Below are positions 1 through 40,107 of a DNA stretch of 40,107 bases, piece by piece. Position 1 is the first letter of the stretch. Every line of letters begins with the position of its first letter. The DNA is from a bacterium UBP8_UBA817 (GTDB taxonomy: Bacteria; Margulisbacteria; Marinamargulisbacteria; SXXA01; SICP01). The position numbers and the translations under genes were made by a program. The notes beneath the pieces were generated by a model. That model was not told the origin of the DNA. It saw only the letters and a program-made list of their open reading frames with translations, and did no database searches. The DNA lies in assembly GCA_945898045.1 (NCBI GenBank), contig CAMDGG010000002.1, positions 83,231 through 123,337 of the forward strand, in the 5' to 3' direction.

Positions 1-733
1 CATTTGCTACACGAAAAAGAAGTTCTTTTGTAAGACAGGTATAGAGGATACAACCAGCACTCCACATATCAATCGCAGACGTATAAGGAACCTGCCCCCG
101 AATAACCTCTGGCGCCATATAATATCGTGACTGAATTCGTCCCCCTTGAGGAATTTTCTCTCCCATAACATAAGAAAAACCAAAATCCCCCAGCTTAAGA
201 ACATTGTCCTTGGTAAGGAATATATTTTCTGGTTTTAAATCGCCATGAATAATTTGTTTTTGAGCCAAAAACGCTAAAGCAGAAAGCATTTGCTTGGCAT
301 AAGAAATCACTACCTGCGGCTCCAACCCATTTTCACTCGCCAGAATCCGCTCAAATAGATCCCCTCCCCCACAATATGAAAGAAGAAGAAATCGGCCATG
401 CCTAAAATTTTTACCATCTGAATTACTCGATTTTAAAACGTCGAAAAAATCGGGTGACAATTGCCCAGAATCCCAAAGAGTCACAATATGCTCTGAATTT
501 TTAACCCGTTCTAAACTTCTTTGTTCTCTTTCAAAATTTTGCGCTTCAAGAACACCCCTTTCATGTAGTTTAGATTCAAAAAAAACCTTTAGCGCCCCAA
601 ACACCCCTGGCTCATGCTTAGATTCAACCAAAAAAACAGCCCCAAAACTACCTTGACCAATTTTTTCAACTGCCACCTTGAATTCACTAAGCGCAAAAGG
701 TCTTAACCCTGCAATAACTTTTTTTTGAAACAT
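1..733 (-). CDS. Hanks-type Ser/Thr protein kinase, C-terminus cut by window edge
   Basis: The 244 visible codons read through without a stop and run off base 1, so the C-terminus is missing. Kinase motifs are in the usual order: glycine loop GQGSFG at residues 26-31, ATP-binding Lys49 in the ALKV context, catalytic loop HGDLKPEN with Asp165 and Asn170 (HGD instead of the commoner HRD), DFG at 183-185 and APE at 207-209. It should phosphorylate Ser/Thr on cytosolic proteins; no membrane segment is visible in this part. The start is an ATG behind GGGAGAAG. It lies 75 bases downstream of a second kinase gene and shares that gene's opening MFQKK and its whole leader, although the rest of the two proteins is only distantly similar. 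Substrates are unknown. Confidence 0.9.
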   Translation of the reverse strand, partial: MFQKKVIAGLRPFALSEFKVAVEKIGQGSFGAVFLVESKHEPGVFGALKVFFESKLHERGVLEAQNFEREQRSLERVKNSEHIVTLWDSGQLSPDFFDVLKSSNSDGKNFRHGRFLLLSYCGGGDLFERILASENGLEPQVVISYAKQMLSALAFLAQKQIIHGDLKPENIFLTKDNVLKLGDFGFSYVMGEKIPQGGRIQSRYYMAPEVIRGQVPYTSAIDMWSAGCILYTCLTKELLFRVAN

Positions 734-802
734 ATCTTCTCCCGAAAAAAACTTTAATCAGTAAGTTATCGGAAAAAATTCAAAAAAAATTTCAGGCTAG
801 GC
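707..802 (-). repeat. Duplicated kinase leader, copy 1
   Basis: Ninety-six bases here match 1673-1768 with one mismatch (position 718). The unit covers the first nine or so codons of the kinase at 1-733, its ribosome-binding site and all of its upstream region. It ends in GCCTAG on the minus strand, which in the other copy is the last codon and stop of holA. Copy 1 therefore appears to carry a fossil of the holA end, as expected of a tandem duplication. Confidence 0.9.
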
Positions 803-808
803 CGGAAA

Positions 809-1699
809 CTATACCGTCGTTTTCAGCCCATTGTGGGCGGCCAGCACTTCCAAAGATGCGTGTGGAAGAGAAAAAGCTTTGCCAAAACAAGCCAACGCAC
901 GTTCTGCAGATATCCTTCTTGAGGGGCTTATGTCTAACATGCTTCTCACCCACACTCTTAGATTTTTAGGAAGCGCCGAAAGAACTTGGTCATTCTGCTG
1001 AAGAGAAGTCGCCATTGCCACAAATGGATAATCACCTTTTGCATTTTGTTCAACAGGCATCCTTCCAGTAAAACATTCATAAATAAGAAGACCTAAAGAA
1101 AAGACATCAATCGCTTTAGTGTAAGGGTATTTACCTTCAACAACCTCTGGAGCCCTATTAGCATCACTCTGAATTCGACCTTTTATTCTACCAGCATCTT
1201 TTTCATAAAAAGCACTGCCCATATCGCCCAGAACAAACTCGACAAATTCACCTTTCTCTCTAATAAAGATATTTTCAGATTTTACATCAGAATGGACAAT
1301 TCCTTTACTCAACAAAAACAACAATGCATCAAGCATCGCGCTAGCCACGGACTTCGCGAGAGACTCGCGATATATTGGGGAAAAGTCAGGTTCTCCCATA
1401 AATTCATATAAATCACTTTTACATAATTCAAATACCAAACCCCACCCCCTGTCTTTTATAGGTGTGGTAGCTAATAATTTCACGCAACTGGGTGTTTGAC
1501 TCGCCAATTCACACATAGACCGTTCTTTGGAAAATCTATTGTCACCAAAGACCTTAAAAACCTTTAAGGCTACAGGCTGTCCATTAATGCTTGCTTGATA
1601 AACCTCGCCAAAAGTACCTTCTTGCAATTTTTTTTGTATAACCATGGGTTCTTTCACTTCGCCGGTTTCTACCCCTGCAATAATTTTTTTTTGAAACAT
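809..1699 (-). CDS. Hanks-type Ser/Thr protein kinase, small cytosolic form
   Basis: A 296-residue protein that is almost all kinase domain, with no membrane segment. The glycine loop is QEGTFG (26-31), where the first glycine is replaced by Gln. Lys46 lies in VALKV, the catalytic loop is HSDVKSEN (Asp138, Asn143), the DFG motif is DMG (159-161), and APE is followed by the YTKAIDVFSLG helix. The catalytic Lys, Asp, Asn and DMG Asp are all present, so activity is likely despite the unusual motifs. The ATG follows GGGAGAAG. It is a tandem paralogue of the kinase at 1-733, lies downstream of holA on the same strand, and has the same leader as that paralogue. Confidence 0.92.
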   Translation of the reverse strand: MFQKKIIAGVETGEVKEPMVIQKKLQEGTFGEVYQASINGQPVALKVFKVFGDNRFSKERSMCELASQTPSCVKLLATTPIKDRGWGLVFELCKSDLYEFMGEPDFSPIYRESLAKSVASAMLDALLFLLSKGIVHSDVKSENIFIREKGEFVEFVLGDMGSAFYEKDAGRIKGRIQSDANRAPEVVEGKYPYTKAIDVFSLGLLIYECFTGRMPVEQNAKGDYPFVAMATSLQQNDQVLSALPKNLRVWVRSMLDISPSRRISAERALACFGKAFSLPHASLEVLAAHNGLKTTV

Positions 1700-1768
1700 A
1701 TCTTCTCCCGAAAAAAACTTTAATCAGTAAGTTATCGGAAAAAATTCAAAAAAAATTTCAGGCTAGGC
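1673..1768 (-). repeat. Duplicated kinase leader, copy 2
   Basis: This is the partner of 707-802, identical at 95 of 96 positions. It includes the last codon and stop of holA, the holA-kinase intergenic region and the first codons of the kinase at 809-1699. On the minus strand it contains a T-rich stretch, a TTGAAT that could serve as a -35 box (with no convincing -10 at normal spacing), and the GGGAGAAG ribosome-binding site close to the ATG. Confidence 0.9.
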
Positions 1769-2728
1769 AACAAATTTCAAAACGGTCTGCTCAAGTCCAA
1801 TCCGAGGCTTAATTTTCCCCGTTTTAATCGCTACGTCTAATTCTGCAAAAAAACCAAACACATTACGCAAATGCTGCACCGTATAATGCCTTTTGATCGG
1901 CCCCAAAAGCTTCTGCAAAAAGAACGGACTTTTCCCCAATTTCTGCCCCATCTGCTGAGACGTCAATTTCATCTCATCTAGAACCAACAATTGATAATAA
2001 AGTCGCAGCGTAGCCACCAAAAGCCCCATCAATCGCAACGGCTCTTCACCTTGATCCAATAACCTAGAAAGAGACATCATCACTGACGAAACTTTTCTAT
2101 CCCGCAACGCCTCGGTCAACAAAAACGCACTCGCATTGCCAGCGCCAGACACAGCCATAACATCCGCCACCTCAATTTTTGTACGTCCCCCCAAATACAC
2201 CACTAACAACTCCAAAATTCCAGACAACTGACGCAAATCCACCCCGCCAATCTGTTCCATAGCCACAAGGGCATCCATAGAAATCTGCTTACCCATCGAA
2301 GCCACTTTGCCACGCAACCACTGAAGAACTTTATCTTGTTCCCAATCTTTAAACGACAAAAATTCTTTGGTCACTGCCAACTGCTTCAACGTCGTACATA
2401 ATTTTTTGCGCATATCCGGCTTCTTAGCCCCCATCCAAACAACCACCACATTCGGACCCAAAGCCGCCTGACGAAACAACTCCGCCCAACGCGCAACATC
2501 CGGCGCATCCAACGTCTCCCCCAAAGCAGACAGCTCTTTTATTACTATCAATTTGGCAGGGCAAAACAAATCCTGAGAAGCCACCGACATCTGCAACGCA
2601 GAAAAATCTACTTTATCTTTAAAAAAATCCTTTTGATATCCAGAATATTTGGCCCTAATTTGCGCCACATACCCATCCACCAAAAACGTTTCTTCCCCAT
2701 AAACAAAATGCAAAAATCCATTAGACAT
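1763..2728 (-). CDS. holA: DNA polymerase III delta subunit
   Basis: A 321-residue protein matching the HolA family in length and layout. The delta subunit is part of the clamp loader and opens the beta sliding clamp. The N-terminal segment (HFVYGEETFLVDGYVAQI) is the typical HolA opening. The middle holds the degenerate AAA-like domain (LIVIKELSALGE, then VVVVWMGAKKPDMRKKL), and the C-terminal helical collar includes GGVDLRQLSGILELL and a RIGLEQTVLKF end. It is divergent from comEA with a 48-base gap. A TATATT element (2736-2741) lies seven bases before the ATG and no Shine-Dalgarno sequence is visible, so the mRNA may be leaderless. Confidence 0.9.
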   Translation of the reverse strand: MSNGFLHFVYGEETFLVDGYVAQIRAKYSGYQKDFFKDKVDFSALQMSVASQDLFCPAKLIVIKELSALGETLDAPDVARWAELFRQAALGPNVVVVWMGAKKPDMRKKLCTTLKQLAVTKEFLSFKDWEQDKVLQWLRGKVASMGKQISMDALVAMEQIGGVDLRQLSGILELLVVYLGGRTKIEVADVMAVSGAGNASAFLLTEALRDRKVSSVMMSLSRLLDQGEEPLRLMGLLVATLRLYYQLLVLDEMKLTSQQMGQKLGKSPFFLQKLLGPIKRHYTVQHLRNVFGFFAELDVAIKTGKIKPRIGLEQTVLKFVA

Positions 2729-2776
2729 GGCTATAAATATACACAGAACGCACTAACTTTGATAGACTTCTAGATC

Positions 2777-3349
2777 ATGACGTCTACTTCAAAATACATA
2801 AAGATATTATCTACAATATCAGGCATACTAATACTAGGTGCAGGGGTCACCTATTATCGCGCTCACCAAACAAGCGATCCCGCTATGCCCATCGACATAC
2901 CAACAACATCCATTGCAGAAACACCTCCCGTCGAACCCACAAAAATCTACGCCCAAGTCTCCGGAGCCGTACATAAACCCGGCATCTATAAAATCCTAGA
3001 AAATCTACGCGCAAAAGATCTCATCGAAATAGCCGGCGGCGCACTCCCCGACGCAGACCTCGACAAAGTCAATCTAGTAGCCAAAATAAAAGACGGAAAA
3101 CGCATCAACGTGCCCCTAAAAAAGCCAGAAAAAATCCAAGCGGGCTCCAAACCTACCACGAAAATACACCTCAACACCGCTACAGCTAAAGACCTACAAG
3201 CGCTACCAGGCATAGGCCAAAAAACCGCCGAAACAATCATAGCCTACAGACAAGAAAACGGCCCCTTCCAAACCCTCGATGAACTTGCGCACATCAAGGG
3301 TCTCGGGCCTAAAACGCTAGAAAAACTTCAACCTTACTTAGGCCCATAA
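2777..3349 (+). CDS. comEA: ComEA-like helix-hairpin-helix DNA-binding protein
   Basis: A 190-residue protein. An N-terminal membrane anchor (about residues 8-26, ILSTISGILILGAGVTYY) is followed by a Pro/Thr-rich linker and a SLBB domain (about 55-115; VSGAVHKPGIYKI, AGGALPDADLD). A C-terminal double helix-hairpin-helix domain (about 130-187) contains LNTATAKDLQALPGIGQKTA and LAHIKGLGPKTLEKL. This is the architecture of ComEA, which binds incoming double-stranded DNA on the outer face of the inner membrane during natural transformation. No other competence gene is in the window, so the role in uptake is inferred from family. It is divergent from holA. A weak TAGACT -10 (2763-2768) ends eight bases before the ATG. 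Confidence 0.88.
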   Translation: MTSTSKYIKILSTISGILILGAGVTYYRAHQTSDPAMPIDIPTTSIAETPPVEPTKIYAQVSGAVHKPGIYKILENLRAKDLIEIAGGALPDADLDKVNLVAKIKDGKRINVPLKKPEKIQAGSKPTTKIHLNTATAKDLQALPGIGQKTAETIIAYRQENGPFQTLDELAHIKGLGPKTLEKLQPYLGP

Positions 3350-3364
3350 ACATAGAATATATTC

Positions 3365-3393
3365 TTTAAAAAAAGGAAGAAATAGGCTATTCT
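3365..3393 (+). promoter_or_regulatory. Promoter of DUF4143 ATPase 1, leaderless type
   Basis: TTTAAA (3365-3370), a 17-base spacer and TATTCT (3388-3393). The -10 box ends eight bases before the ATG at 3402. An imperfect inverted repeat (3375-3397; arms GGAAGAAATAG and CTATTCTTTCC around one G, 9 of 11 pairs plus a G-T) overlaps the spacer and the -10 box and could be an operator or a weak terminator for comEA. Confidence 0.4.
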
Positions 3394-3401
3394 TTCCTCT
3401 T

Positions 3402-4697
3402 ATGAAAGAAAATACAATAAAACAACTCATCCAAGACTTTCACAATACCCCCCTACCAATACCCAAAATACGCGCCCTCAATAGTCCTCTCGACACAAAA
3501 AAAATCCTGTCTATCGTAGGCCCAAGGCGCGCTGGAAAAACCACCTATTGCTTTAGCCTGATCCAGCAACTCATTCAATCAGGAAAACCCCTTTCTCACA
3601 TTCTGTACATTAATTTTGAAGACGAACGACTAGACCAAACCACCGAAGAGCTAGACTGCATTGTGCAACAATACCAAATCTTATACCCCGAAATACACCT
3701 CCAAGACTGCACTTTCATCTTTGATGAAATACAAAACATCCCCTTATGGGAACGTTTTGTCAGACGTATTTATGACCACACCTGTAAAAATATCATCGTC
3801 ACAGGATCAAATGCCAAAGCATTAAGCAAAGACATTGCAACGAGCCTCAGAGGCCGAACCCTATCGTACGAAATACTGCCCCTATCATTTAAAGAATACC
3901 TAGAATTCTTAGGCAGCACGACAACCCCTAGAACTACAACAGAAATAGCAAAGGTACAAAACCATCTCAACACCTATTTAATCTACGGTGGCTTTCCAGA
4001 AACAGTTGAATTTGATCCCCATCTAAAAATAAAAATTCTACAAGAATATTTCGAGGTCATGATGTATCGGGACATAGGAGAACGTGCAGGAATATCACAG
4101 AGCAGCCTACTACGATTCTTTCTCAAAAGAAGCTTCTCAAGCAACACAAAATCCTACTCAATCAATAAAATTTATCACGATCTAAAATCGGCTGGATACA
4201 AAATTGGAAAAAATAGCCTATACGAGCTTGCAGAGCTATGCAAACAAGCGTATGTATTTTTTACGGTGCCAAAATACACCCAGAAAATAGCCAATATTGA
4301 GCTGGGTGAAAAAAAAATATTTGCAATCGACAACGGCATTTTAACGGCACTAGGCCTGTTAGCACCCACAGAAGTGGGAAAACAAATGGAACAAGTCGTT
4401 TTTCTGGAAAGCTATAAACGGTACGGCGGAAATCTTTTTTTTGATGCCAACGGCTACGAATGCGATTTGTTGGTGGGCGAATGGGATAGCATACATACAG
4501 CCATCCAAATCACACAAACCCTAGAAGACCCTTCTGTTAAAAAAAGAGAAATCAAAGGATTGCTCTCAGCATGCAAAAAAACACACCTAAACGAAGGGCT
4601 CCTCCTAACCCTTCACGAAGAAGCCACATTCACAGAAGACGGGGTAACCATCCAGGTTAAACCGTTATGGAAGTGGCTTCTAAATACCCCCCATTAA
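3402..4697 (+). CDS. DUF4143-family AAA ATPase 1
   Basis: A 431-residue protein of the widespread bacterial/archaeal AAA_14 plus DUF4143 family. Walker A is GPRRAGKT (40-47), Walker B is FIFDEIQ, and a sensor-1-like VTGSNAK follows. The C-terminal DUF4143 half usually contains a nuclease-like E-x-D...E-x-K signature. Here ECDLLV keeps the Asp, but the second element reads AIQITQ where the family has IE-x-K, so this copy has probably lost that putative nuclease centre. The biological role of the family is unclear. It ends two bases from the convergent pyruvate carboxylase gene. Two further family members lie in this window (31803-32930 and 38881-40062). Confidence 0.85.
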   Translation: MKENTIKQLIQDFHNTPLPIPKIRALNSPLDTKKILSIVGPRRAGKTTYCFSLIQQLIQSGKPLSHILYINFEDERLDQTTEELDCIVQQYQILYPEIHLQDCTFIFDEIQNIPLWERFVRRIYDHTCKNIIVTGSNAKALSKDIATSLRGRTLSYEILPLSFKEYLEFLGSTTTPRTTTEIAKVQNHLNTYLIYGGFPETVEFDPHLKIKILQEYFEVMMYRDIGERAGISQSSLLRFFLKRSFSSNTKSYSINKIYHDLKSAGYKIGKNSLYELAELCKQAYVFFTVPKYTQKIANIELGEKKIFAIDNGILTALGLLAPTEVGKQMEQVVFLESYKRYGGNLFFDANGYECDLLVGEWDSIHTAIQITQTLEDPSVKKREIKGLLSACKKTHLNEGLLLTLHEEATFTEDGVTIQVKPLWKWLLNTPH

Positions 4698-4699
4698 AC

Positions 4700-7600
4700 C
4701 TATCCTTCTGCTTTAACAAAAAGCAAATCACCCTCCTGAACCAAAGTGCCCACAGGAATAACCAGATCCCCTTTTCCCACTTCAAAACTCGTAACCATCT
4801 TCATCGCTTCCAACTGCAAAAGACCATCTTTATAAGAAATCACTTTCCCCGCAAGCTGAGCCGCAACATGAGCAGGATTATTAGGATCTGCCTTTACATT
4901 CAGTGACTTACAAACGTCTACGACATAATCTTTTCCATCAACCAGAAACTTCACCCGCTTATGTGTATCAGATATCGTTTCAACTGAGTCCAAAACAACT
5001 TTACTTCCAAAAAAAGTATATTCTTTCCCAGGCGTTAGCCCATTAAAAAATGCATGTGTAGGCAAAGAAGATAAATCTCCAAAAGCAACACGCCCTTTCA
5101 CGAACGCCTCAAACTCCAAAGGAAACATGGTATACCCAATGCAATCTTCCTGAGAAAAAGTAATGCCAGGAAATTTCTCCTGCAACTCATGCATAACAGC
5201 CGCTTCATTATACTCAGGAATAGCCTGTCCTTTTGCATCCAAAGCGATATTCTTTGCAGTTAAAATCTGAGTGCGGCACGGCTCATAATAAATCCCCGGA
5301 TTCCCCATCTGACCGGTCAAAAACTCAATAGTAGAACCAGGAATTTTATCAGGAGAGCCCACAAGCCTTTCTACCGCCTCACGCACAGTCCACGCAGCAC
5401 CTTCTTTGCGATATCCAATTTGACATAACGCAATCGCCAAATCACCCACCGCCTTCGAAGTCGGGGTCACTTTAATAATCCCCCAAGGCCCACCAAAAAT
5501 TTGATTCGCAACCTCATAAGCAGCCAAAACATCCGCAAATAAAAAATCTTTACCAAGCTCACCGGCCTGTCCAAATAAATTCGTCAACTGTCCCCCTGGT
5601 GCTTGATGGTCATAAACAGCCTCCCCACAAACGGTGTCAAGACCCGGCACAGAAAAAGGACGATACAAACCCTGTAAATCAGAAAAATACTGATTTAACT
5701 CAAGACGAGCCTGACGAGCATTATCTGAACCCTTAAACACAGCAAGTCCACAAGACACTTCAACTTCTGACAATTTAGGCTGCGACGTAAGGCCACCAAA
5801 CGGATCCATTGCAACATCGACAATATTCGCACCCGCCTTAAACGCCGCATCATAAACCTGAGCAGCTTTACCAGACGTATCGTGCATATGGATATGAATC
5901 AAAACCTGAGGATGCTTTGCCCGAATCTGGGAAATCAACTTCGAGGCATCCTGCTCAGTCAATAATCCCGCCATATCTTTTATAGCCAAAATATGAGCCC
6001 CTTGAGAAATCAAATAATCTGCAAGACCCAAATAGTACTGCAAAGTAAATTTAGCTGGATGCGTATTGCCATAAGAATCTAGTCTTTCGCCTTCCTGAAT
6101 ACCCGTATAAGAAATAGCCGCCTCAATAACCCCACCTGCAGACCGAATCGCCTGCATACCCACAGCCAAAGACTCACGATCATTAGAAGCATCAAATACA
6201 CGAAAAATATCTACCCCTGTCTCTTTAAATTTCTTACAGGTTTCACTCAAAAACGTCGCATCATACTGCTTGTACCCAAGCCCATTACTTCCACGAAGCA
6301 ACATCTGTTTTGGCACGTTAGGCATCGCCCTATCTAGCTGTCTATTCCGCTCAAATGGACTCTCTTGTAAAAAACGATATCCCACGTCAAACGTAGCACC
6401 ACCTGCTGTTTCCATACTAAAACAAGTATCGCCCAAATACCGAGCCATATGTGGCCCCACAGCCTGCAAATCCTCTGTTCGAACCCGAGTTGCAACATAA
6501 GATTGCTGAGCATCCCGAAAAGTTGTATCCGTCACCAAACGCCTACCCGAAAACTCAGCAAATAATCTCTGACGAATAGCCTCATCCCCACCACCTTGCG
6601 CGGCTATATCCAAAATAGTCTTGCGATGATTTACTGCCGGAGAAGCGTCCTCCAAAGAAACCTTCGGCAACCTAGGCGCCTCACACGTAGAAGGCAAGGC
6701 TTGCAACTTAGCCCCAACATGACGGAAGAACCCAGAAATACCCGAAGCCAACTCAGAAAAAAATCTTGTAGCCCCTGAAACAGCCCGTGTCTCAGTAGAA
6801 ACCCTACTAGAAAATGCCGGCAAAGGAAGCGTATCTAAAAGCTCCGTATGAAACGTCCCCTCAGCAAACTTCGGATGTTCCAAAATACCCTCCAATCGCT
6901 CCAGATTTGTCCGAACCCCTCGGATGTCAATCTCTTGCAACACAGACAATGCAAGCTGACGTGCTGACTCCAAATCTTTGCCCGTCACAATCACCTTCGC
7001 AACCATAGGATCAACAGAATTTGGCAATTCCATCCCAGTTTCAACCCCGCGCTCAACACGAACCGCGTCACGAGACTGAGGAAAAATAGCCCGAGACACA
7101 AATCCAGGCTCACAAACAATGCGCATCTCCAAAGACACCCCAGATGACGCAATCTTCTCCTGAGAAATCCCCAGTTGAGCTAAAGTCATACCCTGACCAA
7201 TCCCAATCATAGCCGCAACAATATCAACACCAGCTTTTCCATCAACAGTTGTCGTTTCTTCTGTAACAGGATGCTCAACCTGAATGCGCGGATTCACTTC
7301 AATAAAATATAATTTACCATCTTCACCCAATAAAAATTCCACAGTTCCCGCACCACGATACCCACACCCATTCGCAAGCTTAAGTGCAGAGGCCTCCATT
7401 TCAGCTTTAAGCGCCGAAGAAATTGGAGGATTTCCTACCTCTATCACCTTCTGATGTCTTGATTGAGCAGAACATTCTCTCCCGCCCAAAGACACCGCCG
7501 CTGTACCATCTCCCAAAATTTGAACTTCCAGATGTCGAGGATTTTCAATAAATTTCTCAACCAACAATTTATCATTGCCATTATAAAGAATTCTGGCTTC

Positions 7601-8260
7601 ATTTTGAGCTTCCGCAAAGAGCGTTTCAACATCTTCTACAGATCGAATCACGCGCGCCCCACGTCCACCACCACCAGCAACAGCTTTTACGATAGATGGA
7701 CCATTTACAGCAATAAAGGCCTTGACCTCTTCAAGTGAAACCCCACCCTCCTTCTCAATTCCAGGAACACACGCAACCCCGACACTCTTCGCAAAAACCT
7801 TTGTAGCCCCTTTATCACCAAAGGTCTCAATATTATCTGCTCTCGGCCCCAAAAATACATGCCCACGCTGCTCACACTGCTGAACAAATTGTGGATTCTC
7901 TGACAAAAATCCATAACCAGGAAAAATATGCGCTTTTTGCCCCTCAGGAATCACCCCCAGAACAGTCGCAATATCCGTATATTTCGAAACTTCTTTAACC
8001 GTATACCCCAACTCTCGAGCCATCTCAACATGTCGCGCATTACGATCACTCGCCTCATAAATAACCAAAACATTTTTAAACAATAACCCATGCGCCGTCC
8101 GCATCGCACGACACGCAATTTCTCCACGATTCGCAATAAACAAAAGCTGAGTACGATCCAATCCAGACAAAGACTCAGCGGATGGCGTCGCTGGAATAGA
8201 AAATTGATCCCCGAAAAATTGATGCGTTTTCGCTACATGAAAACCTACTATTTTATGCAT
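4700..8260 (-). CDS. pyc: Pyruvate carboxylase, single-chain
   Basis: A 1186-residue multidomain enzyme that carboxylates pyruvate to oxaloacetate using ATP, bicarbonate and biotin. The N-terminal biotin carboxylase domain has LLFIANRGEIACRAMRT near residue 40, the glycine loop AGGGGRGARV and FIEVNPRIQVEHPVTEE. The central carboxyltransferase domain has DTTFRDAQQSYVATRVRTEDL split across its opening, then AIKDMAGLLT and HIHMHDTSG. The C-terminal biotin carrier domain has EAMKM, placing biotinyl-Lys near 1154. Length matches the classic alpha4 enzymes. I chose the ATG at 8260 because GAAGGGGAG lies just upstream; an in-frame TTG at 8275 falls inside that site. It supplies oxaloacetate and complements the malic enzyme at 12888-14066. 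Confidence 0.97.
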   Translation of the reverse strand: MHKIVGFHVAKTHQFFGDQFSIPATPSAESLSGLDRTQLLFIANRGEIACRAMRTAHGLLFKNVLVIYEASDRNARHVEMARELGYTVKEVSKYTDIATVLGVIPEGQKAHIFPGYGFLSENPQFVQQCEQRGHVFLGPRADNIETFGDKGATKVFAKSVGVACVPGIEKEGGVSLEEVKAFIAVNGPSIVKAVAGGGGRGARVIRSVEDVETLFAEAQNEARILYNGNDKLLVEKFIENPRHLEVQILGDGTAAVSLGGRECSAQSRHQKVIEVGNPPISSALKAEMEASALKLANGCGYRGAGTVEFLLGEDGKLYFIEVNPRIQVEHPVTEETTTVDGKAGVDIVAAMIGIGQGMTLAQLGISQEKIASSGVSLEMRIVCEPGFVSRAIFPQSRDAVRVERGVETGMELPNSVDPMVAKVIVTGKDLESARQLALSVLQEIDIRGVRTNLERLEGILEHPKFAEGTFHTELLDTLPLPAFSSRVSTETRAVSGATRFFSELASGISGFFRHVGAKLQALPSTCEAPRLPKVSLEDASPAVNHRKTILDIAAQGGGDEAIRQRLFAEFSGRRLVTDTTFRDAQQSYVATRVRTEDLQAVGPHMARYLGDTCFSMETAGGATFDVGYRFLQESPFERNRQLDRAMPNVPKQMLLRGSNGLGYKQYDATFLSETCKKFKETGVDIFRVFDASNDRESLAVGMQAIRSAGGVIEAAISYTGIQEGERLDSYGNTHPAKFTLQYYLGLADYLISQGAHILAIKDMAGLLTEQDASKLISQIRAKHPQVLIHIHMHDTSGKAAQVYDAAFKAGANIVDVAMDPFGGLTSQPKLSEVEVSCGLAVFKGSDNARQARLELNQYFSDLQGLYRPFSVPGLDTVCGEAVYDHQAPGGQLTNLFGQAGELGKDFLFADVLAAYEVANQIFGGPWGIIKVTPTSKAVGDLAIALCQIGYRKEGAAWTVREAVERLVGSPDKIPGSTIEFLTGQMGNPGIYYEPCRTQILTAKNIALDAKGQAIPEYNEAAVMHELQEKFPGITFSQEDCIGYTMFPLEFEAFVKGRVAFGDLSSLPTHAFFNGLTPGKEYTFFGSKVVLDSVETISDTHKRVKFLVDGKDYVVDVCKSLNVKADPNNPAHVAAQLAGKVISYKDGLLQLEAMKMVTSFEVGKGDLVIPVGTLVQEGDLLFVKAEG

Positions 8261-8394
8261 AAAACTCCCCTTCAAACTATTTTGAATTCCTGAAATAACA
8301 AAAAACTACACTGTACGGTGAACACGAGAAGAAACAGAACATCCAAGATTGTATAGAATCGACAATAATTACTCAACCAAAGAAAGTATCAATG

Positions 8395-8423
8395 TCGACA
8401 AAGGAATTCTAGCGTGCAAAAAT
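8395..8423 (+). promoter_or_regulatory. Possible promoter of the SMR-SMR-aminotransferase operon
   Basis: TCGACA (8395-8400), a 17-base spacer and AAAAAT (8418-8423), with seven bases to the ATG at 8431. The -35 box is good and the -10 box poor. Nothing resembling a Shine-Dalgarno site precedes the ATG. The rest of the 170-base gap back to pyc holds only an imperfect 12-base palindrome (CACTGTACGGTG, about 8309-8320). Confidence 0.3.
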
Positions 8424-8430
8424 ACTCCCC

Positions 8431-8778
8431 ATGCACTACAGCATCTTAATTTTCACGATCTTCGTCAGAACTTTCACAGACATTTGCTTTAAAAAAGCGG
8501 TCAACAACCTAAATAACCCCAATCTAATAACCAACATCAAAACCCTACTCAAAAACCCCTTTTGGTGGCTCGGACTACTTTTCGGTGGAGCAAACTTCGT
8601 GAGCTGGTACATCACCCTCCAACACTTCCCGCTCAGCTTTGCTTACCCCTTCCTCAGCATCACCTACATCTGCATTATTTTGTCCGGAAAATTTCTATTC
8701 AAAGAACACCTCGACCGTTATAAACTCGCAGGCATCAGCTTTATTACACTCGGTGCAATTGGCCTCTTTTTAGGATAA
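8431..8778 (+). CDS. Small four-helix transporter subunit, SMR/EamA type, A
   Basis: A 115-residue very hydrophobic protein with four predicted membrane helices, typical of small multidrug resistance or ArnE/F-like half-transporters. TM1 has an acidic residue, Asp17 in TDICFKKA, where SMR proteins carry the essential Glu14. Helix 3 has the AYPFLSITYICI pattern and the end (AGISFITLGAIGLFLG) is a typical last EamA/SMR helix. It lies five bases upstream of a second gene of the same type, which strongly suggests a heterodimeric pump. The substrate cannot be told. Lipid-linked sugar flipping, as by ArnE/ArnF, is one alternative to drug or amine export. Confidence 0.75.
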   Translation: MHYSILIFTIFVRTFTDICFKKAVNNLNNPNLITNIKTLLKNPFWWLGLLFGGANFVSWYITLQHFPLSFAYPFLSITYICIILSGKFLFKEHLDRYKLAGISFITLGAIGLFLG

Positions 8779-8783
8779 TCAAA

Positions 8784-9128
8784 ATGAAAAATAAACTCCT
8801 CTACATCTTAGGCCCCATCCTTTGTAGTAGCGTGGGCGAATTCATACTCAAACACCACATCAACACCACAAATTCCCCCATCTCGCTAGCCACTTTTAGC
8901 GCTATCGCCCTCATCTTAATCGGCAGCGTTCTCTGGCTCACCGCTATGTCAAAATACCAACTCTCCTTTATATATCCCTTCATGAGCATCAACTTTCTCA
9001 TCATCACCGTAGGCTCTCAAATTCTCTTGCATGAAGAGGTCAGCCTTTACAGATATCTCGCCGTTATGTTAATCATCATCGGACTCATCATTATCTCAAA
9101 AAGCCCCAACGCCCAAAAGGAGCCATAA
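8784..9128 (+). CDS. Small four-helix transporter subunit, SMR/EamA type, B
   Basis: A 114-residue paralogue of the preceding protein with four membrane helices. TM1 has Glu19 in VGEFILKHH, at the place of the SMR catalytic Glu14, while the partner has Asp. Helix 3 shares the YPFMSINFLII pattern with the partner's YPFLSITYICI. The Shine-Dalgarno TTAGGA overlaps the end of the upstream gene. The aminotransferase gene starts six bases after its stop, so all three genes are probably one operon. A heterodimer with the preceding protein is the likely form. Confidence 0.75.
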   Translation: MKNKLLYILGPILCSSVGEFILKHHINTTNSPISLATFSAIALILIGSVLWLTAMSKYQLSFIYPFMSINFLIITVGSQILLHEEVSLYRYLAVMLIIIGLIIISKSPNAQKEP

Positions 9129-9134
9129 AAACTC

Positions 9135-10367
9135 ATGCAAACCAGCACCAGTACAGACAGACCTAAGTGTCTGTCTTCATTATCCGAAAAAGCCCTCCAA
9201 GTTAAAGACAGCATCACCATGGCCATTACTGCCCTAGCTGCTCAAATGACCGCCGAAGGTACAAAAGTCCTCAGCTTCAGCGCCGGCGAACCAGACTTCG
9301 ACACCCCACAAAACATCAAGCAAGCCGGCATCGACGCCATCAAGGCTGGCAAAACAAAATACACCGCGGCCTCTGGCATTATTGAACTCAAAAAAGCCGT
9401 TTGCAAAAAACTCAAACAAGACACAGGCCTCACGTACGGCACCGAAAACATCGTCATTACCTGCGGGGCCAAACACGCCATCTACAACGCCTTCATGGCC
9501 GTCTTAAATCCAGGCGACGAAGTCCTCATCCCAACACCCTACTGGGTCAGCTATCCAGATCAAGCCAAATTAGTAGGCGCCGTTCCTATTCTTATAGAAA
9601 CAACCGATAAAGCCGAATTCAAAATCACACCTGAGCAACTAGAAAAAGCCATCACCCCAAAAACCAAACTTCTAATCCTCAATTCCCCCTCAAACCCAAC
9701 AGGCTCTATCTATACACAAGCCGAACTAGAAGACTTGGCCGAAGTCATCTTAAAACATCAAATCATGGTTCTCTCAGATGAAATCTATGAAAAGCTCATC
9801 TATGATGGCGAAAAACATATTTCTATTGCCACTCTCTCACCACGTCTAAAAGCCTTAACGTTACTAGTAGATGGTGTCGCAAAGTCTCATTCCATGACCG
9901 GTTGGCGCATAGGTTATATTGCCGCAGAAGCCCCCATAGCAAAAGCCATGGGACAAATACAAAGTCACACAACCTCCAACCCCACTACACCAGCACAATG
10001 GGCCGCACTAGAAGCCCTTGAAGGCCCTCAAGCCACTGTACAAACGATGAAAAAAGAATTTGATAAACGCAGAAAGGTTATGGTCGAAGGCCTCAATGCC
10101 ATTCCCGGCCTAACCTGTCTTTTGCCCAAAGGAGCCTTCTATACATTCCCTAACGTATCCTCTTGTTACGGGAAAAAGTCAGCATCAGGACTCATTACAG
10201 ATTCCGTAACTTTCTGCGCCAACCTTCTCAAAGAAGAACATGTTGCCTGCGTACCGGGGTCTGGATTTGGCGCCGACAATCACATTCGACTCTCCTACGC
10301 AACAAGCCTAAGCGACATTCAAGAAGGCATTAAAAAAATAGCCCACTTTGTTAGCTCTCTTACATAA
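9135..10367 (+). CDS. aspB: Aspartate aminotransferase, class I/II PLP-dependent
   Basis: A 410-residue fold-type I aminotransferase. Visible marks are the N-terminal FSAGEPDFDTP substrate-entry segment, the TYG...NIVITCGAKHA PLP-phosphate region, LNSPSNPTGSIY, VLSDEIYEKLIYDGE with the cofactor-binding Asp and Tyr, and the PLP lysine, Lys250, in GVAKSHSMTGWRIGY. PGSGFGADNHIRLSYA near the end carries the carboxylate-binding Arg. The pattern fits subgroup Ib aspartate (or aspartate/prephenate) aminotransferases, which interconvert aspartate and oxaloacetate with 2-oxoglutarate/glutamate. An AAGGAG site lies 12 bases before the ATG. It is the third gene of an operon with the SMR pair. Exact substrate range is inferred from family. 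Confidence 0.9.
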   Translation: MQTSTSTDRPKCLSSLSEKALQVKDSITMAITALAAQMTAEGTKVLSFSAGEPDFDTPQNIKQAGIDAIKAGKTKYTAASGIIELKKAVCKKLKQDTGLTYGTENIVITCGAKHAIYNAFMAVLNPGDEVLIPTPYWVSYPDQAKLVGAVPILIETTDKAEFKITPEQLEKAITPKTKLLILNSPSNPTGSIYTQAELEDLAEVILKHQIMVLSDEIYEKLIYDGEKHISIATLSPRLKALTLLVDGVAKSHSMTGWRIGYIAAEAPIAKAMGQIQSHTTSNPTTPAQWAALEALEGPQATVQTMKKEFDKRRKVMVEGLNAIPGLTCLLPKGAFYTFPNVSSCYGKKSASGLITDSVTFCANLLKEEHVACVPGSGFGADNHIRLSYATSLSDIQEGIKKIAHFVSSLT

Positions 10368-10442
10368 AAATAAAACACGTTTAAGACCTACTTCAAATGG
10401 GCACTAGTATTACAATTATCATTAACTAGGGGAGTAGGTGTT

Positions 10443-10751
10443 ATGAGTCAGGGTATGGGCGACAGAGACAAAATTTTAGAAATACGCAGCTACGGGAATA
10501 TTTTAACCGAAGCTACCCTCGAGAAGATTACAGAGAGTCTCAATTATCATGATTGGAAAGTGCGTCTAGAAATCACAAAAGTTCTAAAAAAATTCATCAT
10601 AGACGGACCCAAAAAGCTACAAGACAAAGCCATGAAATATCTTTGGACACTCTCTGAAGACATTCATCCCGTCGTAAGATTATGCGTCTTTGAAATACGC
10701 CGCATCAAACTGCTCGAAGAAGAAATGGCGAGACTATCGGGAAAAACATGA
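10443..10751 (+). CDS. Small helical protein, HEAT-like
   Basis: A 102-residue protein with no signal peptide and no membrane segment. The sequence is amphipathic helical; two helix pairs (TEATLEKITESLNYHDWKVRLEITKVL and DKAMKYLWTLSEDIHPVVRLCVFEIRRI, each split here by eye) have the hydrophobic spacing and the D-x-x-VR-L turn of HEAT repeats. No enzyme motif is visible. A strong GGGGAGTAGGTG site precedes the ATG. The gene begins a run that continues with a protein of unknown function and a cysteine desulfurase. A protein-protein interaction role is plausible but unproven. Confidence 0.7.
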   Translation: MSQGMGDRDKILEIRSYGNILTEATLEKITESLNYHDWKVRLEITKVLKKFIIDGPKKLQDKAMKYLWTLSEDIHPVVRLCVFEIRRIKLLEEEMARLSGKT

Positions 10752-10770
10752 CGGTGATATACTCGCAAAC

Positions 10771-11709
10771 ATGTCTTTCACAAGCACTCCAAACAGTATC
10801 ATTTTACTCCAAGTCATCACCGAATCACTCGCCAGCATTTCAGCAGTTTTCGACCCAAAATCACCCGGGTTTGAAACACTGAAAGACACCCTCATACAAA
10901 CCGGCCCCTTCAAAGAAAATCCGGCATACCTGACAAACCCCGAAATAATTACCTACACCCAAACCCTCTTCCTTACAGGACTATCCCTTTACTCTGGAAT
11001 TTTGATGTCCAGCATCCAAAACATAACTGTTAAAAATAAGCTCATCACCGTTGATTGGGGAAATCAAATACGAGAAAGCCTAACCCTCGGAAAACACGAT
11101 AACGCCTATGACCATTTTATCAGCTACTACCAAAGTCGCCTCTTTGGAAAACGCCATCAACATACTCCTCTTAGTACGCTGACACTTCATACACTACATC
11201 GACTCATCAAAAGTCACATCGACCTACTCAATACAACCGCAACCCGCATCAACCTTCTCTACGAAAATAAACTAGAATTAAAACAATTATTTCAAGAAGA
11301 ACTTCAACAAGACCTCCTATTCATACTCATCGCCTGCATGCCAGACACCCAGATCAATGCACTTTTTTTACACATCCAATCTTTTTTTCCTGATAATTTG
11401 GAAATAAAAAGTCCTGATGGCAACACCATTAATATTAATTTATTGCTGCAATCCCCCTCAACAGACATTCAATATCTCCTAGGAAAAGTCCGCATCTATC
11501 TAGAACTCTATTATTCCCCCGACCTACCTATTATCAAACACATCACCCAAAGTAAAACTCAAGAGTTCCTTATTAAATTAACCCAAAACAAACAGGTCTA
11601 TGCAGAGGTGCAACGCAATTTAAACAATATCCAAGAAATACAACTCAAGCCCAGAAAAACACTCTACACCCTCTTCGACACACATCTAAACCTACTACTC
11701 ACGTCATGA
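10771..11709 (+). CDS. Helical protein of unknown function upstream of cysteine desulfurase
   Basis: A 312-residue protein I do not recognise. It has no signal peptide, and predicted structure by eye is mostly alpha-helix (for example RLIKSHIDLLNTTATRINLL and KQLFQEELQQDLLFILIA). No cysteine cluster or catalytic motif stands out. The first in-frame ATG outside the preceding gene is at 10771. An in-frame TTG at 10690 would make a much larger overlap and is less likely. Its stop overlaps the start of the cysteine desulfurase gene in an ATGA, so the two are translationally coupled and may act together, though no Fe-S scaffold features are visible. Confidence 0.7.
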   Translation: MSFTSTPNSIILLQVITESLASISAVFDPKSPGFETLKDTLIQTGPFKENPAYLTNPEIITYTQTLFLTGLSLYSGILMSSIQNITVKNKLITVDWGNQIRESLTLGKHDNAYDHFISYYQSRLFGKRHQHTPLSTLTLHTLHRLIKSHIDLLNTTATRINLLYENKLELKQLFQEELQQDLLFILIACMPDTQINALFLHIQSFFPDNLEIKSPDGNTININLLLQSPSTDIQYLLGKVRIYLELYYSPDLPIIKHITQSKTQEFLIKLTQNKQVYAEVQRNLNNIQEIQLKPRKTLYTLFDTHLNLLLTS

Positions 11710-12857
11710 AAAAACAGATCTACCTAGATCACAATGCCACCACTCCGCCGCACCCAAAACTACTGGCCGCCCTACAAAAAACCCACGCCGTAACAGGCAA
11801 CCCCTCCAGCCATCACCAAGTAGGTCGTATCGCCAAAGAAGCCAGCGAAAATGCCCGCTACCAAGTCGCCTCACTCATCAACGCCTCTCCCAAACAACTT
11901 CTCTGGGTATCTAGCGGATCACAAGCCAACAATATGATTATTAAAAATGTACTGTGGAATCACCTCAAAACAAAAAGCCCCGCACATATTATTACGTCGT
12001 CAATCGAACATCCCTGCGTTTTAGAAGCCTGTAAATGGGTAGCCTCTTTTGGCATCTCCGTTACCTATATACCTGTACAAAAAGACGGGCGCGTTTCTCC
12101 AGACGCAGTCAGAAATGCCATCACCCCACACACACAACTCATTTCCGTCATGCTCGCCAACAACGAAACTGGCATGATTCAACCCATTGCAGAAATCGCA
12201 AAAATTGCCCAAGAGCATCAAATCTCCTGTCACACCGATGCCATACAGGCTGCAGGGAAAATACCCGTCTCACTACCCGATCTAGGCGTCGATTTCCTCA
12301 CCCTATCAGGACACAAATTTAACGGACCCAAAGGCATCGCCGGACTCTACGCAAAAAATCTCTCCCAGCTCACTCCCCTCGTACATGGAGGCCCACAAGA
12401 ACAGCAAAAAAACGCAGGCACCGAAAATATCACCGGCATTATTGGTATCGGTATCGCAGCCCAAGCCCGACAAGAAACACTATCTCATTACATAACCCAC
12501 ACACAGACCTTAAGAAATACCCTCAAAGACAGCCTTATTACCCATTTTTCAGACATTTATCTTAATACCGCTACTGAACACGCCTTACCCAACACACTCA
12601 ACGTCTCATTTTTGGGCATTAAGGCCGAATCCCTCGCTATTCGGCTAGATCTTGAAGGCATCGCAGTTTCAACCGGATCAGCCTGCTCTACCGGAACCGC
12701 CCATGCCTCTAGCGTCCTCTCCCAAATGGGGCTTCCAACAGAAATCGTAAATAGCGCCATACGATTTAGCTTGGGCACCACCAATACTCTCGAAGAAATT
12801 CACCAGACCCTAACCATTCTCAAAACCATCATCCCCAAACTCCGAAGTTTGTCTTAA
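11706..12857 (+). CDS. Cysteine desulfurase, NifS/IscS family
   Basis: A 383-residue PLP enzyme that removes sulfur from cysteine as an enzyme persulfide for Fe-S clusters and thio-modified tRNA. It starts with the family's YLDHNATTPPHP. SSIEHPCVLEA, MLANNETGMIQPI and HTDAIQAAGK are cofactor-site motifs; the PLP lysine is Lys204 in LSGHKFNGPKG and the catalytic Cys is Cys327 in STGSACSTG. The short loop around this Cys and the SSGSxCxxG-like pattern fit the group I (NifS/IscS) type. No iscU, iscR or hscA is nearby, so it is an isolated desulfurase, coupled by ATGA overlap only to the uncharacterised gene before it. Confidence 0.93.
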   Translation: MKKQIYLDHNATTPPHPKLLAALQKTHAVTGNPSSHHQVGRIAKEASENARYQVASLINASPKQLLWVSSGSQANNMIIKNVLWNHLKTKSPAHIITSSIEHPCVLEACKWVASFGISVTYIPVQKDGRVSPDAVRNAITPHTQLISVMLANNETGMIQPIAEIAKIAQEHQISCHTDAIQAAGKIPVSLPDLGVDFLTLSGHKFNGPKGIAGLYAKNLSQLTPLVHGGPQEQQKNAGTENITGIIGIGIAAQARQETLSHYITHTQTLRNTLKDSLITHFSDIYLNTATEHALPNTLNVSFLGIKAESLAIRLDLEGIAVSTGSACSTGTAHASSVLSQMGLPTEIVNSAIRFSLGTTNTLEEIHQTLTILKTIIPKLRSLS

Positions 12858-12877
12858 TAAAAAAAATACGCTATAGT
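12849..12877 (+). promoter_or_regulatory. Promoter of malic enzyme, leaderless type
   Basis: TTGTCT (12849-12854), 17-base spacer, TATAGT (12872-12877). The -10 box ends ten bases before the ATG at 12888, and the intervening CTTTTTTCTT contains no ribosome-binding site. The -35 box overlaps the end of the cysteine desulfurase gene. Confidence 0.55.
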
Positions 12878-12887
12878 CTTTTTTCTT

Positions 12888-14066
12888 ATGAATATTTTTG
12901 AAGAATCAATCCAGTATCATGAAAAACACGGCGGAAAGCTCTCGGTTCAATCCAAAGTCCCTCTAGAAAACAAACATGATCTATCACTTGCCTACACACC
13001 TGGCGTCGCAGCGGTGTGTCAAGAAATTGCAAAAACGCCCAAGCGCGCCTACGACCTCACGATCAAAAAAAATACCGTTGCCATTGTTTCAGACGGTTCC
13101 GCAGTATTAGGCCTCGGCAACATCGGCCCACTCGCCGCACTCCCCGTCATGGAAGGCAAAGCCGTTTTATTTAAAAGCTATGCCGACATCGATGCGTTTC
13201 CTATTTGTATAGAAACCCAAGACACACAAGAAATTATCGACCTCGTTAGAAACATAGCCCCGACTTTTGGCGGCATTAACCTAGAAGACATCGCCGCTCC
13301 CAAATGTTTTGAAATCGAACTTGCCCTACAAGATCTAGATATACCCGTCTTTCACGACGACCAACATGGAACATCCATCACGTTACTAGCTGCTCTTATT
13401 AACGCAGCAAAACTAGCCAATAAAAACCTACATGACCTAAAGGTCGTTATCAATGGAGCTGGGGCAGCAGGAACAGCCATCACCGAACTCCTACTTTGTA
13501 TTGGGCACGACCCCAAAGCATGCACACCCGTGAAAGATATTATCGTCTGCGACACCAAAGGCATTATTTCCGCAAAACGCGAAGACATTCTCTCAAATCC
13601 TACAAAATTAAAATTGGCAGCGATCACTAACAAACAACATCAGGCGGGCACACTCGCTGACGCACTAAAAGGTGCAGATATATTTGTTGGCGTAAGTGTT
13701 GCAAACGCCGTTACGAGTGACATGATTAAAACCATGGCCGATAAACCTATTATATTCGCAATGGCCAACCCTATCCCCGAGATCATGCCAGATGAAGCAA
13801 AAAAAGCAGGCGCTTTTATCGTAGGTACCGGACGAAGTGATTTTCCTAATCAAATTAATAACGTGCTAGTATTCCCAGGCATTTTTAGAGGTGCCATGGA
13901 TGCACAGGCCCCTCATATTACACATAAAATGAAACTAGCCGCAGCCTTTGCCCTAGCAAATACATTAGAAAATCCAACGATTGATAAAATTATTCCCGAC
14001 GTTTTTGATACAAATGTCGTTAAAAACGTAGCCTCTGCAGTCAAAAACGCCTATCTAAATCCCTAA
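12888..14066 (+). CDS. Malic enzyme, short bacterial form
   Basis: A 392-residue enzyme for oxidative decarboxylation of malate to pyruvate with NAD(P). The N-terminal domain has [15 protein letters not shown] with the catalytic Tyr and [35 protein letters not shown] provides metal-binding acidic residues. The Rossmann domain shows [13 protein letters not shown], and [12 protein letters not shown] follows. It lacks the C-terminal phosphotransacetylase-like domain of the large MaeB form. NAD versus NADP preference cannot be read. With pyruvate carboxylase elsewhere in the window it could form a pyruvate/malate cycle that yields reducing power. Confidence 0.94.
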
Positions 14067-14092
14067 CAACCTATGGTAAACTAATTTACAAG

Positions 14093-17000
14093 ATGACCTT
14101 CAAAAAAACGCTTCAATTTCTATTACTCACAGCACTCTTTGCAACTTCCGCCCCTCTCAATTATGCCGCCCCACCAATACCCATGGCCGTACTGTATCAA
14201 ACAGACGCCCCTGTTCTGGATGTCGCTTTTTCAGAAGATGGAAGACGCATCGCATACGGAACATCCGACAAAATTGTTATTAAAGAAGTAGAGCGGGACA
14301 CCATTCTATTTATAGTAGATACCCCAAAAAACTACACCACCATGCGATTCAGTCCCAATGGCCGCTACATCAGCTACAGAAACGGGCAAAACATCACAAT
14401 CTGGAATTTGGAACGCCAAAAAATACAGGCCCAGTTTCAAGCCTTCGACAAAGACCTCCGAGATCTACTCTTTAGCCCAGATAGCCGACTCCTATGCGCA
14501 ATCGGGAAAGACAATGAAGTCAAGCCCAATGGAGACACACTCGATAAACCACTTATAAAATTCTGGGATGTTGAAAGAGGCGGAAAAATTAATGCCTTTA
14601 ACCCACACGGAAAATCGATTAAAGCCGTCGCATTTAACCCAAATAACCAAGAAATTGCGTCCTGCGGAGAAGATGAAACTGGCATCAAGCTATCAGATAT
14701 TTATAACGGCAAAAAAAAACAAGAGTGGCTCCTAACAACTGACAAAGAACCTGTTTATCCAACATCACTTGCTTACAGCAGAGACGGCCAGTTTTTAGCC
14801 GTTGGTGCAAACAACGCAACCCTATGGGTTTATAATCTTCGCGAAAAAAATAGACTAGAAGGTCGACTGCAGGGATCATTACTCCCAGTTCAAGACAACT
14901 CTAACGCCATACAAAGCGTTGTCTTTAGTCCCAACAATCAACTCATTTTTGGCGCAAACAATACTATTTCTGTATGGTCCAAACAAACCGACAAAAAACT
15001 GGCAACCCTTGCAGATCCCTATGGGCCCACCGCCCTCTACACCAACCCCTTTAAAGCCATTCTAATTGCGGGTAGCACCACACCCACTTTCAAAGGCATA
15101 AAAAGCTGGAATTTAGACAGTCTCAATCCCAGAAAAGCCCTATATACACAACTCAGACAAGAAATGGATCTCTGGAACAAAGCAGAGCCCTACGAAACCA
15201 AAGCCACCTATTTATCCCGCCTTAATATCAGTTCAGATTATGCATCAGATGCCTTAAGAAAGGCACTTAACAAGCTTGACCCCATACTCGGAACCGAACG
15301 CGTCATACAAGTTCAAAACAATGGTACGGAACTCCTTATACAAGAACCCGGGTTACAACCTTTTACTGTGAAAATCCTCAAAAATTCTATCGCCAAAGAA
15401 ACCATCATCACAAGTCTACAATTTGAAAACCTTCTCATAGAACACAATGAGAGATTTGACGAAAATACGACATGGCACGTAAAAGCCGCCACCCTGATAC
15501 TTCCAGAACAAAAAGCAACACTTTCTTATTCAGAAAACCCCAATGCACCGCCACTATCTGCAGCACCCCATTGGGAAAATAACCCATTCGAAACATCGGA
15601 TCTAACAGTCCTGACAGAAGCCGCAAACCAAGGAAATATTTTTGCCCAATATCAACTAGCAAAAAAACAAGAAAGCGAAGGTCAAATCGAAACCGCAAAA
15701 GTAGGATATGAATCCGCAGCAGAAAAAGGACATCCAGACGCGCAATATAGACTTGGGAAATTACGTCAACCTTCCGACTCAGATAAAGCCATGTCTCTTT
15801 TCTTGCGTGCTGCCAGCAATGCGCATACAGGAGCACAATACGAACTTGGAAATGGGTATCTTCAAAAAGGCACCGCCTATTACAACACTGAAAAAGGGCT
15901 CTATTGGCTAGCACAATCCGCAGAAACTGGCACAGCCGCACACCAATATGAGCTTGCAAAACGCTATGACAATGCCCCTGACATTGCCCCTAATTTAGGT
16001 CTCGCACTCTATTGGTATACCAAAGCAGCTGAGAACAAAAACATGGATGCTCAAGTACGTCTTGGAGAACTCTACAGTGGAAATGTAAAAATAAGTACGA
16101 ATAAAGCACTAGCAGAATATTGGCTAAAGGCCGCTGCGCTACAAGGTCACCCAAAAGCAGAGTTCACCTACGGCACCCTACTCTTACAGCGAAAAGAAGC
16201 ACAAAGCGAAACAGACGGACTCCAATGGATACGAAAAGCCGCAGAGAAAAATCTACCAGAAGCCAAACTTCTTCTTGCAAATCGCTATCTTAATGGAACA
16301 GGCGTGGTACAAAATAAAGCAAAAGCCATGAGGCTCTTGCAAAACCAAGCAACAGAAAACCGGCTCATTCTAAACTCAGATATCGGAACAGATATCCTCC
16401 AAACCATTAAAACCTATTTCAATCCAAAAACCAGTGAAAATATGGATGCAGAGACATTGGCAAACAGAGGCATAGAAGGGTTTAAAAATGGGCTAACACG
16501 CATTGGACAGAAGCAAGTAGAGGAAGCCATCACTAAAGATCCCAAACTCTTTTATATGGACGATTACTGGCTCCTTTTTTCAGAAGCCAATATGCCCCTA
16601 CAGCTTGCAAGCCAATACCAAAAAGCCCTTTATCCAAGCAAAAAAGACAGCCCTGACTTTTGGATTGATTATGCTCATGTAGCAAATCTTGCAGGCCAAC
16701 CTCAATTGGCATTACAAGCACTAAAAAACATACCGCCCCTCATCACAACGCTTCCGACCGATCTCCAAAAACTTATACAGAATTTAAGTGAACTTATCAA
16801 AGCAACCGCTTATATGGAAACAGGCAATGAATTGGAAGCCTTAGAAAATTTATATGCCTACGGAAAATTCGATAAAGACAATGCCGCACTCATTCACTAC
16901 ATCAACAACTGGTGCACCCCTCTCTTGAAAAATAAACAACGACTAAGCTTTGCTACATCTATCCCAGAAAAAGCCTGGACAGGGACATATAAGCCCATCG

Positions 17001-17137
17001 TTTCACAAGAACTTCACAACCTATTTCAAAACACAATAGCCCCAGCAATAAAACCCATCGAAGTCACCCCCCCAGCGGCGCCAACGCCATCCGTCACAAC
17101 AACCCCCAATGTCACAACAATACTCCCTACAAAGTGA
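14093..17137 (+). CDS. Secreted WD40-Sel1/TPR repeat protein
   Basis: A 1014-residue protein with a clear signal peptide (FLLLTALFATSAPLNYA then APP, cleavage near residue 26), so it is periplasmic or exported. Residues about 35-330 hold WD40-like beta-propeller repeats (VAFSEDGRRIAYG, MRFSPNGRYISY, LLFSPDSRLL, VAFNPNNQEIAS, VVFSPNNQLIFG with WNL, WDV and SVW ends). A linker follows (about 345-500). Residues about 500-755 are Sel1-type repeats (AAEKGHPDAQYRLGKL, AAENKNMDAQVRLGELY, AALQGHPKAEFTYGTLL). TPR-like helices run to about 965, and the last 30 residues are Pro/Thr-rich. The combination suggests a large scaffold for protein binding, and Sel1 proteins are frequent in host-interacting bacteria. 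It overlaps the next gene by 29 bases. Confidence 0.85.
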   Translation: MTFKKTLQFLLLTALFATSAPLNYAAPPIPMAVLYQTDAPVLDVAFSEDGRRIAYGTSDKIVIKEVERDTILFIVDTPKNYTTMRFSPNGRYISYRNGQNITIWNLERQKIQAQFQAFDKDLRDLLFSPDSRLLCAIGKDNEVKPNGDTLDKPLIKFWDVERGGKINAFNPHGKSIKAVAFNPNNQEIASCGEDETGIKLSDIYNGKKKQEWLLTTDKEPVYPTSLAYSRDGQFLAVGANNATLWVYNLREKNRLEGRLQGSLLPVQDNSNAIQSVVFSPNNQLIFGANNTISVWSKQTDKKLATLADPYGPTALYTNPFKAILIAGSTTPTFKGIKSWNLDSLNPRKALYTQLRQEMDLWNKAEPYETKATYLSRLNISSDYASDALRKALNKLDPILGTERVIQVQNNGTELLIQEPGLQPFTVKILKNSIAKETIITSLQFENLLIEHNERFDENTTWHVKAATLILPEQKATLSYSENPNAPPLSAAPHWENNPFETSDLTVLTEAANQGNIFAQYQLAKKQESEGQIETAKVGYESAAEKGHPDAQYRLGKLRQPSDSDKAMSLFLRAASNAHTGAQYELGNGYLQKGTAYYNTEKGLYWLAQSAETGTAAHQYELAKRYDNAPDIAPNLGLALYWYTKAAENKNMDAQVRLGELYSGNVKISTNKALAEYWLKAAALQGHPKAEFTYGTLLLQRKEAQSETDGLQWIRKAAEKNLPEAKLLLANRYLNGTGVVQNKAKAMRLLQNQATENRLILNSDIGTDILQTIKTYFNPKTSENMDAETLANRGIEGFKNGLTRIGQKQVEEAITKDPKLFYMDDYWLLFSEANMPLQLASQYQKALYPSKKDSPDFWIDYAHVANLAGQPQLALQALKNIPPLITTLPTDLQKLIQNLSELIKATAYMETGNELEALENLYAYGKFDKDNAALIHYINNWCTPLLKNKQRLSFATSIPEKAWTGTYKPIVSQELHNLFQNTIAPAIKPIEVTPPAAPTPSVTTTPNVTTILPTK

Positions 17138-17621
17138 TCAAGACGCGCTAAGCAAAAAACCCCCTACCCTAGAAACCGTACAAACATACGTCCATATCGC
17201 CACACAATGGGAAGAACAAAATCGTATTTTAAAATCAATCGAAGCGCTACAAAACGCCAAAGACATCAATATAACTCTAAAAAGCACTGAGACAGAAGAA
17301 ATAGCGATACACATCGAATGTAAGCTAGCGTCACACTGGAGAACCCTAGGAAAATATAAAATAGCACTCACTCACTATAAAAATCACTTGCTTCTACAAG
17401 AACGAAAAAACCAGCATAAACCGCATATTCAAACCGCATTGGCGCACTTCTATCTCGCCGCACTTTATGAAAGTCTATGGAGACTTGATCCCGCCATCAT
17501 GCACTATGATCAGGCCGTAATCATCGCAAAAAACGTACTTCTACCCAATGACCCCAACTTATTAGCCTTGGAAAAACAAGCAGAACAAGCCAAGAATATG
17601 AAGCCTACATCCACTAGCTAA
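17109..17621 (+). CDS. Small TPR-like protein
   Basis: A 170-residue cytoplasmic-looking protein with no signal peptide, made of helix pairs with TPR spacing (WEEQNRILKSIEALQNA, LGKYKIALTHYKNHLLL, AALYESLWRLDPAIMHYDQA). It starts inside the end of the WD40-Sel1 gene (29-base overlap), so translation is probably coupled to it. The protein before it is exported and this one is not predicted to be, which argues against a simple periplasmic complex. The function is unknown. It converges with the next gene, with three bases between the stops. Confidence 0.7.
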   Translation: MSQQYSLQSDQDALSKKPPTLETVQTYVHIATQWEEQNRILKSIEALQNAKDINITLKSTETEEIAIHIECKLASHWRTLGKYKIALTHYKNHLLLQERKNQHKPHIQTALAHFYLAALYESLWRLDPAIMHYDQAVIIAKNVLLPNDPNLLALEKQAEQAKNMKPTSTS

Positions 17622-17624
17622 TAC

Positions 17625-18101
17625 TTAAGAATCCAAAGACTCTTCGATTTCTTTTAAGGTAGACTGTACTACAAATAATCCACCGGCCTCATCAGAATAA
17701 ATCAAGGTCTCTTCATCAACATCCAGACCAAGAGAAGAAAGCAAAGCCGCCATCGCCTCAGGATCCAACATCGATTCGTGAATATCTGACAAACGCTTCC
17801 GAATTTTACTCATTTCTTCCTGAGACTTCATGGCAATAATTAAATCTACTGCACCAAATCCCAATTTTGACAGAACAATAGCCCTATCTTGAGTCACAGG
17901 AACCAAACTTAATTCCCGTAATGTTCCTAATACAGAACTACCCGCTTCAGTCGTAACCCGAGTTACAATTTTAGGATCAAGCCCCAGGCCCTCAAAAACA
18001 CGCTGGAATCCTTCGGAACGAAAGTGCCGAGCCAACGCAGTATCTATAGGGTTTCCAGGAGATTTTGGAATAAAGGAAGGACCAACACCCCCAACACCCA
18101 C
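17625..18101 (-). CDS. Protein of unknown function, 158 aa
   Basis: I do not recognise this 158-residue protein. The N-terminus is Gly/Pro-rich, the middle hydrophobic-helical (LGFGAVDLIIAMKSQEEMSKIRKRL), and the C-terminus acidic (LDVDEETLIYSDEAGG, IEESLDS). No cysteine or catalytic pattern is evident. The start is a GTG two bases after the upstream gene's stop, with AGGGGACC in the upstream coding end as the likely ribosome-binding site, so the two genes are translationally coupled. Confidence 0.65.
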   Translation of the reverse strand: MGVGGVGPSFIPKSPGNPIDTALARHFRSEGFQRVFEGLGLDPKIVTRVTTEAGSSVLGTLRELSLVPVTQDRAIVLSKLGFGAVDLIIAMKSQEEMSKIRKRLSDIHESMLDPEAMAALLSSLGLDVDEETLIYSDEAGGLFVVQSTLKEIEESLDS

Positions 18102-18103
18102 TC

Positions 18104-18424
18104 CTAACGGTCCCCTTTGGTTTGCACGTTAAGCGTCACCAAATCATTCTCATCTGCATGGGACAACAAATAACTACCCAAAGAAATCATCTTTCGCTTA
18201 TCTTGGTTTGTTCCCTCTTTTCCATTCACAAAAATCTTACCTGTATGCCGGTCATAAACAAAAGTTACACCTGCTTCAAAAGGAATTTTTTGATAGAGAA
18301 CGATTTTGTCATCGCTTTCCGCATAGATAATTTTGCTACCATCGGGAAGCGTTTTACTTTCGTCGGCAAACTGAACAATTTTAGCTTTATTTTTTGGATG
18401 ACTCAAAAATTCTTTACTAATCAT
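18104..18424 (-). CDS. Protein of unknown function, 106 aa
   Basis: A 106-residue soluble protein, lysine- and aspartate-rich, with predicted beta-strands in the middle (KIIYAESDDKIVLYQKIPF, VTFVYDRHTGKIFVNGKEG). The regular strands with Asp/Gly turns suggest a small beta-sheet domain. No family is recognised. It has its own promoter just upstream and begins a two-gene unit with the 158-residue protein. Its position right after the 843-residue unknown gene suggests shared function. Confidence 0.65.
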   Translation of the reverse strand: MISKEFLSHPKNKAKIVQFADESKTLPDGSKIIYAESDDKIVLYQKIPFEAGVTFVYDRHTGKIFVNGKEGTNQDKRKMISLGSYLLSHADENDLVTLNVQTKGDR

Positions 18425-18432
18425 AAGTCCTC

Positions 18433-18460
18433 ATTATACAAATCTACTCAAAATTTACAA
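18433..18460 (-). promoter_or_regulatory. Strong promoter, leaderless type
   Basis: On the minus strand TTGTAA (18460-18455), 16-base spacer and a perfect TATAAT (18438-18433). The -10 box ends eight bases before the ATG at 18424. Those eight bases contain GAGGA, but a start site at normal distance would lie at or next to the ATG. Confidence 0.6.
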
Positions 18461-18479
18461 CGCCAAAGAAACTTAAAAC

Positions 18480-21011
18480 TTAATGTCCACGCCAACCCAT
18501 AGCCATCGCAGAAACAATAGCAGCCATTTGCGCAGAAACATTGTCAGACGGAAATGTTTTTTCTGCTGCATTACGAGAATCCCAGCCAGTCAATGCAGTC
18601 CCCATCATACGACGAGACAAAGCCCTCTGGTGACGTTCATATTGAACCAATTCCGGATTCACTTTCGCATACGACGCATAAGAAGCCTGCAAATCTGGAC
18701 TACCCAAAATCTCACCAAGCCAAGACAACCCTTCTTGATACTGTTTAGAAATTGCAGAAAAAAGAACTTCATGCCCCAGCATAGATTCCTGTAACGTTTC
18801 TAAAGAAATCAATTGAAAGTGTTCGATCATTTTGTGAATTTCAAATTCAAAAATAGGGTTGCCTTTAACCATTGTCTTTAATTCTTGCAAAGTTTTGCCA
18901 GAGGCTAAATAATCTGTCATGGAAGCATGAAAATCCACAACACTTCCGATCGGCCCACCCGTTAACATCGTGAAATTAGCGACTGTAATCGCACGCTCAG
19001 TCTGCACTGGAAATTCAGCAATTTTCCCAAACTCTTTTACGCGAGAAGACCACGGAAATTTCATAGCCGCTGCCACCATAGGGTTTTCTCGAAGCCACGC
19101 ATGATATAAATAACCCAATTCTGACAACTCTGGCTTAGCACCTTCTCCCGTCCCAAAAAACAATTCATACGCTTTACCACCCGGCGCATTAAACTCTTTT
19201 AAAAATTGAACTTGGTCCGGATTTAGCGTAACAGGATTTTCAATGCCATTTTGAATCAGACCTATTATCCTGTCTAAAAATTTCTCAGCAGCAGGAACAT
19301 TCCACGCAAGATGATGCAACGCACCAGGCTGAACCGTTAGCATTAAACTTCTTAATTCTTGAACACCCAACAGAGACAATAGTTTTTCGAATAAATGGCC
19401 CCCGAAGCGCATTGGTCCAGATCCTGTTCCTTGATGTGCACGCAATGCGGACGTACCCTCTGCATCCCAAGTAGATTTGGTTGCTCCTAAAAGGGCGTAA
19501 ACCGCATTACCCAAACCAGACCCTCTAGGAATATCACTAAAGGCTTTCATAAATCTTGAAATAGATTCCTGACTTTCTAAATAATGCAAAACTTCTGTTG
19601 CGCCTTCTAAGGCTTTCGCACTTTCAAAGAGAGGAAAAAAATTAATCCGAGCAGAAGAAATCACTTCTTGTGGAAGTCTAGCTCCTGCAATCTCGAGAAG
19701 TAACTTTGCAGCCAACACGTCACTCGCTTTTTCACAATTAGCTAAACCCAAGCTATCAACGCGATCAGGATTACTCCCATTAAGCATCGCTAAATTAGTA
19801 AGATATGCCATCAAAGGTCTAGATTCTTCATTAATTTCAAATCGTTTGCCAAACAAATTTTCTGGCTTTAACTGTGTCAGTAAAAAATCACGCAAAGCGG
19901 CTTCCTCTTTGGGAGCATCAGGAAAAAGAGAATTAAATGCAGACCGAACCATTGTCGTATCTACACGTCCTTGAGCAGCCATACCGTGTAAACCTAACAC
20001 AGTCATTTCAAACTGAAGCGCTAAAATAGCCGGTGCAGTTTCGGATGTCTTTATACTCTCAAGCGTAGTAATAGTTGCACGCAAATTACTATGTTCTTGC
20101 AAAGACTTTGCCAAAGCTAATAATAATATTTCTTGTGAGCCTCGAGGTTCAGGCAACTGACTAGCATCATTTGAAAACAGCTGTTTAAATTTATCCTGCA
20201 TATCTTTTGGAGTGTGCTTAACTAGCTTTCCCGAAGCATCCAAGTACGGCCTAATTTCTAATGTCGCCAATTCCAAATTAATCTGAATACTTTCCGAAAC
20301 ACCGCACTCTAACGCTCCAAGCTCAACTAAGATTTTGTCGCGCTCTCCATTAAGATCAATAGCAGCTAGCAACTTTGCGTACCGTTCCAACACTTTTTTT
20401 TCTAACCGGAGCATTCCATCTGTAAAAATACGATCATGATTAGGCGCACGATCATAATCAACACGAATCCAGGTAATAAATTGAACAAATTTTCGCAAAT
20501 CTTTTAATTCCAAATGCTCTGCTTGCACCAACTTTGCTGCGGCCTCAGATAATGTTTCCAGAAAAGGAAATACATCATCAACAGATTTTTGAATCGAAGG
20601 AATTGTAGGCACCAAATCAATCTCAAACAACGCTCCTACACGCGCAACTATTTGAGACGCATCTGAGCCCAAAATCTCTGCCGCCTTATTATATACGTCT
20701 ACAGGAATACCGCGACAAGGATGCTCCGTTGTTACAATAGAAACCAAGGGATGCTCTTCAGACACTTCCGCAGCCAACAAGGCTTTCAAATGGCCCCCAT
20801 TAGAAGTAGGCTGAGCTGGATTCTCAAATGCCAAAGCCATCACATAGCCAAGATGTGCCGTATACCGAATAGCCAAAGGCTCGCTGGCTTTAAAAAAAGA
20901 AGGAGGCTGAGCAGGATAGAACTCCGACAAATGGTACGTAAGCGCAGTAGAAAACGCCGCTGCTTGACCAGGCACTTGCGACACGGCTTTGGAAGCTGCT
21001 TCCAGAAACAT
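18480..21011 (-). CDS. Large helical protein of unknown function, 843 aa
   Basis: I recognise no domain in this 843-residue protein. It has no signal peptide or membrane helix and appears alpha-helical throughout, with many Leu/Ala-rich amphipathic stretches (LEAASKAVSQVPGQ, LAKSLQEHSNLRATITTL, LTNLAMLNGSNPDRV) and a MAAIVSAMAMGW tail. I chose the ATG at 21011 because TAGGACGG lies just upstream. An in-frame TTG at 21062 would add 17 residues but has no ribosome-binding site. The same frame stays open back to 21134 and reads like coding sequence, so the ancestral N-terminus may have been longer. It lies downstream of gatB on the same strand. A scaffold or effector role is a guess only. Confidence 0.7.
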   Translation of the reverse strand: MFLEAASKAVSQVPGQAAAFSTALTYHLSEFYPAQPPSFFKASEPLAIRYTAHLGYVMALAFENPAQPTSNGGHLKALLAAEVSEEHPLVSIVTTEHPCRGIPVDVYNKAAEILGSDASQIVARVGALFEIDLVPTIPSIQKSVDDVFPFLETLSEAAAKLVQAEHLELKDLRKFVQFITWIRVDYDRAPNHDRIFTDGMLRLEKKVLERYAKLLAAIDLNGERDKILVELGALECGVSESIQINLELATLEIRPYLDASGKLVKHTPKDMQDKFKQLFSNDASQLPEPRGSQEILLLALAKSLQEHSNLRATITTLESIKTSETAPAILALQFEMTVLGLHGMAAQGRVDTTMVRSAFNSLFPDAPKEEAALRDFLLTQLKPENLFGKRFEINEESRPLMAYLTNLAMLNGSNPDRVDSLGLANCEKASDVLAAKLLLEIAGARLPQEVISSARINFFPLFESAKALEGATEVLHYLESQESISRFMKAFSDIPRGSGLGNAVYALLGATKSTWDAEGTSALRAHQGTGSGPMRFGGHLFEKLLSLLGVQELRSLMLTVQPGALHHLAWNVPAAEKFLDRIIGLIQNGIENPVTLNPDQVQFLKEFNAPGGKAYELFFGTGEGAKPELSELGYLYHAWLRENPMVAAAMKFPWSSRVKEFGKIAEFPVQTERAITVANFTMLTGGPIGSVVDFHASMTDYLASGKTLQELKTMVKGNPIFEFEIHKMIEHFQLISLETLQESMLGHEVLFSAISKQYQEGLSWLGEILGSPDLQASYASYAKVNPELVQYERHQRALSRRMMGTALTGWDSRNAAEKTFPSDNVSAQMAAIVSAMAMGWRGH

Positions 21012-21228
21012 GGTGATCCGTCCTAAAACAGCATCTGAAAATGAAAGATCTTTTTTAAACAACGTTAATAAATGATCTATTTTTGCTTCTACAGAGTAGC
21101 CTGAAATAACAGAAAGTTCCGCTAAAGACCTTTAAATTTTTGAAAGCGAAAGCACTTTAAAAAAATGGTAATACTTCATAAACCACGACTCCTCTACCTG
21201 TAATGACTGCCTGCGGGGGTATTGTATT

Positions 21229-22686
21229 TTAGTATGTCGAAATAACTTCAGCGATAATTTTCCGAACCAAGTCAGGATTGGCTTTTCCACGTGTCTCCTT
21301 CATCACTTGCCCCATTAAAAATTCTGCCGACTGGGCTTTTCCAGCTTTAATTTTTTCAACCACATCTGGATTAGCGGCCAACACCTTCTCAATAACCGGC
21401 ATCAGCTCAGATGCATCAGAAACCTGAGCACCGCCTGATTGCGCCAATAAAACATCTGCAGGATGTCCCGTTTCTATCATTTTTTGCAGAAACTCTTTCA
21501 TCATTTTGCCAGACACGGTTCCAGATACCAACAGAGCAACCAAGCCCACAAATTTTTCAGGAGTCGCCAAGGTCGATGCAAAACCTTCCGGTCTATCTTT
21601 CAAAAATGCGTTCAAATCCCCAACTACCCACTTACAAATCTCTTTCGCTGGAACAACACCTGCGGCCTCTAAACAAGCTTCGAAATAAACCCGCATGGCC
21701 ATATCTTCGAGCAAAACATCTACATCTGCGTCGGTCAAAACCAAAGTCAAATAACGATGTCTAATCTGTGATGGAAGTTCTGGGAAGTTCGCCAAAATAT
21801 CCTGTATCTGAAGTTTAGAAAGTACCAATGGCAACAAATCCGGATCCGGAAAATACCGATAATCATGAGCTTCTTCTTTATCTCTAAGTGCCGTCGTCGT
21901 TTGCGTATCATCATGATAATTACGGGTCTGCTGAATCACCACACCACCCGCATCCAAAATCTCTTTTTGACGTGCAAATTCTGACGCAATCGCCCGCTCA
22001 ATACTCCGAAACGAATTTACATTTTTAACTTCTGTGCGTGTTCCAAATTTAGAAGTCCCAGAAAGACGCAAAGACAAATTAACATCCACACGCATACTAC
22101 CTTCTTCTAAATTCCCATCATTCACACCAATAGTCCGCAAAATCATCCGCAACGATTCTACATACGCCCGTGCCTCAGAAGCAGATCGAATATCCGGCTC
22201 AGAAACAATTTCAATTAATGGCGTACACGCCCGATTTAAATCCACCAAACTATGCGTCGATCCGGCAATCGCACCCGATCCTTGATGCAAGAGTTTACCC
22301 GCATCTTCTTCCATATGAATGCGCGTAATACCAATCCGTTTTTCTTGTCCATCTACCACAATATCCAAATGGCCGCCCAAACATAAAGGCAACTCAAATT
22401 GGCTAATCTGATACCCTTTCGGTAAATCAGGATAAAAGTAATTCTTTCGAGCAAAAACAGACGTCTGCTGAATCTCACAATTCAATGCTTTCCCCGCAAT
22501 AACCGCCATCTCAACCGCTCGCTTATTCAAAACTGGCAACGATCCAGGCATCCCCAAACAAACGGGACACACATGCGTATTAACCGCATCTCCAAAATGA
22601 GTTGAACACCCGCAGAACAACTTTGTTTTCGTCTTTAATTGCGCATGGACCTCAAGCCCAATGACCATTTCATATGTGTTAGACAT
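21229..22686 (-). CDS. gatB: Asp/Glu-tRNA amidotransferase subunit B
   Basis: A 485-residue GatB. This subunit binds mischarged Glu-tRNA(Gln) or Asp-tRNA(Asn) and carries the kinase/transamidase site of GatCAB. Family marks are MVIGLEVHAQLKTKTKLFC split over the opening, CGCSTHFGD with CPVCLGMPGSLP (zinc-binding cysteines), FARKNYFYPDLPKGYQIS and RIHMEEDAGKLLH. The C-terminal helical and GAD/YqeY-type tail ends in SAEFLMGQVMKETRGKANP. Its ATG shares one base with the gatA stop (TAATG), so translation is coupled. It is the last gene of the gat operon. Confidence 0.96.
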   Translation of the reverse strand: MSNTYEMVIGLEVHAQLKTKTKLFCGCSTHFGDAVNTHVCPVCLGMPGSLPVLNKRAVEMAVIAGKALNCEIQQTSVFARKNYFYPDLPKGYQISQFELPLCLGGHLDIVVDGQEKRIGITRIHMEEDAGKLLHQGSGAIAGSTHSLVDLNRACTPLIEIVSEPDIRSASEARAYVESLRMILRTIGVNDGNLEEGSMRVDVNLSLRLSGTSKFGTRTEVKNVNSFRSIERAIASEFARQKEILDAGGVVIQQTRNYHDDTQTTTALRDKEEAHDYRYFPDPDLLPLVLSKLQIQDILANFPELPSQIRHRYLTLVLTDADVDVLLEDMAMRVYFEACLEAAGVVPAKEICKWVVGDLNAFLKDRPEGFASTLATPEKFVGLVALLVSGTVSGKMMKEFLQKMIETGHPADVLLAQSGGAQVSDASELMPVIEKVLAANPDVVEKIKAGKAQSAEFLMGQVMKETRGKANPDLVRKIIAEVISTY

Positions 22687-24158
22687 TACTGCATCCCACC
22701 CGGCACCTGCCGATGAAAATCCGTCAATTGCTGATACGCATGCCCCACACGCAAAACTGTTTCTTCATCAAATGCCTTGCCCATAATCTGTAAGCCGATC
22801 GGCATGCCATTAGAAAATCCAACCGGTATCGACATCGCCGGCAATCCACCCATATTCGCAGGAATGGTCGCAATATCCGCCAGATACATGGCCAACGGAT
22901 TTTCACTATGTTCACCAGGCTTGAAGGCCGTCGTAGGGGTGGTCGGTGTCACAATCACATCATAGGTTTGGAAGAGTTTTTCAAAACCATTTTTAATCAA
23001 TGTACGCACTTTCTGGGCCTTCAAATAATAAGCATCATAATAACCAGAACTCAACACATAGGTCCCCAGAATAATACGGCGCTGCACTTCCGGGCCAAAC
23101 CCTTCACCACGAGACCGTGTGTACATTTCTTTCAAAGATTTAGCCTCATCACACCGATGCGTATACCGCACACCATCAAACCGTGACAAATTTGCAGAGG
23201 CTTCAGCAGGCGCCAAAATATAATACGTCGACACTGCATAATCAAACATATCAAAACTAATTTCTTCCCAATCTGCACCCTGAGCTTTCAATAAATCCAA
23301 GGCCTTCACAGTGGCTTCTCGAATATCAGGATGAACAAATTCACCCATCATTTCTTTCGGGATTCCAATCTTTAAGCCTTTCACATCACGCCCTAAACTC
23401 TTCGTAAAATCGGGAACACTCTGTTTGGATGACGTCGACTCCAACGGATCAAACCCACACAACACATTCAACAAATGCGCGACATCTTCCACCGTCCGTG
23501 CAAATGGACCAATCTGATCCAACGAAGACGCAAACGCCACCAATCCGTACCGAGAAACTCGGCCATAACTAGGCTTCATACCCACCAGCCCACAAAACGC
23601 AGCCGGCTGACGAATCGATCCGCCCGTATCCGATCCCAAAGCCACAATCGCTTCCCCCGCCGCAACCGCTGCCGCAGAGCCACCAGAAGATCCCCCAGGA
23701 ACCCGCGCCAAATCCCACGGGTTAGCCGTCGTAAAAAAAGCAGAATTTTCCGTCGAAGACCCCATCGCAAATTCATCCAAATTCGTCTTGCCCACAGGAA
23801 TCATTCCCTGCGCATTCAACCGATTAATCACCGTCGCGTCATAAGGAGAAACAAAATGCTCCAACATCTTAGACGAACACGTCGTCCGCGATCCTTTCAA
23901 ACAAATATTATCTTTAATCGCAATCGGAATCCCCGCCAAAACCGGCAGCTCTTCCCCTGCATCAAATCGCAAATCCAAAGACCTAGCGCGCTCATACGCC
24001 GTCTCTCTCAACAACGAAACATACGCTTTTACCTGAGGCTCTTTCGCATCTACTTGCGCATACACAGCATCCAAAAGATCCACACAGGTTAGTGACCTTT
24101 CTTGAAGTTTAGAATGGAGCTCTACAGAAGAGTTAAAAATAAAAGATGAATTAGGCAT
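22686..24158 (-). CDS. gatA: Asp/Glu-tRNA amidotransferase subunit A
   Basis: A 490-residue amidase-signature enzyme that releases ammonia from glutamine or asparagine for GatB. The Ser-cisSer-Lys triad is visible: Lys82 in [10 protein letters not shown], Ser157 in GGSSGGS and Ser181 in [11 protein letters not shown], followed by [18 protein letters not shown] chose the ATG at 24158, giving the usual MPNSS-like GatA start; an in-frame TTG at 24188 would run 38 bases into the toxin gene. The true start lies inside the last codons of the VapC-like gene (8-base overlap), so gatA translation probably depends on ribosomes leaving that toxin gene. Confidence 0.96.
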
Positions 24159-24537
24159 TAATTTTCTTACTATACTCCCCAAAAACACGTTGTAGTTCTT
24201 TATCTAAAGTAAGTAAAGTAAACCCACCTGAAATAGCCGACCCAGCTAAAATCGCATCTGGAAGTTTTAAACGGAATTCCCTTCTAATTGCAATAGCATG
24301 TCGCTCAATATCGGTATCAAAAGAAATAATTTTAAACTTTAAAAGAAATTGTTCTAATGAACTAAACTCTACATCATATAATTTAGGATAACTCAAGAAT
24401 TCCATCCTAGAAATAACGCTAATACCACAAGCATCCTGATCAAGATTCAATAATTTCAATAATGAAATAACTTCTTCAGAATCTCCAGCTAGGCCAATTA
24501 AAATATTGGTATCTAAAAGATATTTAATCCCACTCAT
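24151..24537 (-). CDS. VapC-like PIN-domain toxin
   Basis: A 128-residue PIN-domain ribonuclease. The acidic active-site residues are in place: Asp9 in LLDTNILIG, Glu46 in ISRMEFLSY, Asp94 in [11 protein letters not shown] and Asp112 in LLTLDKELQ. VapC toxins cleave tRNA or rRNA and are neutralised by a co-encoded antitoxin. The gene overlaps the small gene before it by 14 bases and gatA after it by 8 bases. A toxin-antitoxin pair within the gatC-gatA-gatB operon is unusual. All motifs look intact, so it is probably functional. Confidence 0.9.
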
Positions 24538-24793
24538 CTCGCATCTCTTTTTGAACGTCTAAAGGATGTTTTTTGGATAAAGAATTATCTTTCAAAAACC
24601 CACCCAGCTCCCAAAGTTTTTTTGATTTTGATGGGACAGGCATTTTAAATTCAATCCCTAGATCCGCTTGATCAATCATGACCAAAACCCGAACACGTTG
24701 TTGCTGTATAGACGAAAACGACAAAGCATCAAATAACTCAATATGCTTAGAATCAATCATTACGCCATCAGCTTCAATACCTGCGAACATCAT
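24524..24793 (-). CDS. Putative antitoxin of the VapC-like toxin
   Basis: An 89-residue protein immediately upstream of, and overlapping by 14 bases, the PIN-domain gene, the standard place for a VapB-type antitoxin. It starts at the first of two adjacent ATG codons behind a strong AGGAGGAG site. The first half has strand-like segments (GIEADGVMIDSK, QRVRVLVMIDQ). The second half is basic and then acidic-helical ([16 protein letters not shown]), typical of the toxin-binding tail. I do not see a clear AbrB or RHH DNA-binding motif, so the antitoxin family is uncertain. Confidence 0.75.
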   Translation of the reverse strand: MMFAGIEADGVMIDSKHIELFDALSFSSIQQQRVRVLVMIDQADLGIEFKMPVPSKSKKLWELGGFLKDNSLSKKHPLDVQKEMRDEWD

Positions 24794-24802
24794 AATCTCC
24801 TC

Positions 24803-25090
24803 CTACCCCGCCAAAATCTTCGGCACCATAAAAGCCCCATCTTCCCAAGCGGGAGCATTCTCTTCTAAGAGTAAATCCGTATGCGTCACAACCACATCTT
24901 CACGAAGCACAGTCCCCTCATCATGCGCATGCGCACTCGGAGAAACATCAGACAAATCCAACGCATTCAACTGATCCATATAGGTCAAAATAACCTGGAT
25001 CTGAGAAAAATAAAGGGCCTTTTTTTCAGCATCTACATCCAAATGCGCCAACTGAATTGCCCTATCAAGTTCTGAAAGTTCTAAAGCCAT
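24803..25090 (-). CDS. gatC: Asp/Glu-tRNA amidotransferase subunit C
   Basis: A 95-residue GatC, the small subunit that wraps around GatA and GatB and stabilises the complex. The family pattern is clear: LDRAIQLAHLDVDAEKKALY, ILTYMDQLNALDLSDVSP and the LREDVV segment, with a PKILAG-type end. It is the first gene of the operon and has a good promoter directly upstream but no ribosome-binding site. Nine bases separate it from the antitoxin gene. Confidence 0.94.
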   Translation of the reverse strand: MALELSELDRAIQLAHLDVDAEKKALYFSQIQVILTYMDQLNALDLSDVSPSAHAHDEGTVLREDVVVTHTDLLLEENAPAWEDGAFMVPKILAG

Positions 25091-25098
25091 AGTCGCCC

Positions 25099-25127
25099 AG
25101 TATAAAGGAATTATTTCGCTTAGTAAA
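25099..25127 (-). promoter_or_regulatory. Promoter of the gatC-TA-gatA-gatB operon, leaderless type
   Basis: On the minus strand TTTACT (25127-25122), a 17-base spacer, TATACT (25104-25099). The -10 box ends eight bases before the gatC ATG. The bases between (GGGCGACT) contain no purine-rich site at usable spacing, so a leaderless or nearly leaderless transcript is expected. Confidence 0.6.
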
Positions 25128-25155
25128 AGTTAAAAATGTCTACACAAAAGAAAAC

Positions 25156-26445
25156 CTAGTCAGCTATATCTCGCAACCTAACCAAGACGATTCTATTTCC
25201 TATGCGTTTTAAAATCGTACATTCATACTGATCAAAATAAATTTTCTCATTCACATTAGGCATATTTCCGACATGCGCAATAATCAAACCCGCCAACGTT
25301 TCATACCGTTTATCTTCGGTCACAGGACGTGGCAAATGTTTATTAATATCATGAATAGAAGCCGTGGCAATTACTTTAAACGATCCTTCTTCGATCTCAA
25401 CAACAGACGATTCTTCATCCGATTCATCCTGAATATCACCAATCAATTCTTCAAGAATGTCTTCCATAGTAACAATGCCAGAAACACCCCCGAATTCATC
25501 TAAAACCATTGCAAGATGAATATGTTTTTTCTGCAACTTCTTAAGCAACGGACCTAACTTCATGGACTCAGGAATAAATAAAGTAGGGCGAAGAATAGTC
25601 GAAATCTCAACCACTTCGTTCCGTCTTATTTTAGCCAAAATATCCCGCAAATAAATAACCCCCACTACCGCATCCAAGTTCCCGTCATAGCAAGGAATCC
25701 TAGAATACCCCTCCTCTATTACTCTATCCAAGACATCTTCACTCACATGATTAATGTCCAAAGCCACCACATCTGTTCTTGGAATCAAAATTTTACGAAC
25801 GGATTTTTTAGTAAACTCAAACGCATTTTCAATAATGGTGTAACTCGTATTTTCAATGGTACCAATATCACTTCCCCTACGCATCAGATATTTTAATTCA
25901 TCAGCACTATGAGACTCATCATGCATCGTGTTGATACCCACCAACTTCAAAATGCGATTTGCAAACCCATTAAGCAAAAAAATAAAGGGCTTAAATATCA
26001 CATAAAAGAGTCGTAGTGGAAATGAAATAAACAAACTCACTTTTAAGGAATTATTAATAGCCAGCGACTTAGGAATAAGTTCTCCAAATACAATATGTAG
26101 AACAGTAATAAACAAAAAGGCAACAGGTAATGCGATCGCATGAGCAACCTGGCTGGACACTTCAAAAGCCATCGCTTGCATACCCGCTAAAACAATTTCT
26201 GCCACCACTGTTTCGCCCACCCACCCCAAAGCCAAGCTCGCGAGTGTAATCCCAAGCTGGGTTGCAGCCAGATATCTATCTAAATCTTGAACGATGCGAT
26301 GCGCCAATTTTGCCATCAAGTTTCCAGAACGGGTACTCATCTCAATCTGAGATCCCCTTACTTTTACAATGGCAAATTCAGCCGCCACAAAAAATCCGTT
26401 TAGAAAAACCAAGAAAAACGTAAGCAACAACTCAAAAATTATCAA
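25156..26445 (-). CDS. CNNM/CorC-family membrane protein with CBS pair
   Basis: A 429-residue protein with an N-terminal CNNM (DUF21) domain of several membrane helices (FELLLTFFLVFLNGFFVAAEFA, LGITLASLALGWVGETVV, IALPVAFLFITVLHIVFGELIPKS). A Bateman module of two CBS domains follows (about 210-330; IPRTDVVALD, YSRIPCYDGNLDAVVGVIYLRDI, GGVSGIVTMEDILEELIGDI), then a C-terminal CorC_HlyC domain. The family includes Mg/Co transport-linked proteins and putative Na/Mg exchangers. The start is TTG behind AAGGAG, 11 bases after the TolC stop, so it is co-transcribed with the metal-efflux genes. That supports a role in divalent cation handling. Confidence 0.9.
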   Translation of the reverse strand: MIIFELLLTFFLVFLNGFFVAAEFAIVKVRGSQIEMSTRSGNLMAKLAHRIVQDLDRYLAATQLGITLASLALGWVGETVVAEIVLAGMQAMAFEVSSQVAHAIALPVAFLFITVLHIVFGELIPKSLAINNSLKVSLFISFPLRLFYVIFKPFIFLLNGFANRILKLVGINTMHDESHSADELKYLMRRGSDIGTIENTSYTIIENAFEFTKKSVRKILIPRTDVVALDINHVSEDVLDRVIEEGYSRIPCYDGNLDAVVGVIYLRDILAKIRRNEVVEISTILRPTLFIPESMKLGPLLKKLQKKHIHLAMVLDEFGGVSGIVTMEDILEELIGDIQDESDEESSVVEIEEGSFKVIATASIHDINKHLPRPVTEDKRYETLAGLIIAHVGNMPNVNEKIYFDQYECTILKRIGNRIVLVRLRDIAD

Positions 26446-26456
26446 AGAATAACTCC

Positions 26457-27731
26457 TTATTTCCTAGAGGGTATTAAAGCCAGTAACTCAGATTTTATTT
26501 TCTGATACGCTCTCTTTTGACGAACATAATTTTCCTGCATCTCTTGATAGACCTGAAGCGCAGTTAATACATCTGTAGAATTTTTGACACCGCGATCGTA
26601 GTCCTCAAAAACATAGTGAAGAAATGTCTTGGTTTTAGAAAGCCGGCTTTCAGAGTGATGCAGAAGATCATGAAGATGAATCAACTCCTCTTGAAACGCT
26701 TTGAGCTCCGTAAATACCAAGTGCTTTTTATACGTTAAAAACTCGGATAATGCAGCCCGTTTAATCGTCAACGACTTCAACTCAGACTGATTTTGATTGC
26801 CATCAAAAAGAAGGAATTGTGCCCGAATCCCACCCGCCACTTCAGCTCTATCCGTAACATTAGCAAAAGATCTCTCCGCCTCTGTATACAACGTATAAGT
26901 AGAAAATAGATCTATAGAAGGCTTATTTTTTCCTGTCATTTTAGCAATCTGAAACCCTAGAATCTGTTCATTAATAATTAATTCTTGGATCTCATACGCC
27001 TGATCCGAAGCAAGCACTTCTTTCAGAAAATCCTCACGATGCTCGTGCAGAAGACTCTGCTGAGTAAGAAATAGAACGGTTGTCTCCGGCAATCCTAGGA
27101 GCGCTTGTAACTTCATAACAAGAATTTTTTTCTCATGATTTAAACTTTCAACCGCTTCTTCTAATCTGCTTTTATAAATTTCAAAAGCCATCAAATCGCT
27201 TTGCGTCAATAAACCTCTCTGAAATCTACGTTTGGTAGCGTCATAACTTTTTGCATTTTGCTTCAGACTGTCTTGTGTCCGACTGATCATCTCGTCAGAA
27301 AAAACAATATCCCAATACAGCTGCTGCGCATGCATTAATTCTGTCGCATAAACTTTATGCGATTGTACCAATGCCAGGCCAACTTGAGCTTGCCGAATGG
27401 CTTCCTCTTGTTCATCTTGACCTCCACGAGAAAGATTCATAAGAAGATCGAGGCTGCCCACAGGCTGTAAACGCGCTTGGTTCATCCCCCCATTATAAAA
27501 CACTTCGCTTCCTAACGAAGCTGATATTTGCGGCAAAAATGATCTCTTAAATGAATCGGTTCTTACACGTGAGGCATCGAGCAACTGGATACTGCTCTGG
27601 ACACTGCCATTTTTTTCTCGAATCAATTGATCTAACTGGTCATAGCCTAAAGAAAACGTATTTTCTTCTGACTGCACCACACCTCCTATCAAAAAAAATA
27701 GGAGTCCCACAGACAAAATCCCTTTTTTCAT
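26457..27731 (-). CDS. TolC-family outer-membrane efflux channel
   Basis: A 424-residue outer membrane factor. It has a signal peptide (MKKGILSVGLLFFLIGGVVQS) and then the long coiled-coil helices of TolC/CusC-type trimers (ATELMHAQQLYWDIVFSDEM, LKQNAKSYDATKRRFQRGLL, TQSDLMAFEIYKSRLEEAVE) in two internal repeats. The second repeat ends in VKNSTDVLTALQVYQEMQENY, the equivalent of the first repeat's GLLTQSDLMAFEIY. It provides the exit duct for the RND pump encoded upstream in the operon. It has no lipobox, unlike many CusC proteins. It starts six bases after the previous gene. Confidence 0.9.
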   Translation of the reverse strand: MKKGILSVGLLFFLIGGVVQSEENTFSLGYDQLDQLIREKNGSVQSSIQLLDASRVRTDSFKRSFLPQISASLGSEVFYNGGMNQARLQPVGSLDLLMNLSRGGQDEQEEAIRQAQVGLALVQSHKVYATELMHAQQLYWDIVFSDEMISRTQDSLKQNAKSYDATKRRFQRGLLTQSDLMAFEIYKSRLEEAVESLNHEKKILVMKLQALLGLPETTVLFLTQQSLLHEHREDFLKEVLASDQAYEIQELIINEQILGFQIAKMTGKNKPSIDLFSTYTLYTEAERSFANVTDRAEVAGGIRAQFLLFDGNQNQSELKSLTIKRAALSEFLTYKKHLVFTELKAFQEELIHLHDLLHHSESRLSKTKTFLHYVFEDYDRGVKNSTDVLTALQVYQEMQENYVRQKRAYQKIKSELLALIPSRK

Positions 27732-27737
27732 CGTTAT

Positions 27738-28187
27738 TTAGTCTAAATGATCAAAAGCAATCAAAAGTGTTTTTTTACCCTCTGTGAGAAACACATCGAT
27801 ATTATAGGGCTTGCGTAGCGTACACTTAGGAAGCACGCCTATAAAAGAATCCCCAGAAAAAGTTAAAGAAAATTCTTTTTTATCCCACCCTTTTTTAGTT
27901 TTAAATTCTAAAATAGCTTTCCCTTTTTTTTCAAATTTTGATAAAGAGAACGCTTGCATGTTTGGTGTGTAGAGGTACACCCGAACACCCCCCTCTTCAG
28001 AACGAAGCAATTCCCCTTTATAAATCAAAGGTGCGTGACGTCCCAATTTGGCATGGCTCGCTTGAATGGCAGGCGCAACAACACCCCCATGTTTAGCAGA
28101 ATCTGTAATCAGGGGACCATGACCCTCATCATGTGCAATAGCCAACGTACTCAATACTAAAACCAACCCTAAAATTAAAGTTTTCAT
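27738..28187 (-). CDS. Small periplasmic His-rich protein of the metal-efflux operon
   Basis: A 149-residue protein with a signal peptide (TLILGLVLVLSTLAIA) and a mature N-terminus starting HDEGHG, then KHGGVVAPA. This resembles the metal-binding N-terminal extension found before membrane-fusion proteins of heavy-metal pumps (the HGG motif followed by VYLY strands: RVYLYTPNMQAFSL). The sequence stops where such a protein would go on to its lipoyl and hairpin domains. The ATG at 28187 overlaps the pump gene's stop (ATGA) and follows AGGAG. It may be a metallochaperone, or a stand-in for the missing adaptor. Confidence 0.75.
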   Translation of the reverse strand: MKTLILGLVLVLSTLAIAHDEGHGPLITDSAKHGGVVAPAIQASHAKLGRHAPLIYKGELLRSEEGGVRVYLYTPNMQAFSLSKFEKKGKAILEFKTKKGWDKKEFSLTFSGDSFIGVLPKCTLRKPYNIDVFLTEGKKTLLIAFDHLD

Positions 28188-31100
28188 TTCCAATCTCCTG
28201 TTTGTGTTTGTGAATTTCCTGTTACTTTACTTAAATTTTCTATTGCCTTACGACCGAATCGATAAAAAATAGTCGGCGTCACAATAATATCGAGCAATGT
28301 GGATGACAATAAACCTCCCACAATCACCACCGCCACCGGATACAAAATCTCTTTACCCGGCTCTCCTTTGGATAAAAGAAGCGGCACCAATGCCAATGCC
28401 GCGGTAAATGCGGTCATCAATACAGGCACCAACCGCTCTTGAGCACCTCGCAATACAAATTCCTTGGTAAACGTTTCGCCTTCATATTTAACCAGATGAA
28501 TATAATGACTAATCATCATAATGCCATTACGACTTGCAATGCCACACAGCGTAATAAAAGCGATCAACGTAGCCACCGAAAACTGCCGCTCCGTAATATA
28601 GATTGCGACAATACTGCCAATCAAAGCCAGTGGCACATTGAGCATAATTTGCAAGGTTAATGCCCAAGACTTAAAATGCATATAAAGAAGCCCCATGATA
28701 CCCAAAAGAGACAAACTACCAAAAATAAAAATCAACCGAGTGGCATGTTGCTGACTTTTGAATTGACCCTCCAATAAAATATAATACCCCTTCGGCAATT
28801 TCACAGGGCCCTGCAATTTCTTTTCAATTTCGGCCACAACACCTCCCAAATCCCGCCCTTGAGTATTGGCAGAAATAACAATTCTTCGTTGCATATTTTC
28901 TCGGTTAATCATGTTCGGACCGCTACTAGGATAAATATCGGCAATATCTTTAACCTGAACCGTACGCCCATTGGGTAATGTTTTCACCAAAACGTTGCCA
29001 ATCGCATCTGGACTATTTCGAGAAGGCCCATCCAACCGCATGACAATGTCATACAAGCGCTGCTTTTCTATAAATTGAGAAACCGTTTCGCCATTGAGAT
29101 AACCTTCCAAATCCTTAACAAGTTCACCTGGACGAAGCCCCAGAGGCACCACCGCTTCCCGATCAATAGCAATTTTGAGTTGCGGAATCGGAATACTAGG
29201 CTCCAAAGACAGATCCACGATACCCGGAATATCTTTCAGTGCCGATTCAACCTCAACACCCAATCGCCTCAATTCTGAAAGGTCCGAACCAAAAATTTTA
29301 ACGGCGATTTGGGCCCTGACGCCAGACAATAAATGATCCAAACGGTGACTAATGGGCTGTCCAATATTTACATAGACATTGCCACATTTTTCCACATTTG
29401 CTCGCAACTCATTTAATACCACTTCTCTTGGGCGCCCCCCTTCCTTGAAATCAACATCAATTTCGCTCCAGTGCACCCCTTCCGCATGCTCATCCATTTC
29501 TGCCCTGCCTGTTCGTCGAACAGTCGATTTAACTTCCGGAACTGCTAGCATTGCAGCTTCAATAGCACTCCCCAATCTATCTGAAGCATCAAGGCTAATC
29601 CCAGGACCGGCAGCCACCCCCACCGTTGCCGTACCTTCATTAAAAGGCGGTAAAAAATTCTTACCCATTTGAGGAATCAAACATAAACTCAACATCACAA
29701 GAACCAGACAGGCCATCATGATTTTATAGGGATGCTCTACGGTCACAATAAGCAGTCGCTTTTGCATAGATTTCAAAAAGGTAACCAAGCGATTATCACC
29801 TTCTTTACGCGTAAGCATAGGGCCTTTCAACAAATAGGAACAAAGCACAGGCGTAACAGTAAGCGAAACAACCAGAGACGCAATCAGCGAAATAATATAA
29901 GCCAACCCCAACGGTTTAAACAAACGGCCCTCAATACCTCCTAAAAAGAATAAAGGCAGAAAAACCAAAACAACCGTAACCGTTGAAAAAATAATAGAGT
30001 TCCTCACCTCAGAAGACGCTTCATAAATAACGCGAAGACGCCCTTTTGGAGACCCATTAGCGCTATTTTCACGCAACCTCCGAAATACATTTTCCATGTC
30101 TACAATCGCGTCATCCACCAGCTCACCAATCGCAATGGCAAAACCTCCCAATGTCATCGTATTGATCGTCAGGTTAAATATTTTGAATACAATCAAAGCA
30201 AGTAGAAGCGACAACGGTATGGTTACAAGCGTAATCACCGTACTGCGAACAGAAAAAAGAAAAATAAAAACAATAATCGCAACCATCAGCGCCCCATCTC
30301 TCAAGGCTTGCATCACATTATGATTAGACGCTTCGATAAAACGAGATTGTTTAAACAGATCCGATTTCAACACGACACCTTTCGGAAGAGTTGGCGCCAC
30401 TTCTTTGAGCATTTTTTCAATCTGTTGGGTCAATTCAATCGTATTTGAATTTGGTTGCTTTTGAATCGTCATAACAACAGACGGCTGCCCATTAATACTT
30501 GCGTCGCCCCGTTTTGTTTTGGCGCCAATATCTACTTTTGCCACGTCTTTTACAAGAACTGGTTTTCCCAAATGGAGCCCCACCACAGAATTTTCAATGT
30601 CCTCCAGAGACGTCACCCTTCCCATAGGTCGAATCAAATATTCTTGCCCCTCAATATCAATAAACCCACCCGTCGTATTATTACTAATCTCCGACAAAGC
30701 ATGCTTACAATCCTCCATAGAAATCCCTTTTTTCTGCAAAAGATCACTCGAAACCAAGATGCGATATTGCTTAACCGCCCCACCCATCACCACAACCTGA
30801 CTAATACCCGGAATACCCATCAGACGAGGACGAAGCGTCCAATCGGCAAGCGTACGTAATTCCATAGACGACACACTACGATCTGGACTCATCAATCCTA
30901 CAAACTGAATCTCTCCCATAATAGACGTAATAGGCCCCATCATAGGACGCATACCCTCAGGCAAACGGTCTCCTAATAATTGAATCCGTTCAGCCACAAA
31001 TTGACGGTTACGATAAATATCCGTTCCCCACTCAAATTCCACATGCACAATCGAGATACCCACACCACTCGAAGACCGGATACGGATAGCCCCAGGCAAC

Positions 31101-31324
31101 CCATTCATAACCGTCTCAATAGGCAGACTCACCAACGTTTCTACTTCTTCAGGAGCCAGGCCATGCGCTTCTGTCAAAATAGCCACCGTCGGACGATTCA
31201 AATCAGGAAAAACATCAACAGGTAAATGAGACCCCACCCAAAAACCATAGGCCATCAAACCAATAGCAATCAGCAAAACAAGCAAACGATGCTTTAGAGA
31301 ATAGCGTATTAACTTATTTAACAC
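28184..31324 (-). CDS. Heavy-metal efflux RND pump, CzcA/CusA family
   Basis: A 1046-residue inner-membrane RND transporter of the HME class with twelve expected membrane helices and two large periplasmic loops. Marks are the opening RYSLKHRLLVLLIAIGLMAYG, LPVDVFPDLNRPTVAILTEA, and the TM4 proton-relay motif AIGELVDDAIVDMENVFRR, whose two Asp and one Glu are the family's charged signature. GGIEGRLFKPLG and CGIASRNGIMMISHYIHL (TM10-11) follow. The substrate is a metal ion. The exact HME subtype (Cu/Ag, Co/Zn/Cd or Ni) cannot be settled by eye. The start is GTG behind AAGGAG. No membrane-fusion (CusB/CzcB) gene lies nearby, although the TolC partner does. Confidence 0.93.
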   Translation of the reverse strand: MLNKLIRYSLKHRLLVLLIAIGLMAYGFWVGSHLPVDVFPDLNRPTVAILTEAHGLAPEEVETLVSLPIETVMNGLPGAIRIRSSSGVGISIVHVEFEWGTDIYRNRQFVAERIQLLGDRLPEGMRPMMGPITSIMGEIQFVGLMSPDRSVSSMELRTLADWTLRPRLMGIPGISQVVVMGGAVKQYRILVSSDLLQKKGISMEDCKHALSEISNNTTGGFIDIEGQEYLIRPMGRVTSLEDIENSVVGLHLGKPVLVKDVAKVDIGAKTKRGDASINGQPSVVMTIQKQPNSNTIELTQQIEKMLKEVAPTLPKGVVLKSDLFKQSRFIEASNHNVMQALRDGALMVAIIVFIFLFSVRSTVITLVTIPLSLLLALIVFKIFNLTINTMTLGGFAIAIGELVDDAIVDMENVFRRLRENSANGSPKGRLRVIYEASSEVRNSIIFSTVTVVLVFLPLFFLGGIEGRLFKPLGLAYIISLIASLVVSLTVTPVLCSYLLKGPMLTRKEGDNRLVTFLKSMQKRLLIVTVEHPYKIMMACLVLVMLSLCLIPQMGKNFLPPFNEGTATVGVAAGPGISLDASDRLGSAIEAAMLAVPEVKSTVRRTGRAEMDEHAEGVHWSEIDVDFKEGGRPREVVLNELRANVEKCGNVYVNIGQPISHRLDHLLSGVRAQIAVKIFGSDLSELRRLGVEVESALKDIPGIVDLSLEPSIPIPQLKIAIDREAVVPLGLRPGELVKDLEGYLNGETVSQFIEKQRLYDIVMRLDGPSRNSPDAIGNVLVKTLPNGRTVQVKDIADIYPSSGPNMINRENMQRRIVISANTQGRDLGGVVAEIEKKLQGPVKLPKGYYILLEGQFKSQQHATRLIFIFGSLSLLGIMGLLYMHFKSWALTLQIMLNVPLALIGSIVAIYITERQFSVATLIAFITLCGIASRNGIMMISHYIHLVKYEGETFTKEFVLRGAQERLVPVLMTAFTAALALVPLLLSKGEPGKEILYPVAVVIVGGLLSSTLLDIIVTPTIFYRFGRKAIENLSKVTGNSQTQTGDWK

Positions 31325-31338
31325 ATAAAAACTCCTTT

Positions 31339-31369
31339 CTTATGAAATAAGACTTAATTAGAATTAAGT
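31339..31369 (-). promoter_or_regulatory. Two adjacent AT-rich palindromes before the RND pump gene
   Basis: Position 31352-31369 reads ACTTAATTAGAATTAAGT, a perfect 8-base-arm palindrome around AG. Directly next to it, 31339-31351 is CTTATGAAATAAG (5-base arms around GAA). They lie between the His-rich membrane gene stop and the pump's AAGGAG site. AT-rich dyads like this are common as operators for metal regulators of the Fur, MntR or ArsR kinds, but no regulator gene is nearby. An mRNA hairpin limiting pump translation is another reading. Confidence 0.45.
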
Positions 31370-31764
31370 TAAATCGAAAAGCTAAACTTAGGAGGCCGAA
31401 ATAGTAAAAATAAATGTAATCTCACGGGAATTAAAAAAGAAAACGTGCGTATCCTACTTACAAAAATTCGGGTAATCAAGATAATTTCACTCAAGAAAAT
31501 AGCGCCCAAAAACCCCATAACACACAACATCCTATGCGCATGTGAATGCGTATGTTCAGTCCCAGAAGCGACATCATAATGGGTATCAATATGCGCTTTT
31601 TGGGAAAAAGAATGTTCAATATCGTGATGGAAATCACGTGAGCCACCCTGACCATGATGTGCTGTACAACATTCCGTAATATAAGAATTTGAAAAGAAAA
31701 GACTAAGAGCACACAACACTATCAACACAACACTTAAAAAACTTTTTAAAAACCAACACTTCAT
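31369..31764 (-). CDS. His-rich two-helix membrane protein, first gene of metal-efflux operon
   Basis: A 131-residue protein with an N-terminal hydrophobic helix (LKSFLSVVLIVLCALSLFFS), a loop packed with histidines (HHGQGGSRDFHHDIEH, HTHSHAHRM) and two adjacent cysteines (ECCTAHH), then a second helix (LCVMGFLGAIFLSEIILI) and a basic, hydrophobic tail ending RPPKFSF. The loop probably faces the periplasm and binds metal. I chose the second of two close ATGs (31764), as a good promoter has its -10 seven bases before it. Other possible starts are ATG 31770 and a GTG at 31833 inside the ATPase gene. No family name is recognised. Confidence 0.7.
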   Translation of the reverse strand: MKCWFLKSFLSVVLIVLCALSLFFSNSYITECCTAHHGQGGSRDFHHDIEHSFSQKAHIDTHYDVASGTEHTHSHAHRMLCVMGFLGAIFLSEIILITRIFVSRIRTFSFLIPVRLHLFLLFRPPKFSFSI

Positions 31765-31771
31765 AGGCATC

Positions 31772-31800
31772 AAATTAGCATTTACCCACCAAAGTGTAAA
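31772..31800 (-). promoter_or_regulatory. Promoter of the metal-efflux operon, leaderless type
   Basis: On the minus strand TTTACA (31800-31795), 17-base spacer and TAATTT (31777-31772). The -10 box ends seven bases before the ATG at 31764. It falls between the ATPase stop and the His-rich gene, so the metal operon can be transcribed on its own. Confidence 0.5.
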
Positions 31801-31802
31801 AT

Positions 31803-32930
31803 CTAGGAAGGATAACCAAATCCTGACAACCACTTCCCTGCCTGACGTATCTCAATACCCTGTGGCGTCATAAAATCTTGATTCAATTTCCCAACTAGCT
31901 GCACCATCTGACAGTCTTGCAAGTATTTTCGAAAATAATGAAAGGCAGAACTAGGTAATTGATCAGACCATTTTGCCTCAATCATGACCTTAGGTTTACC
32001 TTCAATAGAAACCAGAAAATCAATTTCCTTACCCTCTTTATTACGCAAGTAAGAAAGCACAACCCGCAACCCCTTGGCATCTTCTAAAAATTGACATTCT
32101 TTAAGCAAACATAGCGCCACCATATTTTCAAATCGTGCACCAGGCTCATCTTTTACATGCCCCGTATCAAAAAAATAATATTTAGGGCTTTTTAAAATGG
32201 CCCGAGCAATATTACGGCTATGCGGAGAAACCCGAAAAATAACAAATAACTCTTCCAATAAATTAAGCCATCGCTTAATCGTCGTCGCATCTCGGCCCAA
32301 GTCTCTGGCCAAGCTATCATACGATATTGGAGATCCTACCATCGTTTGCAGAAGACCCAGCAACGTTTCTATCCCTTGAATATCCCGAATAGAGTTTAGA
32401 TCTAATAAATCCTGACGCAAAATAATGTCTAAATGAGATCGTCTCCATTTACGTGCAAAATCAATCTCCCCAGACAAAAAAGGCTCGGGGAATCCCCCCA
32501 AACTCATCAACCGCTCCTGAATAACATCTGGAGAAAAATGCCCCTGCAACTCTTTAAAATCAAGCGGATGAAGTCGATAAGAAAAAAATCGCCCCGCCAG
32601 AGAATCGCCAACCTTACGATAGGTATTCAGCTTTGCGCTTCCCGTAACAAGTAGACGTGGACGAATACCCTCCACATCGTAAACACCCTTCAACCATTGC
32701 TTCCAATTTTTAAGCTTGTGAAGTTCATCCAGAACCAACAAATCAGTCTTTCGATCCCAATTTTTCTCTAAAATTTGCGAACGATGTTCAATATAGTCAT
32801 AGTTCAAATAACTAAACTCAGAAAACAGTGATTTAGACAAAGTCGTTTTGCCCACTTGTCGAGGTCCCGACAACAAGACAATCTTTTTCTCCAAATCTCT
32901 CTTTACGATCTCTCGAAGCTGCCTATCCAT
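31803..32930 (-). CDS. DUF4143-family AAA ATPase 2
   Basis: A 375-residue AAA_14 plus DUF4143 protein. Walker A is GPRQVGKT (22-29), Walker B LLVLDELHKL, and the sensor-like VTGSAKLN follows with GRFFSYRLHPLDFKEL. A winged-helix-like segment (SLARDLGRDATTIKRWLNLL) lies in the middle. The C-terminal part keeps the nuclease-like signature: KEIDFLV then VMIEAKWSD (E-x-D...E-x-K). So unlike copy 1 it may retain a catalytic centre. The ATG at 32930 has a TTGACT promoter overlapping a 30-base palindrome. Physiological role of the family is unknown. Confidence 0.85.
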   Translation of the reverse strand: MDRQLREIVKRDLEKKIVLLSGPRQVGKTTLSKSLFSEFSYLNYDYIEHRSQILEKNWDRKTDLLVLDELHKLKNWKQWLKGVYDVEGIRPRLLVTGSAKLNTYRKVGDSLAGRFFSYRLHPLDFKELQGHFSPDVIQERLMSLGGFPEPFLSGEIDFARKWRRSHLDIILRQDLLDLNSIRDIQGIETLLGLLQTMVGSPISYDSLARDLGRDATTIKRWLNLLEELFVIFRVSPHSRNIARAILKSPKYYFFDTGHVKDEPGARFENMVALCLLKECQFLEDAKGLRVVLSYLRNKEGKEIDFLVSIEGKPKVMIEAKWSDQLPSSAFHYFRKYLQDCQMVQLVGKLNQDFMTPQGIEIRQAGKWLSGFGYPS

Positions 32931-32936
32931 CCGACT

Positions 32937-32978
32937 ATTCTGGCACCTATCCCAGAAAAGTCAAGACTATTCCGGGAT
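32937..32978 (-). promoter_or_regulatory. Promoter and overlapping palindrome before DUF4143 ATPase 2
   Basis: On the minus strand TTGACT (32964-32959), 16-base spacer, CAGAAT (32942-32937), six bases before the ATG. The -35 box sits inside an imperfect palindrome at 32949-32978: arms ATCCCAGAAAAGTC and GACTATTCCGGGAT around AA, matching at 12 of 14 positions. There is no T-run, so it is a better operator than terminator candidate. GACTATTC is repeated at 32933-32940. Confidence 0.5.
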
Positions 32979-32998
32979 ACACACTACATTAGTCAGAT

Positions 32999-33691
32999 CT
33001 ATTTCAAATCAAACAATAAAAACTCAGCCTTCTCCGTCGCCACAATTTCCAGCAATGTTTCATGTGAAACCGACGCCCCATCTCCTACAACCAACTCTTC
33101 TCCATTCACCAACACTGCCCCAGAAATCATCTGTATCCAAGCATGCCGATTCTCGTCTAATTTATACGAAACAGGGTTCTTAAAATCCAAAAGGCCCCGA
33201 TACAACCGAATATCCTGATGAATCCCCAACGGACCCTCACCTTCAATCGACTCAACCAAAATACCCAACCCATTCTCAACCCGATCAAGCGACTTCTGAT
33301 CATACCGAGGCGTCACATTCTTCTTGTCTGGCATAATCCAAATCTGCAACAAATGCACGGGCTCCGTCTTGGAGTGATTATACTCACTATGCGAAATCCC
33401 CGTCCCCGCACTCATCACCTGCACATCCCCAGGCCGAATCACCGATTCATGCCCCATACTATCCTTATGCGCCAACTCCCCAGAAACCACCACCGTCATA
33501 ATTTCCATATTGTCATGACCATGCGTCCCAAACCCCATGCCAGGCGCAATCACATCCTCATTAATCACCCGCAAATCCCGAAAATGCATCTGAGCCGGAT
33601 CATAATAATCCGCAAAAGAAAACGTATGAAACGACTTCAACCATCCATGATCAGCAAATCCACGATCCGCACTTTTTCTTAGTTTTAGCAT
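32999..33691 (-). CDS. Pirin-family protein
   Basis: A 230-residue bicupin of the pirin/YhhW family. The metal ligands of the N-terminal cupin are all present: His57 and His59 in GTHGHDNMEIM, His101 and Glu103 in GTGISHSEYN. The opening HGWLKSFHTFSFADYYDP and MHFRDLRVINEDVI are diagnostic. Some bacterial members (YhhW) have quercetin 2,3-dioxygenase activity; others regulate pyruvate metabolism by contact with pyruvate dehydrogenase. Substrate cannot be told here. The ATG follows AAGGAG. It lies downstream of dnaE and hisE on the same strand. Confidence 0.92.
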   Translation of the reverse strand: MLKLRKSADRGFADHGWLKSFHTFSFADYYDPAQMHFRDLRVINEDVIAPGMGFGTHGHDNMEIMTVVVSGELAHKDSMGHESVIRPGDVQVMSAGTGISHSEYNHSKTEPVHLLQIWIMPDKKNVTPRYDQKSLDRVENGLGILVESIEGEGPLGIHQDIRLYRGLLDFKNPVSYKLDENRHAWIQMISGAVLVNGEELVVGDGASVSHETLLEIVATEKAEFLLFDLK

Positions 33692-33714
33692 TCTAATTAC
33701 TCCTTATCCCAATT

Positions 33715-33752
33715 CCCCTCTAGTAGAGGGGTGGCACGAAGTGACGGGGTGT
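33715..33752. repeat. GC-rich palindromic element between pirin and hisE
   Basis: CCCCTCT (33715-33721), loop AGT, AGAGGGG (33725-33731) forms a 7-bp hairpin. It is followed by GGCACGAAGTGACGGGGTG, which runs to the hisE stop codon. The composition is far more G/C-rich and symmetrical than nearby sequence, as in dispersed palindromic (REP-like) elements. It has no clear T-run, so a terminator role is uncertain. Confidence 0.5.
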
Positions 33753-34028
33753 TTAATGTCCCCGCTCCCTCAAAACCCCAACAACATCCTCAAAGCACAA
33801 TCCCTGCTCACACAAAACCATCAACAAGTGAAACAACAAATCCGCAGACTCATTCTTCAATTCATTTGCATCACGATTCTTCGCAGCAATAATCACCTCG
33901 CCCGCTTCTTCCCCAATCTTCTTTAAAATCCGATCCAACCCACCCTGAAATAACTCAGCCGTATAAGACCCCTCAGGCAAATTCTTCTTCCGATCTCTTA
34001 ACGTCGCTTCTAACTCTTCAATAAACAT
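33753..34028 (-). CDS. hisE: Phosphoribosyl-ATP pyrophosphatase
   Basis: A 91-residue HisE of the MazG-like all-alpha fold, catalysing the second step of histidine synthesis (PR-ATP to PR-AMP). It shows [21 protein letters not shown], then the metal-binding [16 protein letters not shown] motif and [13 protein letters not shown]. The ATG at 34028 follows GGAGGAGAG. An in-frame TTG at 34043 is inside that site. No other his gene is nearby, and GC-rich palindromes flank the gene on both sides. Confidence 0.92.
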
Positions 34029-34060
34029 TAATCTCTCCTCCAATAATCTCTTTCTATACT

Positions 34061-34085
34061 CCCCCTTCAGGGGGCCGGGGGGCCT
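34061..34085. repeat. GC-rich palindromic element between hisE and dnaE
   Basis: CCCCC (34061-34065), TTCA, GGGGG (34070-34074), then CCGGGGGGCC. It forms a 5-bp G:C hairpin with a GC-rich extension. It resembles the element on the other side of hisE in composition and hairpin form and is likewise unlike its surroundings. It could also act as a dnaE terminator hairpin, but no U-run follows on the minus strand. Confidence 0.45.
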
Positions 34086-34105
34086 ATCTTTTACCTATCT
34101 CTTCC

Positions 34106-37100
34106 CTAACTCACAAACCAAACCTGATTCGGCCCAACCAAATTTTCAATGTTCGAAAAACACTCCGCATCATCCGACACCCAATACTTTCGATGCGTCA
34201 AAATCGTCTGCGCGTCTGATCGCAAATAGACCGGAACAGACCCGCGATGCTTTCTAATAATCGCCTGCAATTCCGACAATATCTTTAAATCATCCACGCT
34301 GTCCACATCAATATAAAGCTGACGTTGCATCTGAGACTGATCCAACACCTCTAGCGTGTCACAACGCATCGATTTTTCTTCTTCGCCAAAACGAAGTCGG
34401 CCACGAACTTTCACAACCTGATCATCTTTAAACCAAGCCGCGTACTGATCAAACTGATCACTTTGAAATACCAGCACCGTCATCTCCGCATTAAAATCAG
34501 AGAGGCGTCCCACCAACATTTCTTGTTTATTTTTGCTAATGAGGCGACGACAATCCGACAAAATTCCCATCACCTCAACCCACTTACCATCTTCCGATGG
34601 CCCCAATTTCCCAATCGTTTTTGACATCCCAGACAACCGATCTTTATACGCATCAAGCGGATGGCCCGAAATATAAAGACCCAATAATTCTTTTTCCATC
34701 AACAACATTTCATGCGGACTAAACACACGATAATCGTCCGACTCATTTGAAAAAACCATTGGCGTTGATTGCGTCATACCACCAAATAAACTCACCTGGC
34801 CATTGCTCCGTTCTTTCACCGCAATTTGTGCTTGTTCCAACACATTTTCATAGGACGCCAATAGCTTTGATCGCTCACCAAACGCATCCATCGCGCCCGT
34901 CTTGATCAAACTTTCTACCACACGCTTATTCACCTGACGCAAATCCACCCGCATACAAAAATCAGACAAACTCGTAAACGGACCTTTATCAGATTCGCGC
35001 TGCGTAATAATGCTTTCAATCGCACCTTCACCCACGTTTTTAATCGCACCCAACCCAAATCTGATCCCACCCGGAACCACAGTAAAATCGTGCCGAGATT
35101 CCATAATTGACGGCGGCAAAATCGCAATTTTCATAGCCTTACATTCATCAATATAAAGCGACGTTTTATCGCTGACGCCGACAACGCTCGAAAGCAACGC
35201 CGCCATATAATCCACAGGATAATTCGCTTTTAAATAAGCAGTTTGATAAGAAATAAGCGCATAAGCCGCACTATGCGATTTATTAAATCCATACTCTGCA
35301 AACTTGTAACACAAGTCAAAAATACGCTTCGCTTTATCTAAGGGGACCTGTTTTTTCTCCGCGCCATCCATAAAGAGTTCGCGCATTTTATCCATCTCGG
35401 ATTTTTTCTTTTTACCCATCGCACGACGCAAGACATCCGCTTCTCCCAACGAGAATCCAGCCACCGTACTTGCAATCTGCATAACCTGTTCTTGATACAC
35501 AATCATGCCGTAGGTATCACTCAAAATCGGCTCTAACTCCGGCAAGTCGTACTTCACCACCGTCTCACCCAATTTATTAGAAACAAATTCGCTCACCATG
35601 CCCGATCCCAAAGGACCCGGACGATACAGCGCCAATAACGCGATAATATCTTCAAAAACTGTCGGCTTCATATCTTTAATCAGCTGACGCATCCCACGGC
35701 CTTCTAGCTGAAAAATCCCCGCCGTCTCGCCAGAACATAACAAGTCATACGTTTTTTGATCCGTTAAATCCAAAGCAATTAAATCGATCTCTACACCATG
35801 ATGGCGACGAATCAAACGCAACGCATCGTCCATCACCGTTAAGTTGCGAAGACCCAAAATATCCATCTTCAGCAAACCCACTTTCTCAAGCTCCACCATG
35901 GCATATTGCGTCGTCACCTGACCGTCATTGAGCGTCAACGGCACCACCGTAGAAAGGGGGTCACGAGAAATCACCACGCCCGCAGCATGTGTAGACGCAT
36001 GACGAGACACACCTTCCAACTCCGCACCAATCTCCAAAAGCTCACGAATTTCCGGCTTAGAATCCTGCAATTTCTGCAACTCAGGAACCTGCTCAATCGC
36101 CTCTGGAATACTGGTATATTGCCCCGGCACCGAAGGGATTAATTTTGCAAGTGGATCTACCTCTGAAAGCGGCACACTCAACACCCGGCCTACGTCTCGA
36201 ATAACCCCACGCGACGCCATCGTTCCAAACGTAATAATTTGAGACACACAATCAGACCCATATTTCTGCACAATATAGGCAATAACCTCGCCCCGACGAC
36301 GAATACAAAAGTCCAAATCCACGTCCGGCATTGACACCCGCTCAGGATTCAAAAACCGCTCAAAAAGCAAGTTATAGCGCAACGGATCAATCCGCGTAAT
36401 ATTCAACGCATACGCAATAATCGACCCCGCAGCAGAGCCCCGACCTGGGCCCACCGGAATCGATTCCCGATCACAAAAATTCAAAAAGTCGTAAATAATT
36501 AAAAAATAAGGTGCATACCCCATCTTAATAATGACGCCCATTTCATACGCCACACGCTTCCGAATTTCATCCGTAATCTCAGGATATTTCTTGGCAATGC
36601 CCTCTTCGACCAGGCGCTCCAAGTACGCTTCATTCGTCAAGCCATCCGGACATTCAAATCGTGGCAGCTGCACCTGATCTGTTTCCAAAACCAAATTACA
36701 CAGCCCCGCAATTTTAACCGTATTCGCAATCGCTTCCGCATCATCCGGAAACAACGCCACCATCGCATCAGGCGATTTAAAATAAGCCTCTTGCGTCTGA
36801 AATTGAAGCCGCGCATCATCTTCCAACCGCTTGCCCATCTGAATACAATTCAAAATATGCCGAAGCTTAGACCCGCTCTCGGTCGCATAATACACATCGT
36901 TAGTAACAACTAAAGATATATCAAGTTCAGCACCCAATAATCGGGATTCCCCATTCACCAAATCTTCCATCGGCAATCCCATTTTCTGGATGCCCAAATA
37001 AAAGTCTGGCCCATAAATTGCTTTCAAATCCACCGCCAATTTACGCGCTTCTTCCCCACGATTAGACCGAATCTGATACCCCACACTCCCATTCACCCCA

Positions 37101-37495
37101 GGAGAAATCGCAATCAACCCTTCCGAACGCTCACGCAAATGCGCCAAATCAATACGAGGCTTATAATAAAACCCCTGCAAATGCGACACCGTCACCAAAT
37201 GAATTAAATTCTGATACCCCACATAATCTTTACACAATAGAATGAGACGATCCAAACCACGCTCTTTCACCGTAATATCAGGCGCCACATACATCTCACA
37301 CCCAATAATTGGCTTCAAGCCCCGAGCTTTCGCCTGCAAATAAAAATCAATCACCCCATACATCACGCCATTATCTGTCAGAGCAACCGAAGACATCCCA
37401 CTCGCCTCCGCCGCATCCAAAATTTTAGGAATACGAAACGGACTTTCTAGAAGAGAGTAATCAGAGTGGCAGTGGAGGTGAACAAAAGAAGACAT
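34106..37495 (-). CDS. dnaE: DNA polymerase III alpha subunit
   Basis: A 1129-residue replicative polymerase (C family). The N-terminal PHP domain begins FVHLHCHSDYSLLESP. The polymerase site has GPGRGSAAGS and the catalytic aspartates in PDVDLDF. The fingers region contains MDILGLRNLTVMDDAL, GIFQLEGRGMRQLI and LALYRPGPLGSGM; FNKSHSAAYALISYQTAYLKA follows. Near the C-terminus are the HhH and OB-fold (VKVRGRLRFG). Length is slightly below the E. coli DnaE. A perfect TATAAT lies 14 bases before the ATG with no Shine-Dalgarno site. hisE and pirin follow on the same strand. Confidence 0.97.
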   Translation of the reverse strand: MSSFVHLHCHSDYSLLESPFRIPKILDAAEASGMSSVALTDNGVMYGVIDFYLQAKARGLKPIIGCEMYVAPDITVKERGLDRLILLCKDYVGYQNLIHLVTVSHLQGFYYKPRIDLAHLRERSEGLIAISPGVNGSVGYQIRSNRGEEARKLAVDLKAIYGPDFYLGIQKMGLPMEDLVNGESRLLGAELDISLVVTNDVYYATESGSKLRHILNCIQMGKRLEDDARLQFQTQEAYFKSPDAMVALFPDDAEAIANTVKIAGLCNLVLETDQVQLPRFECPDGLTNEAYLERLVEEGIAKKYPEITDEIRKRVAYEMGVIIKMGYAPYFLIIYDFLNFCDRESIPVGPGRGSAAGSIIAYALNITRIDPLRYNLLFERFLNPERVSMPDVDLDFCIRRRGEVIAYIVQKYGSDCVSQIITFGTMASRGVIRDVGRVLSVPLSEVDPLAKLIPSVPGQYTSIPEAIEQVPELQKLQDSKPEIRELLEIGAELEGVSRHASTHAAGVVISRDPLSTVVPLTLNDGQVTTQYAMVELEKVGLLKMDILGLRNLTVMDDALRLIRRHHGVEIDLIALDLTDQKTYDLLCSGETAGIFQLEGRGMRQLIKDMKPTVFEDIIALLALYRPGPLGSGMVSEFVSNKLGETVVKYDLPELEPILSDTYGMIVYQEQVMQIASTVAGFSLGEADVLRRAMGKKKKSEMDKMRELFMDGAEKKQVPLDKAKRIFDLCYKFAEYGFNKSHSAAYALISYQTAYLKANYPVDYMAALLSSVVGVSDKTSLYIDECKAMKIAILPPSIMESRHDFTVVPGGIRFGLGAIKNVGEGAIESIITQRESDKGPFTSLSDFCMRVDLRQVNKRVVESLIKTGAMDAFGERSKLLASYENVLEQAQIAVKERSNGQVSLFGGMTQSTPMVFSNESDDYRVFSPHEMLLMEKELLGLYISGHPLDAYKDRLSGMSKTIGKLGPSEDGKWVEVMGILSDCRRLISKNKQEMLVGRLSDFNAEMTVLVFQSDQFDQYAAWFKDDQVVKVRGRLRFGEEEKSMRCDTLEVLDQSQMQRQLYIDVDSVDDLKILSELQAIIRKHRGSVPVYLRSDAQTILTHRKYWVSDDAECFSNIENLVGPNQVWFVS

Positions 37496-37509
37496 CCCAA
37501 AATTTTAGC

Positions 37510-37515
37510 ATTATA
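37510..37515 (-). promoter_or_regulatory. -10 box before dnaE
   Basis: A perfect TATAAT on the minus strand, 14 bases before the dnaE ATG. The -35 region is poor (AGTTTC at 17-base spacing). The predicted leader would be about seven bases, without a ribosome-binding site. Confidence 0.45.
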
Positions 37516-37554
37516 CGAAAAGTTAGGGTATTGAAACTCTAGCCCCTTAGATTC

Positions 37555-38418
37555 CTAACACAATTTAATATTAGGATATGTATTACCCCATTCCCGCCCA
37601 AGAGCACACCGAACTTTATCTTGTTTATAAGTCAAACGAGCAGAAGATCCAGGCAAATATAAAGATACATCAAGATCAGATGCTCGAAATGCGGGCACCA
37701 ATTTCTCACCATCATTCCAATTATCGGTAAAGGTCACAGGTACAAAAATTTGGGTGCCAGGACTTTGAGTAGCAACATGATGAGCAGAATTCAGTCTATG
37801 ATTGCCATCGGCAGGCACTGTATAACTATCTGGAGTACCAATTAATTTTATGGGTGGAATTCCAAAACGTTCCCAAGCCTCAAGTGTATTTTCACTAGCT
37901 GCAGACAGAAATTCCGTTCTTACTCCAGGCCCCCCAAGGGTTTTTTTCACACCCTCATATATATTCTCATACGCCATCCAATGTATATCAGGTTTGGAAT
38001 ATGAAACTCCCACCAAGTAAGGAACCTGAACAGCAGTATCATCAAAAACAGCTATTCTCAATGTACCAATGTCAACCAAAGAATACTTTTGATTATTCAC
38101 TTCTCCCATTCCAACACTATTCTCCAAGCATTTCTTATAAAAGTTCTTGACCATACCTTCTGGAGGAGAGGAACTATGTTTTTCTACAAGGTTCTGACGT
38201 TCTGAATTAATTGAGCGCAAAAACCTCCCCGTCTCATCATTCCCCGCAACCGAAAAAACTCTATTTGAAAAAGTCTTTATTCCAGCTAAAGCTGTATCCA
38301 ATCCGTTCAGATTCCCAGAAAAATAAAGTTTGCCCTCACTAATTTCTAATTTGAGATCAGGAAACCTTTGGAAAACAGCTTCTAATCGAGACGTATCAAT
38401 AGGACCCAATCCCAACAA
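37555..38418 (-). CDS. ParB-fold-like protein, N-terminal part disrupted
   Basis: The clear reading frame gives 287 residues from a TTG at 38418, but the same frame stays open to 38631 and reads as protein (YKSRFSGKDRTGIVHEV, SFIIERSDETIKK), so this start is an artefact of missing 5' continuity. The C-terminal part (about residues 185-230) contains IPPIKLIGTPDSY, then VPADGNHRLNSAHHVA and IFVPVTF. The D-G-N-H-R pattern is typical of ParB/sulfiredoxin-like domains. Nothing else is recognised. A signal-peptide-like start with a good ribosome-binding site lies at 38693 in another frame, beyond a 13-base G tract. It is probably a pseudogene or a phase-variable gene; the ParB-like call is tentative. 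Confidence 0.55.
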   Translation of the reverse strand: MLGLGPIDTSRLEAVFQRFPDLKLEISEGKLYFSGNLNGLDTALAGIKTFSNRVFSVAGNDETGRFLRSINSERQNLVEKHSSSPPEGMVKNFYKKCLENSVGMGEVNNQKYSLVDIGTLRIAVFDDTAVQVPYLVGVSYSKPDIHWMAYENIYEGVKKTLGGPGVRTEFLSAASENTLEAWERFGIPPIKLIGTPDSYTVPADGNHRLNSAHHVATQSPGTQIFVPVTFTDNWNDGEKLVPAFRASDLDVSLYLPGSSARLTYKQDKVRCALGREWGNTYPNIKLC

Positions 38419-38693
38419 ATTCCAATCAAGGGGATCAGGAACTGGTGGCTTAAGTTCATCTTTCGCGTCGTGAAACAGCGTTAAACTTTTACTAGGTACA
38501 GCTGTTTTTTTAATGGTTTCATCCGAACGTTCGATGATAAACGATTGTGTGCCATTTGGATTACTTATAACCTCATGTACAATACCCGTCCTATCTTTCC
38601 CTGAAAATCTACTTTTATAAGTTACCTTAGCTCATAGCGTTACCCCCCCCCCCCCGAAATAGCAATTATTTTTAACAGTAATTTTTTAACCAT
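38419..38693 (-). pseudogene. Separated 5' part of the ParB-like gene
   Basis: AAGGAG precedes an ATG at 38693 that opens MVKKLLLKIIAIS, a typical signal-peptide start. A run of 13 G follows and TAA comes directly after it. The main frame downstream resumes at 38631 after a TGA (38632-38634). Changing the G count alone does not restore the gene: with 14 G the frame meets that TGA, and with 12 or 15 it meets TAA a few codons on. At least two lesions, or a sequence error near the homopolymer, are needed to explain it. Confidence 0.6.
38643..38655 (+). repeat. Homopolymer of 13 C
   Basis: Thirteen C in a row on the plus strand (G on the coding strand), the longest mononucleotide run of G/C in the window. 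It sits just after the presumed signal-peptide start of the ParB-like gene. Runs of this kind are typical contingency (phase-variation) sites and also typical places for assembly errors. Confidence 0.9.
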
Positions 38694-38845
38694 CTCTATC
38701 TCCTTGAAAAATCTTTGTATTAAATGATCGATAAAAAGCGCACGGAATTGCACCCATAGTTTCCATTTATTTCCCCAGTTCAAGAAAATCTAAACCTTGA
38801 GCGTCTTATTTTATTCAAAAAAACACATAATAAAGCACCATGCCC

Positions 38846-38874
38846 TTGCACCAATCCCGAAAAAACCATACGCT
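38846..38874 (+). promoter_or_regulatory. Promoter of DUF4143 ATPase 3, leaderless type
   Basis: TTGCAC (38846-38851), 17-base spacer, TACGCT (38869-38874), then six bases to the ATG at 38881. It supports that ATG over an in-frame TTG at 38797. I saw no further clear element in 38694-38845. Confidence 0.4.
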
Positions 38875-38880
38875 TACGGA

Positions 38881-40062
38881 ATGAACTCCGAAAAAAACAG
38901 GATTATTCGTACATTAAAAATGGAATTGCCCCAGGGACAAACCGCTTTTTTATGGGGCCCTAGAAAAACAGGTAAGTCTACTTTCCTAAAGTCTCAATTT
39001 CCAAAGAGCCTCTATTTTGACCTACTAGATTCCGATCTCTATTTTCGATGGTCAAAACGCCCAGCTTTATTTCGAGAAGAAATTTTGGCTTTACCAGAAA
39101 CTACTTTAAACCATCCCATCATCATAGATGAGGTACAACGTGTCCCAGAATTACTCAACGAAATCCATTGGCTCATCGAAAATTCAAAAGCCTATTTTAT
39201 CTTATGTGGATCAAGCGCCAGAAAACTCAAAAAAGCAGACACCAATTTATTGGGAGGCAGAGCATGGCGATTTGCCTTTTTCCCTTTGGTTTACACAGAA
39301 ATCCCAGACCTAGATTTACTACAAGTGTTTCAAAAGGGATTAGTCCCTTCACATTATTTGGGCTCCCACCCCGAACGCGCCCTAACCGCCTATATCCACG
39401 ACTATCTCCATCATGAAATACAAATGGAAGGCCTCGTAAGACACTTACCCGATTTCTCTCGATTTCTATCCAGCTTTGCTTATTCAAATGGAGAACTAAC
39501 CAATTTCTCAAATATTGCCAGAGATTGCGGCATCGATTCAAAAACAGTCAAAGCCTACTATCAGATTTTAGTAGACACCCTATTAGGGTATTTTGTATTG
39601 CCATTTACCCAAAAACAAAGCAGAAAAGTATTATCCGAAATGCCAAAATTTTATCTATTTGATGTCGGCGTAGCACATTTTTTATCACAAAAAACCATAC
39701 TCTCTCTAAAAGGTTCAGAGGCGGGAAAAGCCTTCGAACACTACATTTTAACCGAGCTCATGGCCTACAAACACCTACACGAAAAACGATTTGATATTTG
39801 CTTCTGGAGAACCAGATCTGGTCTAGAAGTAGATTTTATTTTAGGCAACGCACAAATAGCCATTGAAACAAAAATAACAGAAACCGTTCAAAAACAAGAT
39901 CTCAAAGGACTCATCGCTTTCTTACAAGATTTCCCCAATGCAAAAGCAATAGTGGTCTCACTAGATCCCCGCCCCCGACTCGTTTCCACTCCCGCAGGTA
40001 CCATACAAATACTTCCCTGGAGACAGTTCTTGCAAGCACTCTGGGAAGATAAAATCTATTAG
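38881..40062 (+). CDS. DUF4143-family AAA ATPase 3
   Basis: A 393-residue AAA_14 plus DUF4143 protein. Walker A is GPRKTGKS (26-33), Walker B HPIIIDEVQRV, sensor-like LCGSSARKL, then GGRAWRFAFFPLVYTEI. The middle has the winged-helix-like segment NIARDCGIDSKTVKAYYQIL, and FYLFDVGVAHFL follows. The C-terminal signature is kept: LEVDFIL then IAIETKIT (E-x-D...E-x-K). It is more like ATPase 2 than ATPase 1 in retaining that motif. Family members are often scattered through bacterial genomes in several copies; function is unsettled. Nothing is visible in the last 45 bases of the window. Confidence 0.87.
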   Translation: MNSEKNRIIRTLKMELPQGQTAFLWGPRKTGKSTFLKSQFPKSLYFDLLDSDLYFRWSKRPALFREEILALPETTLNHPIIIDEVQRVPELLNEIHWLIENSKAYFILCGSSARKLKKADTNLLGGRAWRFAFFPLVYTEIPDLDLLQVFQKGLVPSHYLGSHPERALTAYIHDYLHHEIQMEGLVRHLPDFSRFLSSFAYSNGELTNFSNIARDCGIDSKTVKAYYQILVDTLLGYFVLPFTQKQSRKVLSEMPKFYLFDVGVAHFLSQKTILSLKGSEAGKAFEHYILTELMAYKHLHEKRFDICFWRTRSGLEVDFILGNAQIAIETKITETVQKQDLKGLIAFLQDFPNAKAIVVSLDPRPRLVSTPAGTIQILPWRQFLQALWEDKIY

Positions 40063-40107
40063 TACCTCTCGACAAATTTCCCTGATAAATATTTATGAAT
40101 CACACTA

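Follow-up and report, generated by a model that had tools for sequence, protein, structure and literature searches.

For the T6SS effector-immunity arrays of Vibrio cholerae, homology-facilitated illegitimate recombination has been proposed (PMC5361080), with a conserved upstream anchor, a new module placed beside it and the older gene pushed downstream, all in the absence of a dedicated integrase. We describe a locus that appears to share these properties in a 40,107-nucleotide stretch of the genome of a bacterium of the Margulisbacteria, UBP8_UBA817 (hereafter the window), where two tandem kinase genes, A and B, lie next to holA. Two features of a displacement array are found here, an identical holA/leader anchor and, at the other end, a non-homologous joint, kinase B stop-TTTCCG-GCCTAG. 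In contrast to the T6SS arrays, what stays constant is the untranslated leader together with nine codons and the whole catalytic body is variable, and the presumably displaced kinase gene retains the leader and start in full. In integrons, gene cassettes are likewise added at a fixed upstream site; however, the slot described here carries no integrase gene, and its repeat is a 5' leader with start codons rather than a 3' recombination site. An integron-like cassette was rejected, as the surroundings of the slot on contig C2 yielded no recombinase gene and the genome only two tyrosine recombinases, located on contigs C3 and C6.

The repeated 5' module and its two kinases

Upon searching the window for repeats, we found that positions 704-802 and 1670-1768 form a direct repeat with 97 of 99 bases identical and a spacing of 966, which is the sole direct repeat of at least 30 nt within 6 kb spacing across the 40 kb. 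Both copies are 5' modules read on the reverse strand. The one at 1670-1768 adjoins holA and consists of the last holA codon and stop, the leader (1700-1762) and the first codons of kinase B, and the second (704-802) stands ahead of kinase A, with its leader at 734-796. Each opens with GCC TAG, the end of holA (797-802 and 1763-1768, antisense), and the two 63-nt non-coding leaders do not differ at any position (0/63). The identity ends in a sharp edge at codon 9/10 of the kinases; when the genes are aligned by codon, they agree at 96% of nucleotides over codons 1-9, and beyond codon 9 the values are 47% in nucleotides and 30% in amino acids. The preliminary description had reported a one-base difference between 707-802 and 1673-1768, the last codon and stop of holA preserved in the first copy, and kinases alike only at family level past nine codons, and our alignments reproduce all of these. 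It had also anticipated further leader copies to the left of base 1, and these were not found: kinase A ends there and a convergent M24-type peptidase gene follows, and in a search of the source genome (a 28-contig draft of 1.24 Mb, 84% complete) the leader unit was detected at these two sites only, the next-best match being of 21 bases (E 0.006).

The conserved upstream anchor, holA, encodes the DNA polymerase III delta subunit (1763-2728, reverse strand, stop at 1763-1765; PF21694 and PF06144 above cut-off). Kinase B (809-1699, reverse strand, 296 aa) has a single Hanks-type kinase domain (PF00069, 114.8 bits), and kinase A (1-733, reverse strand) is cut by the window edge and intact in the genome (C2:82989-83963), ending 242 bases left of window base 1, with 164.7 bits to PF00069 for the full protein of 324 aa; both exceed the PF00069 cut-off of 31.7 bits. 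The two proteins share 29% amino acid identity over 302 residues, and no domain besides the kinase domain was recognised in either. In the sequence and alignments, kinase A reads LKV, HGD, DFG and APE at the beta-3 lysine, HxD, DFG and APE motifs, and kinase B reads LKV, HSD, DMG in place of DFG, and APE, with an altered Gly loop in which the first Gly is replaced. The third-position GC content (GC3) of both genes is low, at 31-33% versus a mean of 42%. A phage or viral source was rejected, as IMG/VR yielded neither a leader match nor a close kinase relative, and the phage matches of kinase A reach at most 26-32% identity among the matches listed.

The new junction occupies 797-811 on the reverse strand, with the kinase B stop at 809-811, TTTCCG at 803-808 and the holA-derived GCC TAG at 797-802. 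On its two sides, the native upstream context with holA sits with kinase B, and kinase A is followed by the native downstream flank, 88% identical to that of the sister species G001, and then by the convergent peptidase gene, whose M24-type name is taken from its sequence, without a profile.

Several other genes of this neighbourhood can be recorded separately. An AAA_14/DUF4143 ATPase gene (3402-4697), which the candidate defence model PDC-S01 matches strongly at 312 bits, sits between a ComEA-like and a pyruvate-carboxylase-like gene, and an AbiLi/AbiLii-like defence pair (L021:9697-11636; 264 and 97 bits; GC3 29%) is inserted ahead of a folC-like gene; both are absent at the G001 locus. A 320-aa protein (L021:5467-6429; GC3 31.5%) shows a weak N-terminal TIR_2 match and no PADLOC match. 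A DUF559 gene (L021:16228-16644), located beside thyA at a distance of a few kb from the slot, is flanked by two direct repeats of about 100 bp and about 90% identity (L021:16124-16775; G000 C2:80123-80774), which are partly palindromic and look like a palindromic intergenic element; G001 has a single copy of this repeat and no DUF559 gene.

The slot in related genomes and the age of the copies

Among the genomes searched, G001 is the only congener (holA 94% identical in amino acids) and G002 is a relative at family level; neither contains a clear orthologue of the kinase A or B body. In G001, one leader copy follows holA and differs from the window leader at 11 of 63 positions. It is succeeded by MFQRKIIAGV, 36 further open residues, transposase remnants, the tail HVDQKTVAAFTGLKTLV* and the conserved flank. 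The 36-residue stretch contains a Gly-loop-like motif and resembles neither kinase A nor kinase B, and no Pfam model recognises this fragment of about 36 codons. The insertion-sequence remnant in the G001 kinase slot comprises DUF772 and DDE transposase pieces (L059:10600-11220, G001 C17), and in the tail behind it, 9 of the last 18 residues match those of kinase B in register, a score reached by none of 200,000 random tails. To judge from these roughly 36 codons of a broken gene, G001 probably had a third kinase body behind the same module.

In at least five genomes of the class (G002, G014, G017, G021 and G026), holA lies directly against the peptidase gene, without a kinase. As the slot is empty in these genomes, its insertion most likely dates to the lineage of this genus. 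The interval from holA to the peptidase gene would thus be a young insertion slot, with a stable 5' module of leader plus nine codons and kinase bodies that turn over. In G002, the gap itself (L060:6710-6850, G002 C11) contains a palindromic element whose arms are close to CCCCTCTCTGTGCCAAAGAGGGG and CCTCCCTCTTTGGAACAGAGAGGGAGG.

We next consider the age of the two modules. Copies older than the split between the two species should differ at about 11 of the 63 nt, and these do not differ at all (Poisson 1.7e-5); with 95% confidence, their divergence is at most about one quarter of the species distance. The leader is not ultra-constrained, because 11 of its 63 sites differ from the copy of the sister species. 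The bodies of kinases A and B, on the other hand, are separated by 2.27 substitutions per site; for an orthologous kinase, the two species are only 0.085 apart. Judged by these sequence distances, the leader copying is thus recent and the body divergence old, and one plain duplication cannot give both. The preliminary description had argued that a simple old duplication fails to explain the pattern, and the comparison with the sister species upholds this, with 0/63 differences here despite 11/63 to the sister and bodies about 2.3 substitutions per site apart. Of the explanations that it put forward instead, recent leader copying is supported by the 0/63 differences, and gene conversion keeps a place among the rivals weighed below. 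The idea of different bodies behind one leader gains from the third, broken body in G001, and that of dedicated cassette machinery gains no support, with no recombinase gene found by the slot and no further copies.

Routes to the tandem pair

On balance, we consider it probable that the locus arose by a recent tandem join of two strongly diverged slot alleles at the young insertion slot between holA and the peptidase gene. Behind its 63-nt leader and nine codons, the slot would hold a Hanks-type kinase body that can be exchanged. Incoming DNA with the other allele would pair by homology over holA and the leader, and its far end would be joined illegitimately, right after the kinase B stop, to the last codon of holA. 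Such a join would copy the leader and leave the native downstream flank with kinase A, so that each kinase would have its own leader. If the 99-bp repeats later recombined, one unit could be lost and the locus reduced to one kinase, and the tandem would then be an intermediate of allele replacement. This recombination route is one that we infer, and by analogy with the T6SS arrays kinase B, next to the anchor, would be the newer allele. DNA uptake is plausible, because ComEC is present (in all three genomes) and the ComEA-like gene, with SLBB and helix-hairpin-helix domains, adjoins holA.

The main rival to the tandem join is an old tandem duplication in which gene conversion, limited to the 5' module, has repeatedly homogenised the leader and the first codons. 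We regard it as rather unlikely, though conversion stopping at the end of homology would explain the sharp edges, and a tandem pair in another genome of the phylum, G053, keeps leaders of 91% identity in front of bodies with 28%. Within the set, kinases A and B are also mutual nearest relatives, in a tree with weak support; for kinases this diverged, both E-values and tree placement are weak beyond the family level. This reading is at odds with the sister species, which has a single leader and a body fragment unlike either kinase, and with the slot being empty outside the genus, which leaves little time for 2.3 substitutions per site to accumulate within it.

It is improbable that one kinase unit was recently duplicated in tandem and that recombination with a foreign kinase then exchanged one of the two bodies. 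The end structure would be the same, and body turnover does occur at the slot, but two events are called for where one suffices, and the second exchange would have to take place despite little homology between the bodies (47% in nucleotides). An assembly artefact that joined two strain variants of a mixed metagenome is more improbable still. The source is indeed a draft of 28 contigs and 84% completeness; however, a strain with a single allele would show the peptidase flank behind the kinase B stop, an assembler could not produce the unique junction of kinase B stop-TTTCCG-GCCTAG out of two alleles that each occur singly, and reads of a common length, 150 bases, would presumably exceed the 99-bp repeat. 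That one body of a recent duplicate diverged to an extreme degree, or was mutated in a targeted manner, has next to no likelihood, as nothing more than the identity pattern itself speaks for it and several indels, along with some 2.3 substitutions per residue, would have arisen with zero leader changes; hypermutation of the bodies is excluded on the same values (0/63 in the leader).

Predicted leader hairpin, possible function and related loci

We also examined the folding of the leader. A tentative hairpin is predicted at 1685-1762, and equally at 719-796 (reverse strand), in which the U-rich leader arm pairs with the Shine-Dalgarno region and codons 2-5. The U-run covering the Shine-Dalgarno sequence is predicted in both species (z -2.45 and -2.11), with most of the hairpin pairs kept in G001 and no two-sided changes, and against the GC trend of local genes the leader is only 1.2 standard deviations more stable. 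These results lend weak support to a fold of the leader over its own Shine-Dalgarno sequence, and a hairpin that reaches the first codons would explain why the conserved module includes them. The predicted pairing of a U-run with the Shine-Dalgarno sequence in both species recalls FourU RNA thermometers; unlike these, the leader has no Rfam match and no two-sided changes, and its helix is longer and extends into the coding region. A search of the leader for known RNA families gave no Rfam match up to E 5.

Upon comparison with defence models, the best PADLOC model for both kinase domains is Mad6 of the methylation-associated defence system (MADS), with 197 bits for kinase A and 136.5 bits for kinase B, 60-80 bits above the next model. 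The resemblance is partial, as the kinases of 324 and 296 aa are about half the length of the 659-position model and, at 84.7 and 72.4 bits, fall far under the cut-off of 460 of the NCBIfam Mad6 equivalog, a model of 612 positions. In addition, no other MADS gene was recognised in the neighbours scanned: the four other neighbours matched mad3 and mad8 weakly at most, and in each case another model scored higher. A plain Mad6 assignment was therefore rejected, given the missed NCBIfam cut-off and the other kinases of the phylum that also match the PADLOC mad6 model. The neighbourhood contains further genes with defence-model matches that are absent at the G001 locus, and a defence role for kinases A and B, possibly against phage, is a reasonable guess.

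When approximately ten tandem or adjacent kinase loci were inspected across the phylum, a shared leader was absent at most of them. In G053, 44-bp leaders of 91% identity (C6; L134:2568-2611 and L134:4463-4506) lie directly ahead of two tandem kinases with 28% amino acid identity, and G053 contains no copies of this leader beyond these two; behind each kinase lies one member of a pair of 270-aa paralogues, which are 30% identical to each other. A second G053 kinase pair shows a weaker leader match of 75%, and the pair in G007 is an ordinary one with similar bodies. In G007, direct repeats of 85 bp and 96% identity (C108; L135:447-530 and L135:4934-5018) flank two related kinase genes and a rubrerythrin-like gene.

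A broader suggestion, which we hold to be doubtful, is that the Margulisbacteria possess a class of single-gene immune slots, in which an invariant, RNA-regulated 5' module acts as both translation switch and recombination anchor, with the G053 kinase pair and its shared leader as the second instance. Kinase bodies would there be swapped by cycles of addition in front and loop-out, without a dedicated recombinase. If the tandem join is right, allele replacement at a rapidly changing kinase locus would have been caught half-way, in a state that still displays the two alleles, their junction and the anchor, and the locus would offer a simple test in natural populations of integrase-free accessory gene swapping in bacteria. 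A leader common to strongly diverged paralogues could then mark recent recombination and not the age of the paralogues.

Follow-up and report, generated by a model that had tools for sequence, protein, structure and literature searches.

A putative vapBC-type toxin-antitoxin pair between gatC and gatA, probably a recent horizontal gain and not a dedicated GatCAB regulator

Between gatC and gatA of the window (the whole stretch of 40,107 nucleotides that was analysed) there are two additional genes, which form a putative type II toxin-antitoxin module with a VapC-type PIN toxin. Judged from the sequence, this is probably a recent horizontal gain of a vapBC-type pair that has become chained to the gat genes, and that would live there as a selfish or addictive passenger and not as a dedicated regulator of GatCAB. 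It looks like a selfish passenger because relatives lack the pair at gat, and because pairs of the same kind adjoin unrelated genes elsewhere.

All genes of the locus are on the minus strand, in the order gatC, antitoxin, PIN toxin, gatA and gatB. The operon starts with gatC (25090-24803, 95 aa; Pfam GatC with E 7.6e-15, and TIGR00135 with 59.9 bits, above the cut-off). Its stop codon is followed after 9 nt by the antitoxin gene (24793-24524, 89 aa), which is recognised by its position, its Shine-Dalgarno site, a dual-coded overlap with the toxin and a C-terminal motif of the family. The toxin gene (24537-24151, 128 aa) matches Pfam PIN with E 1.9e-18 and the PDB entry 7by2, Ribonuclease VapC, with E 2.2e-9. 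Downstream are gatA (24158-22686, 490 aa; TIGR00132 with 632.5 bits) and gatB (22686-21229, 485 aa; Pfam GatB_N and GatB_Yqey), which overlap by 1 nt. Antitoxin and toxin share 14 nt (24524-24537), read as the antitoxin end RDEWD plus stop in one frame and as the toxin start MSGIK in the other, while the toxin stop and the gatA start share the 8 nt ATGCCTAA (24151-24158). An earlier note on this DNA, made from the sequence, had given this gene order, the coordinates and both overlaps, and all of these were correct on re-checking, as was its statement that the toxin has four acidic residues. These are D9, E46, D94 and D112, and they are invariant across 33 aligned sequences.

The match of the toxin to PF01850 has 67.6 bits, against a cut-off of 23.6. 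Named NCBIfam VapC equivalogs (e.g. the tRNA(fMet)-specific endonuclease VapC) are not reached, with 26.9, 23.7 and 18.2 bits where the cut-offs are 140, 143 and 80; since these scores are far too low, the protein is best described as a PIN toxin of the VapC type that belongs to none of the named equivalogs. For the antitoxin there is no match above cut-off in Pfam or NCBIfam, including the AbrB, RHH and Phd-like domains, and its structure model is of low confidence (pLDDT 57) and too poor for classification. Its C-terminal motif is common to the partners of related toxins; in these partner genes it takes the form Q..xRxEW with a DP-like step upstream, and the N-terminal parts are variable. 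The pair is thus like the VapBC type II family in its PIN domain, the four conserved acids, the small upstream antitoxin gene and the overlap between the genes, and unlike it in that the antitoxin fits no curated family. According to a review (PMC7167474), toxin-antitoxin pairs on chromosomes may become inactive by drift, and it could be imagined that this pair, too, is decayed or domesticated, non-toxic, and kept merely as part of the transcript. This is unlikely, as neither frame is interrupted, the four acids are all present, and the overlap motif and the C-terminal motif of the antitoxin have been kept.

It is likely that the pair is co-expressed with the gat genes through a shared transcript and chained translation. 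In a consensus scan, a candidate operon promoter (TTTACT-17-TATACT, 25099-25127, minus strand) lies just 5' of gatC, and this is the single sigma-70-like match on the minus strand from the region upstream of gatC to the start of gatA, in a scan that overall did not exceed chance (7 matches vs 8.2 expected from shuffles). A TATACT is found at the equivalent place 5' of gatC in two relatives, G001 and G002. The same scan, on the minus strand and up to the gatA start, gave no match for the antitoxin-toxin pair alone, in agreement with the lack of a separate promoter reported earlier; outside gatC, the pair has no room for a promoter of its own. By eye, promoter-like sequence is visible 5' of the antitoxin in three other pairs described below (at fabD, at lpxB and in L042). 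The ribosome sites are of unequal quality. The antitoxin has a strong Shine-Dalgarno sequence, GGAGGAG, with a duplex energy of -10.2 kcal/mol, and that of the toxin is weak (-2.9 kcal/mol). The Shine-Dalgarno sequence of gatA is 17-20 nt upstream of the ATG, which is too distant for normal use, and coupling to the toxin stop is therefore likely. The earlier note had proposed a polycistronic coupling to gat by which GatCAB might be regulated: the coupling itself holds up as likely, given the short gap after gatC, the two overlaps, the lack of an internal promoter match and the poor toxin and gatA Shine-Dalgarno sequences, and the regulation is not supported.

The pair is not a conserved component of the gat operon, as it is absent from this place in a genome of the same genus and in all other operons examined. 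In the same-genus genome (G001), where GatC and GatA are 95% identical to those of the window, the site is empty and gatA starts 2 nt after gatC. The gatC-gatA gap was measured with automatically chosen gene starts in the 26 phylum operons that allow it, G001 included, and ranges from -11 to 108 nt, versus 644 nt in the window; no insert between the two genes was seen in any other phylum operon examined. The antitoxin is absent from all 73 other phylum genomes searched, where partial assemblies could hide copies elsewhere. PIN genes number six in the source genome, and none was detected in G001 (both assemblies are 83-84% complete). A comparison of the gatC-gatA spacing in relatives had been suggested as a way to tell a conserved pair from a recent insertion, and with the congener and the other phylum operons all without the pair, it indicates a recent gain.

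An assembly error is formally conceivable, because the source genome is a draft of 28 contigs that is 84% complete, and an antitoxin unique to this genome among those searched in the phylum would fit an artefact or a chimeric contig. Such an error is nevertheless very unlikely, because the locus is inside a 123-kb contig with flanks collinear with G001. All frames are open with neat overlaps, and the 5' end of gatA, although diverged, still encodes a recognisable GatA N-terminus, which also argues against it. The direction of change is inferred by parsimony to be a gain here and not a loss in G001. It could be that G001 is itself a recombinant in which a replacement removed the pair, but the pair is also missing from G002 and from all other operons.

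The origin of the pair can be approached through composition and through the neighbouring gene. The GC content is 0.37 for the antitoxin and 0.31 for the toxin, versus 0.48 for gatA and 0.45 for gatC. Most of gatA, as well as gatC, is about as similar to G001 as the neighbouring genes are. The first ~20-24 codons of gatA are a divergence outlier: here, 20-codon windows have a nucleotide identity to G001 of 0.52-0.56, and beyond the junction region the windows are at 0.77 or more. When only codons for the same amino acid are compared with G001, synonymous change is found in 11 of 13 in codons 2-20 and in 116 of 447 elsewhere in gatA (P 2e-5). The counterpart in G001 of the diverged segment is IFKSAVELHGLLQSRSLTC. 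Near-saturated synonymous change at the start of gatA is explained by recombination with a donor gatA and only poorly by ordinary divergence, and these first ~20-24 codons were probably imported. The module would then have entered by a recombination that replaced the 5' end of gatA as well, and in the donor a gatA would already have followed the toxin. When the phylum was searched for another copy of this 5' end or for its donor, the window itself and short chance matches were all that came up, and no donor genome with the pair adjoining gatA was found. On the other side of gatC there is another difference from G001: ~7.9 kb (25118-32998) lie between a pirin gene and gatC, encoding CorC/CNNM and TolC-like proteins, an RND efflux pump, an AAA_14/DUF4143 ATPase and others, where the pirin-gatC distance in G001 is 21 nt. 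This block is a second insertion beside gatC, or was lost in G001.

Relatives of the toxin are found in other bacteria, with 57 among the matches listed in a scan of one genome per species. The best have 40-45% identity and come from Polaromonas, Nitrosomonas, Methylovulum, Comamonas and others, with lower values in Dolichospermum and further groups. No gat genes are near these 57 in the flanking DNA inspected, of which some stretches are short; a gat-linked relative of the pair may exist in an unsampled genome. Eight plasmid records contain toxin relatives, with up to 44% identity, and the antitoxin had no match on plasmids. None of 17 pattern matches places a toxin relative on a viral contig. 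The window pair resembles an uncurated VapC subfamily (Methylovulum, Nitrosomonas, Polaromonas, Dolichospermum and others) in the toxin start M[SN]GIKYLLDTN, in the 14-nt dual-coded overlap and in the antitoxin end RxEW[DNH]; the N-terminal part of the antitoxin differs among members, and none of the other members has gat genes nearby. An overlap of 14 nt between the antitoxin end and the toxin start is present in 36 of 37 related loci, mostly around ATGARTGGNATTAA, whose two reading frames give RxEW[HND] plus stop and M[SN]GIK. Because it is family-wide, this overlap is a constrained trait of the subfamily, not one adapted to the gat operon, and the special coupling that had been read into it falls away.

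These observations also bear on the regulatory circuit that the earlier note had in mind, in which toxin and antitoxin levels, or cleavage of a tRNA by the toxin, would tune GatCAB as an adaptive feedback. A shared transcript and chained overlaps, both likely from the sequence, would suit such a circuit, as would the targets of known VapC toxins, which often cut tRNA (initiator tRNA, PMC4105405; tRNA-Ser, PMC10945364). However, the pair is not conserved even within the genus, the listed toxin relatives have no gat linkage, the overlap is family-wide, and other pairs in the source genome adjoin lpxB, fabD and rlmL. With an empty site in the congener, relatives without a gat link and other PIN pairs of the genome beside unrelated genes, the pair is very unlikely to be a regulator of GatCAB, and a physiological circuit with GatCAB is speculative. 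The proposal that its placement reflects a link to tRNA supply fares no better, as the congener has the operon without the insert and relatives of the pair are found elsewhere without gat, which the earlier note itself had named as evidence that would speak against it. In a literature search, no titles or abstracts were found that link toxin-antitoxin pairs to gatCAB or gatA.

Further PIN pairs of the source genome have comparable neighbours. One (L004 1238-1866) overlaps lpxB by 4 nt, another (L005 1471-2147) ends 16 nt before fabD, and another (L003 1265-1878) stops 9 nt short of an RlmL-type methyltransferase gene. G001 is without these three pairs at the matching sites, and between the matching flanks it has ~24 nt at the rlmL site and ~86 nt at the fabD site. 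At the lpxB site, G001 (L126 626-1460) has ~830 nt of other sequence with short ORFs only. A small gene and a MazF-like gene (L002 395-987, by eye) stand beside another, convergent PIN pair of the source genome. Overall, 4 of the 6 PIN pairs have a conserved gene in the same direction no more than 17 nt from their end; against local packing (9 of 28 junctions) this is not a significant enrichment (P 0.09), and targeting to housekeeping genes is therefore not claimed. The closest relative of the toxin in the phylum (41% identity; L042 1501-1872, genome G040) shares 8 nt with xseA, the gene for the exonuclease VII large subunit, just as many as toxin and gatA share in the window. Two Bacteroidetes genomes have related pairs directly 5' of a ccmB-like gene (L071 and L099, near 5001-5378).

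Such positions raise the idea that the pair is anchored to an essential gene: the toxin frame would be needed to translate the next gene, and loss or frameshift of the toxin would be punished. The poorly placed Shine-Dalgarno sequence of gatA and its overlap with the toxin stop are consistent with this, as are the count of four in six and the L042 overlap with xseA, but the count is not significant, a nearby downstream gene in the same direction is lacking for most toxin relatives elsewhere, and a single copy allows no selection test. Anchoring is therefore rather improbable. The same low probability applies to its mechanistic form, in which the toxin frame serves as a translation leader for gatA, so that toxin loss lowers GatA and the pair is retained separately from post-segregational killing.

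Under the preferred reading, a recently gained passenger, the pair would be transcribed from the gatC promoter. Translation of the antitoxin would start at a strong ribosome site of its own, that of the toxin would be coupled through the 14-nt overlap of its family, and that of gatA would depend on reinitiation or coupling where the toxin frame stops. The antitoxin would neutralise the toxin through its conserved C-terminal segment. Other VapC proteins cut tRNA or rRNA, and the free toxin would cut RNA, most likely of these two kinds. The module would persist as a selfish or addictive passenger to which the essential operon lends steady expression, and it is possible that its position in the gat operon stabilises it. 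Similar cases are relA-mazEF-mazG and dinB-yafNO-yafP in E. coli, where a pair is also located between cistrons and is absent in strains with an intact operon; according to the review that describes them (PMC7167474), the operons of strains that lack the pair are undisturbed, and a functional link was not found. Their toxin families are different, and in the window, unlike in these cases, the neighbour is an operon for a tRNA amidotransferase, and the toxin gene overlaps the one that follows.

How toxin-antitoxin modules integrate is described as unknown in the same review (PMC7167474). At the gat locus, where a close relative has an empty site, a module appears to have entered an essential operon without a visible functional link, and the case is a clean one. 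One route of integration, suggested by the foreign look of the first gatA codons, is homologous recombination through the gene downstream, and if the module is anchored, the replaced 5' end of gatA would mean that such modules move by homologous recombination and take the beginning of the following gene with them. If the toxin frame is needed for the translation of GatA, this would be a testable means by which selfish modules come to resist loss.
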